64,000 nucleotides of DNA from Bacillaceae bacterium (lineage in GTDB: Bacteria; Bacillota; Bacilli; JACDOE01): positions 1-64,000 of the forward strand of contig JACDOE010000013.1 of the NCBI GenBank assembly GCA_017656255.1. The letters run 5' to 3'. The notes under the pieces were generated by a model. That model was not told the DNA's origin. It did not search any database and was given only the letters and a program-made list of their open reading frames with translations. Positions 1-64,000 of this stretch are shown here, one piece after another (the first letter of the stretch is position 1; every line of letters starts with the position of its first letter). Both the position numbers and the translations under genes were made by a program.

Positions 1-75
1 GAAAATGGCTCCCTTTTTTATAGATTTCTTTTTACACAATTATATGGACTTAACTGTATATACACTAATCAAACA

Positions 76-678
76 TTAATTTAATGAAATTAAATCCGTA
101 AAAAGACAGTTGAAAATGTTCACTTTTCCTTTTTCTATATGTTCAGTTTCTATCTCATCAACTATTCTTCTTACCATGGTGTCATCTAATTTTTCATACC
201 CTTTATGCGACATAAAATTATTAAATTCAGATACTAGGGGTAAAATTCTATTGGGTAATTTAACATTTTTGAAACTCCATTTTTTTATATTAAAATCATA
301 TAAAGTTTCGTTTGTGAAATAATAATAATATTTTTCCAGTATACTAATAAATATGAATAGGTCTACCCTCTTCCCATTTAAGTGATTCATTAATTCAATA
401 TCATCATCTAAAATTTTTTGATTTTTATGAAGTAAAATTCTATATTCATAACAATTACTAGATTCAAAATCCGTCCTATTAATTACCTCATATCCTTTAA
501 ATAAATTGATTAGCGGTTTGTTAAATCTATATTTTAACAATTTGTTATTCATATATTCCTTTTTTTTAGAGAACAAATTTAAATATTGAGAGGTCAATTT
601 ATACATCGGATCTTCATATGAAATATTTTTGGGGTAATATTGTTCTATTATTTTTAACAATTTACTGTAATTAGTCAT
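76..678 (-). CDS. Hypothetical protein, AT-rich orphan (200 aa)
   Basis: I do not recognise this family. The reading frame extends upstream to 708, but an AAGGATGG ribosome binding site lies just before the internal ATG at 678, giving a product that begins MTNYSKLLKII. The protein is rich in Asn, Lys, Ile and Tyr and looks soluble, with no signal peptide or membrane segment. Composition is much more AT-rich than the metabolic genes further right, which suggests horizontally acquired or fast-evolving accessory DNA. It has no operon partner in the window. It could be an immunity-type or phage-defence accessory protein, but nothing in the sequence proves that. Confidence 0.6.
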   Translation of the reverse strand: MTNYSKLLKIIEQYYPKNISYEDPMYKLTSQYLNLFSKKKEYMNNKLLKYRFNKPLINLFKGYEVINRTDFESSNCYEYRILLHKNQKILDDDIELMNHLNGKRVDLFIFISILEKYYYYFTNETLYDFNIKKWSFKNVKLPNRILPLVSEFNNFMSHKGYEKLDDTMVRRIVDEIETEHIEKGKVNIFNCLFTDLISLN

Positions 679-708
679 ATAACCATCCTTTTTATTTTCG
701 ATTATCAC

Positions 709-1134
709 CCTTGTTAAACCTGTTCAATTTCTTTTAACGTTTTATCTCTCCATTGACAAGAAAATTCTCTATTGATTGAACCTTTTTCTCTATTCGTAAA
801 TCAAGAAAAAGATTTACAGTAACCTGCACTACTCTGCCACTCTTAGCGGATGGTCGACAATTTTAGTTTCAGGCATGCCCCATCAATTTGTTCTTTCATG
901 ACCAATCCCTCCGGATCAGGTCATCTAAATCCTCAGGGGACGATGCGCAACCTGAACAGCGGAAACAGCGTGTTGGCTGACACGCTGTTTCTTTTTTAGT
1001 AATCATTAGGCTAATAGGGGCTTTGGTTGACCTATACAATCTCAACAAGAATTACTGCGCATTACGAAGACTAAACGACACATAAGAGCGATAATGTGCA
1101 ATGAAAAAAATAGCATCTTCTTCTGCAAAATCGT
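709..1134. other. Gene-free stretch with an orphan terminator
   Basis: No convincing reading frame is present. The only clear element is a plus-strand terminator at 962-997. Because no plus-strand gene precedes it, it probably marks the 3' end of a gene that has been lost, or of a small RNA. Confidence 0.5.
962..997 (+). terminator. Rho-independent terminator without a gene
   Basis: An 11-bp perfect stem, AAACAGCGTGT with ACACGCTGTTT, has a 6-nt loop and is followed by C and six T on the plus strand. There is no T-run in the other direction, so it acts only on plus-strand transcripts. Confidence 0.8.
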
Positions 1135-4100
1135 TTATTCTTGAAGAAAATCAACGTATACTAAATATCTTTTCAATATTACCACTGCTTGTGCCCGCGT
1201 TGCATACATACCGGGGGCAAGCTTATCTTCCTTCAGCCCCTGCACAATACCCGCCTGCACGACTTCGATCGTAGCATTCTCTGCCCAACTGGAGATAGAA
1301 TTGCGATCCTTGAATGCTGCAAGTACAGCTTCATCTGTCAAAGCAGGTGTTTCCTCCTTGTGAACTCCTGTAAACGTCATCGCGTTCGCGATCAGTACCA
1401 TCATTTGTTCACGCGTGATGGGAGCATTGGGTGCAAAGTGATCTGCTGACACCCCCTTAACAAGACCAGCTTGTACCGCAGCTTCTATTGCAGGAGCATA
1501 CCATGCTTCACTATTCACATCATCAAAAGCAGATGTTTCTATACTTCGATTCAAGGATAAACCAAGAGAGCGTACTAACAACGCTGTAAATTCTGCACGT
1601 GTAATCGTTTGATCCGGGGAAAATTGATTCCCTCCCACGCCTTGTATAATTAGCCTCGACGCCATCAGCTCGATGTCATCCTGAGCCCAGTGACCTTGCA
1701 AATCCTCAAAGCTTACATTTGAAGTTTCAAGTACTGTATACATACTATTATGAGGCACATACATAACCACTTCCTTCGTACCATCCGACCGAGTACCCAA
1801 TTGGGATGGAATATATGAAAAGGTTTGGGTATCAGGATCATATAGAACTCCGATAAGCTGCTTGTCATCTGAATCACCAAGTAACAAGATAGCTCTCTCC
1901 ATGTATGCTCGGCCGAAATTATCAAGCTCCAACGTCTGACTCTCAGCTTCAACCCTCACTTTGAAATCGATGACTGGGCCAGCTAACTGAAGTCCCTTTG
2001 CAATAGCAAGCTGTCCAATTACTCGTTCCTCCGCTTCATCAGCTCGCTGCATAATGACGTGCAACTTCAGGTCCTTCAGTTCCTCACCGAGCTGGGCTGC
2101 GCGTCGTTCCAATTCAAGACTATTGATTGACAACTGATAACGGGAATCATTTAACTCCACTTCGAGCTTGAGATTCGGTATACTGTTATGAATACGCATC
2201 AGCGCGTCAGCTGGAAATTCCACTTGTATCTTTCGTTGCGTATCATCTATCGCAATCGTTAACAACAGGTTCTCATTTCTGTTTAATTCAGTTAATGCGT
2301 CCATCAACATTCGTTCTGTTATCTTAACTTTTTCTTCAAAGCTGTCTAAATGGGCAACTTTATGAATAATCGTTGGGCTAACAACAAGTCTCGTGCTTCC
2401 TCCCTCATCAGCAATGATTCGATAAGCTGGTGACGATTTTGATTGCGATGCTGATGAAGACGTATCTGCTCTCAAACGGAAACGATTTGTTGCTTTGTCT
2501 ACCGTATTACCAACTGCATCCTGCGCCTTAATATGCAGATACCAATCGCCATTTACTCCACTCATGGACAGCGTATCCCCACTGGCAAACGATGTCCATG
2601 AAACTCCCGCTCCCGGAGTGCTGGCACTCTGTGTCCATACGTATTTCAAGGAGCCCGAATTCACTCCGCTTTCATTGTCACTCACGGTTACGATCGTCGA
2701 TGCCGAATGCGCAAAACTCTCGCTTCCGTTATTGTCAATAACGACGATTGGGGCTGTCCGGTCAATTCGGATCTTTTGAGCAGGGGTCAATCGAATCTCG
2801 TTGCCTGCACTGTCATTAGCTTTTACATCCAATGTATGAGTACCTTCAGCTGTAAATGAAAGCGGCGTATGATATTCGCTCCAGGTGGTTCCCCCATCCA
2901 ATGAATAGCTGATAGATGTGACGGATACTCCGGGAGTCGTATGGTACGCATAAACACTGGCAGTCACACTACGCTTCGTCCATTCACCGCTTGTATATGC
3001 AGTACCATCGTCAGCAAATGTTAGTGGTACTTCCAAAATCAATCCACTGCGATTAATATTCACTGTCTTCGATACAACCGAGCTTGTAAGCCCGACGTTA
3101 TCTACGGCTCGTGCCTGTAACGTATAGGTACCCTCCGACGCAAATGAAAGAGGAACACCATACGGATTCCATGACAATCCATCATCCGTAGATATCTCTA
3201 TCGTTTGGATTCCGCTATAGTCATCTTCTGCATAGACATTGGCGGTTACATTCTGATTTGTCCAATCACCACTCGTATAAAGGGAGCCATCATCTTTCTG
3301 AAACTCTATCGTAACCACGGGTGAGCTATTATCCAAACGAAAACGGTTCGTTGCTATATTCACCGTGTTGCCAACCTCATCCTGTGCCTTTACGTGCAGA
3401 TACCAATCCCCATCCACGCCGTTGATCGATAGCGTATCTCCACTGGCAAACGATGTCCACGATACTCCCGCTCCCGGAGTGCTGGCACTCTGTGTCCATA
3501 CGTATTGCAAGGAATTTGAATCTAGACCGCTTTCCGTATCATCCACAGTTACCATCGTATGTGCTGACTGCGCATACGTTTCACTGCCGTTCGTACCAAA
3601 ATTGACAGATGGCGGTGTTAAGTCTTTATTTACCGTGACTGTATACGTCTGCCCCGAAAAGAAATACGGTTCAACCTGAATCGGGATTACTGTAGAGCTT
3701 CCAGTTAAAGGTACGACAAAAGGATGACCACTCGACAGTTCCTGATCGTTCACGATTAATCCTGTATAATCCGAATCAGATAGTAAAGCCGTAAGATGAA
3801 CACTTCCCGTCGAACCATCTACATACAGTGAATAATCGGTGACATTTGGATCAAAAGCAGGGCTCACTTCACCTTCATCAATTGTTAAATCGTTCAAAAG
3901 CTTATTTCCAGGAATATCCGCTTGGCCAATATTAAGCCCCCAAACAACCACCGTACCATCCGACTTTAAGGCCATGGAAGTGGATTCTCCTGCGGCAATG
4001 GCAACGACATCATCCAAGCCCGCCGGTACATCCGTCTGTCCACGATTATTTCGTCCCCAGGCAACCACCGTACCATCCGACTTCAAGGCCATGGAATGGT

Positions 4101-5694
4101 ATTCTCCTGCGGCAATGGCAACAGCATCATCCAAGCCCGCCGGTACATCCGTCTGTCCGAAATCATTACGACCCCAGGCAACCAACGTACCATCTGACTT
4201 CAAGGCCATAGAATAAGAATATCCTGCAGCAATCGAAATCACACCACTCTGCGCGGCTGTCGGTACCATGGATTCACCATGAATATCGCTTCCCCAGGCA
4301 ATCACGCTACCGTCTGACTTAAGTGCCAATGAATGTGTGAATCCTGCGGCAATGGATTTCACACCACTCTGTGCATCAATGGGGACATTGATCTGATTAT
4401 ACTCATTATTCCCCCAAGCGACTACACTTCCATCTGACCTCAAAGCCAATGAATGGTGTACTCCCGCGACAATCGCAATAGCATCATTCAAGCCCGATGG
4501 CACATTCGTCTGTCCGAAATCACTATTGCCCCAGGCGACTACATTTCCGTCTGACTTCAACGCTAAAGAGTGTTCACGACCCGCGTCAATAGCAACAACA
4601 TTTTCCAAGCCCGATGGCACATTCGTCTGTCCATATACATTACGCCCCCAGCCGTCAATCGTGCCATCTGTTTTTAACACAAGTGCGTGACCGTAGCCTG
4701 TAGCGATTGCTTCTGCCTTAACAGGGACCGTTAACCCTGAGGGGACATTAATCTGTCCATCATCGTTATTTCCCCAGGAGACAATATTACCGTCTGCTTT
4801 TAATACCAACGAATGATAACCATCCGCTACGATCGCCGACACACTGGTAGATGCATCTGTGGGCACCGTGCTTTGTCCATAGCTATCCGATCCCCAGGCG
4901 ACAACACTACCGTCTGACTTCAACGCCAATGAGTGATCGTCTCCCGCAGCGATCGCTATGACATCGCTGGAACCTCCTGCCGGCACCGTACTTTGTCCAT
5001 AGTTATCACTCCCCCAAGCCACAACACTCCCATCTGATTTCAACGCAAGCGAATGAAATCCTCCGGCAGCGATCGCCACTACTTCGGTGGATGCTCCCGC
5101 AGGAACTGTAGTTTGTCCCAACGAGTTCCGTCCCCAGGCGACAACACTACCGTCTGACTTCAACGCCAATGAGTGATCGTCTCCCGCAGCGATCGCTATG
5201 ACATCGCTGGAACCTCCTGCCGGCACCGTACTTTGTCCATAGTTATCACTCCCCCAAGCCACAACACTCCCATCTGATTTCAAGGCCAACGAATGAGCAT
5301 GGCCCGCTGCGATAGCAACTATTCCTGAGGTTGCTTCTACAGGCACCGTACTTTGACCGTCTCCATCATTACCCCAGGCAATCACGCTACCGTCTGTTTT
5401 TAACGCAAGTGAATGCTCACCTCCGGCAGCAATCGCTGAAACTCCAGAGGATGCTTCGGATGGAACCGTACTCTGTCCAAAGTCATGATTAATATTTTCA
5501 CTCCCCCAGGCAACTACACTGCCATCCGACTTCAGGGCCAGTGTATGATACTTGCCCGTAGCTAATTGTTGTAAAGAAGTCCTTTGTCCTTCACTTGAAT
5601 AAGCCGAAACTGACGCATTTTCACTTACACTGAAAGTCAATGTATAGAATAAAATAAACACGAAATAAACATATACGATTCGTTTCATTTCCAC
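1135..5694 (-). CDS. Secreted RCC1-repeat / Ig-like / SLH-domain surface protein (1519 aa)
   Basis: Large exported cell-surface protein. A signal peptide covers about residues 1-31. Residues 40-600 contain 14 RCC1-type repeats of 38-42 residues, each with the core HSLALKSDGSVVAWG. An RCC1 propeller has seven blades, so 14 repeats fit two propellers. A cadherin-like sandwich follows (about 605-690, LNDLTIDEG start), then Ig-like modules to about 1080, two carrying the repeated VWTQSASTPGAGVSWTSFA segment. A region of unknown fold leads to three SLH domains at about 1340-1511, which normally bind pyruvylated wall polymer. The likely role is adhesion or ligand binding at the S-layer; the ligand is unknown. 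The start may be GTG at 5694 or ATG at 5688. The two-component system at 5914-7781 diverges from it and could regulate it; that is inference. Confidence 0.88.
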   Translation of the reverse strand: MEMKRIVYVYFVFILFYTLTFSVSENASVSAYSSEGQRTSLQQLATGKYHTLALKSDGSVVAWGSENINHDFGQSTVPSEASSGVSAIAAGGEHSLALKTDGSVIAWGNDGDGQSTVPVEATSGIVAIAAGHAHSLALKSDGSVVAWGSDNYGQSTVPAGGSSDVIAIAAGDDHSLALKSDGSVVAWGRNSLGQTTVPAGASTEVVAIAAGGFHSLALKSDGSVVAWGSDNYGQSTVPAGGSSDVIAIAAGDDHSLALKSDGSVVAWGSDSYGQSTVPTDASTSVSAIVADGYHSLVLKADGNIVSWGNNDDGQINVPSGLTVPVKAEAIATGYGHALVLKTDGTIDGWGRNVYGQTNVPSGLENVVAIDAGREHSLALKSDGNVVAWGNSDFGQTNVPSGLNDAIAIVAGVHHSLALRSDGSVVAWGNNEYNQINVPIDAQSGVKSIAAGFTHSLALKSDGSVIAWGSDIHGESMVPTAAQSGVISIAAGYSYSMALKSDGTLVAWGRNDFGQTDVPAGLDDAVAIAAGEYHSMALKSDGTVVAWGRNNRGQTDVPAGLDDVVAIAAGESTSMALKSDGTVVVWGLNIGQADIPGNKLLNDLTIDEGEVSPAFDPNVTDYSLYVDGSTGSVHLTALLSDSDYTGLIVNDQELSSGHPFVVPLTGSSTVIPIQVEPYFFSGQTYTVTVNKDLTPPSVNFGTNGSETYAQSAHTMVTVDDTESGLDSNSLQYVWTQSASTPGAGVSWTSFASGDTLSINGVDGDWYLHVKAQDEVGNTVNIATNRFRLDNSSPVVTIEFQKDDGSLYTSGDWTNQNVTANVYAEDDYSGIQTIEISTDDGLSWNPYGVPLSFASEGTYTLQARAVDNVGLTSSVVSKTVNINRSGLILEVPLTFADDGTAYTSGEWTKRSVTASVYAYHTTPGVSVTSISYSLDGGTTWSEYHTPLSFTAEGTHTLDVKANDSAGNEIRLTPAQKIRIDRTAPIVVIDNNGSESFAHSASTIVTVSDNESGVNSGSLKYVWTQSASTPGAGVSWTSFASGDTLSMSGVNGDWYLHIKAQDAVGNTVDKATNRFRLRADTSSSASQSKSSPAYRIIADEGGSTRLVVSPTIIHKVAHLDSFEEKVKITERMLMDALTELNRNENLLLTIAIDDTQRKIQVEFPADALMRIHNSIPNLKLEVELNDSRYQLSINSLELERRAAQLGEELKDLKLHVIMQRADEAEERVIGQLAIAKGLQLAGPVIDFKVRVEAESQTLELDNFGRAYMERAILLLGDSDDKQLIGVLYDPDTQTFSYIPSQLGTRSDGTKEVVMYVPHNSMYTVLETSNVSFEDLQGHWAQDDIELMASRLIIQGVGGNQFSPDQTITRAEFTALLVRSLGLSLNRSIETSAFDDVNSEAWYAPAIEAAVQAGLVKGVSADHFAPNAPITREQMMVLIANAMTFTGVHKEETPALTDEAVLAAFKDRNSISSWAENATIEVVQAGIVQGLKEDKLAPGMYATRAQAVVILKRYLVYVDFLQE
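4891..5283. repeat. Near-perfect 240-bp-offset direct repeat inside the RCC1 region
   Basis: Positions 4891-5043 and 5131-5283 read as the same about 153 bases. The other RCC1 repeats are only similar at DNA level, so this pair reflects a recent duplication or gene conversion of two blades. Confidence 0.85.
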
Positions 5695-5865
5695 TTTTTC
5701 CCTTCTCTTTAATATTTCCTAACACCATAATCATAAGGGAATAAAGTACCTAATCATAGGTCATAAACAGTCACTTTTTTTCCAAAAAAGGTCATAATTT
5801 TTGCATGGGAAAATCTAACAAAATCACAATACAATAGGCATCACGGTTTTTTTTTTAATAGAAGA

Positions 5866-5887
5866 ATAGGTATAATATAGGTATAAT
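5866..5887 (+). promoter_or_regulatory. Tandem -10-like elements upstream of the sensor kinase
   Basis: The 11-mer ATAGGTATAAT occurs twice back to back, each copy holding a perfect TATAAT. It ends 26 bases before the kinase ATG, just after a long T-run. No good -35 hexamer is visible, so an activator-dependent or phase-variable promoter is possible. Confidence 0.5.
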
Positions 5888-5913
5888 AAAGGAATCATAA
5901 GGAAGGTGACCCC

Positions 5914-7092
5914 ATGTTGTATAGACCCACGACAATACTTACCGTCATCATGTATTTTTCATTACTCGTTCCGATGCTGTTCTTAAAAACGGGTAATCCA
6001 GATATATGGACTGAACTCTTAGCATTAGCACTTGTATATTCAGCACTTCAAGTCATACGCCACCATCTCTATAGTATCAACTTCTCAAGTTGGCCTAATC
6101 TGCTCATGTTATTGATTCAATGGGGAATTGCTTTTGCCATACAAATCATAGACGGTTCTTTCATCCCACAAATCTATTTTTTCATTATTTTAGCCGAAGC
6201 TGCTTACAAGACCTCTGTCAAATTCAGTGTCCCGTTTGCGCTTTTCTGTTATTTAGGGTTTGTGTACGGGATTTATTTACACTATAATCAGCCGCCATTC
6301 GAAGAAATCCACTTTGTGATTCCTCGTATACTGGAGTATGGACTGATATTCGGCTTTAGCTACGTGACGCAGAAAGCGAACTTGCAAAAGGAGCAACTAA
6401 ATTATGCCTACGAAAAGTTAAAGCGCAATCAACAACACTTAGAAGAAAAAACTTTGATGGAGGAACGGGTGCGACTCTCCAGAGAATTTCACGATACGAT
6501 CGGTCATACGTTAACCACCGCTCTTGTCGGTATGGAAACAGGAAAGCAATTAATGCTGCACCATAAAACAGACGAAGCGATTGACAAGCTCGACCTTGCC
6601 AGGAAACAGGTGAAAAACAGCTTGGAGAATGTGCGAAAATCGGTGAAAACCTTACATAAGCAGCAATCATTTATTCATTTTGAGAAAAGTCTTAAAGCAT
6701 TAATAGAAGAAACTCGTACACATACTGGTGTAATGATTGATACTACTATCTCAGAGCTTCCACCTATGAATCCACAGCAGGAATTAACGCTGTATCGCGC
6801 GTTACAGGAAGGCCTCACGAATGGCATTAAGCATGGGAAATGTTCAACCTTTCAATTTTCACTGAACTTTAAAGATGGACACATTCATTTCTTGCTGCAG
6901 GATAACGGCACCATGCCATTAGCTTGGCAATACGGCTTTGGATTGTCCGCTATGCAGGAAAGGGTGAAACAGTTAAAAGGAGTTATGAAAATATCAAGGA
7001 ATAGAGAGGGTGGCTGTCAGCTTTCGATAACGATGCCGCTTAACCCGACTTCGACACAAGTGCAACCAACGGACAGGAGGGTGCTTAAATGA
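5914..7092 (+). CDS. Sensor histidine kinase, HisKA_3 / DesK-NarX type
   Basis: Membrane sensor kinase of 392 aa. About five hydrophobic segments fill residues 5-155, without a large extracellular domain, so it probably senses a membrane or intramembrane signal. A coiled linker (155-185) leads to the HisKA_3 dimerisation helix with phospho-acceptor His193 in EFHDTIGHTL. The HATPase domain has the N-box QEGLTNGIKHG, a G1-like LQDNG and a G2-like GFGLSAMQERV. AAGGTG precedes the ATG. Its last codons overlap the response-regulator start by 4 bases (ATGA), so the two are translationally coupled. It lies divergent from the SLH surface-protein gene. Confidence 0.9.
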   Translation: MLYRPTTILTVIMYFSLLVPMLFLKTGNPDIWTELLALALVYSALQVIRHHLYSINFSSWPNLLMLLIQWGIAFAIQIIDGSFIPQIYFFIILAEAAYKTSVKFSVPFALFCYLGFVYGIYLHYNQPPFEEIHFVIPRILEYGLIFGFSYVTQKANLQKEQLNYAYEKLKRNQQHLEEKTLMEERVRLSREFHDTIGHTLTTALVGMETGKQLMLHHKTDEAIDKLDLARKQVKNSLENVRKSVKTLHKQQSFIHFEKSLKALIEETRTHTGVMIDTTISELPPMNPQQELTLYRALQEGLTNGIKHGKCSTFQFSLNFKDGHIHFLLQDNGTMPLAWQYGFGLSAMQERVKQLKGVMKISRNREGGCQLSITMPLNPTSTQVQPTDRRVLK

Positions 7093-7781
7093 AAACGATT
7101 AAGGTAGCTGTGGCAGATGACCATCCAATCGTGCGGGACGGACTCAAAACTATATTAGATTTACAAGAGGATATAGAAATAATCGGCACAGCTGATAATG
7201 GAAAAAGTGCAGTGAAGCTGGCAGCAGAAAAACAGCCGAACGTCATGTTGATCGATATTTATATGCCCGAAATGAACGGGTTGGAAGCAACAAAAGTAAT
7301 CAAGAAAGAGTTTCCAAATGTACATATTTTGCTCATTACGTCACTGCCGGATGACAACAACGTAATTCAAGCGATGATTAATGGAGCGAGCGGTTTTATA
7401 CTAAAGGAATGGGAAACCGATGAGATTGTGCGAGTGATTCATTCCGTCATTTCCGGTAAAATGGTACTCCCTTCCCTTGCATCTAAAAAGCTTGCCAACA
7501 GCTTAGCATCACAACAAAAAAGGCAAATGTTCTATAGTGAGGATGAGATTACTAAGTATGTAAAACAACAGTCATGGGGGAAATGGGAGCCGTTATTTTC
7601 CCTCCGTGAGAAACAAATTTTGCTGCTCTTATTGAATAATCATAGCAATACAGACATTGCTGACCTTCTCCATCTATCCAAGGGAACGGTTAAAAATTAT
7701 CTCAGTTCTATTTATAAGACCTTAGGAGTAACCAACCGTGGAGACGCAAAACAAGTCATGTTTTCCGAAAGAAAACTTTAA
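7089..7781 (+). CDS. NarL/LuxR-family response regulator
   Basis: DNA-binding partner of the upstream kinase, 230 aa. The receiver has the acidic pair Asp10-Asp11 and the phospho-acceptor Asp56 in LIDIYMPEMNG; the Thr/Ser and Lys switch positions are present (LLITS, FILKEW). The C-terminal LuxR helix-turn-helix is SLREKQILLLLLNNHSNTDI followed by LHLSKGTVKNYLSS. The linker between domains is somewhat longer than usual and basic. The start overlaps the kinase stop. Targets are not shown; the adjacent divergent surface-protein gene is the simplest candidate. IS remnants follow directly. Confidence 0.92.
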   Translation: MKTIKVAVADDHPIVRDGLKTILDLQEDIEIIGTADNGKSAVKLAAEKQPNVMLIDIYMPEMNGLEATKVIKKEFPNVHILLITSLPDDNNVIQAMINGASGFILKEWETDEIVRVIHSVISGKMVLPSLASKKLANSLASQQKRQMFYSEDEITKYVKQQSWGKWEPLFSLREKQILLLLLNNHSNTDIADLLHLSKGTVKNYLSSIYKTLGVTNRGDAKQVMFSERKL

Positions 7782-7849
7782 AAAACCCCGAAAGGTCTAT
7801 GATCAGAACAAAGTCGCTAGCGCGACCTCTCTTTCACCCAGGGTTTCAA

Positions 7850-8065
7850 TCAATTATCAGACTGATCTTTCACCATACGCATTGTCCCATTACATTCCGG
7901 ACAATGCGTTTCTACCTCTTCTCCTTGTTCTAAATCAAGTTGAATTTTAAATCTCTCCCACAAGTACATGAATGTGAGTAAGGTATGGATCACCGTTATG
8001 ATCCCTACTTCTAATCGCCTCTTTTTACTTCGCTCATAACACCAATATTGAAAAACTTTCGACAA
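7850..8065 (-). pseudogene. Internally deleted IS91/IS801-type transposase remnant
   Basis: A 71-codon frame joins two pieces that resemble separate parts of Y2 (IS91-type) transposases. The first is the segment ERSKKRRLEVGIITVIHT, which in the family precedes the catalytic HPHIH region. The second is the C-terminal CPECNGTMRMV zinc-knuckle-like tail. The catalytic core between them is missing and no proper start is seen. I identify the family from memory of its motifs, so this is moderate confidence. It lies beside a second broken transposase. Confidence 0.5.
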
Positions 8066-8140
8066 CCTTTTACTTAACTCTTTTAATTTACTTCAATCGA
8101 TAACGTATAATTAAGTTCGCAAAAAGTAAAAAGAGGAAAA

Positions 8141-8202
8141 GCCATCGGCAACTCCGAATAGGTAAGTGTCCACCAAACCGAAAAGGAGTTGCAAACGATG
8201 GC
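8141..8202 (+). promoter_or_regulatory. Hairpin that masks the RBS and start codon of the IS256-type transposase
   Basis: GCCATCGGCAACTCC at 8141-8155 is complementary to GGAGTTGCAAACGATGGC at 8185-8202, apart from a small bulge. The second arm contains the GGAG ribosome binding site and the ATG at 8198. A transcript reading in from outside would fold and hide the start, a known way for IS elements to avoid activation by neighbouring promoters. Confidence 0.6.
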
Positions 8203-8613
8203 CTACCAAAATTCTACCGTATCTTTTGAACAAATGCTACTTCAGTTTATGTCTGAACAAGATCCCATGTTGTCTATGCTTCAATGTCTCTGTGAACAAC
8301 TGATGGAAGCTGAACTCACCACAAGCTCAAAAGTCTGAAAGGACGGAGGAACGTACCGGTTATCGCTCGGGCTATCGAGTCCGACGTTTTGACACAAGGA
8401 TGGGGACCATGTATCTCTTTGTTCCCAAACTTCGCAAAGGAGGCTATGTTCCCTTCTTTGTCACAGAGAAATCACGTTCAGAAACGGCCTTAATTCAAGT
8501 CATTCAAGAAGCATATATCAACGGCGTTTCGACAAGAAAAATCAAGAAACTAGCCAACAGTTTAGGAATAGAATCTATTTCACGCGGACAAGTCTCCCAG
8601 ATAACACGTGAGC
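8198..8613 (+). pseudogene. IS256-family transposase, frameshifted and 3'-truncated
   Basis: The N-terminal part (MAYQNSTVSFEQMLLQFM...) runs 46 codons from the ATG at 8198 to a stop at 8336-8338. The protein continues in the +1 frame as ERTEERTGYRSGYRVRRFDT, then VPKLRKGGYVPFF, EAYINGVSTRKIKKL and SRGQVSQITRE, the standard order of an IS256-type Mutator transposase. The frameshift lies near 8318-8330. Homology ends near 8613, where the terminator of the cotJ operon begins, so most of the catalytic domain is lost. No right-hand inverted repeat is visible. The copy is inactive. Confidence 0.85.
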
Positions 8614-8641
8614 TTAAAAACGGCGGACACCTGCCCGCCGC
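8614..8641 (-). terminator. Terminator of the cotJ operon
   Basis: CGGCGG at 8621-8626 pairs with CCGCCG at 8635-8640. On the minus strand the stem is followed by five T (8620-8616). It lies 25 bases after the last cotJ stop codon and marks the edge of the IS256 remnant. Confidence 0.75.
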
Positions 8642-8665
8642 TTTTTCACATCTCTTTTTCAAGAT

Positions 8666-8920
8666 CTAATCCCAATCCGACGAACTACTGCTATCCCCAT
8701 CCTCATAAGGATCATGATACGGATCATACAACCACTTAAACAGCGTGCCTTTCCTGAGCGCCACCGATAACGGAAACTGACCCGAAAATGTATCAAACGG
8801 TATTGGCTTCACCGGCGGGATATTGACCGGCGGATACCCGAGTCCTTTGCCTTTACCTAGCGGAGAAAATCCTCCGGCGTAATCCCTTCCGTGCTCGTAA
8901 ACATGTCCTTCGTCTCCCAT
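8666..8920 (-). CDS. cotJA: CotJA-like spore coat protein
   Basis: Small coat-associated protein, 84 aa, Pro/Gly/Tyr-rich, with the CotJA-like core SVALRKGTLFKWLYDPYHDP and an acidic Ser tail. CotJA recruits CotJC into the spore coat in Bacillus. The ATG at 8920 has an excellent ribosome binding site (GAGGAGGGGGAACT), so the start is well supported even though it lies 64 bases inside cotJC in another frame. In the usual operon cotJA comes first; here it is last. The N-terminal about 20 residues are encoded by DNA that also encodes the CotJC tail, so that part is probably new. An IS256 remnant follows the operon. Confidence 0.75.
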   Translation of the reverse strand: MGDEGHVYEHGRDYAGGFSPLGKGKGLGYPPVNIPPVKPIPFDTFSGQFPLSVALRKGTLFKWLYDPYHDPYEDGDSSSSSDWD

Positions 8921-9507
8921 AGTTCCCCCTCCTCTCTTTCATACTTGTATTTCTTATAATCCTCTTCCACCAGATACAGCGCCTCACGGAAACGCTGGGA
9001 ATGCACTACCTCCCGCTCGCGCAGGAATTTGAGCGCCTCATTCACATCCGGATCATCAGACAGATTAATCAGCCACTGGTAGGTGGCGCGTGCCTTTTCC
9101 TCGGCCGCGATATCTTCCGCCAGATCGGCGATCGGGTCCCCTTTGGCCTGAATATAGGTCGCCGTCCATGGGTTTCCGGCCGCATTGACGTAGAACAGCG
9201 CCTTGTCATGATCGGCATAATACTCACCCAGTCCGGCTTCCTTCATCTGCTCCGGTGTCGCATCCTTGACCAGTTTATAGACCAGTGTGGCAATGACCTC
9301 AAGATGGGCCATTTCCTCCGTACCAATGTCCGTCAGCAACGCTTTCGCTCTTTTATTCGGCATACTGTAGCGCTGATTCAGATAACGGAGTGCCGCTGAC
9401 AACTCTCCGTCCGCTCCGCCATATTGCTCAATCAAAAACTTCGCCAGCTTTGGATTCGGTTTATTCACCCTGACCGGAATCTGCAGTTTCTTCTCATAAA
9501 TCCACAT
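8857..9507 (-). CDS. cotJC: CotJC, manganese-catalase-like spore coat protein
   Basis: Ferritin-like four-helix protein of the Mn-catalase family, 216 aa, normally located in the spore coat. Metal-ligand motifs are visible: E in GADGELSAALRY, EEMAHLEVIATL, the later DLAEDIAAEEKARATY and a final EREVVHSQRF. The frame opens at 9513, but AAAGGAGG lies nine bases before the second ATG at 9507, and MWIYEKKLQ matches the usual start of CotJC. It follows cotJB by 15 bases. Its 3' end overlaps the out-of-frame cotJA-like start by 64 bases, which couples the two. Expression is expected in the mother cell. Confidence 0.93.
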   Translation of the reverse strand: MWIYEKKLQIPVRVNKPNPKLAKFLIEQYGGADGELSAALRYLNQRYSMPNKRAKALLTDIGTEEMAHLEVIATLVYKLVKDATPEQMKEAGLGEYYADHDKALFYVNAAGNPWTATYIQAKGDPIADLAEDIAAEEKARATYQWLINLSDDPDVNEALKFLREREVVHSQRFREALYLVEEDYKKYKYEREEGELWETKDMFTSTEGITPEDFLR

Positions 9508-9522
9508 AATCATCCGCCTCCT

Positions 9523-9798
9523 TTAATAATGAATTTCCCAAGGCCAGGGAGTATAGGGCCAGACCCACTTGTACGGGGATAAAGAGTGTCCATACTGTAA
9601 AAGAGGGCCGTATTTGCTTTCGTACATATACATCACCTGTTTCATTTTCCGGGAGAGCTGGTTAAACTGCATGACGGCCCGCTGGTCGCCGGGGTGCGTA
9701 TCCAGGTAAAGCTGCAATTCAACCAGAGCAAATTCCAGTTCCTGAAGTCTTTGCAACAGGCTTTTTTTCGCACTCTTCTTTTCTTTATATGCGTTCAT
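9523..9798 (-). CDS. cotJB: CotJB spore coat protein
   Basis: Small helical coat protein, 91 aa, first gene of this cotJ operon. LLQRLQELEFALVELQLYLD and LDTHPGDQRAVMQFN are typical of CotJB, followed by an aromatic tail rich in Trp, Pro and Tyr. GAAGGAGGAG precedes the ATG. In Bacillus CotJB is needed for correct assembly of CotJC. I could not assign a convincing sigma-E promoter upstream, although a CATA-type -10 core occurs about 35 bases before the start. Confidence 0.9.
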   Translation of the reverse strand: MNAYKEKKSAKKSLLQRLQELEFALVELQLYLDTHPGDQRAVMQFNQLSRKMKQVMYMYESKYGPLLQYGHSLSPYKWVWPYTPWPWEIHY

Positions 9799-9953
9799 GG
9801 GACTCCTCCTTCTGTGCGTTTATCACTGTCAGACTATGCCCCGGGCTGTTGTCCCGCAATAGGTCAAGCGCCTATTTTTTCAAGGAAGAAAGAGTCGCCT
9901 TCAGAAAAAATAATGATTTTTTCTTTACTTCACTGTTTTCAAATCGTATTTTT

Positions 9954-9988
9954 AAAAATAATAGACAAGAATATTTTCTATTATTTTT
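9954..9988. other. Perfect AT-only hairpin in the divergent cotJ/membrane-protein region
   Basis: AAAAATAATAGA (9954-9965) and TCTATTATTTTT (9977-9988) form a 12-bp perfect stem with an 11-nt loop. With T-runs on both strands it could be a weak bidirectional terminator or a protein-binding site between two divergent transcripts. Confidence 0.45.
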
Positions 9989-10013
9989 TCAGTTTTAGAT
10001 AACATGGAAGGGG

Positions 10014-10042
10014 TTGTACTCAGATTAAGAAATGGTTATGAA
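10014..10042 (+). promoter_or_regulatory. Sigma-A-type promoter of the 131-aa membrane protein
   Basis: TTGTAC at 10014-10019, a 17-base spacer and TATGAA at 10037-10042 lie 37 bases before the GTG start. Confidence 0.5.
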
Positions 10043-10078
10043 ATAATAAGGAGATTTCATGTATAGGAGGATAAAAAT

Positions 10079-10474
10079 GTGGTCGCATTACTTGTCATAT
10101 TAATCGTTAGTATGTTAATTAGTATTTTCTTTATTCGCAATATGCTAAAGTTCTTCTTCATTACTTCTACGCTGGCATTCGTTTGGGGAATTGTATTATT
10201 TGCCATTCATGGTTTTTCTTCTGGTGTATGGATTTCTTCTCAAAATCCCGCTTATGACTTCCTTATGTATTTATTTGTTATATTACTTATTTTCATTACT
10301 TTTTTTGGTATCGAATGGTTTTTTTATAGGCATCAAATAGAACTTCCGTTTTGGCTAAAGACAGGGCAGAAACCACCTTCAGATCTCCTGGAAGCTATGA
10401 TATTTTTATTAATTGTAATTTTATATTGGTTGGTTTATACACGATTCGTTATTATAACTGGTTTGACTTTTTAA
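10079..10474 (+). CDS. Small integral membrane protein (131 aa)
   Basis: Four hydrophobic segments cover nearly the whole protein (about residues 2-18, 25-45, 62-82 and 105-128), with a short charged loop between the third and fourth (RHQIELPFWLKTGQKPP). I do not recognise the family. The start is GTG at 10079, eight bases after AGGAGG; the ATG two bases earlier opens a different frame that stops after eight codons. It stands alone, in the opposite direction to the cotJ operon, and faces the end of the propionyl-CoA operon. Function unknown; a small transporter subunit or regulatory membrane protein would both fit. Confidence 0.7.
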   Translation: MVALLVILIVSMLISIFFIRNMLKFFFITSTLAFVWGIVLFAIHGFSSGVWISSQNPAYDFLMYLFVILLIFITFFGIEWFFYRHQIELPFWLKTGQKPPSDLLEAMIFLLIVILYWLVYTRFVIITGLTF

Positions 10475-10559
10475 ACTACCGGTGATTCTTTGGAACCAAC
10501 TTTCCCATATTTCTTCCTGTTTGCCTAACATCTAAATGCCTTCCTTTGATGTTGATAAT

Positions 10560-10595
10560 AAAAAAGCCTGCCGACAAAAGTCTTTGTCGACAAGC
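10560..10595 (-). terminator. Terminator of the propionyl-CoA operon
   Basis: GCCTGCCGACAAA (10566-10578) pairs with TTTGTCGACAAGC (10583-10595), allowing two G-U pairs in the minus-strand RNA. The stem is followed by six T on the minus strand. Confidence 0.8.
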
Positions 10596-10625
10596 TGAGA
10601 GTCAGTTCCAAAACCTGCCCCATTA

Positions 10626-12179
10626 CTAAAGCGGAATGTTTCCGTGTTTCTTGCTCGGACGGCTGTCCTGCTTATTCTTCAACATCTCCAGTGCCTGCTT
10701 CAACTTAAGCCGCGTCTCCCGGGGATCGATCACATCATCCACCATCCCGTGGGATGCCGCCACATACGGATTGGCGAACCGCTCCCGGTATTCAGCAATT
10801 TTCTCCTGGCGGGTCTGTTGCGGATTGTCACTCTTCTCAATCTCTTTGGCAAAAATAATATTGGCCGCCCCTTCCGGACCCATCACCGCAATTTCCGCAT
10901 TGGGCCAGGCATAGACGATATCCGCCCCGATCGCCTTGGAGTTCAGCGCCACATATGCGCCGCCGAACGCTTTTCGCAAAATAACCGTGATCTTCGGCAC
11001 CGTCGCTTCTGAATAAGCGTAAAGAATCTTCGCCCCGTGCCGGATAATGCCACCGTGCTCCTGGTTGATACCCGGGAAAAAGCCGGTTACATCTTCAAAC
11101 GTGATCAGCGGAATATTGAAACAGTCACAGAAACGGATAAAACGGGCCAGCTTGTCCGACGCATTGATATCGAGGCCGCCGGCCATCACCTTGGGCTGAT
11201 TGGCGATGATGCCCACCGTTTCCCCATTCAGGCGGCCGAATCCGACCACAATATTTTTCGCAAAGTCTTTCTGCACTTCCATAAAGTCGCTCTTGTCGAG
11301 CACCAGCTCGATCACTTTGCGAACATCGTAAACCCGCGTTCCTTCAACCGGCACCACTTCCGCCAGCTCTTCAATCCAGTCCTCTTCGCCATTGGGCGAA
11401 ATCGCCGGCGGTTTTTCCTGATTATTCTGGGGCAAAAAGCGGATCAGTTTCCGTACCTGTTCCAGCACTTCCGGTTCACTGGATGCCGTAAAATGGGCAT
11501 TGCCGCTGGTGGAGCCGTGAACCTTCGCACCGCCCAGATCTTCGGAGGAAATCTTTTCTCCGGTAACCGTCTCAATGACCTTGGGTCCGGTGATAAACAT
11601 CTGGCTCGTTTTCTCCACCATGAACACAAAATCCGTAATCGCCGGAGAGTAGACCGCTCCACCGGCACAGGGGCCCATGATCACCGAGATCTGGGGGATC
11701 ACACCGGAATAGATGGAATTGCGGTAGAAGACGTGGCCGTAACCATCCAGCGAGACGACCCCTTCCTGAATACGTGCGCCCCCGGAGTCATTGAGCCCGA
11801 TGATGGGCGCGCCGTTCTGAGCCGCCAGGTCCATCACCTTGACGATCTTCTTGGCGTGCATTTCACCCAGGGCGCCGCCGAACACCGTGAAATCCTGGGC
11901 AAAGACATACACGGTGCGGCCGTGGATTTTCCCGTAACCGGTCACCACCCCTTCGCCGGGAGCTTCTACATCCTGCATCCCGAAATGGGTGGCGCGGTGT
12001 TCAATGAACGGATCCAGTTCCACAAACGTCCCTTCATCCAGCAGCAGGTCAATCCGTTCCCGCGCCGTCAGTTTTCCCCGGTTATGCTGAGCGTCAATAC
12101 GTTTGTCGCCGCCGCCCAGTTCCACTTTTCGTTTTCGTTCGTACATCTCATCTATTTTTTTATACATCTCTTCATTCAT
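10626..12179 (-). CDS. pccB: Propionyl-CoA carboxylase carboxyltransferase subunit
   Basis: Biotin-dependent acyl-CoA carboxyltransferase, 517 aa, both crotonase-like halves present. It moves CO2 from carboxybiotin to propionyl-CoA to form (S)-methylmalonyl-CoA. Motifs include the N-terminal [20 protein letters not shown], the oxyanion-hole [12 protein letters not shown] and [17 protein letters not shown] with [20 protein letters not shown] in the C-terminal half. GGAGG lies eight bases before the ATG, and the gene overlaps the preceding mutase/epimerase gene by 8 bases. It is the last gene of the operon, followed by a terminator. MmdA of sodium-pumping methylmalonyl-CoA decarboxylase is related, but no membrane decarboxylase subunits are nearby, so the carboxylase role is favoured. 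Confidence 0.93.
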
Positions 12180-13023
12180 GTTCCCGACCTCCGTTCTGTT
12201 CGGGTGTCTTCGGCTGGCACAGTTCCATCAAAACCCCGCCGGTTGATTTGGGATGCAGAAACGCGATCAGGCTGTCATGGGCACCCGGTTTCGGTTGTTC
12301 GTGGATCAACCGGACCTGTTTTTGTTTGACATGATCAAGGTGCCCCTCGATGTCTGTCACCTGGAACGCAATGTGGTGAATCCCCTCCCCGTTTTTCTCG
12401 ATATAACGGGCAATGGCGCTTTCCGGATCGGTGGGTTCTAGGAGTTCAATCCGTGTTTCACCAATTTCAATAAACGCCACCTTCACCTTTTCGCTGGGGA
12501 CGGTGTCATAGCCCTGCACCTTTAATCCCAGCACGTCCCGGTACAGGGGAAGGGATTCTTCAATCGACCGGACGGCGATTCCGATGTGGTCGATCTGTCT
12601 GGGAGCCTCAATCCGGTTTAACTTCTTTTTTTTTACCTGTTCCCGGATGAAATCGGCGGTTTCCTTCGTGGACGTTCCAGGGGTGAAAATTTTCGCAACC
12701 CCCTGTTCCTCCAGATAAGGAATATCCGATTCCGGAATCACACCGCCGCCGACCACCAGAATATCGTCGGCTCCCTGTTCCTTGAGCAGGCGAATGACCT
12801 CCGGAAACAGCTCATTATGGGCACCGGACAGACTGGACAGGCCGATACAGTCCACATCTTCCTGAATCGCACTGGACACGATCTGCGCCGGCGTCTGGCG
12901 CAGTCCGGTATAAATCACTTCCATCCCTTCATCACGCAGGGCCTGGGCGATGACCAGAGCGCCGCGGTCATGGCCGTCCAGTCCCGGTTTGGCAATTAAC
13001 ACCCGAATTTTTTCCTTCTCCAT
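12172..13023 (-). CDS. Methylmalonyl-CoA mutase B12-binding subunit fused to methylmalonyl-CoA epimerase
   Basis: Two enzymes in one polypeptide of 283 aa. Residues 1-133 are the cobalamin-binding domain of methylmalonyl-CoA mutase, with the base-off motif DGHDRG, then SSLSGAH and VVGGGVIP. Residues about 138-275 are a VOC-fold methylmalonyl-CoA epimerase: [40 protein letters not shown] and [10 protein letters not shown] supply the metal-binding His and Glu residues. A Lys-rich linker joins them. The upstream TTG at 13038 is possible, but GGAGG lies eight bases before the ATG at 13023. The gene follows the large mutase subunit by 28 bases. Separate small subunits and epimerases are the norm, so the fusion suggests direct delivery of the R-epimer to the mutase. 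Confidence 0.92.
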
Positions 13024-13051
13024 CTCCTGCACCTCCAATGCTTACGCAACA

Positions 13052-14701
13052 TTATACCGCCTGATATTCTCCAAACACATCCCGCAGGACGTTGCAGATC
13101 TCGCCGACGGTGGCATAGGCCCGAACACAATCCAGAATGTAGGGCATCAGGTTTTCATCGGTACCCGCTGCCTTTTTCAATTGAGCAAGTGTTTGTTCCA
13201 CTTTAGCATGATCCCGCTTCTTTCTCAATTGTTCCAGTCGCTGTTTCTGTTTTTCGGCCAGGGCCGGATCCACCCGCAGCAGTTCCGGTTGCTCTTCTTC
13301 TTCAATTCGGTACTGGTTCATACCGACCACGATCTGCTCGCCGCTTTCGATGGCCTTCTGGGTTTCATAGGCCTGCTGGTGAATCTCCCGCTGCATGTAT
13401 CCCTGTTCCACAGCGGACACGGCACCACCCATTTTTTCAATCTTATCGAGGTATCCCATCACCTTCTCTTCCACGGTATCTGTCAGATGTTCCACATAAT
13501 AGGAACCGGCGAGGGGATCCACCGTATCAGCCACACCGGTCTCATGGGCAATGATCTGCTGGGTGCGCAGGGCAATTCGCGCCGATTCTTCCGTCGGGAG
13601 AGCCAGCGCTTCGTCCCGGGAATTGGTGTGCAGACTCTGGGTACCACCCAGTACAGCGGCCAGTGCCTGAATCGCCACCCGCACAATGTTGTTGTCGGGC
13701 TGCTGGGCCGTCAGTGTGGATCCACCCGTCTGGGTATGAACCCGCAGTTGCATCGATTTGGGCTTCTTCGCCTTGAACCGTTCTTTCATGATCCGTGCCC
13801 AGATCCGGCGAGCCGCCCGGAACTTGGCGATTTCTTCAAAGAAGTTATTGTGTCCGTTGAAAAAGAACGACAGTTGTGGCGCGAAGTCATCCACGTCCAG
13901 TCCGGCGTTGATCGCTGCTTCCACATAGGCGATTCCGTTAGCCAGCGTAAACGCCACTTCCTGCACCGCATTGGAACCGGCTTCCCGCATATGATAGCCG
14001 CTGATGCTGATCGTATTCCACTTCGGCACATTTTCTGCGCAGTAGGCGAAAATATCCGTAATCAGTCGCATTGACGGTTTGGGCGGGAAAATGTATGTTC
14101 CCCGGGCGATATATTCCTTCAGAATATCGTTTTGAATCGTTCCGGCCAGTTTGTGGGAAGGCACGCCCTGTTTTTCCGCCACTGCAATATACATGGCCAG
14201 AAGGACGGAAGCGGGGGCGTTGATGGTCATTGAGGTACTGACCTGATCCAGCGGAATCCCTTCCAGAAGCACTTCCATGTCTTCGAGAGAATCGATGGCC
14301 ACTCCCACTTTACCTACTTCCCCGACGGACATAGGGTCATCGGAATCATAACCGATCTGGGTAGGTAGATCAAAGGCGACACTGAGTCCGGTCTGCCCCT
14401 GTTCAAGCAGATAACGGAAACGGCGGTTGGTCTCTTCCGCCGACCCGAATCCGGCATACTGGCGCATGGTCCACAATCTGCCCCGGTACATGGTGGGCTG
14501 AACCCCGCGGGTGTACGGGTACTGTCCGGGAAAACCCTGTTTTTCCACATATTCGTCGTCCAGTTCATCAGGGATGTATAACCGGTCTACTTCAATGTCG
14601 GAGGAGGTGGTAAACTTCGGCTTTCGTTCCGGAAAACGTTCCAGCTTTTTCGTCGTTTCTTCCTGCCATTTTAGATACTGTTCTTCCGCTTTCCTGCTCA
14701 C
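13052..14701 (-). CDS. Methylmalonyl-CoA mutase large (catalytic) subunit
   Basis: Catalytic TIM-barrel subunit, 549 aa, which rearranges (R)-methylmalonyl-CoA to succinyl-CoA with adenosylcobalamin. The hallmark [20 protein letters not shown] and [16 protein letters not shown] are near residue 65, followed by [12 protein letters not shown] and [16 protein letters not shown]. It lacks the C-terminal B12 domain, which is supplied by the next gene, as in two-subunit bacterial mutases. The start is GTG at 14701, eight bases after AAAGGGGG; the nearby ATG is out of frame. It sits between biotin carboxylase and the mutase/epimerase fusion in a tight operon. No MeaB/ArgK-type G-protein chaperone gene is present in the window. 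Confidence 0.95.
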
Positions 14702-14734
14702 TGCATGTTCCCCCTTTATCTGAAAATAAAGCGC

Positions 14735-16096
14735 CTACGCTTCATCCTCATCCACTTTAATCTCGTTTTTCTCCAGGAATTTGGTATCGTATTCCCCTTT
14801 GACGAAGTCGGGGTGTTCCATCATTTTCAGATGAAAAGGAATCGTGGTATAGACCCCTTCGATCGTAAACTCTCCCAGGGCCCGTTTCATCCGGTCGATG
14901 GCATCCTGACGGTCTTTCCCCCAGACGATCAGTTTGGCGATCATCGAGTCATAAAAGGGGTTGATTTCATAGCCGGGATAGGCGGCACTGTCCACCCGAA
15001 CCCCAAATCCGCCCGGCGGGAGATAACCTTCAATTTTTCCGGGGGAAGGCATGAAATTCTTGGCCGGATTTTCGGCATTGATACGGCACTCGATGCTCCA
15101 TCCGTTGAACTGAATGTCTTCCTGTGAAACCGATAACGGATAGCCGGCTGCCACCTGAATCTGTTCCTTGATCAGGTCCAGTTGCGTCACCATTTCCGTC
15201 ACCGGGTGCTCCACCTGAATCCGGGTATTCATTTCCATGAAATAAAAGTTCCCGTCTTCGTCCAGCAGAAATTCGACGGTACCCGCCCCGTGATAATTGA
15301 CGGCACGGGCTGCGTTAACGGCGGCTTTCCCCATTTTTTCACGGATATCCGGGTCCAGGGCCGGGGAAGGCGCTTCTTCGATTAATTTCTGATGGCGACG
15401 TTGAACGGAGCAGTCTCTTTCCCCGAGATGAATGACATTTCCGTGTTTATCCGCCATGATCTGAATTTCTACGTGGCGGGGCTGTTCCAGGTATTTTTCG
15501 ATATAGACGCCGGGATTGCCGAAACTGGTTTCGGCTTCACTCTGGGCCTGACGCACCGCTTTCTTCAACTCTTCTGCGTCGTAAGCGGTTCTCATCCCTT
15601 TTCCTCCACCGCCGGCTGTAGCTTTGACGATGACGGGGTAACCGATTTCCTCACTCACTTTGAGGGCTTCTTCCACATCATCGATGATCCCCTCCGTACC
15701 CGGAACGGTGGGAACACCGGCCTGTTTCATCGTTTCTTTCGCGATGGCCTTGTCCCCCATTTTGTTGATGGCTGAGGAATCCGGCCCGATGAAGGTGATG
15801 TTGCATTCCCTGCAGAGGTCGGCGAAATCGGCATTCTCGGCGAGAAAACCATACCCCGGGTGGATGGCATCCACTCCGACAGAGGTGGCCAGACTCATGA
15901 TGTTGGTCATATTCAGGTAACTTTCTTTTCCGGATGCCGGGCCGATACAGTAGGCTTCATCCGCCAGCTGAACATGCAGGGCATTCTCGTCAGCCGTCGA
16001 ATAAACTGCAACGGTTTCAATTCCCAGTTCGCGGCAGGCCCGGATCACTCTGACTGCAATTTCTCCACGGTTGGCTACCAGAACTTTTTTAAACAT
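14735..16096 (-). CDS. Biotin carboxylase subunit of acyl-CoA (propionyl-CoA) carboxylase
   Basis: ATP-grasp biotin carboxylase, 453 aa, AccC-like. It charges biotin on the carrier protein with bicarbonate. Visible signatures are the N-terminal [20 protein letters not shown], the glycine-rich ATP loop [30 protein letters not shown], and the metal/bicarbonate site [26 protein letters not shown] precedes the ATG and it follows the carrier gene by ten bases. Given the mutase and epimerase genes downstream, propionyl-CoA is the likely final substrate, though sharing with acetyl-CoA carboxylase cannot be excluded. Confidence 0.95.
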
Positions 16097-16106
16097 CGAA
16101 CCCCTC

Positions 16107-16625
16107 CTATTCCGGTTTCACCAGAAATAAAGGCTGACCGTATTCAACAAGTTGACCGTCTTCAACCAGAACTTTAACCACTTCGCCGGATACTTCCGCT
16201 TCGATTTCGTTAAACAGTTTCATCGCTTCCACGATACAGACGACGGTATCCGGGGTCACTTTGTCCCCCGGTTTGACGAACGGATCAGCACCGGGTTCGG
16301 GCGCTTTGTAGAAAGTTCCCACCATCGGAGATGTAATCTGATGCAGATTTTCGTCTTCGACGTCGGCTGTAGCAGGTGCCGGTGTCGGTTCTGCCGGCTT
16401 ACTTTCTTGCTCGGCCGTCGGAGCGGGTGCCGGCTGGGTCTGTTCAACGGCAGCCGGTTTGGCAGGTTGTGTCTCGGCAACCGGCTGTTCAACCGGGACA
16501 GACACGGTTCCCGCTGCTCCTTTTTTGAGGTGAATGCGCACACCTTCAGCTTCTACCTCCAGTTCGGAAAGGGTTGACTGGTCCACCAGTTTGATCATTT
16601 CTCTGATTTCATACATTTTCAGCAT
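16107..16625 (-). CDS. Biotin carboxyl carrier protein
   Basis: AccB-like carrier, 172 aa. Residues 1-35 form an N-terminal segment, 40-90 a flexible Pro/Ala-rich linker, and 97-172 a biotinyl domain. Biotin is attached to Lys136 in [13 protein letters not shown]; the usual Met after KL is Phe here. The start has AAGGAG nine bases upstream. It is the first structural gene of the carboxylase/mutase operon and begins about 50 bases downstream of a large dyad that is probably the operator of the neighbouring TetR regulator. Confidence 0.93.
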
Positions 16626-16660
16626 TGGTCTTCACTCCTTATACATATTAAAAAATTAAA

Positions 16661-16712
16661 AATGTTATCAGTTCAACCAGACCGACCGGTTGGTCTGAAT
16701 GGTTATAACATT
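16661..16712. promoter_or_regulatory. Operator dyad upstream of the carrier gene
   Basis: The core CAGACCGACCGGTTGGTCTG (16678-16697) is a palindrome with one mismatch. Outer arms AATGTTAT (16661-16668) and ATAACATT (16705-16712) form a second, nearly concentric inverted repeat. A possible minus-strand -35 (TTGAAC, 16676-16671) overlaps the core, so repressor binding would block the operon promoter. The same AGACCGACC half-site occurs upstream of the tetR gene. Confidence 0.75.
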
Positions 16713-16734
16713 GAATTCATTTTTTACAGGTCCC

Positions 16735-17361
16735 TTATTTGTTTCTGAGAAACATATGGGCAAATTTCGGATTATCCTTCACTTCTTCCGTCAAAATGGA
16801 GTTGAGAATAATATCCGCATAGCTGTCGGCGATCTGTTCGATGGTATAGTAGCCGTCCCGCTGGTACCACTTGTAAATCCAGTTGACCATCCCGAATACG
16901 GCCATCGCCACCATGGGGACCGGCAGTTCCGGACGGAACTGGCCCTCTTTCTTGCCATCTTCAATCACTTTGAACATCATATCTTTGTAACGGTCCCGCT
17001 TCACTTCAATCGCCTTGAAATATTGAGGTGATAAATAGAGGCTTTCCTGATAGAACACCGTTACGTGAGACTTGTACAAGTCAATCATTTTGACGAAAGA
17101 CTTGATGATGGCATACAGGCGTTCAGCCGGGGTCTCCCATCGATCGTAAGCTTCCTGGGCTTTCTCCAGCACGTAATTGATGAACTGGTCATGAATGGTG
17201 TAGAGCAACTCATCCTTTGATTTGAAGTTGTGATAGAATCCCCCCTTGGAGGTTTCACTTTCTTTGACAATCTGGTCGACGGAAACATTGTGGTAGCCGT
17301 TTTTTTCAAAAAGTTTCAGGGCCACGTCAATGATCCGGTCCCTGGTCGGTTTATCGCTCAT
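16735..17361 (-). CDS. TetR-family regulator of the propionyl-CoA operon
   Basis: TetR/AcrR regulator, 208 aa. The N-terminal helix-turn-helix is VDQIVKESETSKGGFYHNFK, ending in the usual FKSKDELL. The C-terminal domain is helical and probably binds an acyl-CoA or fatty-acid-type ligand. GAGGTGAT precedes the ATG. It is the first gene of the cluster, 110 bases upstream of the biotin-carrier gene, and related palindromes lie both in that gap and upstream of its own start. Autoregulation plus control of the operon is therefore likely. Confidence 0.88.
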   Translation of the reverse strand: MSDKPTRDRIIDVALKLFEKNGYHNVSVDQIVKESETSKGGFYHNFKSKDELLYTIHDQFINYVLEKAQEAYDRWETPAERLYAIIKSFVKMIDLYKSHVTVFYQESLYLSPQYFKAIEVKRDRYKDMMFKVIEDGKKEGQFRPELPVPMVAMAVFGMVNWIYKWYQRDGYYTIEQIADSYADIILNSILTEEVKDNPKFAHMFLRNK

Positions 17362-17418
17362 ATTTCATCACCTCAAATGCCTCTGCCGTCTACGATCTTA
17401 ACCTGTTGTCCAAACAGA

Positions 17419-17438
17419 AAGACCGACCAGTCTGTCTT
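17419..17438. promoter_or_regulatory. Second TetR operator, upstream of the tetR gene
   Basis: AAGACCGACCAGTCTGTCTT is a 20-base palindrome with 8 of 10 pairs. It shares the half-site AGACCGACC with the operator at 16678-16697, about 58 bases before the tetR start. Confidence 0.7.
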
Positions 17439-17648
17439 ATTCTCGTTTATTTTAACAGAAAAATCAAAATAAAACACGCTTTTTTAAAAAAAATGGACGA
17501 AAAAATGACATAGGAACCCAGTGAATTCTGGTTGTCGGAAGCATGATTCATATCATGTCCAACGCGTCAAAAGAGTTTGCCGCGTATAAGGACTATCAAA
17601 GGATGTAAAAATACGGATATAACCATTGATGCAAAGGAACACAAAACT

Positions 17649-18200
17649 ATGGATGAACTGCAAGTAGTCAATGAGATGAAAAACATATATCAACAGTTGA
17701 ATCACATCACAAATGAGACAATCAGAATCTGGAAGGAGCATGTGGTTTTTACCTGGAGATGGTGGATTGGACTGGCACTGACTGTTATTCCCTGGATTCT
17801 ATGGATCAAATACAGAAAAAAAGAAAGCACGGGGAGATTGTTATTTGCCGGTTTTACCACTCTTATCATGGCATCTTGGTTTGATTTTTTGGGCGTGTCC
17901 TATGGACTGTGGATCTATAAATATGAAGTTTTACCGGCACTACCTGCTTTAATGCCATGTGACTTCACACTGATTCCTGTCATCATTATGAGCCTTATTC
18001 AATATAAACCCCATCTGAACCCCTGGTTGAAAGGCGTTGTTTACGCAGGGTTGACATCATTTGCAGGAGAGCCTTTTTTTCATTTTCTAGGACTCTATGA
18101 ACCCCTCAAGTGGAACTCGTTTATGTCCTTCCCCGTCTATCTCGGTATGTTTATGGTTGCCTATGCGGTATCGAGAAACAAAAATTTTGCAAAAATATAA
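17649..18200 (+). CDS. CBO0543-family membrane protein
   Basis: Integral membrane protein of 183 aa from the internal ATG at 17649 (AAGGA lies ten bases upstream); the frame itself opens at a weak TTG at 17577. After a charged N-terminal helix (residues 1-35) come about five transmembrane segments beginning WWIGLALTVIPWILWIKY. The pattern WYDFLG-like ASWFDFLGVSYGLWIYKYE and the LPALMPCDFTLIPVI segment match the CBO0543 family of spore-formers, whose function is not known. It stands alone between the propionyl-CoA and TRAP clusters. Confidence 0.75.
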   Translation: MDELQVVNEMKNIYQQLNHITNETIRIWKEHVVFTWRWWIGLALTVIPWILWIKYRKKESTGRLLFAGFTTLIMASWFDFLGVSYGLWIYKYEVLPALPALMPCDFTLIPVIIMSLIQYKPHLNPWLKGVVYAGLTSFAGEPFFHFLGLYEPLKWNSFMSFPVYLGMFMVAYAVSRNKNFAKI

Positions 18201-18349
18201 AATTAATTTTTGCCCGGCTCTATTATAAAAAAAGTGGCTGTTACCGTATCCTTACTTTTAGTCCTTTATTATTCCGGTGAGAAGACCGAACGAACCTGAC
18301 CGAAGGTCAGCCGGAATTGCCAGATTTCGTCAAACAATCGTTCCAAACA

Positions 18350-18386
18350 AAACAAAAGACTGCTGACAGTGAATCTATCAACAGCC
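18350..18386 (-). terminator. Terminator of the TRAP operon
   Basis: In the minus-strand RNA GGCUGUUGA (from 18386) pairs with UCAGCAGUC (to 18358) using G-U wobbles, followed by TTTTGTTTTG. Confidence 0.65.
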
Positions 18387-18402
18387 CATTTATTAAAAAT
18401 TC

Positions 18403-19731
18403 TTATAACAACCCGAAATACCTCGGCAAAAACAGAATCAGGTCCGGGAAAACACTGAATAAAATCAGACTGAACAATTGAATTAATATAAAAGGTACCA
18501 CCCCCCGATAGATATGGGAAGTTGTCACCTCCGGCGGTGCCACCCCTTTCAGCATGAAAATGGAAAAAGCGAAGGGCGGCGTAATAAAGGAGGTCTGCAA
18601 CACAATAATATTCATCATCGCAAACCAGATCGGATCAAATCCCAGTTCCATCGCAATCGGGGTAAAAATCGGAACGACGATCATCACAATGCCGATCCAA
18701 TCGATAAACATCCCCAGAATCACAATCAATAACCACATGGCGATTAACAGTCCCCAGTCCGGAAAGGGCAACCCCAGAATCACTTCCTTAATCACGTCCC
18801 CACTTCCCAGACGCATGAAAACACCGGTGAAAAACCCGGCGCCAATCAAGACCAGATACACCATGGAGCTGGTCTGCAGTGTCCGCATCACCGCTTCTTT
18901 AAGGACCTCCCTATTCAACTTCCGGTAAGCAGCCGCCATAATCAGTGAGAAAGCACTACCCAGTGCAGCCGCTTCCGTTGGTGAAGCCAGTCCGAAGAAA
19001 ATGGCACCCAGGACTGTTAAAATCAAACCGACCACCGGAACCACCGAGGTGAAAAATAGTTTCAGTTTTTCGGCTGTAGTGTATTGAACCGTTGATGTAT
19101 CCACGGCTGGTCCTACTTTCGGATTCAGATAACTGATGACCAATATATATATAATGTAGAGAAGGGCCAGGACAAATCCGGGTATAAAGGCCGCTGAAAA
19201 CAGGGCCCCGACCGAAACACCGGCCGTCGGTCCATAAACCAGAATCATGATGCTGGGGGGAATCAGAATCCCCAGCGTTCCCCCGGCACAGATGGATCCC
19301 GCCGCTAGCGGGGCATCATATCTGTATTTTAACATGGCCGGCAGGGCAATAATGCCCATGGTGACGACCGATGCCCCCACCACACCGGTGGCTGTAGCAA
19401 AGATCGTACAGGTTATAATGGTGGCAACCGCCAGTCCGCCGCGCAGCCTCCCAAACAAAATGTACATGGAATCGTACAACCTCATGGCGATTCCGGATTT
19501 TTCAATCACCACGCCCATCAGCACAAATAGCGGAACGGCTACCAGAATGTAATTGGACATGGTTCCGAACAGGCGAAGCATAAAAATATCCAGAACCTGA
19601 GGCCCTATAAAGATTAGTCCGAACAGGGTGGCGACCCCGCCCAGTACCAGTCCGATCGGATATCCCATAATAATGAGGACCAGTAAGGACCCCAGCATCA
19701 GAAACGTAACCAGTTCAATGGAAACCGTCAT
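18403..19731 (-). CDS. dctM: TRAP transporter large permease DctM
   Basis: Large membrane subunit of a tripartite ATP-independent periplasmic-type transporter, 442 aa, about 12 hydrophobic segments. It carries the ion-coupled translocation pathway. Family signatures include GYPIGLVLGG, VPLFVLMGVVIEKSG, CAGGTLGILIPPSIMILVYG and the C-terminal WFAMMNIIVLQTSFITPPFAF. It overlaps dctQ by 4 bases and is the last gene before the terminator. Confidence 0.95.
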   Translation of the reverse strand: MTVSIELVTFLMLGSLLVLIIMGYPIGLVLGGVATLFGLIFIGPQVLDIFMLRLFGTMSNYILVAVPLFVLMGVVIEKSGIAMRLYDSMYILFGRLRGGLAVATIITCTIFATATGVVGASVVTMGIIALPAMLKYRYDAPLAAGSICAGGTLGILIPPSIMILVYGPTAGVSVGALFSAAFIPGFVLALLYIIYILVISYLNPKVGPAVDTSTVQYTTAEKLKLFFTSVVPVVGLILTVLGAIFFGLASPTEAAALGSAFSLIMAAAYRKLNREVLKEAVMRTLQTSSMVYLVLIGAGFFTGVFMRLGSGDVIKEVILGLPFPDWGLLIAMWLLIVILGMFIDWIGIVMIVVPIFTPIAMELGFDPIWFAMMNIIVLQTSFITPPFAFSIFMLKGVAPPEVTTSHIYRGVVPFILIQLFSLILFSVFPDLILFLPRYFGLL

Positions 19732-20249
19732 GTGTCCTGCTCACCTCCACCCGTAATAAGGGTTTGAATACTGCGAAGGAATTGAGCCAACCCCTGTAAA
19801 ATAAAAATGACGATCCCGATCAGGATCCAGGTTTTGAACGGGTAGATAGGCGGCATCCAGGTTCCTGTTGACGCTGTTTCCTTCCACGCCCATGACTGCA
19901 TGACGTGGGGGATCATAATTTTGACAATGAGAACCCAGGTTGGAAAAAATAAGAGCAAATAAAAAATAATATTAATAAGAGCCTGTGTGCGAATGGAAAA
20001 ACGATTAAAGATAATATCAACCGATACATGTCCACCGATCTTAAGATTATAGGCCAGACCCATGACTATAAACAAACTGGTGACCATGTAGGTGATATCA
20101 TAACTCCATAGTGTGGGAGCATTAAAAATATAACGCATGATCACTTCATAACACAGGGCAAATACGGTGATCAGGATCATCCAGGAAAAGAGACTCGCTA
20201 TTTTTTCATTGATGCGGTCAATGAATTTAATCATCCTGGTAATCTTCAT
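19728..20249 (-). CDS. dctQ: TRAP transporter small permease DctQ
   Basis: Small membrane subunit, 173 aa, with four transmembrane helices, forming the permease with DctM. Typical features are INEKIASLFSWMILITVFAL near the N-terminus and GLAYNLKIGGHVSVDI between helices 2 and 3. It overlaps dctM by 4 bases, so the two permease parts are made together. A stem-loop separates it from dctP, which probably lowers permease output relative to the binding protein. Confidence 0.92.
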   Translation of the reverse strand: MKITRMIKFIDRINEKIASLFSWMILITVFALCYEVIMRYIFNAPTLWSYDITYMVTSLFIVMGLAYNLKIGGHVSVDIIFNRFSIRTQALINIIFYLLLFFPTWVLIVKIMIPHVMQSWAWKETASTGTWMPPIYPFKTWILIGIVIFILQGLAQFLRSIQTLITGGGEQDT

Positions 20250-20271
20250 AACCCCCTTTTTAAAAAAGGTA

Positions 20272-20309
20272 CAGCCGTTCAGGCAAAAACAGATCCGCCT
20301 GAACGACTG
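20272..20309 (-). other. Intercistronic stem-loop between dctP and dctQ
   Basis: CAGCCGTTCAGGC (20272-20284) pairs with GCCTGAACGACTG (20297-20309) at 12 of 13 positions. A short T-rich stretch follows on the minus strand. Such hairpins usually protect the upstream mRNA or cause partial termination, favouring the binding protein. Confidence 0.7.
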
Positions 20310-20317
20310 TCTTCCAG

Positions 20318-21451
20318 TTATTCTCCCTCACGAATCGGAACCATGAAGTTCTCGTATTCAACAAACTCTTTATAATGCGCTTTTATAGAGTTCCAAACTT
20401 TTCCATACATTTCATGCTCCTGCCCCTTTTCATCCATAAACTTCCAGGCGAGTTTTCGATATTCTCTTTGCACCTCATCAGAGACTCGAACCGGTTTGCT
20501 TCCGGCCTTTTCAAATTCTTTCAACGCTTTCACCGATTCTGAAAAGTCATGCGCCCAGGAAGACAGGGTGACAGATCGTGCCGCAATTTCAACTGCCCGT
20601 TTCAAATCATCCGGTAGTTCATTCCAGGAATCTTTATTAATTGTCAGTTCAAAGACACATGCCGTCTGGTGCATTCCTGGCCCTGAAAAATACTCGGTAA
20701 CTTCCTGGAAGCCCAATTGATTGTTTACAGCAGGTGTACTGAATTCAGCCGAATCTATCACATTCCTTTCAAGCGACGGATACACCTCGGACCCCGGAAC
20801 CGTGGTAACCGATACGCCCATCTGTTTAAAAATCTGTGCAGGATCCCCGGCAGCACGATGTTTCAACCCTTTAAAATCTTCCGGACTTTCCAGAGGCTTA
20901 TGGCTGTGGGCGAGCAATTCGGGATGGGTAATACCCAGCGGAATCACCTTGACATTAAACCCGGCTTTATCATAGGTTTCCTGCCACAACTCCAACCCAT
21001 CTTTTTCGTACAGCCAGGTGAGATACATAAAGGGTTCAAATCCCATTGGCACTGACATAAACAGGGTTGAGGCAGGCGCTTTTCCGGCCCAGTATCCGGG
21101 GGTACTGTGGAAAGCATCAATCGTGCCGGCATTGGCTGCATCCATCACTTCAAGCGGTCCTACAATCGACCCACCGGGATGAACCTCCACAATCAAACGT
21201 CCGCCACTGGCAATCTTGACCTCTTCTGCAAACTGCGTCGCCATGTCTTGCAATATCAAGCCGGACGGCCATGAAGTGGCCAGCGTCCACTTATATGTTT
21301 TACCTGCGGCAACCGTCGTGCTGTTTTCCTGATCATTTTCATTTTCAGTCTGTTGATTTTGACTATCTGAAGTTGTCACTTCTGCACATCCTGACAGAAC
21401 TAAACTGAAGGCCAGCATTAAAACCAGAAGTACACGTAATTTTGATTTCAT
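20318..21451 (-). CDS. dctP: TRAP substrate-binding lipoprotein DctP (2-oxoacid TakP-like)
   Basis: Extracytoplasmic solute receptor, 377 aa, anchored as a lipoprotein (lipobox LSGC, Cys22), as expected in a Gram-positive cell. The mature part starts with YKWTLATSWPSGLILQDMA, and LIVEVHPGGSIVGPLEVMDA, EDFKGLKHRAAGD and LERNVIDSAEFSTP follow the layout of TakP-type receptors that bind 2-oxoacids. A conserved Arg expected to bind the substrate carboxylate is present in KHRAAGD. A lactate or other organic-acid substrate is an alternative. The gene starts about 290 bases after a predicted sigma-54 transcription start, leaving a long leader. Confidence 0.9.
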   Translation of the reverse strand: MKSKLRVLLVLMLAFSLVLSGCAEVTTSDSQNQQTENENDQENSTTVAAGKTYKWTLATSWPSGLILQDMATQFAEEVKIASGGRLIVEVHPGGSIVGPLEVMDAANAGTIDAFHSTPGYWAGKAPASTLFMSVPMGFEPFMYLTWLYEKDGLELWQETYDKAGFNVKVIPLGITHPELLAHSHKPLESPEDFKGLKHRAAGDPAQIFKQMGVSVTTVPGSEVYPSLERNVIDSAEFSTPAVNNQLGFQEVTEYFSGPGMHQTACVFELTINKDSWNELPDDLKRAVEIAARSVTLSSWAHDFSESVKALKEFEKAGSKPVRVSDEVQREYRKLAWKFMDEKGQEHEMYGKVWNSIKAHYKEFVEYENFMVPIREGE

Positions 21452-21753
21452 GTCAATTCCCCCTTTTTCACATTTTTCCTTTGAAAAACAGTGTATGTTG
21501 AACTTTCAGTCAAAAAGAAAGCCCTTGACGTGGATTCTTAATGGGACACACGGCCGACCCCCTTTCTGTTTTAAACGATTAATTTCAGGGCCTTTTGCAG
21601 AAAAGAGCCAGAGAATTCCTTATGCTTAACCTTCCACAAAGACGAATTATCACTTTCTCCAAGCCAAGGAACCTATAGAACGACACAGGTGCAGCGGAAC
21701 CTCCCGGTTAATTAGATTGCTTGCAGTATTTGAGGCTCTTAATTTCTTATAAG

Positions 21754-21770
21754 TGCAAAAGTTGTGCCAA
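21754..21770 (-). promoter_or_regulatory. Sigma-54 (-24/-12) promoter of the TRAP operon
   Basis: On the minus strand the sequence is TTGGCACAACTTTTGCA, matching the consensus YTGGCACR-N4-TTGCW at every position, allowing A for the R. GG and GC are spaced exactly as required, and +1 is expected near 21743. Transcription therefore needs SigL and an enhancer-binding protein. Confidence 0.85.
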
Positions 21771-21821
21771 CTTTAAAAATCCTATTAAAACTCGTATTCT
21801 CGCGAATCCGATAACGAAATG

Positions 21822-21839
21822 TGTCTCATAATTGAGACA
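21822..21839. promoter_or_regulatory. Candidate enhancer (UAS) palindrome 1
   Basis: TGTCTCATAATTGAGACA is a perfect 7-bp inverted repeat with a 4-base centre, at about -80 to -97 from the predicted sigma-54 start. Confidence 0.7.
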
Positions 21840-21911
21840 AAAACTTTTGAAACCCCTTTCATAAGTTGATTAATAGATTAAAAACGATTTTTGTGTTGCA
21901 ATTTTGATACA

Positions 21912-21929
21912 TGTCGCATTTTCGCGACA
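21912..21929. promoter_or_regulatory. Candidate enhancer (UAS) palindrome 2
   Basis: TGTCGCATTTTCGCGACA shares the TGTC...GACA frame of palindrome 1 and begins exactly 90 bases from it, at about -170 to -187. Paired sites fit a hexameric AAA+ activator. Confidence 0.65.
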
Positions 21930-21990
21930 CTCCGGAGCAACTTTATCATGGCAACTTTATGACATCCTGTACAGTCGTTATCTCCCCTTG

Positions 21991-22005
21991 TTGAAAACGC
22001 TTCCA
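21991..22005. promoter_or_regulatory. CcpA cre site
   Basis: TTGAAAACGCTTCCA fits the cre consensus WTGNAARCGNWWNCA at all positions. It lies about 250 bases upstream of the sigma-54 start, so carbon catabolite repression of the TRAP operon is likely, as in other Bacillus sigma-54 operons. Confidence 0.7.
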
Positions 22006-22319
22006 TTATGCGCTGCAATTAAAAATTCACCTCAAGATTAAACAGTTTATTCTTGAGCCATTTGCCTGATCGAGATGATCAAGTGCTTTTCTGCCTTTCT
22101 GGTACAAAAAACAAAGAAAAAAAATCCTGGAAATCTCCCTGGATTTATTAGCCGTTACGGATGACAATGTTTCAGTCGATATGATCGTCCGGTACTTCAA
22201 AGGGGGCCTTGTATGTAAGCCAAATGGATTTATTCAGCGGATGCCATCACCATGCTGATTTCCTTTTTTTATGAGACGGACATCATAAGACTGGCGTGTT
22301 ATCAAAACTGCTCCCTGTT

Positions 22320-22646
22320 TCACAATCGATACAACAATCGCTGCACTCCCATCACCAGCCAGTAAATCACCGGAAAGAACAGGGCGGACATAATCACCAG
22401 AAACAACTCCCCGGCGTCAAACGGAAAGAGAGCGCGGAGAAAAAAGTAAAAGACAAAAAACACATATCCGTACATCACCCATTTGGCTATCCTGTAAAAA
22501 AACGGATTTTCCCCCTGATAGACCCGAACCCAGAACATACGGTAAAGGAACGTCCTGATACCGAACAAACCTGTTTTGAAAATTATAAATACAATCCCCA
22601 TAGCTGCAAAAAGACGCAATAAAATATATACAAAATCCGTTGCCAC
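22320..22646 (-). CDS. Small membrane protein (108 aa)
   Basis: Unrecognised integral membrane protein with about three to four hydrophobic segments. The frame opens with TTG at 22667, but GAGGAGG overlaps the stop of the preceding phosphatase gene and lies eight bases before the GTG at 22646, which is the better start (ATDFVYILLRLF). The tight junction with the inositol-phosphatase-family gene indicates co-transcription. Function unknown. Confidence 0.65.
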   Translation of the reverse strand: MATDFVYILLRLFAAMGIVFIIFKTGLFGIRTFLYRMFWVRVYQGENPFFYRIAKWVMYGYVFFVFYFFLRALFPFDAGELFLVIMSALFFPVIYWLVMGVQRLLYRL

Positions 22647-22660
22647 ACTGGTGTCCTCCT

Positions 22661-23488
22661 CTACCAATTCAAACGCCCGTTCATAAATTCCAGCAGTTCT
22701 TCATAGATTCCCGGTGTGGAGGCAAGAATACTCCCCTTTTTATCAAACGAGACCGGATCTCCGTTTAGTCGGGTGACCTTTCCCCCCGCCTCTTCAATCA
22801 GAATCCGTCCGGCACCGAAATCCCAGGGGTTCAGAGATAAACTGATGTAAGCATCTAAACGCCCCGCCGCTACATACGCCATTTCCAGAGCAGCACAGCC
22901 GAACACCCGAAGTCCCCGGCAACGACGTGCCACTTCCTGGATTGTCCGGTCCAACCCGGTTTTGACCGCCTCCTGGTTCCAGAATATACTCGTACAGACC
23001 AGCGCCCGCTCCATCGACATCTGTTCCGGAAGTCCCAATCTTTTGCCATTGAGGTAGGCTCCCTGTCCCCTGACAGCATGAAACAGTTCATCGCGGGAGG
23101 GATCATATACGACGCCCACGACGCCTTCTCCACGATGATAAACCGCAATTGAGACCACATAATCCTGCTTCTGGTGGACAAAATTGGTGGTTCCGTCTAT
23201 CGGATCAATCACCCACACGGTGTGGACTCCTTTGAGAGAACGGTCAATGGTTCCTTCTTCCCCGAGAATGCCATGATTCGGATAAGTGTTGAGGATACGC
23301 TCGACAACAAATCTCTCCACTTCCAAGTCAACCGCCGTCACCAGATCAGACGCCGATGTCTTATATGTCACATCCAGCGGATGTTTCAAACGCTTCAGAC
23401 TTAATTGGCCTGCTTCCTTAGCACAGGAAACGGCCATTTCCAGCCATTGTTTCATATCCTCTTGCTGCAAAATTCTTCGCCTCACCAT
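22661..23488 (-). CDS. suhB: Inositol-monophosphatase-family phosphatase
   Basis: Mg2+-dependent, Li+-sensitive phosphatase fold, 275 aa. Metal ligands are visible in GILGEEGTIDRS (Glu-Glu), WVIDPIDGTTNFVH (Asp-x-x-Asp-Gly-Thr) and NPWDFGAGRILIEEAGG (Trp-Asp). Substrates in this family include inositol-1-phosphate, PAP, NADP or fructose-1,6-bisphosphate; sequence alone does not decide. The ATG at 23488 has AAGGA ten bases upstream. The small membrane-protein gene follows immediately. Confidence 0.9.
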   Translation of the reverse strand: MVRRRILQQEDMKQWLEMAVSCAKEAGQLSLKRLKHPLDVTYKTSASDLVTAVDLEVERFVVERILNTYPNHGILGEEGTIDRSLKGVHTVWVIDPIDGTTNFVHQKQDYVVSIAVYHRGEGVVGVVYDPSRDELFHAVRGQGAYLNGKRLGLPEQMSMERALVCTSIFWNQEAVKTGLDRTIQEVARRCRGLRVFGCAALEMAYVAAGRLDAYISLSLNPWDFGAGRILIEEAGGKVTRLNGDPVSFDKKGSILASTPGIYEELLEFMNGRLNW

Positions 23489-23557
23489 CAGGTTTTATTC
23501 CTTATTGTACCACATTTAAAAAGACAATCCTTTCCCATCCATTACCAAAAATCGGAT

Positions 23558-23587
23558 TTATAATGTTGCCGGTTTTTTCCCATACTG
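23558..23587 (+). promoter_or_regulatory. Candidate sporulation promoter (sigma-G/E-like)
   Basis: TTATA at 23558-23562, an 18-base spacer and CATACTG at 23581-23587. The -10 and spacing fit forespore or mother-cell sigma factors (CATACTA-type) better than sigma-A. It lies about 42 bases before the Gln-rich gene. Confidence 0.45.
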
Positions 23588-23628
23588 AAATATGTAATCC
23601 ACTATATTTCAGAGGAGGAGTTGAACAC

Positions 23629-24192
23629 ATGTTTCAGAACCAGGTGAACCAGTACACCTCACAAATCAGACAGATGGCTCAGCAGATGGAAAATATGGAA
23701 CGCAGCAAAGCGAACCAGTTGAGCCAGATCTCCAGACAACTTGACCAATTTGCCCGTCAGGAGTCTCAGGGTGCCCAGATGGCACAACAACTGAACCAGG
23801 TTGTCAATCAGATTGAACAATCTGTTCAACAGGTCGCCAACCAGGCAGCAGTGCAACAGGGAATTGCTTACCAGCCGACCGCCGCCCAGACACCTCAGCC
23901 CCAAATTCAGGGTTACCAGCAACAACACAGAATCAACAGTGTCCAGGAACTTGTGCATCCGAACCCGAACTACACCGCTGCTCAGCAACAGCCGACATTC
24001 GCTGCTCAACCCCAGAATCAGGGCGTCCAGTCTGTTAACGAGCTGTTGAATCCGACTTTCCGTTATGGAGGTACACAACAGGCTCCTTTTGCTGCCCAGC
24101 AACAGCAAGCTCCTTTCTCAGCCCAGCAGGCCGGTTTCCAGCAGGGCGTCCAGACAGCCAATGAATTACTGCATCCCCAGTTCCAGCAGTAA
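23629..24192 (+). CDS. Gln-rich repeat protein, probable spore protein (187 aa)
   Basis: I do not recognise the family. The frame opens at 23563, but GAGGAGG precedes the ATG at 23629 (MFQNQVNQYTSQIRQMA). Residues about 5-75 have a heptad pattern (LSQISRQLDQFARQ, MAQQLNQVVNQIEQ), indicating a coiled coil. The second half is Gln/Ala/Pro-rich and carries three copies of a short motif: INSVQELVHPNPNY, VQSVNELLNPTFRY and VQTANELLHPQFQQ. There is no signal peptide. The upstream element resembles a sporulation promoter, so a structural spore-coat or spore-interior role is plausible but unproven. A strong terminator follows. Confidence 0.75.
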   Translation: MFQNQVNQYTSQIRQMAQQMENMERSKANQLSQISRQLDQFARQESQGAQMAQQLNQVVNQIEQSVQQVANQAAVQQGIAYQPTAAQTPQPQIQGYQQQHRINSVQELVHPNPNYTAAQQQPTFAAQPQNQGVQSVNELLNPTFRYGGTQQAPFAAQQQQAPFSAQQAGFQQGVQTANELLHPQFQQ

Positions 24193-24229
24193 TCAAGGCA
24201 ATCGAACATGACAGCCCTTTTGCCATTCA

Positions 24230-24264
24230 GGGGAGTATTCAAGTTGATGAATACTCCCCTTTGT
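24230..24264 (+). terminator. Terminator of the Gln-rich gene
   Basis: GGGGAGTATTCA (24230-24241) and TGAATACTCCCC (24248-24259) form a perfect 12-bp stem, followed by TTTGTTG. Confidence 0.85.
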
Positions 24265-24673
24265 TGTGCAACCAGGTTAGCGAAAAAATTTCCACTGAAC
24301 CAAGCAAAAGTATATTGTTATCTCTTCTTATAGGATCATATTGGAATTAGCAGCCACCTCACATCTCAGAACAAGAACGGTTTTTCGCCGCCTCCTTATT
24401 CTTATTCCTCCCATCGTCCCCGTCCCATTGTCCTCAGGCATCCCAACAACAAAAAAACGGCAGTCCCTCCCGACACACGCAGAAGAGGCTGCCATGAATC
24501 ACAACTATTCAGATATGCGACTCTTTCCTTTTCGGTTTAGAAGTTGAAATATCCTCGAACATAAACGCCACAGCACCGAAGGTTTTACGGGAAACATCTG
24601 ATTAGGGTTCATCGGCATCACCTGAAATCCCGATTATTAATTATTTTATTCCGGTGCCGTGAAGTTGTTTCCT
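24265..24673. other. Gene-free stretch
   Basis: No supported gene. A 68-codon frame at 24341-24547 has no ribosome binding site and odd composition. I see no clear RNA element. Confidence 0.5.
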
Positions 24674-25354
24674 TTACTCCAGTTCCGCTTTTACCTTTTT
24701 AGCCTCCCTTCGGGTCTTCACCCGATGTCCCAGGGAAAGAACCGAAACCACCAGGATGGCAACAATGACATAAGGCAAGTACGGTACAGCATGCAGATAA
24801 TCGGCAACCGCCGGATCCCTCACAATCATCTCACCTGCTGTGTATGCCAGAATACCCGCTCCGACATAAATCAGCATCGGGAACCTCTCAAGAAAATGCA
24901 GGATGATTTTACTTCCCCACACTATAATGGGGATAGAAATCAGAAGTCCCAGAATGACCAGTGTAAAATTTCCTTTGGAGGCACCGCCGATGGCCAGCAT
25001 GTTATCCATCCCCATAATAATATCAGCATAGATGATCGTCTGAATCGCACCTCTCAGAGACGATTTGGCTTCAATTTTTTCTTCGCCCTCATCCCCGACC
25101 AGCAACTTGTAGGCAATCCAGATCAGTAGCAGACCCCCGATTAATTGCAGAAATTTAATTTTCAGTAAAAGGACAATCAATACGGTCATGATGACACGTA
25201 CAATAACGGCGCCGGCCGTTCCCCAGAAAATAGCCTTGTTTCTCATTTCCTGCGGGATGTTACGGCAGGCCATGGCAATGACAATAGAATTGTCAGCACC
25301 CAAAATAATGTCGATCATCACAATTTGCAGCAATGATAACCAGAATGAATCCAT
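24674..25354 (-). CDS. TerC/YkoY-family membrane protein under a Mn2+ riboswitch
   Basis: TerC-superfamily protein, 226 aa, about seven transmembrane helices, with the paired family motifs DIILGADNSIVIAMACR and ADIIMGMDNMLAIGGA whose Asp residues probably bind metal. Members protect against Mn2+ excess or metallate exported enzymes. The frame extends upstream to 25432, but GGAG lies eight bases before the ATG at 25354 (MDSFWLSLLQ), and the upstream part encodes the riboswitch terminator. The promoter, yybP-ykoY aptamer and terminator upstream show control by Mn2+. Confidence 0.93.
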   Translation of the reverse strand: MDSFWLSLLQIVMIDIILGADNSIVIAMACRNIPQEMRNKAIFWGTAGAVIVRVIMTVLIVLLLKIKFLQLIGGLLLIWIAYKLLVGDEGEEKIEAKSSLRGAIQTIIYADIIMGMDNMLAIGGASKGNFTLVILGLLISIPIIVWGSKIILHFLERFPMLIYVGAGILAYTAGEMIVRDPAVADYLHAVPYLPYVIVAILVVSVLSLGHRVKTRREAKKVKAELE

Positions 25355-25402
25355 AAGTCCATCTCCTTTATCTTTATACTGTGCAGAGATCCGTAAAAAC
25401 AT

Positions 25403-25437
25403 AAAAAAGACCCCTGCTTTTTTAAAAAGCAAAGGTC
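25403..25437 (-). terminator. Expression-platform terminator of the Mn2+ riboswitch
   Basis: GACCCCTGC and GCAAAGGTC arms with the T/A-rich inner pairs (25409-25437) form a long hairpin followed by six T on the minus strand (25408-25403). It lies between aptamer and start codon, so high Mn2+ should prevent it from forming. Confidence 0.8.
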
Positions 25438-25536
25438 TCGCTAAACGCAGGACGTTTTACAAAGCCGGGGCCGATCACCGTCAGGCCCGTAATGACGACT
25501 TTGTACCGGCTATCATGCCGTAGCTACTCCCCTTTG
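25438..25536 (-). promoter_or_regulatory. yybP-ykoY manganese riboswitch
   Basis: Reading on the minus strand, the region starts with the conserved CAAAGGGGAGTAGC (25536-25523), has GTCGTCATTACGGGCCTGAC in the middle and the closing CCGGCTTTGT, all hallmarks of the yybP-ykoY Mn2+ aptamer. A terminator and a TerC-family gene follow, a classic arrangement. Confidence 0.9.
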
Positions 25537-25552
25537 ATTCCATTCGCTAACT

Positions 25553-25580
25553 ATTATACAGGATTATGAAAAAATGTCCA
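25553..25580 (-). promoter_or_regulatory. Sigma-A promoter of the riboswitch transcript
   Basis: TGGACA (25580-25575), a 16-base spacer and a perfect TATAAT (25558-25553), preceded by TG (extended -10). The aptamer begins about 17 bases downstream. Confidence 0.75.
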
Positions 25581-25602
25581 GTTGATACGGCAAATCGAAG
25601 TG

Positions 25603-26634
25603 TCATACCGCAAGCAAACCGGAAATACGATCGGCTGCCTCCCGAATCATGGAGGTGGTGATCTCGCGATGTGTCACAAAACGTATAATACCATCATCAA
25701 AGGGCCCCGCCAAAACCCCGGCCACTTTCATCCGGGCAATAAACGCTTCATTACTCAGCCCGGTTCCGGAAATATCACAGAGAACGATGTTCGTTTCCAC
25801 ACCTTCCACATCGACAGACAGTCCGGGGATATCATTTAGCAGACGGGCAAGTAACAAAGCATTGTCATGATCTTCATGAAGCCGTTCTACCATCCGGGTG
25901 AGGGCGATTAATCCCGGTGCTGCCAGGACACCGGCCTGGCGAAGGCCTCCGCCCAGACGTTTCCGCCACACACGGGCCTCCTCAATGAATGCCGCAGAAC
26001 CGGCAAGAATGGAACCGGCCGGAGCACTCAGCCCCTTCGATAAACAGACCTGTACCGAATCGACGCAGGCTGCGAACGCAGCCGGGGATACGCCTGCCGC
26101 TACTGCGGCGTTAAACAGTCTGGCGCCATCCAGATGGATCGGAACCCCATGTTCCCGAGCCACCTGTTGAATGGCCTGCATATTTTCAAGGGGGATGACC
26201 CTTCCCCCTGCCTTGTTATGTGTATTCTCGAGTGCGATCAGTGCCGTACGCGGATAATGAATATCACGGCCACGGATCGCCTTGCGGACGTCCGACGGAT
26301 CCATTATTCCGTTTTGACCGGGAATGGTCCGTGTCTGCACCCCGGCCAGCGCAGCCGCCGCTCCGCCTTCATACAGAAAAATATGGCTTTCCCCTTCCAG
26401 GATCATTTCGTCACCCGGCCGGCAGTGCGTTAAAACAGCCGTTTGATTTCCCTGTGTTCCGCTGGTTACAAAAAGAGCGGCTTCTTTACCGAGTATTTCC
26501 GCCGCTTTTTCTTCAAGTTCACGTACAGTCGGATCTTCACCGTAGACATCATCACCCACTTCCGCATCATACATGGCCTGTCTCATTTCCGGAGTGGGCC
26601 GGGTTACCGTGTCGCTTCTCAGATCGATTATCAT
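25603..26634 (-). CDS. ltaE: Low-specificity L-threonine aldolase
   Basis: PLP enzyme, 343 aa, which splits threonine or allo-threonine to glycine and acetaldehyde. It has the typical start MIIDLRSDTVTRPTPEMR, the GDDVYGEDPTV loop, PIHLDGARLFNAAVA with the PLP Asp, and the PLP lysine Lys200 in CLSKGLSAPAGSIL. The gene begins one base after the stop of the upstream membrane-protein gene, so the two are co-translated. Confidence 0.93.
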   Translation of the reverse strand: MIIDLRSDTVTRPTPEMRQAMYDAEVGDDVYGEDPTVRELEEKAAEILGKEAALFVTSGTQGNQTAVLTHCRPGDEMILEGESHIFLYEGGAAAALAGVQTRTIPGQNGIMDPSDVRKAIRGRDIHYPRTALIALENTHNKAGGRVIPLENMQAIQQVAREHGVPIHLDGARLFNAAVAAGVSPAAFAACVDSVQVCLSKGLSAPAGSILAGSAAFIEEARVWRKRLGGGLRQAGVLAAPGLIALTRMVERLHEDHDNALLLARLLNDIPGLSVDVEGVETNIVLCDISGTGLSNEAFIARMKVAGVLAGPFDDGIIRFVTHREITTSMIREAADRISGLLAV

Positions 26635-26635
26635 C

Positions 26636-27433
26636 TTATCCCGCTCCTTTTGAATCGATATCGGTATGCGTTAAATGGCGGTACCGCGGATGCTGTTCCA
26701 CCACAAGAATGATGTTTTTCAATGATTCCATTACTGTTGCCAGGTGATCCAGGTCCTTTTCCGAAAAAAAGTCGACTTGAAAATAGGGTTCGATATGTTT
26801 CATCAACTCTTCCAGCTGTGTATCAAAACGATTCCAGCGAAAGACCTGTTGAATTTCCGTATCTTTTTCCACAACCTCCCGGATCATCCGCTCATATTTC
26901 AAACAATCGCGAAGCATTTCTCTGCCCTGCAGATTGCGTCTGGCCGACTGTTTTTTCTTCTGGTCTTTTTTCCAGTCACTCATGTGTACAAAAAAGCGGA
27001 TATAATGGACAATTCCGTACAAAAATCCACCCACCGTACAAATGATCGCAAATTGATACAGGTAAATCCCGCCCTGTTCCACCGACGGAAGGCGAAGTAG
27101 CAATCCCAGATGAAAAAAGGTGGACAACATGCCCAGCGCAATGACAAAACGGTTGGGCGTCATCATCGCATGAATCTGTTCCTCGCTGTACTGCCCCGAA
27201 GCGGACATAAAAGAAGCGAGATAGATCACCAGAAACAGCCCGCTGAAGAAAAACAGCGTGCTCTCAAGGGCCTGAAGCGCTCCCGGATCGGCCGGAATAC
27301 GCATAAACCGGATGAGCAAAACAACAGATATGATAAAAAGGATCGTACTATAAATCCAGGCTCCTTTACCACCGCTTTTCTTCCTGCGCGATGATGACTT
27401 TCCATACTTTTCAACTCGAGACAGTGATTCCAT
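26636..27433 (-). CDS. Membrane protein of unknown function (265 aa)
   Basis: I do not recognise the family. A basic Ser/Lys-rich N-terminus (residues 1-25) is followed by four hydrophobic segments (about 26-46, 58-75, 93-113 and 123-146). A cytosolic C-terminal half of about 110 residues is charged and helical (CLKYERMIREVVEKDTEIQQ), suggesting a coiled or four-helix domain. It is directly upstream of threonine aldolase with a one-base gap, so the two form an operon. No catalytic motif is visible. Confidence 0.7.
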   Translation of the reverse strand: MESLSRVEKYGKSSSRRKKSGGKGAWIYSTILFIISVVLLIRFMRIPADPGALQALESTLFFFSGLFLVIYLASFMSASGQYSEEQIHAMMTPNRFVIALGMLSTFFHLGLLLRLPSVEQGGIYLYQFAIICTVGGFLYGIVHYIRFFVHMSDWKKDQKKKQSARRNLQGREMLRDCLKYERMIREVVEKDTEIQQVFRWNRFDTQLEELMKHIEPYFQVDFFSEKDLDHLATVMESLKNIILVVEQHPRYRHLTHTDIDSKGAG

Positions 27434-27505
27434 CGGGTCCCCACCTTCTTTCGCTGTTGCATATCATTCGACAGACAGGCATTCAAATCCTTTCTTTTTA
27501 TATAA

Positions 27506-27538
27506 CAAAAGCAACCGTTTTGCCAATCAAACGGTTGC
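27506..27538 (-). terminator. Rho-independent terminator
   Basis: GCAACCGTTT (27511-27520) pairs with AAACGGTTGC (27529-27538), followed by TTTTG on the minus strand. It terminates the 92-aa gene and separates it from the membrane-protein/aldolase operon. Confidence 0.8.
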
Positions 27539-27554
27539 CGGCGAAAAAACGAAT

Positions 27555-27833
27555 CTATGCTTGATTCTCCTTCTGGCGGTAAGGCAGGATTTGATGTTCT
27601 ACCTTTAAGCCCTGAGATTGTAGTTCTTCTGCCGTCATCAAGCGCAATTCATCATCCCTGCTGGGCATCGGAATGAAACCACCCGCAGGACTCTTAGCCA
27701 GTCCCGGCTTGCTGGAACAGATAACGAGGTACAGCCCGAACTTTTCCAGCTGTTCAAGAAAATCGTTCCATTGTGCGGAGGTAATGCCGCAGGAACGTTT
27801 GGCCAGAACCTGACTGATCTCTTTGACTTCCAT
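27555..27833 (-). CDS. Hypothetical protein (92 aa)
   Basis: Small soluble protein of unknown family. A TTG at 27839 also opens the frame, but GAGGTG lies seven bases before the ATG at 27833 (MEVKEISQVLAKRS). The N-terminal half may be helical (TSAQWNDFLEQLEKFGLYLV) and the middle carries a GGFIPMPSRDDE loop. It is between a DEAD-box helicase gene and a terminator; no link is evident. Confidence 0.65.
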   Translation of the reverse strand: MEVKEISQVLAKRSCGITSAQWNDFLEQLEKFGLYLVICSSKPGLAKSPAGGFIPMPSRDDELRLMTAEELQSQGLKVEHQILPYRQKENQA

Positions 27834-27918
27834 TAACAATCACCTCTATTCTTTACTATTCTGAACAGGAGGCGATTACTACTTTACCTGTCTCAGAGGT
27901 GTATTGTCAATGGATATT

Positions 27919-29040
27919 TCAGATAAATTTATTGATGTTGATCCAGCGTTCTTCAATTTTTCCTTTTATCCCCTTCTCAATTCGTTTAAAAGTCACTTTC
28001 TGACGCGGTGTTACAAAGGAAATGGCCACACCTTCTTCTCCGGCACGCCCGGTTCGTCCCACCCGGTGAATATAACTTTCCTTGTCCGACGGGATATCAT
28101 AGTTGATGACATGCGTCACACCTTCAATGTCGAGTCCTCTGGCCGCCACATCCGTCGCCACAAGATACTGAAACTTCACATCCCGGAATTGTTCCATTAA
28201 ACGCTGGCGCTTGCGCTGGGAAAGATCACCATGCAGGGCCTCCGCTTCAAAGCCATTTTCCTGAAGCCGGGCCGTCAGTTGATCCACCCGCCGGCGGGTA
28301 TTGGCAAATATGATACAGAGAAACGGTTTCTCTTCTTCCACGACCTGCATCAGAGCGTCCCACTTTTCACTCTGGTTGATCAGATAGTAGTACTGGCGAG
28401 TTGTTTCCGCCGTCGCCTGCCGCCCTTTAATCTTGACGTGAGGCGGCTGCTTCATAAAACGGTGTGCCAGTTTTTTCACCTCTTCCGGCATCGTCGCTGA
28501 GAAGAGAAGGACCTGTTTGTCAGCAGCCGTTCGATACAGAATCTCCTCCACTTCTTCGCGAAATCCCATTTCCAGCATTTTATCCGCTTCATCCAGAACC
28601 AGCGTCCGGATGCGACCGAAGTGAACGGTGCCCCGGTTGAGGTGATCGTTAATCCGGCCGGGAGTCCCGACCACAATATGCTTTTTGCCTTCCAGACGGT
28701 TAATCTGCCTGGAAATATCCTGTCCCCCGTGCAGGGAAATAACGCCGATGTCCAGATGTTGCCCGAGATGGCGGACATCTTCCACAATCTGTAGCGCCAG
28801 TTCACGGGTCGGGGTTAAAATAAGGGCCTGCACATCTTTTTTATTGGGATCGAGATTATGTAAAATCGGAAGAACAAAAGCCGCTGTCTTACCGGTCCCG
28901 GTCTGTGCCTGTCCGATCACATCCTTGCCTTCCAGAATCAGGGGAATCGCTTTTTCCTGAATCGGAGTGGGCTCTTTATAATAGGCACTTTTCACTCCCT
29001 GAAGTACCTCTTTTTTTAATCCTAACTGTTCAAACGTCAT
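27919..29040 (-). CDS. DEAD-box RNA helicase
   Basis: ATP-dependent RNA helicase, 373 aa from the ATG at 29040, which has AGGAGG seven bases upstream (the frame opens at 29082). All core motifs are present: Q-motif TPIQEKAIP, Walker A AQTGTGKT, PTRELALQI, TPGRINDHL, VLDEADKML (DEAD), SATMP, and in domain 2 IIFANTRRR, ATDVAARGLD and HRVGRTGRAG. It ends shortly after the core without the long RNA-binding tail of CshA or DbpA, so it resembles small CshB/CshC-like helicases. Likely role: RNA remodelling, ribosome biogenesis or mRNA turnover. Confidence 0.93.
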   Translation of the reverse strand: MTFEQLGLKKEVLQGVKSAYYKEPTPIQEKAIPLILEGKDVIGQAQTGTGKTAAFVLPILHNLDPNKKDVQALILTPTRELALQIVEDVRHLGQHLDIGVISLHGGQDISRQINRLEGKKHIVVGTPGRINDHLNRGTVHFGRIRTLVLDEADKMLEMGFREEVEEILYRTAADKQVLLFSATMPEEVKKLAHRFMKQPPHVKIKGRQATAETTRQYYYLINQSEKWDALMQVVEEEKPFLCIIFANTRRRVDQLTARLQENGFEAEALHGDLSQRKRQRLMEQFRDVKFQYLVATDVAARGLDIEGVTHVINYDIPSDKESYIHRVGRTGRAGEEGVAISFVTPRQKVTFKRIEKGIKGKIEERWININKFI

Positions 29041-29118
29041 CAAAACTCCTCCTGTTCTTCCTCTCAATGATCGGTGTTCCACAGCTTATATTGTAAATGA
29101 TTTATCCCGTTTTGAACA

Positions 29119-29673
29119 TCAAAGGAATTTACTCATAAATATTTCATCGACATATCGTCCATTGATGAAAAAATGGTCCCGGCGCCTGCCTTCTACGACG
29201 AATCCGTACCGTTTATAAAGGTCGATTGCCCGTTCGTTGTTGGCGAAAACATCAAGACTGATTTTTTTCAGACCGTTCTTTTTGGCCCAGTCAATGGTAT
29301 AAATCATCAGGTGTTTTCCAATCCCCATCCCGCGAAAAAGGGGACCGACCCAGATCCGGAATTCAGCCGTGTGCCGGTTCATCCGCAGCGCTCCTCGCTT
29401 CAGCTCGGCTGCGGCCACGATTTCTTCATCCACAACGGCCACGGTGTACATACTTCCCTTTTTTCTCATCTTTTCAATTTTGCGTTCTTCTTCCCGCACA
29501 TCAGCCATGGTTTGTTCTTCTTCTTCGAGGTACTCCCCTTCCCGTACCACTTTTCCCATACGTCTGATGATGGAAGGAGCATCTTCGATTCGTGCCGGGC
29601 GCAGCGTGACCTGTTTACCGTTTTTGGCTGTATAGGAACGGTAAGGATTAATGGTGGGAGCTGGTGTTGTCAT
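29119..29673 (-). CDS. GNAT-family N-acetyltransferase
   Basis: Acetyl-CoA-dependent transferase, about 184 aa. The acetyl-CoA loop is VGPLFRGMGIGKHLMIYTI (R-x-x-G-x-G), followed by LDVFANNERAIDLYKRYGF and VEGRRRDHFFINGRYVDEI, typical of RimI/phosphinothricin-acetyltransferase-like enzymes. The substrate is unknown. Two starts are possible: ATG at 29673 (AGGAG 11 bases upstream) or GTG at 29718 (AAGGAG 4 bases upstream). It follows the helicase region on the same strand but reads as an independent unit. Confidence 0.88.
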   Translation of the reverse strand: MTTPAPTINPYRSYTAKNGKQVTLRPARIEDAPSIIRRMGKVVREGEYLEEEEQTMADVREEERKIEKMRKKGSMYTVAVVDEEIVAAAELKRGALRMNRHTAEFRIWVGPLFRGMGIGKHLMIYTIDWAKKNGLKKISLDVFANNERAIDLYKRYGFVVEGRRRDHFFINGRYVDEIFMSKFL

Positions 29674-29788
29674 ATCGGGTTCATCTCCTGTCTGCTTTTT
29701 ACTTATAGCATATCCCACCCGGCTCCTTTTTCATGTATAGAATTGGGACGTCAGTTGTATCCTAATGTCAAAAAGGACGGGATCCGGT

Positions 29789-30022
29789 ATGGAATTTGAA
29801 ATTATGAGCAGGGACGGCGCTTTTCCCTGTGAAGTGACCATAGATGAAGAAAACGGACGTTATACCATTCGCAACGCTGACACCACCGGTGAATTCTTTG
29901 AATCCCCGGAACAACTGGTGGAGTGGATTCAGCTTAACTGGAATGCCGAACAATTTGTTAAGCCGGACGAGTATGAGAGTCTGGTTCAGCATCTGCATGA
30001 GTATTTGCACCTGGCAGACTGA
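29789..30022 (+). CDS. Hypothetical protein (77 aa)
   Basis: Small acidic protein of unknown family. The preferred ATG at 29789 follows AAGGA by 11 bases; the frame opens at 29765. The sequence alternates short strands and a C-terminal helix (FESPEQLVEWIQLNWNAEQF, LVQHLHEYLHLAD), a compact alpha/beta layout. It has no partner gene and lies before a repeat-rich non-coding stretch. Confidence 0.6.
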   Translation: MEFEIMSRDGAFPCEVTIDEENGRYTIRNADTTGEFFESPEQLVEWIQLNWNAEQFVKPDEYESLVQHLHEYLHLAD

Positions 30023-30668
30023 CAGGGCATTGTAGTTAGAAAATTAAGCTGTCGACGGGCCGAATCGTCATTAAAAAGGCAGGAACGCCTGAAACAGAAA
30101 CGAAACAAGGTCACTAACCGGCAGCAACAGCATCAATCAGAACGATCTTTACGATCACGATTAATGTGACATGAATGATGCTTGAGGCGGAAGAAGACAG
30201 TCCCGCCTTTGAATAGCGGAAATCTTTTCCGCTATTCTTCCTTTTCGCCGGTTTTGAAAAAAAATAACGGAAAAAGTTTCCGTTAATCAAGCCATTTCCT
30301 ATTATGCGAAGTATTCAACCGGAAGTAACGGAAATCTTTTCCCCTATTTTTTATAGACCACCCCGTTATCATAAAATAGCGGAAAAGATTTCACCTATTT
30401 TCCCCGGCCCCCTAATATGATGCGAAGGATTTCCCACCGTTTCCTCAATGGCTGTGTGCTATTTTTGGGAAACAGTCTGCATGTAACTCCCAATAATCCA
30501 TGAAAGTGATCTTGAAGGATTTGTTCGACGATCCCTTTTTTCTTCTAGGATTTTGTCATTACTTTTCACCCATTGTCATTTTTAGTACCTCATTTTTTTA
30601 CACCAATAAGTTATCCACAGGTATCTCAAACGATAGTTTCCTAAACAAAAACAAAGAGCTGTACCTGC
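30023..30668. other. Non-coding stretch with palindromic repeats
   Basis: No gene is supported. The stretch contains four related palindromes (30211-30400, listed separately), a perfect DnaA-box word TTATCCACA at 30611-30619 that is single and probably fortuitous, and a weak hairpin near the 3' end of the next minus-strand gene. Confidence 0.6.
30211..30400. repeat. Cluster of four related palindromes (GGAAA...TTTCC type)
   Basis: Unit 1 (30211-30237) is perfect: arms GAATAGCGGAAA and TTTCCGCTATTC with a 3-base centre. Unit 2 (30265-30285) has TAACGGAAA and TTTCCGTTA. Units 3 (about 30327-30348) and 4 (30373-30400) are degenerate copies with AACGGAAATCTTTTCC and ATAGCGGAAAAGATTTC. All share the word GCGGAAA or ACGGAAA, spaced 45-60 bases. 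Confidence 0.8.
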
Positions 30669-31070
30669 TTACAGGCCAGCCCCCTCAACTTCCAGTGGTT
30701 TAATAAACACAACCTGCTCCATGCGAATGTGCATCATGCCCTGATTCTTTAGAAGTATATGATCAGGATAGACATCCGATAAAATACCAGCATAAACATG
30801 ATTCATCGTCCCCACTTCAACCCGGCTTCCGATCAGATGGGTTAACCGGCGCAAAAAAGGGTGGACGACAAATTGTACATTGCGGATCCCGCCTGCTTTG
30901 ACCGGATCCCTCTCTTTTCGTTGCGGTTTGAAATCGGCCTCCGGCACTTCCTTCCTTTCCGTAAGACCACGACTATCCCGCCTGTCCTCCTGCATACCTG
31001 ACTCATATTCGACAGGATAAATCACCCGTGATGATCGGTAATAGGGTTGTGGAACCTTTCGCCGCATCAT
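30669..31070 (-). CDS. DUF2642 (YuzF-like) protein
   Basis: 133 aa. The C-terminal 65 residues are a small Lsm/Hfq-like beta domain of the DUF2642 type: LIGSRVEVGTMNHVYAGIL, DVYPDHILLKNQGMMHIRME and QVVFIKPL. The N-terminal 65 residues are basic and disordered (RRKVPQPYYRSSR, KPQRKERDP). Related proteins are common in spore-formers and include spore-associated members. Function unresolved. A short stem-loop (CTGTA/TACAG) with T-rich tail lies just after the stop. Confidence 0.75.
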   Translation of the reverse strand: MMRRKVPQPYYRSSRVIYPVEYESGMQEDRRDSRGLTERKEVPEADFKPQRKERDPVKAGGIRNVQFVVHPFLRRLTHLIGSRVEVGTMNHVYAGILSDVYPDHILLKNQGMMHIRMEQVVFIKPLEVEGAGL

Positions 31071-31166
31071 GACTCTCCTTTCTGAACACGCCTGTTACTC
31101 ACAGCCTATGCGGCAAATGTCCCGACGGGATACCCCGACAACAACCCAATTTTAAAGGAATAAACG

Positions 31167-31481
31167 TTACGAATAGGTTCGACCCCAGTCTGCCATGGCT
31201 TCCAGTACGGAATTCAGCGTCTTCCCTTTTTCCGTCAATGAATATTCCACCCGCGGCGGAATCTCCGGGTAGACCATTCGTTTAACAATTCCCTTTTCTT
31301 CAAGCTCTTTCAGACGCTGGCTGATCATCTTGGGGCTGGCCCCCAGTGCGTTTTCAATATCTTTATACCGTTTGGTTCCCGTGATCAATTCGCGGACGAT
31401 CAGGATCACCCACTTTTTGCCGATGACATCCAGCGCTTTTTCAATGGGACAAATATCATGGTTCGATGCATGCTGTTCCAT
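31167..31481 (-). CDS. HxlR-family transcriptional regulator
   Basis: Winged-helix regulator, 104 aa. It has the family start CPIEKALDVIGKKWVILIVR with the usual single Cys, then ELITGTKRYKDIENALGASP, KMISQRLKELEEKGIVKR and a wing ending PRVEYSLTEKGKTLNSVLEA. The Cys suggests redox or electrophile sensing, as in HxlR/HypR/YodB. GGTGA precedes the ATG. It follows the 2-hydroxyacid dehydrogenase gene in the same direction, about 100 bases away, and may or may not regulate it. Confidence 0.92.
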   Translation of the reverse strand: MEQHASNHDICPIEKALDVIGKKWVILIVRELITGTKRYKDIENALGASPKMISQRLKELEEKGIVKRMVYPEIPPRVEYSLTEKGKTLNSVLEAMADWGRTYS

Positions 31482-31578
31482 CTGATTTCACCTGACCCGT
31501 CTATAGTGGATACTTCTATTATATCAGTCGGCAGGATAATGAAAAGGAGCCGATGGGTCTCCTTTGTTTTGCAACCCT

Positions 31579-32568
31579 TTATGTTCCCTGGTTCCAGACC
31601 TCCGGATTAACAAGATGAACCGGTTTTTGTCCCGTCAGTCCAGCCACCAGATCTTCCGCGGCCATCACCGCCATTCGCGTTCGGGTTTCAATGCTGGCGC
31701 TTCCGATATGAGGGAGCAGAACGATCCGATCCAGTTCCAGCAGCGGGTGGCCCGGACCGATCGGTTCTTTTTCGTAGACGTCCAGACCGGCCGCCCAGAT
31801 TTTCTTTTCTTTTAATGCCCGGTACAACGCCTGTTCGTCCACCGTGGGCCCTCTTGATGAATTAATCAGGATTGCGGAAGGTTTCATCAGCGACAACTCC
31901 GCCTCGCCGATTAGATGATGGGTTTCCGGTGTGAGCGGGGTTAATACGCAGACGTAATCCGACTCTTTTAACAATGTTTGTAATGAAACATGGCTGGCAT
32001 TAACCCGTTTTTCCGCCGCTTCATTTCGGTTTCGATTATGATAGAGAATCTTCATGTCAAAACCGGTAGCCCGTCTGGCCACAGCTTCCCCGATCCGGCC
32101 CATTCCGATGATCCCGAGGGTCTTTCCGTAGATGTCCTGGCCCGTCAATTGCATCGGAGACCAGGTTTCCCATTTGCCTTCGCGCAAATAACGTTCGCTT
32201 TCCGTGATTCTTCTCGCTGCGGCCATCATGAGAGCAAAGGTTAGATCAGCTGTGGTTTCCGTCAGCACACCCGGGGTATGTGTCACCGCGATCCCCTTTT
32301 GAGAGGCCGTATGAATATCGATGTGATCATAGCCGACGGACATCGTGCTGATCACTTTCAGGGAAGTGGCCTGATCCATCAGTTCAGCATCAACCCGGTC
32401 TGTAATCAGGACATACAATCCGTCCTTCCCCTGAATTTTCTCCTTCAGAACATCCCGCGGGACGGGCGTATCCGTTTCCTCCCATATTTCACAGTCGCAA
32501 TGTTTCTGTAATATTTGTAAAGCAGGCTCCGGTATTTTCCGTGTTATCAAAACAGAAGGTTTCGACAT
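31579..32568 (-). CDS. D-2-hydroxyacid dehydrogenase (glyoxylate/hydroxypyruvate reductase type)
   Basis: NAD(P)-dependent oxidoreductase, 329 aa. Rossmann loop GKTLGIIGMGRIGEAVARRA, substrate-binding MSVGYDHIDIHTAS, catalytic Arg in ILINSSRGPTVDEQALYRAL, catalytic His in LLPHIGSASIETRTRM. These match D-glycerate dehydrogenase / glyoxylate reductase more than phosphoglycerate dehydrogenase, and there is no ACT domain. ATG at 32568 is chosen because AAAGGG lies nine bases upstream; the frame opens at 32592. Confidence 0.9.
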   Translation of the reverse strand: MSKPSVLITRKIPEPALQILQKHCDCEIWEETDTPVPRDVLKEKIQGKDGLYVLITDRVDAELMDQATSLKVISTMSVGYDHIDIHTASQKGIAVTHTPGVLTETTADLTFALMMAAARRITESERYLREGKWETWSPMQLTGQDIYGKTLGIIGMGRIGEAVARRATGFDMKILYHNRNRNEAAEKRVNASHVSLQTLLKESDYVCVLTPLTPETHHLIGEAELSLMKPSAILINSSRGPTVDEQALYRALKEKKIWAAGLDVYEKEPIGPGHPLLELDRIVLLPHIGSASIETRTRMAVMAAEDLVAGLTGQKPVHLVNPEVWNQGT

Positions 32569-32709
32569 GTCCTCCATCCCCTTTTTACACATGGTCCTTT
32601 CGTTTCAGTATTCGCTGCCTGACCGGATATATCCTTTTCTGCATGTAAAAACCCTTCCAGGGACGGAAGGGGAATATCGGGAAGGAATTTCACGGCATAT
32701 TCGTTGGCT

Positions 32710-32862
32710 TTACCCGGCAATTGGACGCCGCGGATAATAGACATCAGGTGTACATTCATGGCATTGGTTGACATAACAATCCGACTGTTCATCCATTTCC
32801 ACACCACAGCTGATACACACTTTTTTCGGTAAATGTCTGAAAAAATCGAGCACCGCCTGCAT
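32710..32862 (-). CDS. yhfH: YhfH-family small zinc-ribbon protein (50 aa)
   Basis: Small protein beginning MQAVLDFFRHLPKKVCISCG and continuing with EMDEQSDCYVNQCHECTPDV. Cys pairs CISC and CHEC plus the Cys-Tyr between match the YhfH family of Bacillus, of unknown function. AGGAGG lies seven bases before the ATG at 32862, strong support for translation. A sigma-A-like promoter (TTCACA, 17 bases, TACAAT) is about 35 bases further upstream on the minus strand. The longer overlapping frame 32547-32915 is a shadow of this gene. Confidence 0.8.
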   Translation of the reverse strand: MQAVLDFFRHLPKKVCISCGVEMDEQSDCYVNQCHECTPDVYYPRRPIAG

Positions 32863-33067
32863 GTTTCATCCTCCTGCTCTATCTGCTTTACTTCTATTGT
32901 ACTAATACAAATCAAAAATGTGAATACCTGTTTTAATACAATTTACAACAACGGATGCGTGCATCCCGTTAATCGGAATCTGTTTTAATATAGATATTAC
33001 TTATTATAATACAGTTAAACACAATCAAAACACATAATTTATGGACATTTTTTAAAGTGTTATATAG

Positions 33068-34243
<1,176 letters not shown>

Positions 34244-34245
34244 AA

Positions 34246-35226
34246 ATGGCGCAGATGACGATGATACAAGCGATTCTGGATGCGATGCGTACGGAACTTG
34301 AACGTGATCCGAAAGTGCTTGTATTCGGGGAAGACGTGGGTCAAAATGGCGGTGTATTCCGCGCCACAGACGGCCTGCAAAAACAGTTCGGAGAAGACCG
34401 GGTTTTTGATACACCACTTGCAGAATCAGGCATTATGGGACTCGCCGTCGGCCTGGGTCTGCAGGGTTTTCGCCCGGTGGCGGAAATTCAATTTGCCGGC
34501 TTCATTTTTGAAGCGATGGATGAAATCGTATCCCAGGCTGCCCGCATGCGTTACCGTTCCGGGGGACGTTACCATGCTCCCATCGTGATTCGTTCTCCAT
34601 TTGGCGGCGGTGTCAAAACACCGGAACTGCATGCCGACAGTCTGGAGGGCATGCTAATCCAGAATCCGGGCCTCAAAGTGGTGATCCCGTCAAATCCCTA
34701 TGATGCCAAAGGATTGCTCATTTCGGCCATTCGAGACAACGATCCGGTCATTTTTCTGGAACATATGAAACTGTACCGCTCATTCCGTGACGACGTGCCG
34801 GAAGAAGCTTTCACGGTTCCCATCGGAAAAGCCCGCATCGTCAGAGAAGGGTCGGACATCACCGTGATCAGTTACGGTGCCATGGTTCATACCGCACTGA
34901 AGGCAGCGGAAGAACTGGACAAATCCCGGGGACTGCAGGCAGAAGTGATTGACCTGCGTACGATCAGTCCAATAGACATTGACACCATTGTCCAATCCAT
35001 CGAAAAAACAAACCGGGCCATTGTCGTTCAGGAGGCCCAGAAGTCAGCCGGTACGGCTGCGGAAATCATCGCCCAGATTAACGAAAAAGCGATTCTGCAC
35101 CTGGAAGCACCGGTTTTGCGGGTCGCCTCTCCAGATACGGTTTATCCGTTTGCGGCCATCGAAGATCAGTGGCTCCCCGATGTCAAACGAGTTTTGGAAG
35201 GAATGAACAACGTTATCGATTTCTAA
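34246..35226 (+). CDS. pdhB: Pyruvate dehydrogenase E1 beta subunit
   Basis: E1 beta, 326 aa, completing the alpha2beta2 heterotetramer and contacting E2. Typical segments: [59 protein letters not shown] and [19 protein letters not shown]-like [18 protein letters not shown]. It starts two bases after the pdhA stop with AAAGGAGG inside the end of pdhA, showing tight coupling. Confidence 0.96.
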
Positions 35227-35248
35227 AGGATGAAAGGAGGAGAAAAAA

Positions 35249-36529
35249 GTGGCGCAATTTGAATTTAAATTGCCGGAATTGGGAGAAGGTATTCATGAGG
35301 GGGAAATTCTAAAATGGTTGATCAAACCGGGAGATGAGGTTAAAGAGGATGATGTGATTGCCGAAGTACAAAACGATAAAGCCGTTGTCGAAATTCCCTC
35401 CCCGGTAGACGGAAAAGTCCTGGATATCAAAGTGGATGAAGGAACCGTCGCCACCGTGGGCGATGTCCTGGTCATCTTTGAAACCGAACAGGCAAGACCA
35501 TCAGCTAAAGAAGCAGAACCTGTTGATACTCCGGGAGAACCGGAACAGCCGGATCAATCGGACAAACCGAATCAGTCCGGAGAACAGCCGGCAGCATCTC
35601 TCCCCCCCGCCGATAAGAAAGTGCTGGCTACACCGGGAACCCGAAAACTGGCGCGGGAGCTGGGAATTGAGATTGCCCGGGTACCCGGCACCGGACGAAA
35701 CGGACAGGTCACCCGGGAAGACGTCCGCCAATTTGCCGAACAGCAAAATGACCCATCGACGCAGGCTGAACCGGCGGTGACGGAAACACCCGCATCATCC
35801 GGGCAACCGGAACGGACGCATACTGAGCAGCGAGAGGAACGCGTGCCGCTTAAAGGCATTCGTAAAGTCATCTCAGAGGCTATGGTCAAATCCAAGTACA
35901 CCGCTCCCCATGTTACCTTAATGGACGAAGTGGATGTCACCGAACTCGTCAACCTGCGAGAGGAAGCCAAACCGCTGGCCGAACAACGCGGAATCAGACT
36001 GACGTATCTGCCGTTTGTCGTCAAGGCCCTGATTGCCGCTCTCAAAAAATATCCGGTTCTCAATGCCTCCCTTGACGATGAAAAGGATGAAATTGTCTAC
36101 AAAAAATACTACAATATAGGTATCGCAACGGATACTGAAAACGGCCTGCTGGTTCCAGTCATTTTTGATGCCGATCGTAAGAATATCTGGACGATTGCGG
36201 ATGAGATTCGGGACCTGGCCGGACGTGCCAGAGAAGGCAAACTTCAGCCCCATGAACTGAAAGGAAGCACCATTTCCATAACCAATATCGGGACTGCCGG
36301 AGGCATGTTCTTTACCCCCGTGATTAACTACCCTGAAGTTGCGATTCTCGGTACCGGCAAAATCACCGAAAAACCTGTCGCGAAAGATGGTGAAGTGGTG
36401 ATCGCTCCCGTTATGGCACTCTCACTCAGTTTTGACCACCGGATTATTGACGGGGCAACGGCACAATATTTCCTCAATGATGTCAAACAGTTTCTTGAGA
36501 ACCCAAAATTACTGGTGATGGAGGTTTAA
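35249..36529 (+). CDS. pdhC: Dihydrolipoyl acetyltransferase (E2)
   Basis: E2 core enzyme, 426 aa, with one lipoyl domain (1-78; lipoyl Lys in [14 protein letters not shown]), a Pro/Glu/Gln-rich linker, a peripheral-subunit-binding domain (about 126-165, [19 protein letters not shown]), a second linker and the acyltransferase domain (about 195-426) with the active-site [10 protein letters not shown]. Gram-positive E2 usually forms a 60-mer. The start is GTG at 35249 behind AAAGGAGGAG. Confidence 0.95.
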
Positions 36530-36533
36530 AAAC

Positions 36534-37940
36534 ATGGTTGTAGGTGAATTCACCACAGAAGTGGATGTACTGGTTATTGGCGCCGGTCCCGGCGGATATG
36601 TGGCCGCGATCCGTGCCGCCCAGCTCGGCAAAAACGTCACTCTGGTCGAAAAAGGAGAACTGGGAGGGGTTTGCCTGAACCGCGGCTGCATCCCTTCCAA
36701 AGCCCTCATTTCTGCCGCCCATCAGTTTGAAAGCATGTCCCATGCCGGGGAAATGGGCATTGAAGCGGATAATGTCCGGGTGGATTTTGCAAAGGTTCAG
36801 CAATGGAAACAGAGCGTCGTCGAGAAACTGACCGGCGGTGTGGGAAGTCTGCTCAAGGGGAACAAAGTGGAAGTGATGAAAGGTGAAGCCCTGTTCGTCA
36901 GTGAAAACGAGGTCAAAGTCATCGACGGGTATGATTCCAGTCGGCTTCGCTTCAACCACTGCATTATCGCAACCGGTTCCCGTCCTGTCGAACTCCCGGC
37001 TTTCCCCTACGGTGATCGCGTTCTGTCCTCGACAGAAGCCCTCGACTTAAAGGAAATTCCGGAGAGTATGGTCGTCATCGGCGGCGGTTACATCGGGATT
37101 GAGCTGAGCCAGGCTTACGCCAAATTCGGCACCAAAATCACCATCCTGGAAGGCACCAAATCCATACTGCCCGGTTTTGACGCACGCCTGATCAGCCTGG
37201 TTAAACGAAACCTCAAAAAAGCCGGGGTTAACGTCGTCACGAATGCCATGGCCAGTGGGGTCGAACAGACCGACAATGGCGTAACCGTTACATACTCTGC
37301 CAAAGATGAGGAACATCAGGTTCGTGCCGATTATGTACTGGTCACGGTGGGGCGCCGTCCCAACACGGACGAGCTGGGCCTAGAAGCGATCAATGTCAAA
37401 ATGGACGATAAAGGATTTATTGAAGTGGATCACCAGTGCTGCACCAGTGTGCCCAACATCTATGCCATCGGGGATATCGTTCACGGTCCGGCCCTCGCTC
37501 ACAAAGCTTCTTATGAAGGCAAAGTGGCAGCCGAGGTGATCGCCGGCCAGCCCAGTGCCGTGGATTATCGGGCAATGCCCGCCGTCGTCTTCTCTGATCC
37601 GGAAATCGCCACCGTCGGCCTGACGGAGAAAGAAGCAAAAGATGAAGGGTACGAAACGACCAGCGGCAAATTTTCATATGCAGCCAACGGTCGGGCCCTG
37701 GCACTCAATGCAACTGAAGGTTCCGTGACCGTCGTGGCTGACAAAGAGAGCGGACTGGTACTGGGAGCCCAGATTGTAGGACCGGAGGCTTCCAATCTGA
37801 TCGCCGAAATTGGTCTGGCAATTGAAATGGGAGCTACCCTTGAAGATATTGCCCTCACGATCCACGCTCACCCGACCCTGGGTGAAATGACCATGGAAGC
37901 GGCAGAAGCAGCGCTGGGCCAGGCCATTCACTCATTGTAA
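36534..37940 (+). CDS. pdhD: Dihydrolipoamide dehydrogenase (E3)
   Basis: Flavoprotein disulfide reductase, 468 aa, re-oxidising the lipoyl group of E2 with NAD+. FAD motif [20 protein letters not shown], redox-active disulfide in [19 protein letters not shown] motif [20 protein letters not shown], and the C-terminal His-Glu pair in [15 protein letters not shown]. It starts four bases after pdhC and ends 11 bases from the convergent NTPase gene, with no clear terminator between. Confidence 0.96.
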
Positions 37941-37951
37941 GCAAACCGGCA

Positions 37952-38494
37952 CTACTTTTCATACCAGATTGACTGTTGAAAACGGGCAAAGGCACAGATC
38001 ACCACATCCCGAAACATCGACCGGCGTGTGATCGCGTTTCCGGTGAGGATGCCGATTGCACCTTCCTGTTTCCCGGTTTCACGTTTTTGACTCAACACAT
38101 CCATCGCTTCACCCAGTTCAGCCCCCTTTTTCAGGTACCTGACGACCGTGTCGGGAAGCTGGATGCGGATTCCTCCCCCGATCCCCAGCTTCCCTTCCCG
38201 GTCACATATAGCACCCCAGTTACAAACAAAGTAACCACAGGGAGTTTCCACAACACCCCCTTCAAGTCCGACCGCAAAGTCGAGTGGTTCTTCCCGTGCC
38301 AGTTGCATCACGGCGTTCGCACGGTTCACCGCCCCTCTCATGGTCTCTTCATCTGAAAAAGGCTGTGATGAAACCCCGGATGGAACGGGGATTGACGAAA
38401 GTATCACCTCATAACCCATCTGTTTAAACGCTTCTTTGACAGCTTCTGTTTTCGCCGGATTTCGAGAGCCGACGCCGACACGAATGATAGACAT
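37952..38494 (-). CDS. DUF84/YjjX-family inosine/xanthosine triphosphatase
   Basis: House-cleaning NTPase of the YjjX/DUF84 group, 180 aa. MSIIRVGVGSRNPAKTEAVK is the family start, followed by PFSDEETMRGAVNRANAVM, FAVGLEGGVVETPCGYFVCN and REGKLGIGGGIRIQLP. It hydrolyses non-canonical ITP/XTP in characterised relatives. It is convergent with pdhD. AAGGAGG precedes the ATG. Confidence 0.88.
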   Translation of the reverse strand: MSIIRVGVGSRNPAKTEAVKEAFKQMGYEVILSSIPVPSGVSSQPFSDEETMRGAVNRANAVMQLAREEPLDFAVGLEGGVVETPCGYFVCNWGAICDREGKLGIGGGIRIQLPDTVVRYLKKGAELGEAMDVLSQKRETGKQEGAIGILTGNAITRRSMFRDVVICAFARFQQSIWYEK

Positions 38495-38615
38495 CTTCCT
38501 TCCTCCTTTTTTCTAATATCCGGCTCTGTTAAATTGTGAGTTTGTCTGACATCATACCAGACCGTCTCTTTCCATACAATACAAATAAAATAACGGTCAT
38601 CAGGAGGGTGATCTT

Positions 38616-38795
38616 ATGTATGAGAAAACCTGTCCCCGCTGCGGAAAAAAATCATACCGTTCCAGTGACAGGGGAGTCTGGCTCTGCCCCTACCCCATCT
38701 CCAAAACCGTCTCTTCCAAAAACCATCGAACATTAAAACTTTATACGCGGTGCCGCTGTGATTTAACCTTTATTCCGGCCCGGATTGCACGATAA
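38616..38795 (+). CDS. Small Cys-rich (zinc-ribbon-like) protein, 59 aa
   Basis: AGGAGG lies eight bases before the ATG at 38616. The product begins MYEKTCPRCGKKSYRSSDRG and contains CPRC, a single Cys in VWLCPYP and a C-terminal CRC, which could bind one zinc. It is basic, with 13 Lys/Arg residues. I know no exact family; the N-terminal CPRCGKKSY...W.CPY layout resembles rubredoxin-like ribbons. The second knuckle (CPYP instead of CPYC) is unusual and could signal decay. The region had no other gene assigned. Confidence 0.55.
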   Translation: MYEKTCPRCGKKSYRSSDRGVWLCPYPISKTVSSKNHRTLKLYTRCRCDLTFIPARIAR

Positions 38796-38906
38796 TATTC
38801 GTGTGGACAGGCCTGACTCAAAAGAATCCGGCGTGTGCAACGTTTTGGGACTCTTTCTCGTCTTAAGGTTATCTAAAACATCAAAGATGAGAAGGAGGAA
38901 TCCTTT

Positions 38907-39749
38907 ATGCAAAGCAAATGGGTGTCTTTTGTCAGTGTATTGTTACTGGGAGCGTTAATTGTTTTGATTGTGATGTTCGCCCTGTCTTCACAGACCCCTT
39001 CTTCGATTCCCTCACAGGATCAGGCTGTTAACGGTGATGAAACGCGGGCAGATGACCCGGATCAATCCAATGCTAATAACGGTAACGGTCATTTCCGGGA
39101 AATCGATAAAGAAGAAGCCCCACAGGACATTCAGGTCTGGGTGGAACAATCTCTGGAGATGGCGCTGGCACAATCCATGAACTTCGAAAACAAAACATAT
39201 ATTCTGATCACCCGCGGCACCATGCCCACAGCCGGATACGAGATTCATCTGGAGCAGGTACGTTTTACGGATGAAGCAGTGGAGATCCATGTAAACTATA
39301 CAGACCCGCAAGGAGCGGCCGCTGAGGTCATCACCTACCCATACAAGTTAATTGTGATGGACATGACAGAGAAACCAATCAGATTTATCGAAACAGACGG
39401 AAACCACATTCCGGTATTGCACGGGATCGACCATCTGCTTCCCATCGAATCGGCATCCGATAACGTCAAATTATTTAAACCCGTCCAGGAAAAGGATCAC
39501 CTGACCATTCACGGGGTGACACGTGTTTTTGAAGGAGTTCTGCAGTATGAAACAATCGACAGGCAGGGAAAAATAATAAAAGAAGGCGTGATCCGGGCCC
39601 GTGCGGGAACGGGAACATGGGGTTATTTTTCCCTAAACCTGGAGAAAACAGTGTTATCCCCGGCAGATAAACTGTTCATTTTCAGTCAGAGTCCGAAAGA
39701 CGGATCTCGCATTCCTCATTTGGAACTTGACCTGGCTGCATATAAATGA
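38907..39749 (+). CDS. Membrane-anchored PrcB_C + Gmad2 domain protein (sporulation/germination)
   Basis: 280 aa. An N-terminal membrane anchor (residues 8-28) is followed by a low-complexity linker (30-65) and two beta domains. Residues about 95-160 resemble the PrcB C-terminal domain (ILITRGTMPTAGYEIHLEQV, EVITYPYKLIVM). Residues about 190-280 match Gmad2, an Ig-like domain found in GerM-type germination proteins (LTIHGVTRVFEGVLQYET, GTGTWGYFSLNL). AGAAGGAGGA precedes the ATG. The likely place of action is the outer face of the membrane or the intermembrane space of the spore. It is a single-gene unit. Confidence 0.8.
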   Translation: MQSKWVSFVSVLLLGALIVLIVMFALSSQTPSSIPSQDQAVNGDETRADDPDQSNANNGNGHFREIDKEEAPQDIQVWVEQSLEMALAQSMNFENKTYILITRGTMPTAGYEIHLEQVRFTDEAVEIHVNYTDPQGAAAEVITYPYKLIVMDMTEKPIRFIETDGNHIPVLHGIDHLLPIESASDNVKLFKPVQEKDHLTIHGVTRVFEGVLQYETIDRQGKIIKEGVIRARAGTGTWGYFSLNLEKTVLSPADKLFIFSQSPKDGSRIPHLELDLAAYK

Positions 39750-39937
39750 TCGGCGGTCAAGTTTCAATTTTTTGTCACAGGTTCTGCGATCGGTGTGACA
39801 CCAGGTCTCCCCTTATTCCACCATACTTTTTTTGCATAACTTACGATGCCCCTGTTAATGGGCTTTGGCGTACAAACATGGTACAATAAGGGATGGTTGC
39901 ACTTTACTATCATTTTTATATTAAAGGGGAGAACCTC

Positions 39938-40651
39938 ATGAATGCAGCAGATCCAACCATATGGATAGCATTTGCAGCAGGTTTTTTGTCTTTTATATCA
40001 CCGTGTATGCTGCCTCTCTATCCCTCCTATCTGTCCTATATTACCGGGATCTCCGTCAAAGACCTGAGAGACGACAGGGGGATGATGCAGCGAAAAGCGA
40101 TTATGCATACGCTTTTTTTCATGATCGGGTTTTCGATTATCTTTATCTCGCTGGGTTCTCTGTTCAGTTATGTCGGATCTATTTTTGAGCAGTATCAGGA
40201 TTTGATCCGCATGCTGGGCGGTGTTCTGATTTTTGCCATGGGTCTGTTCATCGCCGGAATTTTTCAACCGAAATGGCTGATGCAGGAGAAAAAATTTGAA
40301 TTCGCCAGTAAACCGGCGGGGTATATCGGTTCCATGCTTGTCGGTGTCACCTTTGCTGCCGGATGGACACCCTGTATCGGACCGATTCTGGCTTCCGTGT
40401 TAACGCTTAGTGCCAGTAACCCCGGACAGGGGCTCCCGTTAATCATCGCCTATACACTCGGTTTCGCCATTCCATTTTTTGCGCTGTCCTTCTTTGTCGG
40501 ACGCATGAAATGGCTGGTGAAACATTCCGGCAGAATCATGAAAGTCGGCGGTGTGTTCATGATGATCGTGGGAATATTGCTTTATACGGACCAGATGACA
40601 AAAATCACCATCTGGCTGATCAAACTCTACGGTGGCTTTACCGGTTTCTAA
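39938..40651 (+). CDS. ccdA: Cytochrome c biogenesis protein CcdA
   Basis: Thiol-disulfide membrane transporter, 237 aa, six transmembrane helices. The two redox cysteines are in SFISPCMLPLYPSY and AGWTPCIGPILASV. It carries reducing power from cytosolic thioredoxin across the membrane. AGGGGAG precedes the ATG at 39938; the frame opens at 39893. It heads a three-gene operon with a ResA-like protein and an Lgt-like protein. Confidence 0.93.
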   Translation: MNAADPTIWIAFAAGFLSFISPCMLPLYPSYLSYITGISVKDLRDDRGMMQRKAIMHTLFFMIGFSIIFISLGSLFSYVGSIFEQYQDLIRMLGGVLIFAMGLFIAGIFQPKWLMQEKKFEFASKPAGYIGSMLVGVTFAAGWTPCIGPILASVLTLSASNPGQGLPLIIAYTLGFAIPFFALSFFVGRMKWLVKHSGRIMKVGGVFMMIVGILLYTDQMTKITIWLIKLYGGFTGF

Positions 40652-40693
40652 TGCCCAATAAACATTAGCTGTTAAGGAAGGTGTCGTTCATTT

Positions 40694-41272
40694 ATGAAAA
40701 GAGGAATTTTTATTCTGATCGTCGTTGCACTGGTCGCCATCGCCATTTACAATAACATTTCCCAGAATGAACAGGCTCAGGATCCTCAAACTTCCGGTTC
40801 CGTGGGAGAAACAGCTCCCGCTGAAGAAGCCAGTTCTGAAGCACTGCCCGAGGAGGGATTTAAAGCCCCCGACTTTACACTGGAAACACTGGACGGGGAG
40901 ACGCTTACCCTGAGTCAAGTCGGAAAACCGATGATGCTCAATTTCTGGGCGTCCTGGTGTCCTCCCTGCCAGGCGGAAGCACCGGATATGGCCCGCCTCT
41001 ACGCAAAATACGGGGATAAAGTAGAGATTGTAGCTGTTAATCTATTGACCCAGGATGAAGTGGACAAAGCCAGAGAATTCGTCGAGGAGTACGGATTTAC
41101 CTTTCCCATCCCGCTGGATGAAACGGGAGACGTTTCGATGATGTACCGGGTTCAAGGCATTCCCACCAGTTTCTATATTGACCGGAACGGGACCATCATC
41201 AAAAAAGTGGTGGGTATCATTCCCCCGGAAGAAATGGAAAGCCTGTTTAGACAACTGGCGGGAGAGGAATAA
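40694..41272 (+). CDS. resA: ResA-like membrane-anchored thiol-disulfide oxidoreductase
   Basis: 192 aa. One N-terminal membrane anchor (residues 5-20), an acidic linker, then a thioredoxin fold with NFWASWCPPCQAEAPDM (Cys89-Pro-Pro-Cys92) and a cis-proline loop in VQGIPTSFYID. It receives electrons from CcdA and reduces extracytoplasmic disulfides, for example apocytochrome c haem-site cysteines or a spore/cell-envelope target. AAGGAAGG lies upstream. It ends five bases before the Lgt-like gene. Confidence 0.92.
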   Translation: MKRGIFILIVVALVAIAIYNNISQNEQAQDPQTSGSVGETAPAEEASSEALPEEGFKAPDFTLETLDGETLTLSQVGKPMMLNFWASWCPPCQAEAPDMARLYAKYGDKVEIVAVNLLTQDEVDKAREFVEEYGFTFPIPLDETGDVSMMYRVQGIPTSFYIDRNGTIIKKVVGIIPPEEMESLFRQLAGEE

Positions 41273-41277
41273 GGACG

Positions 41278-41991
41278 ATGCTCCCGGATATTCTCTCACT
41301 CGGACCATTCATGATCCGGGCATCCTGGCTGGCGCTCATCATCGGGGGGCTGGCCGGCCTGGTTCTTTTCAAATACAGGGCCAAAGCGGTCGTACCGGAA
41401 CAAGCGGACACCCTGGAAAATATTCTGAGTAACAGTATGATCCTGTTCGTGGTGGTCTGGAAATTCAGTCCGGCCCTGACCAGCCCATCCCTGTTATGGA
41501 CCCAGCCCTCGGCCCTCTTGTTTATGTCTCCCGGTTCCCTTCACGTCTGGCTGGGGCTGGTAACAGGATTATTGTTTTTTGCATTCAGAATCTACCGATC
41601 CCGAATTTCCTGGAAACAGGTGCTGGACCTGACTTCTTATTTCTGGTCAACGATTCTACTTATCTATTTCATGTTGATTCCAGAACCCGGTCTGGCGTCG
41701 CAGCTGCCCTGGGCCTTTCATTACAAGGGAAGCCAGGCAACATTTCATCCCGTACACATCTATCTGGCGTTAACCGCACTCATTATTCTGATCAATCTGT
41801 ATCGCAGGCGTGATCCAATCGGGGATGGAAAAGCGGCCGGAGAGTCCCTGTTTGTTCTGGGGGTCGGCGGACTTATCACCTCTTTTTTTCAGGCGGCAAC
41901 GGATACCACGCTGGGACTGACCGGTTTTCAGTGGTTCAGCCTCGGAATGCTTGTGATAAGTTATCTGATTCAGCGGCAAAATAAAGCATAA
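41278..41991 (+). CDS. Lgt-like multi-spanning membrane protein lacking the Lgt catalytic signature
   Basis: 237 aa, about seven transmembrane helices. The start (MLPDILSLGPFMIRASWLAL) and the segment FHPVHIYLALTALIILINLY resemble prolipoprotein diacylglyceryl transferase (H-P-x-x-x-Y-E region), and overall topology and length are similar. The key Lgt motif GRxGNFxNxE and the catalytic His-Gly region are not present, so transferase activity is unlikely. The gene begins five bases after resA and ends at a strong terminator, which ties it functionally to CcdA/ResA. A role as scaffold, quinone-linked redox subunit or lipid-binding partner is speculation. Confidence 0.75.
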   Translation: MLPDILSLGPFMIRASWLALIIGGLAGLVLFKYRAKAVVPEQADTLENILSNSMILFVVVWKFSPALTSPSLLWTQPSALLFMSPGSLHVWLGLVTGLLFFAFRIYRSRISWKQVLDLTSYFWSTILLIYFMLIPEPGLASQLPWAFHYKGSQATFHPVHIYLALTALIILINLYRRRDPIGDGKAAGESLFVLGVGGLITSFFQAATDTTLGLTGFQWFSLGMLVISYLIQRQNKA

Positions 41992-41996
41992 ACGTG

Positions 41997-42026
41997 AAGG
42001 GGAGGGCGATACCTCCCCTCTCTTTC
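41997..42026 (+). terminator. Terminator of the ccdA-resA operon
   Basis: GGGGAGG (41999-42005) and CCTCCCC (42012-42018) form a 7-bp stem with a 6-nt loop, followed by TCTCTTT. Confidence 0.75.
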
Positions 42027-42056
42027 TGCTAAAAATTCTTGAAACAGGTGAGCAAC

Positions 42057-43370
42057 ATGCATACACATACATCTCATGATTATGATGTGATCGTCATTGG
42101 TGGCGGACCGGCCGGCATGATGGCATCGGTTTCCGCCGCACGCCGCGGAGCCCGTGTTATCCTGCTGGAAAAGGGAAACGTTCTGGGCCGGAAACTGATG
42201 ATTTCCGGTGGCGGGCGTTGTAACGTAACCAACGCCAAAGAACTGGATGAACTGATACAAAATATTCCCGGAAACGGGCGATTCTTGTTCAGTGTGTTTC
42301 ATCAATTCAACAATCGGGACATCATGCAATATTTTGAGAATCTGGGAATCAAACTTAAAGAAGAGGATCGCGGCCGCATGTTTCCGGTCACGGATAAGGC
42401 AAAAACCGTACGGGATGCAATGGTAAAAGATCTGAAACGTCTCGGGGTCGACATCCGTCTCAATGCGCCTGTTAAACGCCTTCACTATCAAAACGGACGT
42501 TTTCACAGCGTGGAGCTGAATACCGGTGACACTCTGCACGCAGGCGCAGTTGTCGTTGCGGTGGGAGGCCGGTCTGTTCCTGAATCGGGGTCCACAGGTG
42601 ATGGCTATATCTGGGCCCGGGAAGCAGGACACACCATCATCGAACCCTTCCCTTCCGCCGTCGGGCTGACAGCCGGCGACACCTGGGTAAAAGAGCGGAC
42701 ATTACAGGGGCTGTCTCTCAAAAATGTCGTTCAGACATTGTATGACCCTCGCGGTAAAAAGAAGATCACCACGGAAGAAGGCGATATGATATTTACCCAT
42801 TTCGGTATCTCCGGTCCTGTCACCTTTAGGACCAGCCGCTATGTCACACCGGCGATGAAAAAATATAAGGTGAATACCCTTCCGCTGTCGATTAACCTGC
42901 AGCCACAGGAGTCGATGGATAACTGGATGCAATCGATCCGATCCCGGATGAAAAGCCAGCCCGACAAATCCATCAAAAATATATTAAAAGGGACCCTTCC
43001 GGAACGGATGATCCCTTTATTACTCCAGTTATCTGATATCAATCCCGATACCAACTATCATCATCTGCCCAAATCGGGGCTGGCTGAGCTGGCTCGCCTG
43101 ATATTTGCGTTTCCGGTTACCATCACCGGAACCCTTCCCCTCGAAAAGGCGACTGTGACAGCCGGTGGTGTTCATGTCAAGGAGATTGAGCCCGGAACAC
43201 TGCAATCCCGCCTGGTTCACGGTCTCTTTTTTGCGGGTGAAGTCATGGATGTCGACGCCCACACCGGCGGTTACAACATTACTGTCGCCTTTTGCACCGG
43301 TTACGTGGCAGGGGCATCGGCTGCCTCCGAATCGAAGGGATTTGAAGCAGTTCAGAATATGGAGTCCTAG
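42057..43370 (+). CDS. HI0933-family FAD-dependent oxidoreductase
   Basis: Flavoprotein of 437 aa, HI0933/YtfP-like. FAD loop YDVIVIGGGPAGMMASVSAA, then the family hallmark GRKLMISGGGRCNVTNAKEL, an inner GFAD-type FTHFGISGPV, and the C-terminal FAGEVMDVDAHTGGYNITVA. Some relatives bind or reduce tetrahydromonapterin- or bacillithiol-related substrates, but the reaction here is unknown. CAGGTG precedes the ATG at 42057. It overlaps the convergent Cys-rich gene by 4 bases. Confidence 0.9.
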   Translation: MHTHTSHDYDVIVIGGGPAGMMASVSAARRGARVILLEKGNVLGRKLMISGGGRCNVTNAKELDELIQNIPGNGRFLFSVFHQFNNRDIMQYFENLGIKLKEEDRGRMFPVTDKAKTVRDAMVKDLKRLGVDIRLNAPVKRLHYQNGRFHSVELNTGDTLHAGAVVVAVGGRSVPESGSTGDGYIWAREAGHTIIEPFPSAVGLTAGDTWVKERTLQGLSLKNVVQTLYDPRGKKKITTEEGDMIFTHFGISGPVTFRTSRYVTPAMKKYKVNTLPLSINLQPQESMDNWMQSIRSRMKSQPDKSIKNILKGTLPERMIPLLLQLSDINPDTNYHHLPKSGLAELARLIFAFPVTITGTLPLEKATVTAGGVHVKEIEPGTLQSRLVHGLFFAGEVMDVDAHTGGYNITVAFCTGYVAGASAASESKGFEAVQNMES

Positions 43371-43570
43371 CCATGACGTTTAAATTCACCACAGGAGAGA
43401 CACGTATCAAGATCCACCGGAATCGGACTCCTCTCTCCCGAAAAACGGGAGCAATAGATCGGCGTCCGATTCTCGATATCCTCAGAGACCAGGGTACAGA
43501 ATGGGCAGTCTTTTGTAATCTCCCGTGAAATTTTTAACAACTTCTGTTTCAGTTCCTTACATTCCGGCAA
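43367..43570 (-). CDS. Small Cys-rich protein (67 aa)
   Basis: Unrecognised small protein with CPFC and CLSC pairs plus two more Cys (PECKEL and IYCSRF), probably zinc- or iron-sulfur-binding. TTG at 43570 is the start, eight bases after AGGGGG. The 3' end overlaps the convergent flavoprotein gene by 4 bases. It lies upstream of nothing obvious on its own strand. Confidence 0.65.
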   Translation of the reverse strand: MPECKELKQKLLKISREITKDCPFCTLVSEDIENRTPIYCSRFSGERSPIPVDLDTCLSCGEFKRHG

Positions 43571-43617
43571 TACTGTTACCCCCTCTAAGCTCGTTATGTG
43601 TTGTTGCCCTGTTTGAT

Positions 43618-44016
43618 TTACGGGAACAGTCTCGCCAGCTTTTCGGGAAGGGGCGAACTTTGTCGTGTGTTCAGGTCGATGATGACCAGGGTCACTTCGG
43701 CATCCGCCACCAGATCCTTGGATGCATTAAAAATTTCCTGAGCGATGACGTAACTGGTTCTCCCACGTCTGAGCGGTCTGGTTTTCACCGTCAACCTTTC
43801 TCCCTGAGTCACTTCTTTACGATAATTGATATTGATGTTGGCTGTCACCGTTCCGAGCCCCATCTCGGTAAACACGTCAAAATGGAGATCGTGTTTCTCA
43901 TACCATTCTTCTCTTCCCCACTCCAGATATTCCAGATATTTGGCATTATTAACGTGGCCGAGCACATCCAGTTCGGTCGGCCTGACAATGATTTCGGTTG
44001 CTGTCTCCATCTCCAT
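43618..44016 (-). CDS. Acyl-CoA thioesterase, hotdog fold (4HBT)
   Basis: About 132 aa. The catalytic motif is VRPTELDVLGHVNNAKYLEY (Asp-x-x-G-H-x-N-N), followed by MGLGTVTANININYRKEVTQ and RGRTSYVIAQEIF, typical of YbgC/FcbC-type thioesterases. It hydrolyses acyl-CoA; the chain is unknown, though branched short-chain acyl-CoA would fit its position after the branched-chain amino-acid transporter. Three close starts exist (GTG 44022, ATG 44016, ATG 44010); spacing to GGTGG favours one of the two ATGs. A terminator separates it from livF. Confidence 0.88.
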   Translation of the reverse strand: MEMETATEIIVRPTELDVLGHVNNAKYLEYLEWGREEWYEKHDLHFDVFTEMGLGTVTANININYRKEVTQGERLTVKTRPLRRGRTSYVIAQEIFNASKDLVADAEVTLVIIDLNTRQSSPLPEKLARLFP

Positions 44017-44057
44017 ATCCACCCTTCAAGCCTTTTTGTTTATTTCTTTCATTGTAA

Positions 44058-44094
44058 CAGAAAAACTTCCCTTTTGTTGTATAAAAGGGAAGTT
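44058..44094 (-). terminator. Terminator of the liv operon
   Basis: AACTTCCCTTTT (44064-44075) pairs perfectly with AAAAGGGAAGTT (44083-44094); T-rich sequence follows on the minus strand. Confidence 0.85.
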
Positions 44095-44119
44095 ATTTCG
44101 CCTGAGAAAAATCTTCAGT

Positions 44120-44833
44120 TTAAGACGAATGGCCGCCGCCCAGGTAGGCTTCCACCACACGGCTGTCATCCAGCAACTCATCAGCCGTACCGCTGGTTAC
44201 AATCTTGCCGGTTTCCAGAACGTAGGCATAATCGGCAATCTTCAAAGCCTGTTTAACATTCTGTTCAACCAGAAGTACCGTGGTTCCTTCCTGATTGATC
44301 TCCTGAATAATCTTGAATATGTCAGCCACGATTAAGGGGGCCAGCCCCATGGATGGTTCGTCCAGCAGAAGCAGTTTGGGCCGGGCCATCAACGCCCGCG
44401 CAATGGCCAGCATCTGCTGTTGTCCACCGGATAGCGTTCCACCCGCCTGATGGATTCTCTCCCGCAAAATGGGAAAGCGGTCCATCACATTTTCAAGGTC
44501 CTGTTTGACCTCTTGATCGTTTCGGTGATAAGCCCCCATCTCCAGATTTTCCAGAACCGACATGCCGGACAGAATCGCCCTTCCTTCCGGGACAAGGGAA
44601 ATTCCCATAGAGACCCGCTGGTCCGGGCGAAGTCCGGTGATGTCCTGGCCCATAAACTGAATGCTCCCGTTTCGAGGGTTTAATAAACCGGAAATGGCCT
44701 TCATCGTTGTTGTTTTTCCTGCACCATTTGCCCCGATGATGGTGACAATGCTGCCTTCCTTGACGTCAAGATCGATGCCTTTCAGCGCGCGAATATTGCC
44801 GTAATATGCCTCGAGACCTTTAACCGTCAGCAT
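44120..44833 (-). CDS. livF: Branched-chain amino-acid ABC transporter ATPase LivF
   Basis: ABC ATPase, 237 aa. Walker A IIGANGAGKTTTMKAISGL, signature GGTLSGGQQQMLAIARALM, Walker B KLLLLDEPSMGLAPLIVADI. The LivF-type start MLTVKGLEAYYGNIRALKGI distinguishes it from LivG. It overlaps livG by one base (TAATG junction) and is the last liv gene. Confidence 0.95.
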   Translation of the reverse strand: MLTVKGLEAYYGNIRALKGIDLDVKEGSIVTIIGANGAGKTTTMKAISGLLNPRNGSIQFMGQDITGLRPDQRVSMGISLVPEGRAILSGMSVLENLEMGAYHRNDQEVKQDLENVMDRFPILRERIHQAGGTLSGGQQQMLAIARALMARPKLLLLDEPSMGLAPLIVADIFKIIQEINQEGTTVLLVEQNVKQALKIADYAYVLETGKIVTSGTADELLDDSRVVEAYLGGGHSS

Positions 44834-45597
44834 TATGCATCCTCCTCTTTCCCGAGGTAAGCTTCTATCACCTGCGGATCGTTCTGCACTTCTTCCGGTT
44901 TCCCCTCTGCAATTTTCTGACCGAAATTCAAGACGGCCAGACGATCACAGACTCTCATCACGAGATTCATGTCATGTTCGATCAAGACGACGGTTACCCC
45001 GATTTCCTGAATTTTTTTGATCAGGTGGAACAGATCTTCCGTTTCCTTTTCATTCATGCCGGCTGCCGGTTCATCCAAAAGGATCAAACCGGGATTACTG
45101 GCGAGGGCACGGGCGATCTCCAGGCGCCGCTGCTGGCCGTAAGCCAGATTCCCGGCAAAGGCAGCACGCATGTCAGCCAGATCAACCAGTTCCAGCAAAT
45201 CTCCCGCTTTTTGACGGATAGTCATTTCTTCCTCTTTCTGTTGACGAGTGCGGAAAACACTGCTCCACACACCGGAGTTCGTACGGCAATGCTCTCCGAC
45301 CATCACATTTTCCTCAACCGTCATATGTTCAAACAACCGGATATTTTGAAACGTCCGGGCGATTCCCAGTTGCGTAATTTTATGCGGTTTCTGACCCTGG
45401 ATCGGTTGATCGCGGAAAATGACCTGTCCGGTTGTAGGTGGAAACATGGACGTAATGATATTAAACAGCGTTGTCTTTCCGGCTCCGTTTGGCCCGATCA
45501 ATCCGAATATTTCACCCTGATTGACCTGAAACGAAACATCCTGCAGGGCAACCAGGCCGCCGAAAGATTTTCCGATTTTCTTTAATTCCAGCATCAT
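44833..45597 (-). CDS. livG: Branched-chain amino-acid ABC transporter ATPase LivG
   Basis: ABC ATPase, 254 aa. Walker A IGPNGAGKTTLFNIITSMF, the LivG-specific GIARTFQNIRLFEHMTVEEN, signature region LAYGQQRRLEIARALASNPG and Walker B LILLDEPAAGMNEKET. It overlaps livM by 4 bases and livF by 1, so all cytosolic and membrane parts are translationally coupled. Confidence 0.95.
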   Translation of the reverse strand: MMLELKKIGKSFGGLVALQDVSFQVNQGEIFGLIGPNGAGKTTLFNIITSMFPPTTGQVIFRDQPIQGQKPHKITQLGIARTFQNIRLFEHMTVEENVMVGEHCRTNSGVWSSVFRTRQQKEEEMTIRQKAGDLLELVDLADMRAAFAGNLAYGQQRRLEIARALASNPGLILLDEPAAGMNEKETEDLFHLIKKIQEIGVTVVLIEHDMNLVMRVCDRLAVLNFGQKIAEGKPEEVQNDPQVIEAYLGKEEDA

Positions 45598-46574
45598 GCA
45601 TCTCCCCCTTTCTGTTTATCCAGAGGAGAAGCAGATTTATTCCGCTTCACTTTCTTTTTCAACCAGTCAAGCACCTGATAATCGATGATTCCCTGCGGGC
45701 GAAACGCCATCATCACAATCAGCAAAACCCCGTATATCATAAACCGGTAATCGGCAAGCCCCCGTAACACCTCGGGCATGAGTGTCAAAAAGGCAGCACC
45801 GAAAATGGGACCCCAGATGACTTCACTTCCACCAAAGACAGCGAAAATCAGAATCTCAACCGCACGGTGATAAGAAAAATCTCCGGGGTTGATAAACGAT
45901 GTCGTATGCGCATACAGAGCCCCGGCAAATCCGGCTACCAGCGCCCCCTGGGCAAAGGCCAGTACTTTATAATAAGTGGTATTGATTCCCATAGCTTCCG
46001 CTGCTTCCTCATCCGCTTTAATGGCGGCATAGGCCCGTCCGATTCGGGAACGTTGAAGACGTACGAAAAACCATACCGTCAGTATGACCAGGATTAACAG
46101 AATAAAAAATAATATCAGTGCAGAAAACTGGTTGGCACGTAACCCCAGCATATCCGGGGTGATGCCGAATTCACGAAGAGATCCGGTAATTTCCCTTCCC
46201 ATCTGGGGTATTCCGGGGATCCCCAGTGCCCCGCGTGTGATTTCCAGATTATTAAACCATACCCGAATCACTTCACCAAAACCCAGTGTCGCAATGGCCA
46301 GATAAACCCCTGACAGGCGAAGTGTCGGAATTCCGACCAGAATTCCTGCCAGTGCTGCCACCATCGCGCCGGATACAATTCCCAGCGGCATCGGGAATCC
46401 TAATTTCATCGTGACCAGAGCCGAGGTGTAAGCGCCGATACTCATGAAACCGGCACTTCCGAGTGATAACAGTCCGGTAGACAGGGTGATATAGATGCTG
46501 ATCCCCAGTATGATATTAATCAGGATAAACGATGCGATCTGCATATAATACGGATTTAATATAATATCTGCCAT
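45594..46574 (-). CDS. livM: Branched-chain amino-acid ABC transporter permease LivM
   Basis: Integral membrane permease, 326 aa, about nine or ten helices. The LivM signature FGGSEVIWGPIFGAAFLTLM and the coupling-helix region RIGRAYAAIKADEEAAEAMG are present. A basic C-terminal tail (KKKVKRNKS) follows the last helix. It overlaps livG by 4 bases and follows livH by 4 bases. Confidence 0.95.
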   Translation of the reverse strand: MADIILNPYYMQIASFILINIILGISIYITLSTGLLSLGSAGFMSIGAYTSALVTMKLGFPMPLGIVSGAMVAALAGILVGIPTLRLSGVYLAIATLGFGEVIRVWFNNLEITRGALGIPGIPQMGREITGSLREFGITPDMLGLRANQFSALILFFILLILVILTVWFFVRLQRSRIGRAYAAIKADEEAAEAMGINTTYYKVLAFAQGALVAGFAGALYAHTTSFINPGDFSYHRAVEILIFAVFGGSEVIWGPIFGAAFLTLMPEVLRGLADYRFMIYGVLLIVMMAFRPQGIIDYQVLDWLKKKVKRNKSASPLDKQKGGDA

Positions 46575-46578
46575 GTTA

Positions 46579-47463
46579 TCACTTCCTTACCTGTGGAGCC
46601 GATTGTCCGAATAATCCCTGAGGTCTGATCAGCAAAATGACGATAATCATTAAAAAGGCAATGGCATCACGATATCCCGAATAACCGAATGCCACACTCA
46701 TAACCTCGGTCATGCCCAGTATGAGACCTCCAACCATTGCTCCCTTGATATTACCCATTCCCCCCAGGATGATGATCGCAAGTCCTTTCAAACCAATCTC
46801 AAGACCCATCTGGGGTGAAACGGCATTGAATGCCATCCCGACCAGAACACCGGCGATTCCTCCCATCACCGAGGCAATCACAACCGTCAGGGTAATAATC
46901 TTCTGTGTATTTACGCCTAGCAAACTGGCGGTTTCAATGTTTTCAGCCGTCGCACGCAGTGCTGTGCCGGCTTTGGTTCGGCTCAACCAGAGTGATAATC
47001 CCACCATCAGGGTGATGGAAATAATAAATATGGTCAGCTGAACGAGTGAAATTTTAACGCCACCAATCTGGTAACTGATTGTGGCAAATGAGACCGGAAA
47101 CGGATGGGTTTCCGCCCCAAACCAGTGGTGCGCCAGATTCTCAAGAAAAATGGAAACGCCGATTGTGCTGATTAAGGGTGCCAGGTGAGAAACGCCCGCC
47201 TTCCCCCGAAGGGGACGGAGGGCGAATCTCTCCAGCAGATATCCCAGAATTGCAGTAACCAGCACGGCAGCGAGAAAAGCCACAGGAAGGGGGGCTTGAA
47301 ATTTGACCACCATCATCAGGCCGATGAATGCCCCCATCATAAAGATTTCCCCGTGGGCCATATTCAAGATTTGCAGTACTCCGAAAACGAGTGTATATCC
47401 CAGTGCGACGATCGAGTAGATACTTCCTATTGTCAGTCCGTTAATCACCTGCTGCCAGTTCAC
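46579..47463 (-). CDS. livH: Branched-chain amino-acid ABC transporter permease LivH
   Basis: Permease, 294 aa, about eight helices. Family segments are NGLTIGSIYSIVALGYTLVF, LNMAHGEIFMMGAFIGL and GTALRATAENIETASLLGVN with KGLAIIILGGMGNIKGAMVG. It forms a heterodimer with LivM. It lies 37 bases after livJ, without a hairpin between. Confidence 0.95.
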   Translation of the reverse strand: MNWQQVINGLTIGSIYSIVALGYTLVFGVLQILNMAHGEIFMMGAFIGLMMVVKFQAPLPVAFLAAVLVTAILGYLLERFALRPLRGKAGVSHLAPLISTIGVSIFLENLAHHWFGAETHPFPVSFATISYQIGGVKISLVQLTIFIISITLMVGLSLWLSRTKAGTALRATAENIETASLLGVNTQKIITLTVVIASVMGGIAGVLVGMAFNAVSPQMGLEIGLKGLAIIILGGMGNIKGAMVGGLILGMTEVMSVAFGYSGYRDAIAFLMIIVILLIRPQGLFGQSAPQVRK

Positions 47464-47500
47464 TGCTGTTCACCTGCCTCCATCCAGAAACTTCTTCGTG

Positions 47501-48673
47501 TTATTTAAATTCGACAAACTTTCCATCTTTGACAATCAGAACAACCGGTTCCATCACCGGATCGCCGATTTCATCAAAGGAAAAATCCCCGGTTACCCCA
47601 TCAAAGTCTTTAATATTGGCCAGAGCATCACGAACCGCATCACGATCAGTAACCGTTCCGGCATCGAGAATGGCCTGAGCCATGATGTATAAAGCGTCAT
47701 AGGCCTGAGCGGCAAACTGGTCCGGCTGCTTACCGTATTTCTCTTCAAACTTTGCTACGAATTCTTTAACCTGTGCATCATCCCGTTCCGGGAACCACGG
47801 ACTCGCAACTACCAGATTGTTGGCTGCTTCTCCCGCCTGATTAATGAACTGGGGAGAGTTAAACCCGTTTCCTCCTACAAACGGAACATCCAGTCCCATT
47901 TTTCGTGCCTGGTCTACGATCAATCCACCTTCTTTATAAAGAGAAGAAGCCAGAATCGCATCCGGTTCAGCGGCCTGGATATTGGTCAGTTGCGCACTGA
48001 AATCCGTGTCGCCGGTCGCATATTCTTCGGTGGTTAGAATTTCAAGTCCCAGATCTTCCGCTGCTTTTTTCATCACTTCATAACCGGAAACAGTAAAATC
48101 ATCATCACTGCCGTAGATAATCGCGACCTTTTGAATGCCGAATTCATCGACAGCTTTCTTCAAGGCTGCCGGGATGGCCAGCGATTCAGGAATGGAGTTG
48201 CGGAATACATAATCCCCGATTTCCGGAATACCTTTAGCCGTATTGGACGTTCCCATAATCGGCACGCCGGCGGCATTGGCTTCCGGACCGACTACGAACA
48301 TTTCCGAACTCAGGGTTGGACCCAGAATAGCCAGTACATTGTCAGAGTTAATTAATTTCTGGGCGGCATTTAAAGCCTGATCCCGTTTACCGGCTGAATC
48401 TTCAATCACCAGCTCAATTTTCAGTTCACCTTTGTGTTTTTCGTTTAATTCATCGCGAGCCATTTCAAACCCACTGGTAATCGCTTCACCATAGGCAGCA
48501 CCGTCACCGGTGAGGTAAGAGATCACCCCGATTTTGGCCACTTTTTCACCGGATTCGGTTTCTCCCGATTGCTCGCCTCCTTCTCCGGATGTTCCCTGCG
48601 AGCCGCATGCTACCACGGATAACAGGAGCATCACAGAGACAATCAAACCCACTACTTTCATCCACTTTTTCAT
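47501..48673 (-). CDS. livJ: Branched-chain amino-acid (or related) ABC transporter binding lipoprotein
   Basis: Type I periplasmic-binding-fold receptor, 390 aa, lipoprotein with lipobox VVAC (Cys23). VAKIGVISYLTGDGAAYGEA, GVPIMGTSNTAKGIPEIGDY and DAILASSLYKEGGLIVDQAR are typical of the Leu/Ile/Val class; amide or other amino-acid ligands are possible. ATG at 48673 is chosen over TTG at 48682 because GGGGG sits 11 rather than 2 bases away. First gene of the liv operon, behind a candidate operator-promoter. Confidence 0.93.
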   Translation of the reverse strand: MKKWMKVVGLIVSVMLLLSVVACGSQGTSGEGGEQSGETESGEKVAKIGVISYLTGDGAAYGEAITSGFEMARDELNEKHKGELKIELVIEDSAGKRDQALNAAQKLINSDNVLAILGPTLSSEMFVVGPEANAAGVPIMGTSNTAKGIPEIGDYVFRNSIPESLAIPAALKKAVDEFGIQKVAIIYGSDDDFTVSGYEVMKKAAEDLGLEILTTEEYATGDTDFSAQLTNIQAAEPDAILASSLYKEGGLIVDQARKMGLDVPFVGGNGFNSPQFINQAGEAANNLVVASPWFPERDDAQVKEFVAKFEEKYGKQPDQFAAQAYDALYIMAQAILDAGTVTDRDAVRDALANIKDFDGVTGDFSFDEIGDPVMEPVVLIVKDGKFVEFK

Positions 48674-48711
48674 GTTGTTCAATTCCCCCTTGAGTCTCTT
48701 AATATTAATAC

Positions 48712-48733
48712 ATGAATATTAATCAATATTCAT
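48712..48733 (-). promoter_or_regulatory. Operator-like palindrome and promoter of the liv operon
   Basis: ATGAATATT and AATATTCAT form a perfect 9-bp inverted repeat with a 4-base centre. On the minus strand the repeat contains TTGATT, which with TATTAA 16 bases later could be the sigma-A promoter, so binding would block RNA polymerase. It differs from the CodY box (AATTTTCWGAAAATT). Confidence 0.55.
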
Positions 48734-48873
48734 ATATTTTAACGTATTTTAAGATTAAAAAAAACACTAATTTTCAGTAAAAAGCATCAAAAAAAAATAT
48801 AATGATATTGATTCCTGATGGAACAGGTTTTTTCCTGCTTTTTTTACTGCAAAAATTTTTGCACCCGTCACCG

Positions 48874-50253
48874 TTATGAACGGGGTCGCACAGATTCCTC
48901 GATCATCCTGTCCCATTCACCCTCTGTGACACCCCCCTGTTCCAGGACCGCCTCTTTAATGCTTTTCCCCTCCTTAACAGCCTGATATGCGATTTGCGCC
49001 GCCCGATCATAGCCGATTAACGGGTTTAACAACGTAACCAGCCCCAGGCTCTGTTCCATCCAGTCACGACACTTATCCGAATTGGCTTCGATTCCTTTAA
49101 TGCACTTTGCGGTAAACACATCCACCGACCGTGACAAAATCTGAATCGACTGCAGCAGATTGTAAGCGATCACGGGCATCATCACATTGATCTCCAACTG
49201 ACTGCCCTGCATGGCGGTCGTAATGACGGTATCATTGCCGATCACCTGGCTGGATACCATATACACCATTTCCGGCAAAACCGGATTTACTTTTCCCGGC
49301 ATAATGGATGAGCCGGGCTGAACCGCCGGCAACCTGATTTCAGCCAGACCCGTATTGGGGCCGGAATTCAACAGGCGCAGGTCACTGCTGATCTTGATTA
49401 AATGAACTGCCAGCTCTTTTAAAATGCCGCTGACTCGCATCGCCGCTTCCGGATTCTGCATAAAGGAAAAGCGCTGCCGGGGTTTTTTCCAGTCCACATC
49501 GGTCCGTTTCCGCAATTCATGTAGCACCCGGTCTGCAAATTCCGGGTGGGTATTCACACCTGTTCCAACGGCATTTCCACCGATCCCGATTTCAAGAAGC
49601 GCCGACAGGGCCTGTTCCAGTTGTTCGATGATCTGTCTGATATGTCCGGCATAGCCGGCAAATTCATGCCCCAGTCGCAGAGGAACCGCATCCTGCAAAT
49701 GGGTACGACCGGATTTAAGCACGGGATGGAACGCTTCAGCTTTTTCCAGAAGTGCATCATGAAAATGACTCAACACCGGAAGCAGTTCATGGGTGAGCCT
49801 GTCATAGGTCGATATGTAAATGGCCGTGGGAATCGTATCATTGGTTGACTGACCTTTATTGACATGATCATTGGGATGAACAATCTCTTTCTGATCTCGT
49901 CGTTTGCCCAGGATTTCCAGCGCACGATTGGCGATCACTTCATTGGCATTCATGTTCTGAGACGTTCCGGCACCAGCCTGATAGACGTCAACAACAAACT
50001 GATCGTCCCACTTTCCTTCCGCCACTTCCTCCGCCGCCTGAATGATGGCACGACCAACCGGTTCAGGGATTTCACCCAGCTGCAGATGAGCCGCTGCCGC
50101 AGATGCCTTGATCAACCCCTGCGCTTTAATAAAGGCACGGGGAAGGCGAAGCCCGCTGATGGGAAAGTTATGCACGGCCCTTTGAGTCTGCGCACTATAA
50201 TAGGCATCCCGGGGGACTTTGATTTCCCCCAGGGAATCTGAAGCAATTCGCAT
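48874..50253 (-). CDS. Class II fumarase / aspartase-family lyase
   Basis: 459 aa, fumarase/aspartase superfamily, with the flexible catalytic loop QPGSSIMPGKVNPVLPEMVY. THLQDAVPL has a His as in fumarase, while NKGQSTNDTIPTA and the MPGKVNPV segment look aspartase-like. The reaction is therefore either fumarate + H2O to malate, or fumarate + NH3 to aspartate. The fumarase-like His tilts toward fumarate hydratase, but not decisively. ATG at 50253 is preferred to TTG at 50262 by spacing to GGGG. It stands between the liv promoter and the sulfur-relay operon. Confidence 0.85.
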   Translation of the reverse strand: MRIASDSLGEIKVPRDAYYSAQTQRAVHNFPISGLRLPRAFIKAQGLIKASAAAAHLQLGEIPEPVGRAIIQAAEEVAEGKWDDQFVVDVYQAGAGTSQNMNANEVIANRALEILGKRRDQKEIVHPNDHVNKGQSTNDTIPTAIYISTYDRLTHELLPVLSHFHDALLEKAEAFHPVLKSGRTHLQDAVPLRLGHEFAGYAGHIRQIIEQLEQALSALLEIGIGGNAVGTGVNTHPEFADRVLHELRKRTDVDWKKPRQRFSFMQNPEAAMRVSGILKELAVHLIKISSDLRLLNSGPNTGLAEIRLPAVQPGSSIMPGKVNPVLPEMVYMVSSQVIGNDTVITTAMQGSQLEINVMMPVIAYNLLQSIQILSRSVDVFTAKCIKGIEANSDKCRDWMEQSLGLVTLLNPLIGYDRAAQIAYQAVKEGKSIKEAVLEQGGVTEGEWDRMIEESVRPRS

Positions 50254-50311
50254 CCGGATCAAGCCCCATTTCGTAACTTGTTTATTTTATTATGGGGCAG
50301 AATACCGGTTT

Positions 50312-50884
50312 TTATTTATCATGCCAGACATGGGGCTTGCCTTTTTCTTTGGATACAATGGCCATTCCCACAGCAGCCCCCTGTCCGGCAGCGATAATGG
50401 ACTGCGTGGGAAGTCCGGCCAGCAAACCGGCAACATACAGATTTTCGATTTCGGTGGCGCCGTTCCATGGCAGGCCGGGTACCTGTTTGATTTTTCCACT
50501 GGGTACGAGTGGGTTTACTTCTACCGGCAGATTCATATCTTCCAACGGACGGGTATCCAGATTGGAAGCGATGACCAGATATCTGGCCTCAATCTCCGAG
50601 TTATCCGTCCGGACTTTAAACACGCCTCCCTCTTTTTCCACTTTCACCACTTCTTCTTCAATCCGGCTGGCATTGAAACGATCGGCCTGTTTCTTCATCT
50701 TCGACAGCAATTCCTCTCCAGAAATGCCTTCATCGAAGCCCGGATAGTTATAGACCATCGAGATCGGTTTTAATTGAGATTTGCCTGTATCCAAAACAAC
50801 CGTATTCAATTCCGCCTGAGCAGTATAAAGCGCACAGGAGAGTCCGGCGATTCCGCCGCCGACAATTGCCACATCAACTTTCAT
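50312..50884 (-). CDS. Single-domain FAD protein related to thioredoxin reductase
   Basis: 190 aa, about half the length of thioredoxin reductase. VDVAIVGGGIAGLSCALYTA binds FAD and LYVAGLLAGLPTQSIIAAGQ with GAAVGMAI closes the FAD fold. The NAD(P)H domain and CxxC disulfide are missing, so it cannot act as an ordinary reductase; it may accept electrons from a partner or sense redox state. AAAGGTGA precedes the ATG at 50884; the frame opens at 50932. It follows a rhodanese gene by 26 bases, forming a sulfur-handling operon. Confidence 0.85.
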   Translation of the reverse strand: MKVDVAIVGGGIAGLSCALYTAQAELNTVVLDTGKSQLKPISMVYNYPGFDEGISGEELLSKMKKQADRFNASRIEEEVVKVEKEGGVFKVRTDNSEIEARYLVIASNLDTRPLEDMNLPVEVNPLVPSGKIKQVPGLPWNGATEIENLYVAGLLAGLPTQSIIAAGQGAAVGMAIVSKEKGKPHVWHDK

Positions 50885-50910
50885 CTTAATCACCTTTCCT
50901 TTAGTCAAAA

Positions 50911-51219
50911 TTATGATTGTATGTGTTTCCACTGGGTTAAACCGCCGTCAAGGTTGAAAACCCTGAAGCCTCTGGATGCCAGCCATTCACAGGCCAGTGC
51001 ACTGCGGTTTCCGCTGCGGCATACCACAACAATATCCTTGTTTGGATCCAGTTCACCGGTTCTTTGTAGGACCTGTCCCAGGGGAATATTCAGGGAACCT
51101 TCGATATGTCCGACCCTGTATTCCCCTGTTTCCCGAACATCGAGAATGATCATGGCATCCCCTTTTTTGCGTTTTTCCTCAAACTCCTGTGGTGAAATGT
51201 TAAGAATGTCTTTCGCCAC
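50911..51219 (-). CDS. Single-domain rhodanese (sulfurtransferase)
   Basis: 102 aa. The active-site loop is CRSGNRS with persulfide Cys67, and DVRETGEYRVGHIEGSLNIP is the classic rhodanese core. It transfers sulfane sulfur from thiosulfate, polysulfide or persulfides to thiols or relay proteins. AAAGGAGG lies upstream. It is the middle gene of dsrE-like, rhodanese, FAD protein. Confidence 0.94.
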   Translation of the reverse strand: MAKDILNISPQEFEEKRKKGDAMIILDVRETGEYRVGHIEGSLNIPLGQVLQRTGELDPNKDIVVVCRSGNRSALACEWLASRGFRVFNLDGGLTQWKHIQS

Positions 51220-51256
51220 CTGTGATCCCTCCTTTCGGATTCTTGATCGTGCAACG

Positions 51257-51288
51257 GAAAAGGAACACCCCTTAGCCCGGGGTGTTCC
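51257..51288 (-). terminator. Intra-operon terminator/attenuator after the DsrE gene
   Basis: GGAACACCCC (51262-51271) and GGGGTGTTCC (51279-51288) form a perfect 10-bp stem; TTTTCC follows on the minus strand. Partial read-through would make DsrE more abundant than rhodanese. Confidence 0.7.
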
Positions 51289-51308
51289 CCACAGTGAACT
51301 TTATGGAA

Positions 51309-51797
51309 TCAGATAAACAGATTGGTATTAGCCTCACTAGCTTCAGACAGATAAGAAGCCACGCCGGCAAAGTCATCGATGCCGTCAATCAATTCATCTT
51401 CTGTAATCCCCAGTACGTCCATCGACATCTGGCAGGCGATGAATTTGACATCTAGATCTTTTGCCATCTCGATCAACTGCGGCAGGGTCGTAATGTTCTT
51501 GTCCTTCATTACTTTTTTCATCATTTTGGCACCCATACCGCCGAAGTTCATCTTGGAAATCCCCAGTTGCTCGGGTCCCCGCGGCATCATTTTACCGAAC
51601 ATTTTCTCCATGAAATTCTTCTTCACCGGTACCTGCTGGTCTTTTCTGAGAATGTTAAGACCCCAGAATGTAAAGAACATGGTGACCTGATGTCCCATGG
51701 CCGCTGCACCGGTAGCGATGATAAAGCTGGCCATCGCTTTGTCGAGATCGCCGCTGAACACAATCAGAGTGGTTTTGTTCTGTTTTTCTTCGGACAT
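51309..51797 (-). CDS. DsrE/DsrF/DrsH-family sulfur carrier protein
   Basis: 162 aa. MVFTFWGLNILRKDQ-like MFFTFWGLNILRKDQQVP and IACQMSMDVLGITEDELID are typical of the DsrE2-like family; the Cys in IACQMSMD is the probable persulfide carrier, and FSGDLDKAMASFIIATGAAA opens the fold. It is likely to pass sulfane sulfur to or from the following rhodanese. A sigma-A promoter precedes it at 51843-51870. The operon resembles Cst-type persulfide-detoxification or sulfur-relay sets, though no persulfide dioxygenase or CstR is in the window. Confidence 0.9.
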   Translation of the reverse strand: MSEEKQNKTTLIVFSGDLDKAMASFIIATGAAAMGHQVTMFFTFWGLNILRKDQQVPVKKNFMEKMFGKMMPRGPEQLGISKMNFGGMGAKMMKKVMKDKNITTLPQLIEMAKDLDVKFIACQMSMDVLGITEDELIDGIDDFAGVASYLSEASEANTNLFI

Positions 51798-51827
51798 ACT
51801 TATCCCCTCCCGAAATTTTTACACCCA

Positions 51828-51870
51828 TACACCTACCCGTATTTTATACTAGAAAATTTGCAATCTTCAA
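51828..51870 (-). promoter_or_regulatory. Promoter of the sulfur-relay operon with a G-rich operator candidate
   Basis: TTGAAG (51870-51865), a 16-base spacer and TATAAA (51848-51843) on the minus strand. Just downstream, around the expected start, lies ATACGGGTAGGTGTAT (51843-51828), whose G-tract in an AT frame recalls CsoR/CstR-family operators. Confidence 0.5.
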
Positions 51871-51924
51871 CAATTAATTTTTTTCGAGCGGAAAAAGGTG
51901 ATGGGAGGGGAAGCTCTTAAATCC

Positions 51925-52479
51925 TTAATCTGTTACCTTTTCCAGTTCACCGGTTTCAAGATGAAACAGGTATCCTTCTATATTGACATCATGACCATAC
52001 TTTTGATAAATCGGATGGTTTTTTAGATTGTTGACCTGCTTGATCACGTTCTTTCTGGAGACTTCGTTCACACTGATACACGGTTGTACGGCACGGTCCG
52101 GCAGGTTCTTTCTGATCCGTTCAATCCAGGGCTTCAGTTCTTCCTCCTGGTTTCCTTCCCAGGCCGCCTGAATGCCGCCGCAAAAGGTATGACCCATAAT
52201 CACAACTTTTTTAACTTTAAGGTGATGAAGGGCATAATACAGACTGGCATTGAAGCTGTCATCATCCTCCGCCACCTGGTTCGCAATGTTGCGGTGAACG
52301 AAGATTTCCCCCAGTGATGCCCCGGTCACCACGGAAGGGCTGACCCGGGAGTCACAGCAAGAAAGCAGGAACACATCCGGAGACTGTCCTTCTTTTAATT
52401 GATCAAACAGCCCCGGCTGTTCCTCTTTCATTTTTTCAACAAATCGCTTGTTTCCCTGTCGTAATTGATCCTGACTCAT
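51925..52479 (-). CDS. Beta-class carbonic anhydrase
   Basis: 184 aa. Zinc ligands are Cys42 with Asp43 and Arg45 in SCCDSRV, His97 in GHTFCGG and Cys100. It interconverts CO2 and bicarbonate. It is encoded 11 bases after a SulP transporter on the same strand, so it should supply or consume bicarbonate for that transporter or for the biotin carboxylases. AGGTGAATCAC precedes the ATG. Confidence 0.94.
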   Translation of the reverse strand: MSQDQLRQGNKRFVEKMKEEQPGLFDQLKEGQSPDVFLLSCCDSRVSPSVVTGASLGEIFVHRNIANQVAEDDDSFNASLYYALHHLKVKKVVIMGHTFCGGIQAAWEGNQEEELKPWIERIRKNLPDRAVQPCISVNEVSRKNVIKQVNNLKNHPIYQKYGHDVNIEGYLFHLETGELEKVTD

Positions 52480-52490
52480 CTGTGATTCAC

Positions 52491-54155
52491 CTACTTTTTA
52501 CCAATTGCTTGAAGGGCGTGGTCTACGGACAGGTATTTGATCTTATCACCATACTTTTTATCCCATCCTGCTTTTTTCAGCATATCGTAGACCGGACCTT
52601 TGATTCCGGCAAACAGGAACGTAATGCCCGATTTCTCGAAGTTTTCCATCGCGTCTTCCATTTCGGAAATAGCGACCCCGTCAACCGCATTAACACCGGA
52701 GAAATCCAGGATGATGTATTTGAGATCCTTCCGTTCGGCGACCGCTTTTTCCACTTTTCCCTCCAGGAAGCCCATATTGGCGAAGTAAATGGAGGCATCG
52801 ATCCGCATGATGAACGTTTCCGGGAACGTTTTGGCTTCCGGATAACGTTTGACATTGCGATATACATTTTCCCGTTCGATGTAACCCAGTTCCGCAGTAT
52901 GCGGGTAGGCACTGCGCCAGATAAACACCAGCAAGGATACGGCAACACCGAGCAGAATTCCCTGTTCAATTCCCAGTGTCAGGGTGGCGATAAAGGTAAT
53001 CACCAGCGTCCATCCGTCCGCTTTTTTCAATTGGAAAAGATGGATGGCTTCTTTCACATCGATCAGTCCGAACACGGCAACCATGATGATGGCTCCCAGC
53101 ACAGCCTTCGGCAGATAGTAGAACAGCGGTGTCAGGAACATCAAGGTGAAGATTATCAGAACAGCCGTAATGATCGTAGCCAGACCGGTTCTTGCACCGG
53201 CCTGATAGTTGACCGCAGATCGGGAGAACCCACCGGTGACCGGATAGGCTGAGAAGAATGATCCGACGATATTGGCCAGTCCCAGCCCGTTTAATTCCTT
53301 ATTGGAGTCTACTTTATACTTTTCCTTGGCGGCGATCGCCTTCGCTACAGCAATCGATTCCATGAAACCAACGAAGGAAATGGTCAACGCGATCGGAAGC
53401 AGTTCCTGCATCGATTGCAAATCAAAGGTAGGCACCGAAAATTGCGGAATACCCTGAGGAACTTCTCCTACAATTTTAACGCCTTTTTCATGCAATTTAA
53501 AGAAATAAACGGCCAGCGTACCACCGACAACCACCAAAAAAGCTGCCGGAAAGCGGGGGAATTTCTTTTTAAAGAATAACAGTACAATAATACTCAGCGC
53601 CCCGATGATAAAGGTGATGAGATTAATCTCATTGATCCGTGTCACCGCTTCTGAAATGGTATTAAAAACACTTCCTCGTTCGATTTCAAATCCCAGCACG
53701 TGTTTCAGCTGGCTCAATCCGATAATCAGAGCCGCTGCCGACGTAAAACCACTGATAACCGCATGGGACAGAAAGTTAACCACAAATCCCAGTCGCAGGA
53801 TACCCAGTCCGAACTGAATGACCCCGACCATCAGGGAGAGTAACAGGGCGTATCCGATAAACTCATCCGTACCCGGTTCAGCAAGTGCCGATACCCCGGT
53901 AAAAACCAGGAGCGAGACCATCGCAACCGGACCTACCGCCAGTTGCCGTGATGAACCGAACAGAGCATAAATAATCAGTGGAATTGTAGATGCATAAAGA
54001 CCGATTACAGGGGGAAGCCCTGCCAGCATCGCATACCCCATCGCCTGGGGAATCAGCATAATGGCCACAATCACACCCGCGGAGAGGTCCCCACTCAAAT
54101 CTTTTTTGTCATATCTCCGTAACCAGCCAACGGCCGGTATTATTTTCTCAAGCAT
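52491..54155 (-). CDS. SulP-family anion transporter with STAS domain
   Basis: 554 aa from the ATG at 54155 (AAGGAG upstream; the frame opens at 54206). Around 11-14 membrane segments with the SulP signature MLIPQAMGYAMLAGLPPVIG, YASTIPLIIYALFGSSRQLA and PVTGGFSRSAVNYQAGARTG, then a cytosolic STAS domain (about 435-545, LDFSGVNAVDGVAISEMEDA). Substrates in the family are bicarbonate or sulfate. Coupling to carbonic anhydrase favours bicarbonate (BicA-like), but the nearby sulfur genes leave sulfate possible. Confidence 0.93.
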   Translation of the reverse strand: MLEKIIPAVGWLRRYDKKDLSGDLSAGVIVAIMLIPQAMGYAMLAGLPPVIGLYASTIPLIIYALFGSSRQLAVGPVAMVSLLVFTGVSALAEPGTDEFIGYALLLSLMVGVIQFGLGILRLGFVVNFLSHAVISGFTSAAALIIGLSQLKHVLGFEIERGSVFNTISEAVTRINEINLITFIIGALSIIVLLFFKKKFPRFPAAFLVVVGGTLAVYFFKLHEKGVKIVGEVPQGIPQFSVPTFDLQSMQELLPIALTISFVGFMESIAVAKAIAAKEKYKVDSNKELNGLGLANIVGSFFSAYPVTGGFSRSAVNYQAGARTGLATIITAVLIIFTLMFLTPLFYYLPKAVLGAIIMVAVFGLIDVKEAIHLFQLKKADGWTLVITFIATLTLGIEQGILLGVAVSLLVFIWRSAYPHTAELGYIERENVYRNVKRYPEAKTFPETFIMRIDASIYFANMGFLEGKVEKAVAERKDLKYIILDFSGVNAVDGVAISEMEDAMENFEKSGITFLFAGIKGPVYDMLKKAGWDKKYGDKIKYLSVDHALQAIGKK

Positions 54156-54400
54156 GAATGCCACTCCTTCCCAACTTTTTCTCTTTTTAAGCAATAAAAA
54201 AATCACTTATTTCTTTTCACCTGTTTGCGAAAAGAATACGGCCTTCTTGTCTTTTTATATAAAATAGCCATAAGTGTAGAAGTTTATAAATCATGATTTA
54301 TTCAATTCTATGGTCCTCTCCGCAGGACGGAGCCACAGCATTCTTCCGCATTCTCCATTCTTCCTTACCCCCTAAACCCCATTTGCAATCTCCCTACACC

Positions 54401-54426
54401 ATATACATATACCCCTATATGTATAT
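54401..54426. other. Perfect palindrome upstream of the SulP gene
   Basis: ATATACATAT (54401-54410) and ATATGTATAT (54417-54426) flank ACCCCT. It lies about 245 bases upstream of the SulP start and 25 bases after the gerB-like stop. It may be an operator or a remnant element; the C-tract centre is noteworthy. The rest of 54156-54449 shows no gene. Confidence 0.5.
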
Positions 54427-54449
54427 AATAAAATGCCGACAAAACTTTG

Positions 54450-55583
54450 TCAAACATTCTGATTCTCACTGTGATTTTTCGCATTGCGGCGAGCTGCGAT
54501 AAATAAAACAAGGTGCATGATAAAGAAAAACGGTGGAACCCACAGCGCCGCCCCCTTGATCATCTGAGCCATCTGATGACTGCTTTCGATAAAGGTGTAA
54601 GCCGATACTATCGCCATAATACTGACAAGTGAAGGGATGACCCAAACTGATTTCTTAAACCCCATATCCTGAATCCCACTCGAAAGGGCAAAGACAAAGA
54701 CACTAATTTTAATAATAATCGATCCGAACATGACCGGGAGCAGTAGAATTTGAAAGTTTGATAAAAATTGTCCGAAAAAGATTTCTCTGGCCAGGTAATA
54801 GATGGGTACTTCCAGATAAGATGTTCTTTCTTCACCGAACGTCACGATCAGGGATAAAAATATAATGGTCATCCCCACCGTCGATATCAGCAACGCTCTC
54901 CCAATGTCCTTCAAACCCTTTTTAACTTTATCATTTTCCCTGCAGTACGGCCAGAGCAAACTGAGCAGCGTGGTTTCCACGAAAAACAACAGCGGGATGG
55001 GGACGGCCTTCATGACCCCGTTCCAGTCTGCCGGAACCATCGGAAGCATGCGATCCATTTTAATAAAAGGGATGTTTAGAAGCAACGCCATTGCAATTAA
55101 GAGAAAAAATATCGGATAGACAAAATCATTCACCCTGGCAACGATGGCAATTCCACCTGTTACCATATACAATACCAGGAAAATATAAGCCATCCCCATC
55201 AAAATGATCGGGCTGATATATACGTAAATATAATTAAATTCGGCTATTCGTCCGGCTTCGTAGGTAATAATCATAAGAAGATAAAACAGTACACCGAGAT
55301 AAATAAGAGCAACCAGTCCTCCCACCCACTTTCCCAGGGCGGAACGAGCATACTGGACCAGTGACTGATTCGGATAATACTCATGTGTCTTCAGTATTAA
55401 ATAAAGTATGAGCAATCCTCCGGCGCCTGCCAGAGCAATGCTTAACCAGCCCCCCTTGCCCGCCTCTTCAGCAATGGAACGCTGGGCAAAGGTAATGCCG
55501 GTAGCGAGATGAACCGTGATTAACATCCATCCCAGTTGACGCGTGCTTACCCTGTCCGCTTTCTGTTTATGAAAGGAAGCCAA
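54450..55583 (-). CDS. gerB: Spore germination permease GerB (GerAB/GerKB family)
   Basis: B subunit of a nutrient germinant receptor, 377 aa, ten or more helices, amino-acid/polyamine/organocation-type fold. RQLGWMLITVHLATGITFAQ, GKWVGGLVALIYLGVLFYLL and the family segment PIPLLFFVETTLLSLLWPYC are visible. It binds the germinant in the spore inner membrane. Third gene in the order A-C-B, as in the gerK operon of B. subtilis. Confidence 0.92.
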   Translation of the reverse strand: MASFHKQKADRVSTRQLGWMLITVHLATGITFAQRSIAEEAGKGGWLSIALAGAGGLLILYLILKTHEYYPNQSLVQYARSALGKWVGGLVALIYLGVLFYLLMIITYEAGRIAEFNYIYVYISPIILMGMAYIFLVLYMVTGGIAIVARVNDFVYPIFFLLIAMALLLNIPFIKMDRMLPMVPADWNGVMKAVPIPLLFFVETTLLSLLWPYCRENDKVKKGLKDIGRALLISTVGMTIIFLSLIVTFGEERTSYLEVPIYYLAREIFFGQFLSNFQILLLPVMFGSIIIKISVFVFALSSGIQDMGFKKSVWVIPSLVSIMAIVSAYTFIESSHQMAQMIKGAALWVPPFFFIMHLVLFIAARRNAKNHSENQNV

Positions 55584-55598
55584 CGTGCATCCCTCCGG

Positions 55599-56789
55599 TT
55601 ACTTTGTCTCTTGGCGTGTTTCAAGTAGTTCCACAATTTCGCCTGTATTTTCTATGATACTTTGCACCTGAACTTCAACAGGCAGATTCGGATAGATTTC
55701 TTGTTTCCACCGGTTTTTATTTGCTTCCCAGTAAGACTGATTCATCTTTCGAACTTCATAACCCAGTCCAAAAATATCGGTTTTATATTGCTGGCTGAGT
55801 TTAACGGCTTTTTCCACTCTCTCTTTGACAAAATTGTTCATGCCTTTCTCCATGGCATTGAAAAATGCGTGATCCAGTTTAAAATCATTCCCGGATATTT
55901 CGGAGATTTTACTGGTTATATGAAGTTGAATAAGGACCTTTTCGATTTTATGGTTGGAAAAGGTGATATGTTTTTGTGATTCATTTGATGTAATGTCATG
56001 ATTGACATAGGCCTTTTTATCCTTGAGCCTTAATTGAACAGCATGGTCCCACCGATCCTCTTCGATCCATAAAAAACCGGCTGAAGCCTCTTTATCCAGC
56101 CATCCCACCAGCTTCCCATTCCGCAGGACGCCAAGTTCATTGGAAATCTGGTACGTTTCATGCCCTCCTGCGGTCTGGTAATTGTCCGTACTTCCCATAA
56201 AAATCCCCGGGATCGTCAAATCCGATAAATAAGAGTTTAATTCATTAAGGATCTCATAAACCCGTAACTCCCGTAAATTATTATGCTCAACAGCTGGCAA
56301 TACCGTTTCTTCAAGAATCATGGTTGGCGGGTCTGTAAATTTCAAAGATTTTTCTATAATATCACGTGCTTCCCTTTTTTTGGCTACAAACAAATAGGGG
56401 ATAGAGGCAGCTTCCGGTTGCCGCTGCAAAAAGTCCAGTACCGGTTGTAACCCCGAGCGCGCCAGCTTTTCTCCTACGATGACAATCTGCACGTGGTTCC
56501 AGTCGATGTGGCGTGGTACAAAATTACTGCTCCAGTGAACAGCGTGGTCTATGGTGTTCCCTTCTGTTTTCAGTATGGCAACAGGTCTCTCTTCAGGCCC
56601 TTTCCCGCCCTGTTGAGTTCTGCCAACCACTTTGGGGTTTTGAATGAGGGCCGTCACCTGAATTTTATCTTCCTTTTTATCAAATCCCACCAGCGAGATA
56701 ATGGACTTGTCTTCAATGGCAATCGGAAAACTGCAGGCAGTCAAAACCAGTGACATGATTAAGATGAGAATTCCCAGTTTTCGCATCAT
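55599..56789 (-). CDS. gerC: Germinant receptor lipoprotein GerC
   Basis: Ger(x)C-family lipoprotein, 396 aa, lipobox LTAC with Cys19. It has the typical opening SLVGFDKKEDKIQVTALIQN, HIDWNHVQIVIVGEKLARSG and GIFMGSTDNYQTAGGHETYQ; the C-terminal part ends with EVRKMNQSYWEANKNRWKQE. It is exposed on the outer face of the spore inner membrane. It lies 11 bases after gerA and 15 before gerB. Confidence 0.93.
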   Translation of the reverse strand: MMRKLGILILIMSLVLTACSFPIAIEDKSIISLVGFDKKEDKIQVTALIQNPKVVGRTQQGGKGPEERPVAILKTEGNTIDHAVHWSSNFVPRHIDWNHVQIVIVGEKLARSGLQPVLDFLQRQPEAASIPYLFVAKKREARDIIEKSLKFTDPPTMILEETVLPAVEHNNLRELRVYEILNELNSYLSDLTIPGIFMGSTDNYQTAGGHETYQISNELGVLRNGKLVGWLDKEASAGFLWIEEDRWDHAVQLRLKDKKAYVNHDITSNESQKHITFSNHKIEKVLIQLHITSKISEISGNDFKLDHAFFNAMEKGMNNFVKERVEKAVKLSQQYKTDIFGLGYEVRKMNQSYWEANKNRWKQEIYPNLPVEVQVQSIIENTGEIVELLETRQETK

Positions 56790-56800
56790 CCAGCTCTCCT

Positions 56801-58246
56801 TTAATCTTCCTGATTCAGGGTTCCCCGCTTCATAAATGGTCTTGGAACCCGAATGAAACTGTCCCGAAAATTAGATAATTTGAACGGTGTCAGCGGAGAC
56901 AGGTAAGGATAACCGAAGTTTTCCTTCCTGACCAGGTGAATGATCATAAGCATGAGATAGGAAAAAATACCCAACACCCCGAAAACAGCCGCAATGAGAA
57001 TCATCGGATAACGCAACAGACGAATCAACACACTTCCCCGGTAAATTGGAACGGCAAAACTGGCGATGGCTTCGAGGGCGACCACGATAATAACGGTAGC
57101 ATTCAGCAATCCGGCCTGAACCGCAGCCTGTCCGACCACCAATGTCCCGAACAGGGTAATCGCCTGAGCGATGTTTCCCGGTGTCCAGCGACTGGCTTCA
57201 ATCACGATCTCCAGCGCAACTTCCAGTAACAAAACCTCCACCCAGATGGGAAACGGAATCCCCTGCCTGGCCTGCATCAGTGATTGTATCAGGAGGAACG
57301 GTAATAATTCATGATTCACCATGGTTAACGCTACATAGAAAGAGGTGATGGTAAAGGCCAGAAACAGGGCTACCATACGGAGAATACGAATTAAGGATGC
57401 GAGAATCGGATTGTAGTAATGGTCATCGGGCGCCATCAGAATCTGGGAAAAAGAAATGGGCAATATAGCGGCGACCGGAGAATTGGGTACCATCAGCATA
57501 ATTCTTCCCTCAATGAGATTGGAAATGGTACTGTCCACGCGTTCCGTATAATAAAAATTGGGAAATGGCGACAGTCCCCGGTCGGTGATCCATTCTTCGA
57601 GGTAGTGAGGATCTAAAAGGTGATCCACTTTCACTTTTTTTAATCGTTTTTCTACTTCCTGAACCACATCGGGATCCGCTTTTTTATTCACATAGGCAAT
57701 CAGTACTTTTGAGCGTGCTGTTGGTATCGATACCTGCCGAAAACGTAATGCCGGGGAATTGACATATCGTCTGATCAGCGCCAGGTTTTCCTTGATATTC
57801 TCATTAAAACCCACATGGGGGCCCAGTGTAATTTTTTCATATAGGGGTTCATCATGTCCCCGGTTTAAATCCAGACCGGTATTCACCGCCAGTCCACCGT
57901 CCCGCCCTTTGATTAGAATGGCAGCGAATCCCTGAATTAACAGGCTTCCCAGTTCTTCCACCGTCTTAAAGTCGGAGATTTCATACGTTTGCAGATCGGT
58001 TCTGATATGGTCCGGTGTGATGTCTTCCTGATTTTCGGCGATTTCCTCCAAAGGGACCAACACCTGTTTCGTCAGTTTTTTCTCGTCAATCGTGTTTTGG
58101 AGATACACAAGCGTGATAACCCGGTGATCGGATACGCGGTGCTCTCGAATGACGAGATCAGGGGGTTCCCCCAGATAGTTTTTCAGGGGATTGATCCAAT
58201 TTTTGACCAGCCTGCTTTCCGGCTTTATTGTCGGGCGAAAAGTCAT
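56801..58246 (-). CDS. gerA: Germinant receptor subunit GerA
   Basis: A subunit of the germinant receptor, 481 aa. A soluble N-terminal domain (about 1-280) is followed by four or five helices. Conserved segments: FNENIKENLALIRRYVNSPA, DPHYLEEWITDRGLSPFPNF, EGRIMLMVPNSPVAAILPIS and FGTLVVGQAAVQAGLLNATV, then NFGYPYLSPLTPFKLSNFRD. The frame stays open far upstream through antisense of the Gln-rich gene, but GAGG nine bases before the ATG at 58246 fixes the start. A CATTATA sigma-G-like -10 lies about 45 bases upstream with imperfect spacing to a GCATA -35. Confidence 0.95.
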   Translation of the reverse strand: MTFRPTIKPESRLVKNWINPLKNYLGEPPDLVIREHRVSDHRVITLVYLQNTIDEKKLTKQVLVPLEEIAENQEDITPDHIRTDLQTYEISDFKTVEELGSLLIQGFAAILIKGRDGGLAVNTGLDLNRGHDEPLYEKITLGPHVGFNENIKENLALIRRYVNSPALRFRQVSIPTARSKVLIAYVNKKADPDVVQEVEKRLKKVKVDHLLDPHYLEEWITDRGLSPFPNFYYTERVDSTISNLIEGRIMLMVPNSPVAAILPISFSQILMAPDDHYYNPILASLIRILRMVALFLAFTITSFYVALTMVNHELLPFLLIQSLMQARQGIPFPIWVEVLLLEVALEIVIEASRWTPGNIAQAITLFGTLVVGQAAVQAGLLNATVIIVVALEAIASFAVPIYRGSVLIRLLRYPMILIAAVFGVLGIFSYLMLMIIHLVRKENFGYPYLSPLTPFKLSNFRDSFIRVPRPFMKRGTLNQED

Positions 58247-58402
58247 AATAACCGTCCTCAATGTGATTTTTGTTATAATGTTCCTTTTAAACCGGGGCTT
58301 TATGCACAACGGCCATGAATAAAACCTGTGACATGATAAAAGATATAACATGTGAACTTCACAGGAAGTTCCCAATCTCAACACTTTCAGGAGGTTATGA
58401 AT

Positions 58403-58708
58403 TTGGCACAGCAACAACAACAGCAACAGGCTATTCAACAGGCCCAGCAGGCACAGCAACAACTGCAACAGGCCCAACAACAACTGCAGCAGGCCCAGCA
58501 AAACAACAATCCGCAGCAGATGCAACAGGCGCAACAACAGATGCAACAGGCACAACAGCAGGCTCAACAGGCCCAGCAGCAACTGCAGCAACAGCAAAAC
58601 ATGGCTGACCAGCAGCAAATGCAACAACTTCAACAGGCACAACAACAACTGCAACAAGCTGTCCAACAGGCCCAACAGATGCAGCAGGCCCAGCAAAATA
58701 TGCCGTAA
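58403..58708 (+). CDS. Gln/Ala heptad-repeat protein (about 102 aa)
   Basis: Almost pure Gln with Ala, Leu and Met. Hydrophobic residues recur with a 3-4 spacing (A-QQQ-L-QQ-A-QQQ-L-QQ), the pattern of a coiled coil whose polar positions are all Gln; one break occurs at NNNP and one at MADQ. Codons CAA and CAG are mixed irregularly, which argues against a simple triplet expansion and for selection on the protein. TTG at 58403 is eight bases after AGGAGG; the ATG at 58397 is only two bases away. It is divergent from the germination operon, 156 bases from gerA, and ends at a strong terminator. A spore structural role is plausible. Confidence 0.75.
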   Translation: MAQQQQQQQAIQQAQQAQQQLQQAQQQLQQAQQNNNPQQMQQAQQQMQQAQQQAQQAQQQLQQQQNMADQQQMQQLQQAQQQLQQAVQQAQQMQQAQQNMP

Positions 58709-59043
58709 TATCCATAACATTGTTATGGTCAACGCAGAAAGCCCCTCCAATGGAGGGGCTTTCTTTTGGTTTAGCATCATCTTTGAAATGCCTGAGGAGA
58801 AAAATCGACATGATCATGACCGGAAGAACAAGGACGACGCTGATCGGAAGCCAGTACGTCGAGTGTTTTATAAGGATCCCGTCAACACCGCCGTGGTGTT
58901 TTACCGCAGAAGAGGTTGTCTGTCCACAGATCGTTAACTCACACCTGATGATAAAGTCAGCCGAGGTAAATGCCGTTTCTAAGTGTACTCAGGTAACATA
59001 TTTTGAATATAAGGACATTGTTTGCCGGTAAGGAGCGATTGTG
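58709..59043. other. Intergenic stretch after the Gln-rich gene
   Basis: Apart from the terminator at 58737-58767 I see no supported gene. A 49-codon frame from 58788 has no ribosome binding site, and the antisense frame runs through the terminator without a start codon. Confidence 0.5.
58737..58767 (+). terminator. Terminator of the Gln/Ala heptad gene
   Basis: GAAAGCCCCTCC and GGAGGGGCTTTC pair perfectly around a 3-base loop, followed by TTTT on the plus strand. Confidence 0.85.
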
Positions 59044-59595
59044 ATGAGCAACGTCTTATCCGATGACGTGCTGAAGTCCATTGGGAGCTGGGCCGAAGAA
59101 GTGAGGTCCAGTACCAGTTGGGAGAGCCAATTGAAAAAGGCAGATAACCGTCAGGAACAGGTCTGTCAAAAACTTAAGCTCCCGTTTCACCCCCTGGAAT
59201 GCGGAAAAAACAGGATGGTCTATGATGTCGGAAAACGCTCCGTTCTCAAAGTTGCCATCACCCGCAAAGGATTTCAGGAAAATGAGGCAGAACGAGTGAT
59301 GTATCAGGCTGCTCCGGAACCTTTGCGAAAACATCTCGGTGAGATACAGGGCTCCGGTGACGGCTGGATCATAATGAAAAAATATAAACGTCGGATGCCT
59401 GAATCAACTGGTTATATTAAGAAAGCAGCCGCTTTAAAGGAGGCGTTCCTGCAGGCCGGCATCATTGCAAAGGATATTGTCAACAAGAAAGGCCCCCGAT
59501 ACAAAAATCTTCGATTGGACAAATACGATGAGATTATTGTGATCGATTACGGGTCATTTCGCTGGAAAGAAGAAGAGACGCCGGTAAAGGATTAG
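59044..59595 (+). CDS. Minimal protein-kinase-like protein (183 aa)
   Basis: AGGAG lies eight bases before the ATG at 59044. The sequence has the layout of a very small kinase fold: RSVLKVAITRKGFQENEAER (beta-3 Lys near residue 69 and a following Glu), a hinge GDGWIIMKKYKRRMPES, and DKYDEIIVIDYGSFRWKE, whose IDYG may replace DFG. A clear HRD loop is not seen; KDIVNKKGPRYKNLRLDKYD could be a degenerate catalytic loop with Asp and Asn. It may be a pseudokinase or an aminoglycoside-phosphotransferase-like remnant. Single-gene unit, no membrane segment. Confidence 0.6.
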   Translation: MSNVLSDDVLKSIGSWAEEVRSSTSWESQLKKADNRQEQVCQKLKLPFHPLECGKNRMVYDVGKRSVLKVAITRKGFQENEAERVMYQAAPEPLRKHLGEIQGSGDGWIIMKKYKRRMPESTGYIKKAAALKEAFLQAGIIAKDIVNKKGPRYKNLRLDKYDEIIVIDYGSFRWKEEETPVKD

Positions 59596-59660
59596 GGCCT
59601 TTTCCTGAGATTTAATGATGGGTTGCCGCTTTCGCTCTTATGATTTCTTTGATCTTATAA

Positions 59661-59896
59661 TTACCTGTTATTTATTTGAACGGCTATTTCTTTATAACCA
59701 TCCTGATCGAGATCTTTTCTCTTGAGTATCTCCATCCCGGTTGACAGAATTCCGACAGGCAAAACTTTCTCAATAGCCTGATAGATGGCTTGAGAGTCGT
59801 CCGTTTGATGAATGGCCTGTTCTTCTCGCCTCTGTCAAAACATGAAGTGAGCAGGAGAATGGCTATGATGATAGGAATCAAACCGAATCCTTTCAT
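59661..59896 (-). pseudogene. Small lipoprotein interrupted by a frameshift
   Basis: GGGAGG precedes the ATG at 59896. The product begins MKGFGLIPIIIAILLLTSCF, a clear lipoprotein signal (lipobox LTSC). In that frame the rest is basic and protein-unlike and stops at 59684. Shifting frame near 59815-59830 gives AIHQTDDSQAIYQAIEKVLP followed by MEILKRKDLDQDGYKEIAVQ, ending at 59661. DQDGYKEIAV is the Asp-rich metal-binding motif of FG-GAP/VCBS-like proteins. So either the gene is recently broken or one base is wrong in the sequence. Confidence 0.7.
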
Positions 59897-60093
59897 ATTT
59901 CCTCCCGAGTCAAAGAAATGGTTTAGGCTCATATCCTCTGTTACATCCATACCCGTGAGTATGGATGTAACATCCGGCGATAATCATCTACCGCTAAACG
60001 TCCATTTTCCTTCGATTCATGACACCTGTACAAGCACCTGTTCCCTCCTTCTCATACGGTAAATCAGAAACCTGAAGGAGGTGTATAAATATA

Positions 60094-60351
60094 ATGAAAA
60101 TCAGCAGACAAAAAATGAATCGGATTCGCAGAAAAGTAGCCGGTATGAAAGGAAGAACTTTCACGGTTTCCATGGGTGGCAACCAGTATCGTGCGATGAT
60201 CAAAGGGGTAAAAGGCGACAAAGTCCACATCAAAGCCAGAAGAGCATCCGGCAAAGGTGTTCAACAATTCGGAGGCGGCTTCTTCAGCTTCCTGCTGCCA
60301 CTTCTGTTCTTCCTGCCGTTATTTGGAGACGACTTCGACTTTTTTGATTAA
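60094..60351 (+). CDS. Hypothetical small protein with hydrophobic C-terminus (85 aa)
   Basis: Unknown family. Residues 1-55 are basic and beta-like (KGRTFTVSMGGNQYRAMIKG, VKGDKVHIKARR), recalling short Lsm/KOW-type barrels. Residues 60-85 are Gly/Phe/Leu-rich with an acidic aromatic end (FFSFLLPLLFFLPLFGDDFD). GAAGGAGG lies upstream, with rather long spacing (12 bases). Similar basic-then-FGGGFF layouts occur in small spore proteins of Bacillales, so a spore role is possible. A terminator follows. Confidence 0.7.
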   Translation: MKISRQKMNRIRRKVAGMKGRTFTVSMGGNQYRAMIKGVKGDKVHIKARRASGKGVQQFGGGFFSFLLPLLFFLPLFGDDFDFFD

Positions 60352-60366
60352 TGATCGGGTAAATGG

Positions 60367-60396
60367 CCGGTACCCCATACGGGGTGCCGGGTTTTT
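60367..60396 (+). terminator. Terminator after the 85-aa gene
   Basis: CCGGTACCCC (60367-60376) and GGGGTGCCGG (60381-60390) form a 10-bp stem with one G-U, followed by GTTTTT. The 3' end of the convergent truncated NADAR gene runs into it. Confidence 0.85.
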
Positions 60397-60733
60397 AAAT
60401 CTCGACAATGTCCTGGTCTCCCATTGATAGCAGGACTTCCCGGATATCCTCATGGGTTTGAAACTTACGCAATACGGCCCTTCTCATCACATCAACTTTG
60501 ATCTCTTCCCTGTCATCTCGAAGTGGCCAGTCAGGGTTTCTCCCCATTTTTGCCGCTTCGATCGCTTTTTCCACCTCACGAATCTGTTCTTCGTAAATGG
60601 TTCCGGCAAATTTTTGTGCCTGAAAATAATGCTCACTGGTAGGCCAGTGTTTGTTATCTAATTCAAATCCATGAGGAGAAAAATTGGAGAAGCAGCCATA
60701 TTTGTCTTTGACGCGGTAAAAATATATTGTCAA
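60395..60733 (-). CDS. NADAR-domain (YbiA-like) protein, C-terminally truncated
   Basis: 112 aa. FYRVKDKYGCFSNFSPHGFE and LDNKHWPTSEHYFQAQKFAG are the N-terminal hallmarks of the NADAR family (N-glycosidases acting on riboflavin intermediates or ADP-ribose derivatives). The protein stops after VLLSMGDQDIVEI, where relatives continue about 30-35 residues with a WGxGxDGxGxNxLG motif. The stop lies in the flank of the neighbouring terminator, so the 3' end was probably deleted. TTG at 60733 has AGGGAGG seven bases upstream and overlaps the stop of the preceding gene (TTGA), showing coupling. It may be inactive. Confidence 0.8.
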   Translation of the reverse strand: MTIYFYRVKDKYGCFSNFSPHGFELDNKHWPTSEHYFQAQKFAGTIYEEQIREVEKAIEAAKMGRNPDWPLRDDREEIKVDVMRRAVLRKFQTHEDIREVLLSMGDQDIVEI

Positions 60734-61062
60734 AATGAGCCCTCCCTTTTCCAATCCTGTAGTGTATCGGAAAGTATTCTATCCAATTGCTCTGTTAATC
60801 TTGATACAGCGTTACATTCTTCTTCCTCCACATGCTCGCAATGCCCTTCCAAATCAAGTATTAATGAAAATATATGAGATACCAATGCTCTTGAAATATA
60901 TTTTTCTCCATAGATCAATTCTTCTACTTCATTCAGTATATTAAAAATGTCGTTCAGTAACGTTTTATCTATTGTAAAATGGCAACGTAATTTCAGGATG
61001 AATTCTACTGCCAAATCACCCAGATTGTCTTCAAGTTGATTTAATCTGTCTTGTTTATTCAT
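60730..61062 (-). CDS. Hypothetical helical protein coupled to the NADAR gene (110 aa)
   Basis: Unrecognised, all-helical and acidic: LNQLEDNLGDLAVEFILKLR, LLNDIFNILNEVEELIYGEK and SRLTEQLDRILSDTLQDWKR. AT-rich compared with the core genome. No membrane segment. Its stop codon overlaps the TTG start of the NADAR gene, so the two proteins are made together and probably interact or act in one system (inference). Confidence 0.6.
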   Translation of the reverse strand: MNKQDRLNQLEDNLGDLAVEFILKLRCHFTIDKTLLNDIFNILNEVEELIYGEKYISRALVSHIFSLILDLEGHCEHVEEEECNAVSRLTEQLDRILSDTLQDWKREGSF

Positions 61063-61330
61063 TTGTTCTTCTTCTATACCTGTCTTCTTTAGAGACCATG
61101 AAAACTTTAAATTTTTTCCATTTTATTTTAAAACTATACTCAACATGATCAACAACCATAAGAAAAGATTCTGACTCCATACCAGATTAAGACCTTGTTC
61201 ACTTCTAAGGCCCTTCTTTCAGGCAATTTGTATACCCTATTTATCGTCAGGATCTGGGTATAGTTTAAATAATTTCTAATTAGCGCCAATTTGTAAATCT
61301 GAAATATTGCATTTCCATAGGAAAATTGAC

Positions 61331-61383
61331 TTGTATGTAATCCAATATTCATTTATGATAATAAGAAGTGACCAGGTGGTCAC
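61331..61383 (+). promoter_or_regulatory. Promoter and operator of the TetR-hydrolase operon
   Basis: TTGTAT (61331-61336), a 17-base spacer and TATGAT (61354-61359). Immediately after it, GTGACCAGGTGGTCAC (61368-61383) is a perfect 6-bp inverted repeat with a 4-base centre at the expected transcription start. TetR autorepression is likely. The preceding stretch 61063-61330 has no supported gene. Confidence 0.7.
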
Positions 61384-61405
61384 CTATGTCTAGGAGTTGA
61401 TTAAC

Positions 61406-62029
61406 TTGCCGGAACAACCCTATTTCAAACTGACGACAGAAAAACAATGGCTCATCTACACAGAAAGCCTTCGTGAATTTAAAGATTATGGATATGACGC
61501 GGCTTCCACCAACCGGATTGTCAAGCGCACCGGTATCTCCAAAGGGAGCCTGTTCAAATATTTTAAAACCAAAGAAGACCTGTTTATTTTCGTCTGCGAA
61601 AAAAGCGCCCGGATGCTGCTGGATCATCTGAACATCCAGCCGGAAGGCGCGTTTTTTGAAAGAGTGAAAAAAACGTTGCTCAGTGAAATTGCCTTTTACA
61701 AGAAGTACCCGGACGTTTACCAGCTATTCAGACAAATAACAGGAAACCCCGGACATCCTGTCTATCAAAATGTGATCCGGTTCTATCAGGATATCTCGGA
61801 TAACATTCTGCAAGATCTGTTCGGCTCTCTACCCGGCAACCGGCAGGAAACCGATCAGAAAAAACGGCTTGATATATGGTCCTGGATTTTAGAAGGGATG
61901 AAAAAGGATGTGTTGCACCACGCCGTATCCCACAATCTGGATGCTACCCGCTTAAGCCGGGAACTGGATGATTATTTCCTTATTCTGAAACCATTACTGG
62001 AAGCAAAAGGAACAGGGGGAGCACCATGA
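61406..62029 (+). CDS. TetR/AcrR-family regulator
   Basis: 207 aa from TTG at 61406, nine bases after GGAG (another TTG at 61397 is too close). The helix-turn-helix is STNRIVKRTGISKGSLFKYF, followed by KTKEDLFIFVCE. The C-terminal ligand-binding domain is helical. It overlaps the hydrolase start by 4 bases (ATGA), so it is the first gene of a two-gene operon and probably senses the hydrolase's substrate or product. Confidence 0.9.
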   Translation: MPEQPYFKLTTEKQWLIYTESLREFKDYGYDAASTNRIVKRTGISKGSLFKYFKTKEDLFIFVCEKSARMLLDHLNIQPEGAFFERVKKTLLSEIAFYKKYPDVYQLFRQITGNPGHPVYQNVIRFYQDISDNILQDLFGSLPGNRQETDQKKRLDIWSWILEGMKKDVLHHAVSHNLDATRLSRELDDYFLILKPLLEAKGTGGAP

Positions 62030-62838
62030 TATTGAAAACATCTGACCAGCATGAATTGTATTATGAAACATACGGGGATCCGCATGCCCCTCCTCTTCTA
62101 TTGCTTCATGGGATCGGAGCGGATCACAAAATGTGGGCACCGCAGATTGAACACTATCCGTCGAACGGCTATTTTGTGATCACACCGGACCTGCGCGGAC
62201 ATGGCAAATCGTCAAAGGTGGACACACTGTCCATGACCGACTGGATACGGGATCTGCAAGAACTGCTGGATCATTTACAAATTGAATCATGCTCAGTCAT
62301 CGGCGTCAGCATGGGCGGCGTGATTGCCCAGCAGTTTGCCGTGTCCCATCCGGAGCGGGTTCAGGCCTTGATCCTCTGCGATACGTTTTCGGAACTGACC
62401 ACGTTTTGGGAAAAATGGCTCGGGTTTTCCCAATATCTCGGGTTTCATGTTTTCAAATGGCTGGGGAACCCCCTGTTTGCCAGACTGATGGCATCCGCCT
62501 ACAAGCCTGCATACGCCGGCAACGCAAGGGACTATTTTTATCGCAAAAGCCTGGAGGCGGACTTCAGCCAGCTGATTTTGTCCCGGAAAGTGATTAACCG
62601 GGTGAAGCTGCTGAAACATCTGAATAAGATCAAAGTCCCGGTTCTGGTTCTTTCGGGAGACGGGTTCGGCAGACAACTGGTGAAGATGAATCAGGAACTG
62701 GCCGATCACATCCCGGGTGCTGTTTTTAAAGTTTTAAAAGGCGGGATGGATCCATCCAATTTGGTTTGTCCGGAGGCCTTTGACGGGGAAGCTCTTCCAT
62801 TTTTGCAGGAGGTTGCGGGGCTGGATGAAGGAGGGTGA
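62026..62838 (+). CDS. Alpha/beta hydrolase with atypical catalytic His position
   Basis: 270 aa. Oxyanion region LLLLHGIGADHKMWAPQIEH, PDLRGHGKSS, nucleophile elbow VIGVSMGGVIAQ with Ser95, and Asp212 in VLVLSGDGFG. Where relatives have the catalytic His (GxGHxSNLE), this protein reads KGGMDPSNLVCPEAF, so His is replaced by Met-Asp. Either the triad is completed elsewhere or the enzyme has lost esterase activity. It is co-translated with a TetR regulator and followed by a terminator. Confidence 0.88.
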   Translation: MILKTSDQHELYYETYGDPHAPPLLLLHGIGADHKMWAPQIEHYPSNGYFVITPDLRGHGKSSKVDTLSMTDWIRDLQELLDHLQIESCSVIGVSMGGVIAQQFAVSHPERVQALILCDTFSELTTFWEKWLGFSQYLGFHVFKWLGNPLFARLMASAYKPAYAGNARDYFYRKSLEADFSQLILSRKVINRVKLLKHLNKIKVPVLVLSGDGFGRQLVKMNQELADHIPGAVFKVLKGGMDPSNLVCPEAFDGEALPFLQEVAGLDEGG

Positions 62839-62848
62839 ACACCAAGGA

Positions 62849-62891
62849 GAAGCATGCCGTTTATCTGTGGTATCGGCATGCTTCGTTTTTT
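62849..62891 (+). terminator. Terminator of the TetR-hydrolase operon
   Basis: GAAGCATGCCG (62849-62859) and CGGCATGCTTC (62874-62884) form a perfect 11-bp stem, followed by G and six T. Confidence 0.9.
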
Positions 62892-62945
62892 GGACATTCC
62901 ACTTTTCTTTTTTACTTGTAAAAAAAGAAGCCTAAGCACAGATCT

Positions 62946-63347
62946 TCACATCAATTTGTACTCATCATTATTTATTTCTATTGCTTTTGCTTTTATGAGA
63001 AGTTTGCAATTCCATATTTCCATCACAATGTTTGGCACAAAGAATTCTTTGTCAGGCTCCAGTATATCTTCAGGTTTTACATAAACTCTGTATAATTTAT
63101 CGTCGCAAACAACTTCACTTAATTCTGCATATTCCCACTCTTCCGTAGAAGCAATGTCATCATTAAAATATGAACCTGGATTGTGATAATAAAAAGATGT
63201 CACGCCACTTATTTTTAAGTGGTAATTATTTTTGGTGCATCCATCAACTCGGCTTACGTCCATTTCTATCGTGTGATTACTTAAATTTATATCGAAGTTA
63301 TTAATGATACTGAACCATAATTTGTCTAATTCTTTATTAATTTTCAT
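62946..63347 (-). CDS. Hypothetical protein, YxiG-like (133 aa)
   Basis: AT-rich gene. The N-terminal segment ELDKLWFSIINNFDINLSNH and KNNYHLKISGVTSFYYHNPG recall the Bacillus YxiG group found in the wapA toxin/immunity neighbourhood, but this is from memory and weak. ATG at 63347 is a possible start; the frame opens at 63362. It follows two small membrane-protein genes on the same strand, separated by 25-40 bases. Confidence 0.6.
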   Translation of the reverse strand: MKINKELDKLWFSIINNFDINLSNHTIEMDVSRVDGCTKNNYHLKISGVTSFYYHNPGSYFNDDIASTEEWEYAELSEVVCDDKLYRVYVKPEDILEPDKEFFVPNIVMEIWNCKLLIKAKAIEINNDEYKLM

Positions 63348-63386
63348 TGATATCACAACCATTCTGGGTTGATGCTAAGATTTCAA

Positions 63387-63743
63387 CTATTTCTCTTCAT
63401 CTTCCTGCCAGATCCATTTATCTTTATAGTGATATTCGTTGTCTATTTCTACATGAATGTCTCCTCTGGTAGTCCTGTACCAGGCCTTATATACCTCTCT
63501 ATCCTTTTTATATTCAATCTCATAGACTGTATTAGCTGTCCCTACCTTATCCTCAAAAGGACCCTCATTTTTTGTAATTTCAATGACTCTTCCGCCTTTT
63601 TCCCTAATAACCCGGTAAATTTCTTCTTTATGTTGTTCCACCGACCAGTAATATTTAATCATCCCCACAACAAAACCAATCAGTAAAAGGCTGGATAGGA
63701 TGATGAACATTACTAAATTAAAATTGGATTTAACTCTAATCAT
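63387..63743 (-). CDS. Hypothetical membrane-anchored protein (118 aa)
   Basis: One N-terminal membrane segment (about residues 9-29, NLVMFIILSSLLLIGFVVGM) is followed by a charged domain of about 85 residues (YRVIREKGGRVIEITKNEGP, TVYEIEYKKDREVYKAWYRT). AGGAG lies seven bases before the ATG at 63743. It overlaps the upstream gene by 8 bases. Family unknown; the layout resembles small DUF-type exported proteins of Bacillus. Confidence 0.65.
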   Translation of the reverse strand: MIRVKSNFNLVMFIILSSLLLIGFVVGMIKYYWSVEQHKEEIYRVIREKGGRVIEITKNEGPFEDKVGTANTVYEIEYKKDREVYKAWYRTTRGDIHVEIDNEYHYKDKWIWQEDEEK

Positions 63744-64000
63744 TTTTCGACTCCTGAACGTTCATAATCTTTTGTATGACAGGAATAAAGTAAAAATCAA
63801 CCAATACAGAAAATAGATTAAAGGCAAAGAAACTGATTATGTAATTGTGACTGACTTTAAAAATTAATATATATACGGGGAACGAGAACAGGAAGTGAAG
63901 GACCATAAACAATAACGTTACTTTCAATAAGCCAGTGTTAAAGTATCTAAATTCCCTTATAAGTAAACACCATAAAATAATGATTTGAGCAAAGTATGGC
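63736..64000 (-). CDS. Partial multi-spanning membrane protein, cut by the window edge
   Basis: The frame is open from the window edge without a stop, and continues upstream of the apparent TTG start at 63927. Visible residues begin PYFAQIIILWCLLIREFRYF and include hydrophobic segments VTLLFMVLHFLFSFPVYILI and IISFFAFNLFSVLVDFYFIP. At least three membrane segments are present. It overlaps the next gene by 8 bases. Family unknown. Confidence 0.6.
   Translation of the reverse strand, partial: PYFAQIIILWCLLIREFRYFNTGLLKVTLLFMVLHFLFSFPVYILIFKVSHNYIISFFAFNLFSVLVDFYFIPVIQKIMNVQESKND

Follow-up and report, generated by a model that had tools for sequence, protein, structure and literature searches.

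Small glutamine-rich proteins of spore-forming Bacillota, a proposed SASP-like glutamine reserve of the spore core

Introduction

What is the function of a small protein, built almost entirely of glutamine, whose gene lies opposite a germinant receptor operon? The gene is found in the window, the whole 64,000-nucleotide stretch of Bacillaceae contig JACDOE010000013.1 that was analysed. The initial annotation, made from the letters alone, described its product as a self-assembling spore structural protein expressed with germination genes. The gene belongs to a family, here called the Q family, that is apparently undescribed in databases and in the open-access literature, where nothing was found on Gln-rich spore proteins or on tRNA-Gln in the forespore. 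It would be a widespread spore protein family missed by standard searches because low-complexity filters hide it. It would also be a natural case of a folded, soluble protein with more than 50% Gln (the fold being predicted), which is relevant to polyglutamine folding.

The gene in the window

The window protein contains 64 Gln, 15 Ala, 7 Met, 5 Leu, 5 Asn, and 2 Pro residues and one each of Ile, Val, and Asp, the last being its only charged residue. The reading frame, TTG start, glutamine richness, and good ribosome-binding site given in the initial annotation are all confirmed (Table 1). The TTG is preferred as the start over an alternative in-frame ATG at 58397 because that ATG is only 2 nt beyond the Shine-Dalgarno sequence. 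The Gln codons are mixed as described (33 CAA and 31 CAG) and Ala is encoded by GCC, GCA, GCT, and GCG, so the gene is not a simple DNA repeat.

A whole-length Fourier test at 3.5 residues failed on this protein owing to helix breaks and was replaced by spacing statistics. Of the gaps between successive A/V/L/I/M/F residues, 20 of 28 are 3 or 4, against a mean of 7.1 in composition-preserving shuffles, none of which (0/5000) reaches 20. The 3-4 spacing of Ala, Leu, and Met claimed at the outset is thus real, although "strict" slightly overstates it: the heptad phase breaks at two turns, NNNP (34-37) and NMAD (66-69). The strong terminator of the initial annotation corresponds to a hairpin with a T-rich tail; one such terminator-like site is about the shuffle expectation. 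A scan of 58200-58850 against Rfam gives no match. An imperfect inverted repeat, CTGTGACATG...CATGTGAACTTCACAG, which may serve as an operator or form an RNA hairpin, occupies 58326-58365 in the gap separating the gerA operon from the Q gene.

Table 1. Features at and around the glutamine-rich gene of the window
Feature	Position	Strand	Basis or remark
gerA-type germinant receptor subunit A, divergently oriented; pairing with the Q gene not conserved	56801..58246	-	family matches and neighbourhood comparison
Candidate sigma-G promoter GAATA-17-AAAGATA, 7/9 consensus positions	58317..58345	+	best on this strand, position typical of the family
Shine-Dalgarno AGGAGG	58389..58394	+	8 nt to TTG
Gln-rich protein gene (101 aa, 63% Q; TTG start, TAA stop)	58403..58708	+	ORF reading, composition, relatives
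N-N-P inter-helix turn, codons 35-37, invariant in the family	58505..58513	+	family alignment and AlphaFold model
Stop codon TAA	58706..58708	+
Intrinsic-terminator-like hairpin, 13 bp, T-rich tail	58736..58764	+	sequence scan

Distribution and conservation of the family

Protein searches with phmmer and tblastn returned no relatives because of low-complexity correction, and relatives were instead sought by DNA patterns and degenerate-codon patterns. A DNA search of 61 class-level relatives revealed small Q-rich genes with a central xNPQQLQQAQQQLQQAQQ motif. The exact degenerate pattern matches 23 contigs among 84,980 species genomes, all from Bacillota; carriers include Virgibacillus, Oceanobacillus, Metabacillus, Neobacillus, Anaerobacillus, Alicyclobacillus, Ammoniphilus, Paenibacillus, and several Clostridia MAGs. 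A relaxed pattern is positive in 39 of 399 Bacilli genomes, a few of which are non-members, while the same pattern read backwards as a control is positive in 1. Pfam and NCBIfam scans yield no model for the family, and weak matches in some members (DUF4398, DUF2564, SesA, and others; best E about 2e-4 or weaker) were rejected as coiled-coil noise.

Depending on the analysis, 22-34 members from Bacilli and Clostridia were examined. They are 70-150 aa long, with most between 85 and 110 aa, and bear almost no charge; Gln averages 54% and Ala 16% of residues, with Glu at 0.6% and Asp at about 0%. Alignment of 22 members gives 24 invariant columns including N36-P37, and 3-4 spacing exceeds that of shuffles in 22/22 (p<=0.03 each). 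The window gene shares the family pattern: an NPQQ-(L/M/I)-QQAQQQ-(L/M)-QQ core and A/L heptads in a small, stand-alone gene with a Shine-Dalgarno sequence. Family genes have their own ribosome site and usually a terminator, with a terminator-like site behind the gene in 26 of 34 relatives against 5.6 expected. Codon choice tracks genome G+C (43 CAA and 12 CAG at 43% GC; 17 CAA and 34 CAG at 62% GC) while the protein stays constant, and selection is therefore on the protein.

In some lineages the family is multicopy, as shown by one genome whose Q-rich pattern matches fall on three separate contigs (L092 and related places in G069). A short copy of 55 aa, annotated as hypothetical, is carried by Peribacillus frigoritolerans plasmid NZ_CP085396.1 (L142:3991-4158), where its neighbours are a cation:proton antiporter gene and a fragment of GerAB type.

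Predicted structure

AlphaFold (AF2, family alignment) predicts three helices for both the window protein (2-34, 37-63, and 70-98; pLDDT 81, pTM 0.68) and a clostridial member (3-29, 32-56, and 62-90; pLDDT 85, pTM 0.72), although AF2 models of low-complexity coiled-coil sequences are to be read with care. In the predicted family fold, three amphipathic helices pack compactly around an A/L/M core and expose a surface made up entirely of Gln. A fold search of solved structures finds no significant resemblance. The sole match in a PDB sequence search, a designed repeat protein at E=0.002, is not meaningful.

The self-assembling fibre of the initial annotation finds no support in these models. 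A long uninterrupted heptad register is absent, since the invariant N-P turn and the second turn divide the protein into three predicted helices of 27-33 residues. This would yield a closed three-helix bundle, unlike the continuous heptad of fibre-forming proteins.

Promoters and probable forespore expression

The B. subtilis sigma-G promoter consensus is GNATR-17/18-CATNNTA, which was scored here across a family that spans Bacilli and Clostridia. In 34 upstream regions the motif is strongly enriched (z=10.2), with 7 perfect sites against 0.1 expected. The sigma-A, -F, and -K motifs are about chance in the same regions; those of sigma-E and -H score a little above it, with hardly any sites close to consensus. 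Enrichment is repeated in 17 loci outside the first set (z=6.4), which include a few looser relatives. Matches of >=8/9 occur in 22/34 family upstreams and 17/280 upstreams of neighbouring genes (p=4e-15). The 7/9 match of the window copy is weak and alone not significant.

Alpha/beta SASP genes are present in 37/39 pattern-positive genomes and 232/360 negatives (p=2e-5). The two exceptions encode unrelated Q-rich proteins that are non-members, and true members occur only in spore-forming genomes that carry SASP genes. Together with the sigma-G enrichment, this restriction argues for late forespore expression. The promoter statistics point to transcription by sigma-G, which would place the protein in the forespore core rather than the coat. 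The earlier proposal of a spore protein is therefore supported on other grounds, namely family-wide sigma-G enrichment and restriction to SASP genomes. Its germination neighbours provide no basis for it, as synteny is not conserved.

Neighbouring protein genes

No protein-coding neighbour is conserved across the family loci, so the position of gerA opposite the window gene is incidental, and functional coupling to gerA was dropped. The gerA-type operons of Bacillus are also sigma-G genes, and only to that extent is expression "with germination genes" plausible.

In Anaerobacillus arseniciselenatis, a DUF1657 gene (E=1e-14; L046:3152-3388, minus strand) lies directly upstream of the Q-rich gene. 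DUF1657 genes are found within sigma-G spoVA2mob operons, and the DUF1657-domain protein 2Duf is believed to reside in the inner membrane and is linked to wet-heat resistance (PMC10126465). The L046 operon thus ties the family, once, to a spoVA2mob-type inner-membrane gene set.

Linkage to tRNA-Gln

A solitary tRNA-Gln(UUG) lies on the same strand about 30-100 nt downstream of the Q gene in 7 of 23 named loci, and 10 such loci are found in total in 7 Bacillaceae genomes. The adjacent copy is one isoform, identical over 72 nt in three genera (ten genomes were searched with one such tRNA), whereas the remaining tRNA-Gln copies of those genomes match it at 89-93% identity; ordinary copies mostly sit in large tRNA clusters. 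The adjacent isoform (L031:2836-2911, L032:6563-6636, and L037:6535-6608) differs from cluster copies: its acceptor pair is A-U instead of G-C, its anticodon stem holds what appears to be an A-C mismatch, and its variable loop is one base shorter. The gap between Q gene and tRNA holds a hairpin and is only 30-48 nt in most loci, which leaves little room for a separate tRNA promoter.

In Bacillus sp. V3B, four Q-rich paralogues were found (L098, L099, L100, and L050), and all four are followed by their own solitary tRNA-Gln(UUG). Two were predicted from the tRNA alone, as two further isoform copies had Q genes beside them; a third tRNA locus gave another. Among the V3B paralogues, the tRNA occurs in two different isoforms and the spacer is of either 31 or 100 nt; co-duplication in this genome speaks against chance linkage. 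The linkage is patchy and confined to some Bacillaceae: it is absent from the window copy and from the Clostridia loci, and a search of 119 other genomes, taken as relatives of one carrier, gave no tRNA-Gln cassette. Part of it could be chance, given that in two other genomes, related to each other, a tRNA-Ser(CGA) follows the Q-rich gene on the same strand at about 150-210 nt (L069 and L070). Where present, a tRNA-Gln behind the Q gene suggests bulk production in spores. If the coupling is real, the gene brings along the tRNA supply that its product, extreme in composition, requires.

Comparison with known spore proteins

SASPs are under sigma-G control (PMC3533761), are degraded at germination, and supply amino acids (PMC7649253). 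The closest parallel to the Q family is gamma-type SASP (SspE, PF04259), which is likewise small, Gln-rich, repetitive, spore-former specific, and preceded by a sigma-G-type promoter (a candidate one in the Q family, 7/9 in the window copy). SASPs act as an amino-acid reserve (PMC7649253), the role proposed here for the Q family. However, the Q family lacks a GPR-type cleavage motif (TEFASE), has about 54% Q and nearly no charge in a predicted heptad bundle, and also occurs in Clostridia, from which SspE is reported absent (PMC3533761). The window protein has no PF04259 match, nor is one among the families listed for its relatives. Gamma-SASP is present in 19/33 genomes with the Q family and 29/47 without (p=0.82), and the window genome has both; with no anticorrelation, the idea that the Q family replaces gamma-SASP was rejected.

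Alpha/beta-type SASPs (PF00269) resemble the Q family in being small, forespore-type, and multicopy in some genomes, but the Q family has no sequence match to PF00269. It also lacks basic residues, so DNA binding in the manner of alpha/beta SASPs is unlikely. DUF1657 (PF07870) proteins are small and helical with a Q-rich second helix and belong to sigma-G operons, one of them the Anaerobacillus operon above. They differ in having two helices, charge, and a separate Pfam family; among the matches listed, no Q-family member matches PF07870, while the L046 neighbour does. GerQ is a Gln-rich, transglutaminase-linked coat protein expressed in the mother cell. Gln richness in a spore protein is the likeness; coat location and mother-cell expression are GerQ's, and no similarity to the Q family was found.

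Two further proteins (L071 and L072), about 200-400 aa long, begin with a short helical stretch rich in Gln, and behind it come gamma-SASP-like repeats such as FAGTEAQQVRQ. L072 has no PF04259 match, and L071 has a perfect sigma-G site.

Proposed role and alternative explanations

Probable sigma-G control, a near-uncharged bundle of more than half Gln, and in some cases a tRNA-Gln make the Q family look like a bulk forespore product. It is probably a SASP-like spore-core protein and a compact glutamine reserve. Q-family proteins would be made by sigma-G transcription in the late forespore and, like SASPs, end in the spore core. Bulk synthesis would provide a compact, inert store of glutamine (amide nitrogen and glutamate) that would be broken down after germination, and the uncharged bundle may also fill or protect the dry core. 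The family itself, its conserved fold pattern, the promoter enrichment, and the tRNA linkage are observed; forespore expression, abundance, a reserve role, and degradation are what we infer from them. Against a reserve, the SASP-type protease site is missing, Glu and Asp are nearly absent, and the conserved N-P turn and heptad core exceed the needs of a mere store. The whole reading, a sigma-G forespore family of Gln three-helix bundles forming a bulk spore-core reserve, is favoured tentatively, at slightly below an even chance. Strains without a Q-family protein would then offer a way to ask what nourishes a germinating spore.

In several Bacillaceae, the transcription unit would end in tRNA-Gln, raising glutaminyl-tRNA supply as a protein of about 55% Gln is made. 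The forespore reserve bundle would then travel in some lineages with a dedicated tRNA-Gln, one sigma-G unit supplying both the message and an otherwise limiting tRNA. This extension is conceivable, with the balance of probability leaning against it.

An unlikely but still serious alternative gives the protein a structural or scaffolding role in the spore core or at the inner membrane, its Gln-surfaced bundles packing together or on inner-membrane proteins; this is the self-assembly of the initial annotation transferred to the forespore. The conserved heptad core and N-P turn fit such a role, as does the L046 Q gene directly after a DUF1657 gene, given the inner-membrane and wet-heat link of 2Duf (PMC10126465). 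However, that neighbour occurs in a single locus, no protein partner is conserved, and the predicted bundle is closed rather than a continuous fibre.

Improbable too is a desiccation or heat protectant, a LEA- or hydrophilin-like shield in which uncharged hydrophilic helices act as filler against aggregation of core proteins at low water. Its extreme hydrophilicity without charge, sigma-G timing, and lack of a catalytic signature agree with this role, but the protein is predicted to be folded, not disordered, and Pfam/NCBIfam scans give no LEA or hydrophilin family match. Very high Gln content and restriction to spore formers would also suit a GerQ-like Gln donor for transglutaminase cross-linking of the spore coat; this is very improbable, as sigma-K promoters at chance level give no sign of the mother-cell expression needed by a late coat protein. 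Finally, on the antisense strand the gerA frame remains open across the entire Q gene (56801-58780, minus strand; a 659-aa mechanical ORF), reading poly-Leu because CAA and CAG become TTG and CTG. A non-coding low-complexity tract or spurious ORF, such as an antisense poly-Leu extension of gerA, is nevertheless refuted: in dozens of genomes that have no gerA on the other strand, the family is conserved with codon changes and has its Shine-Dalgarno sequences, promoters, and terminators on the coding strand.
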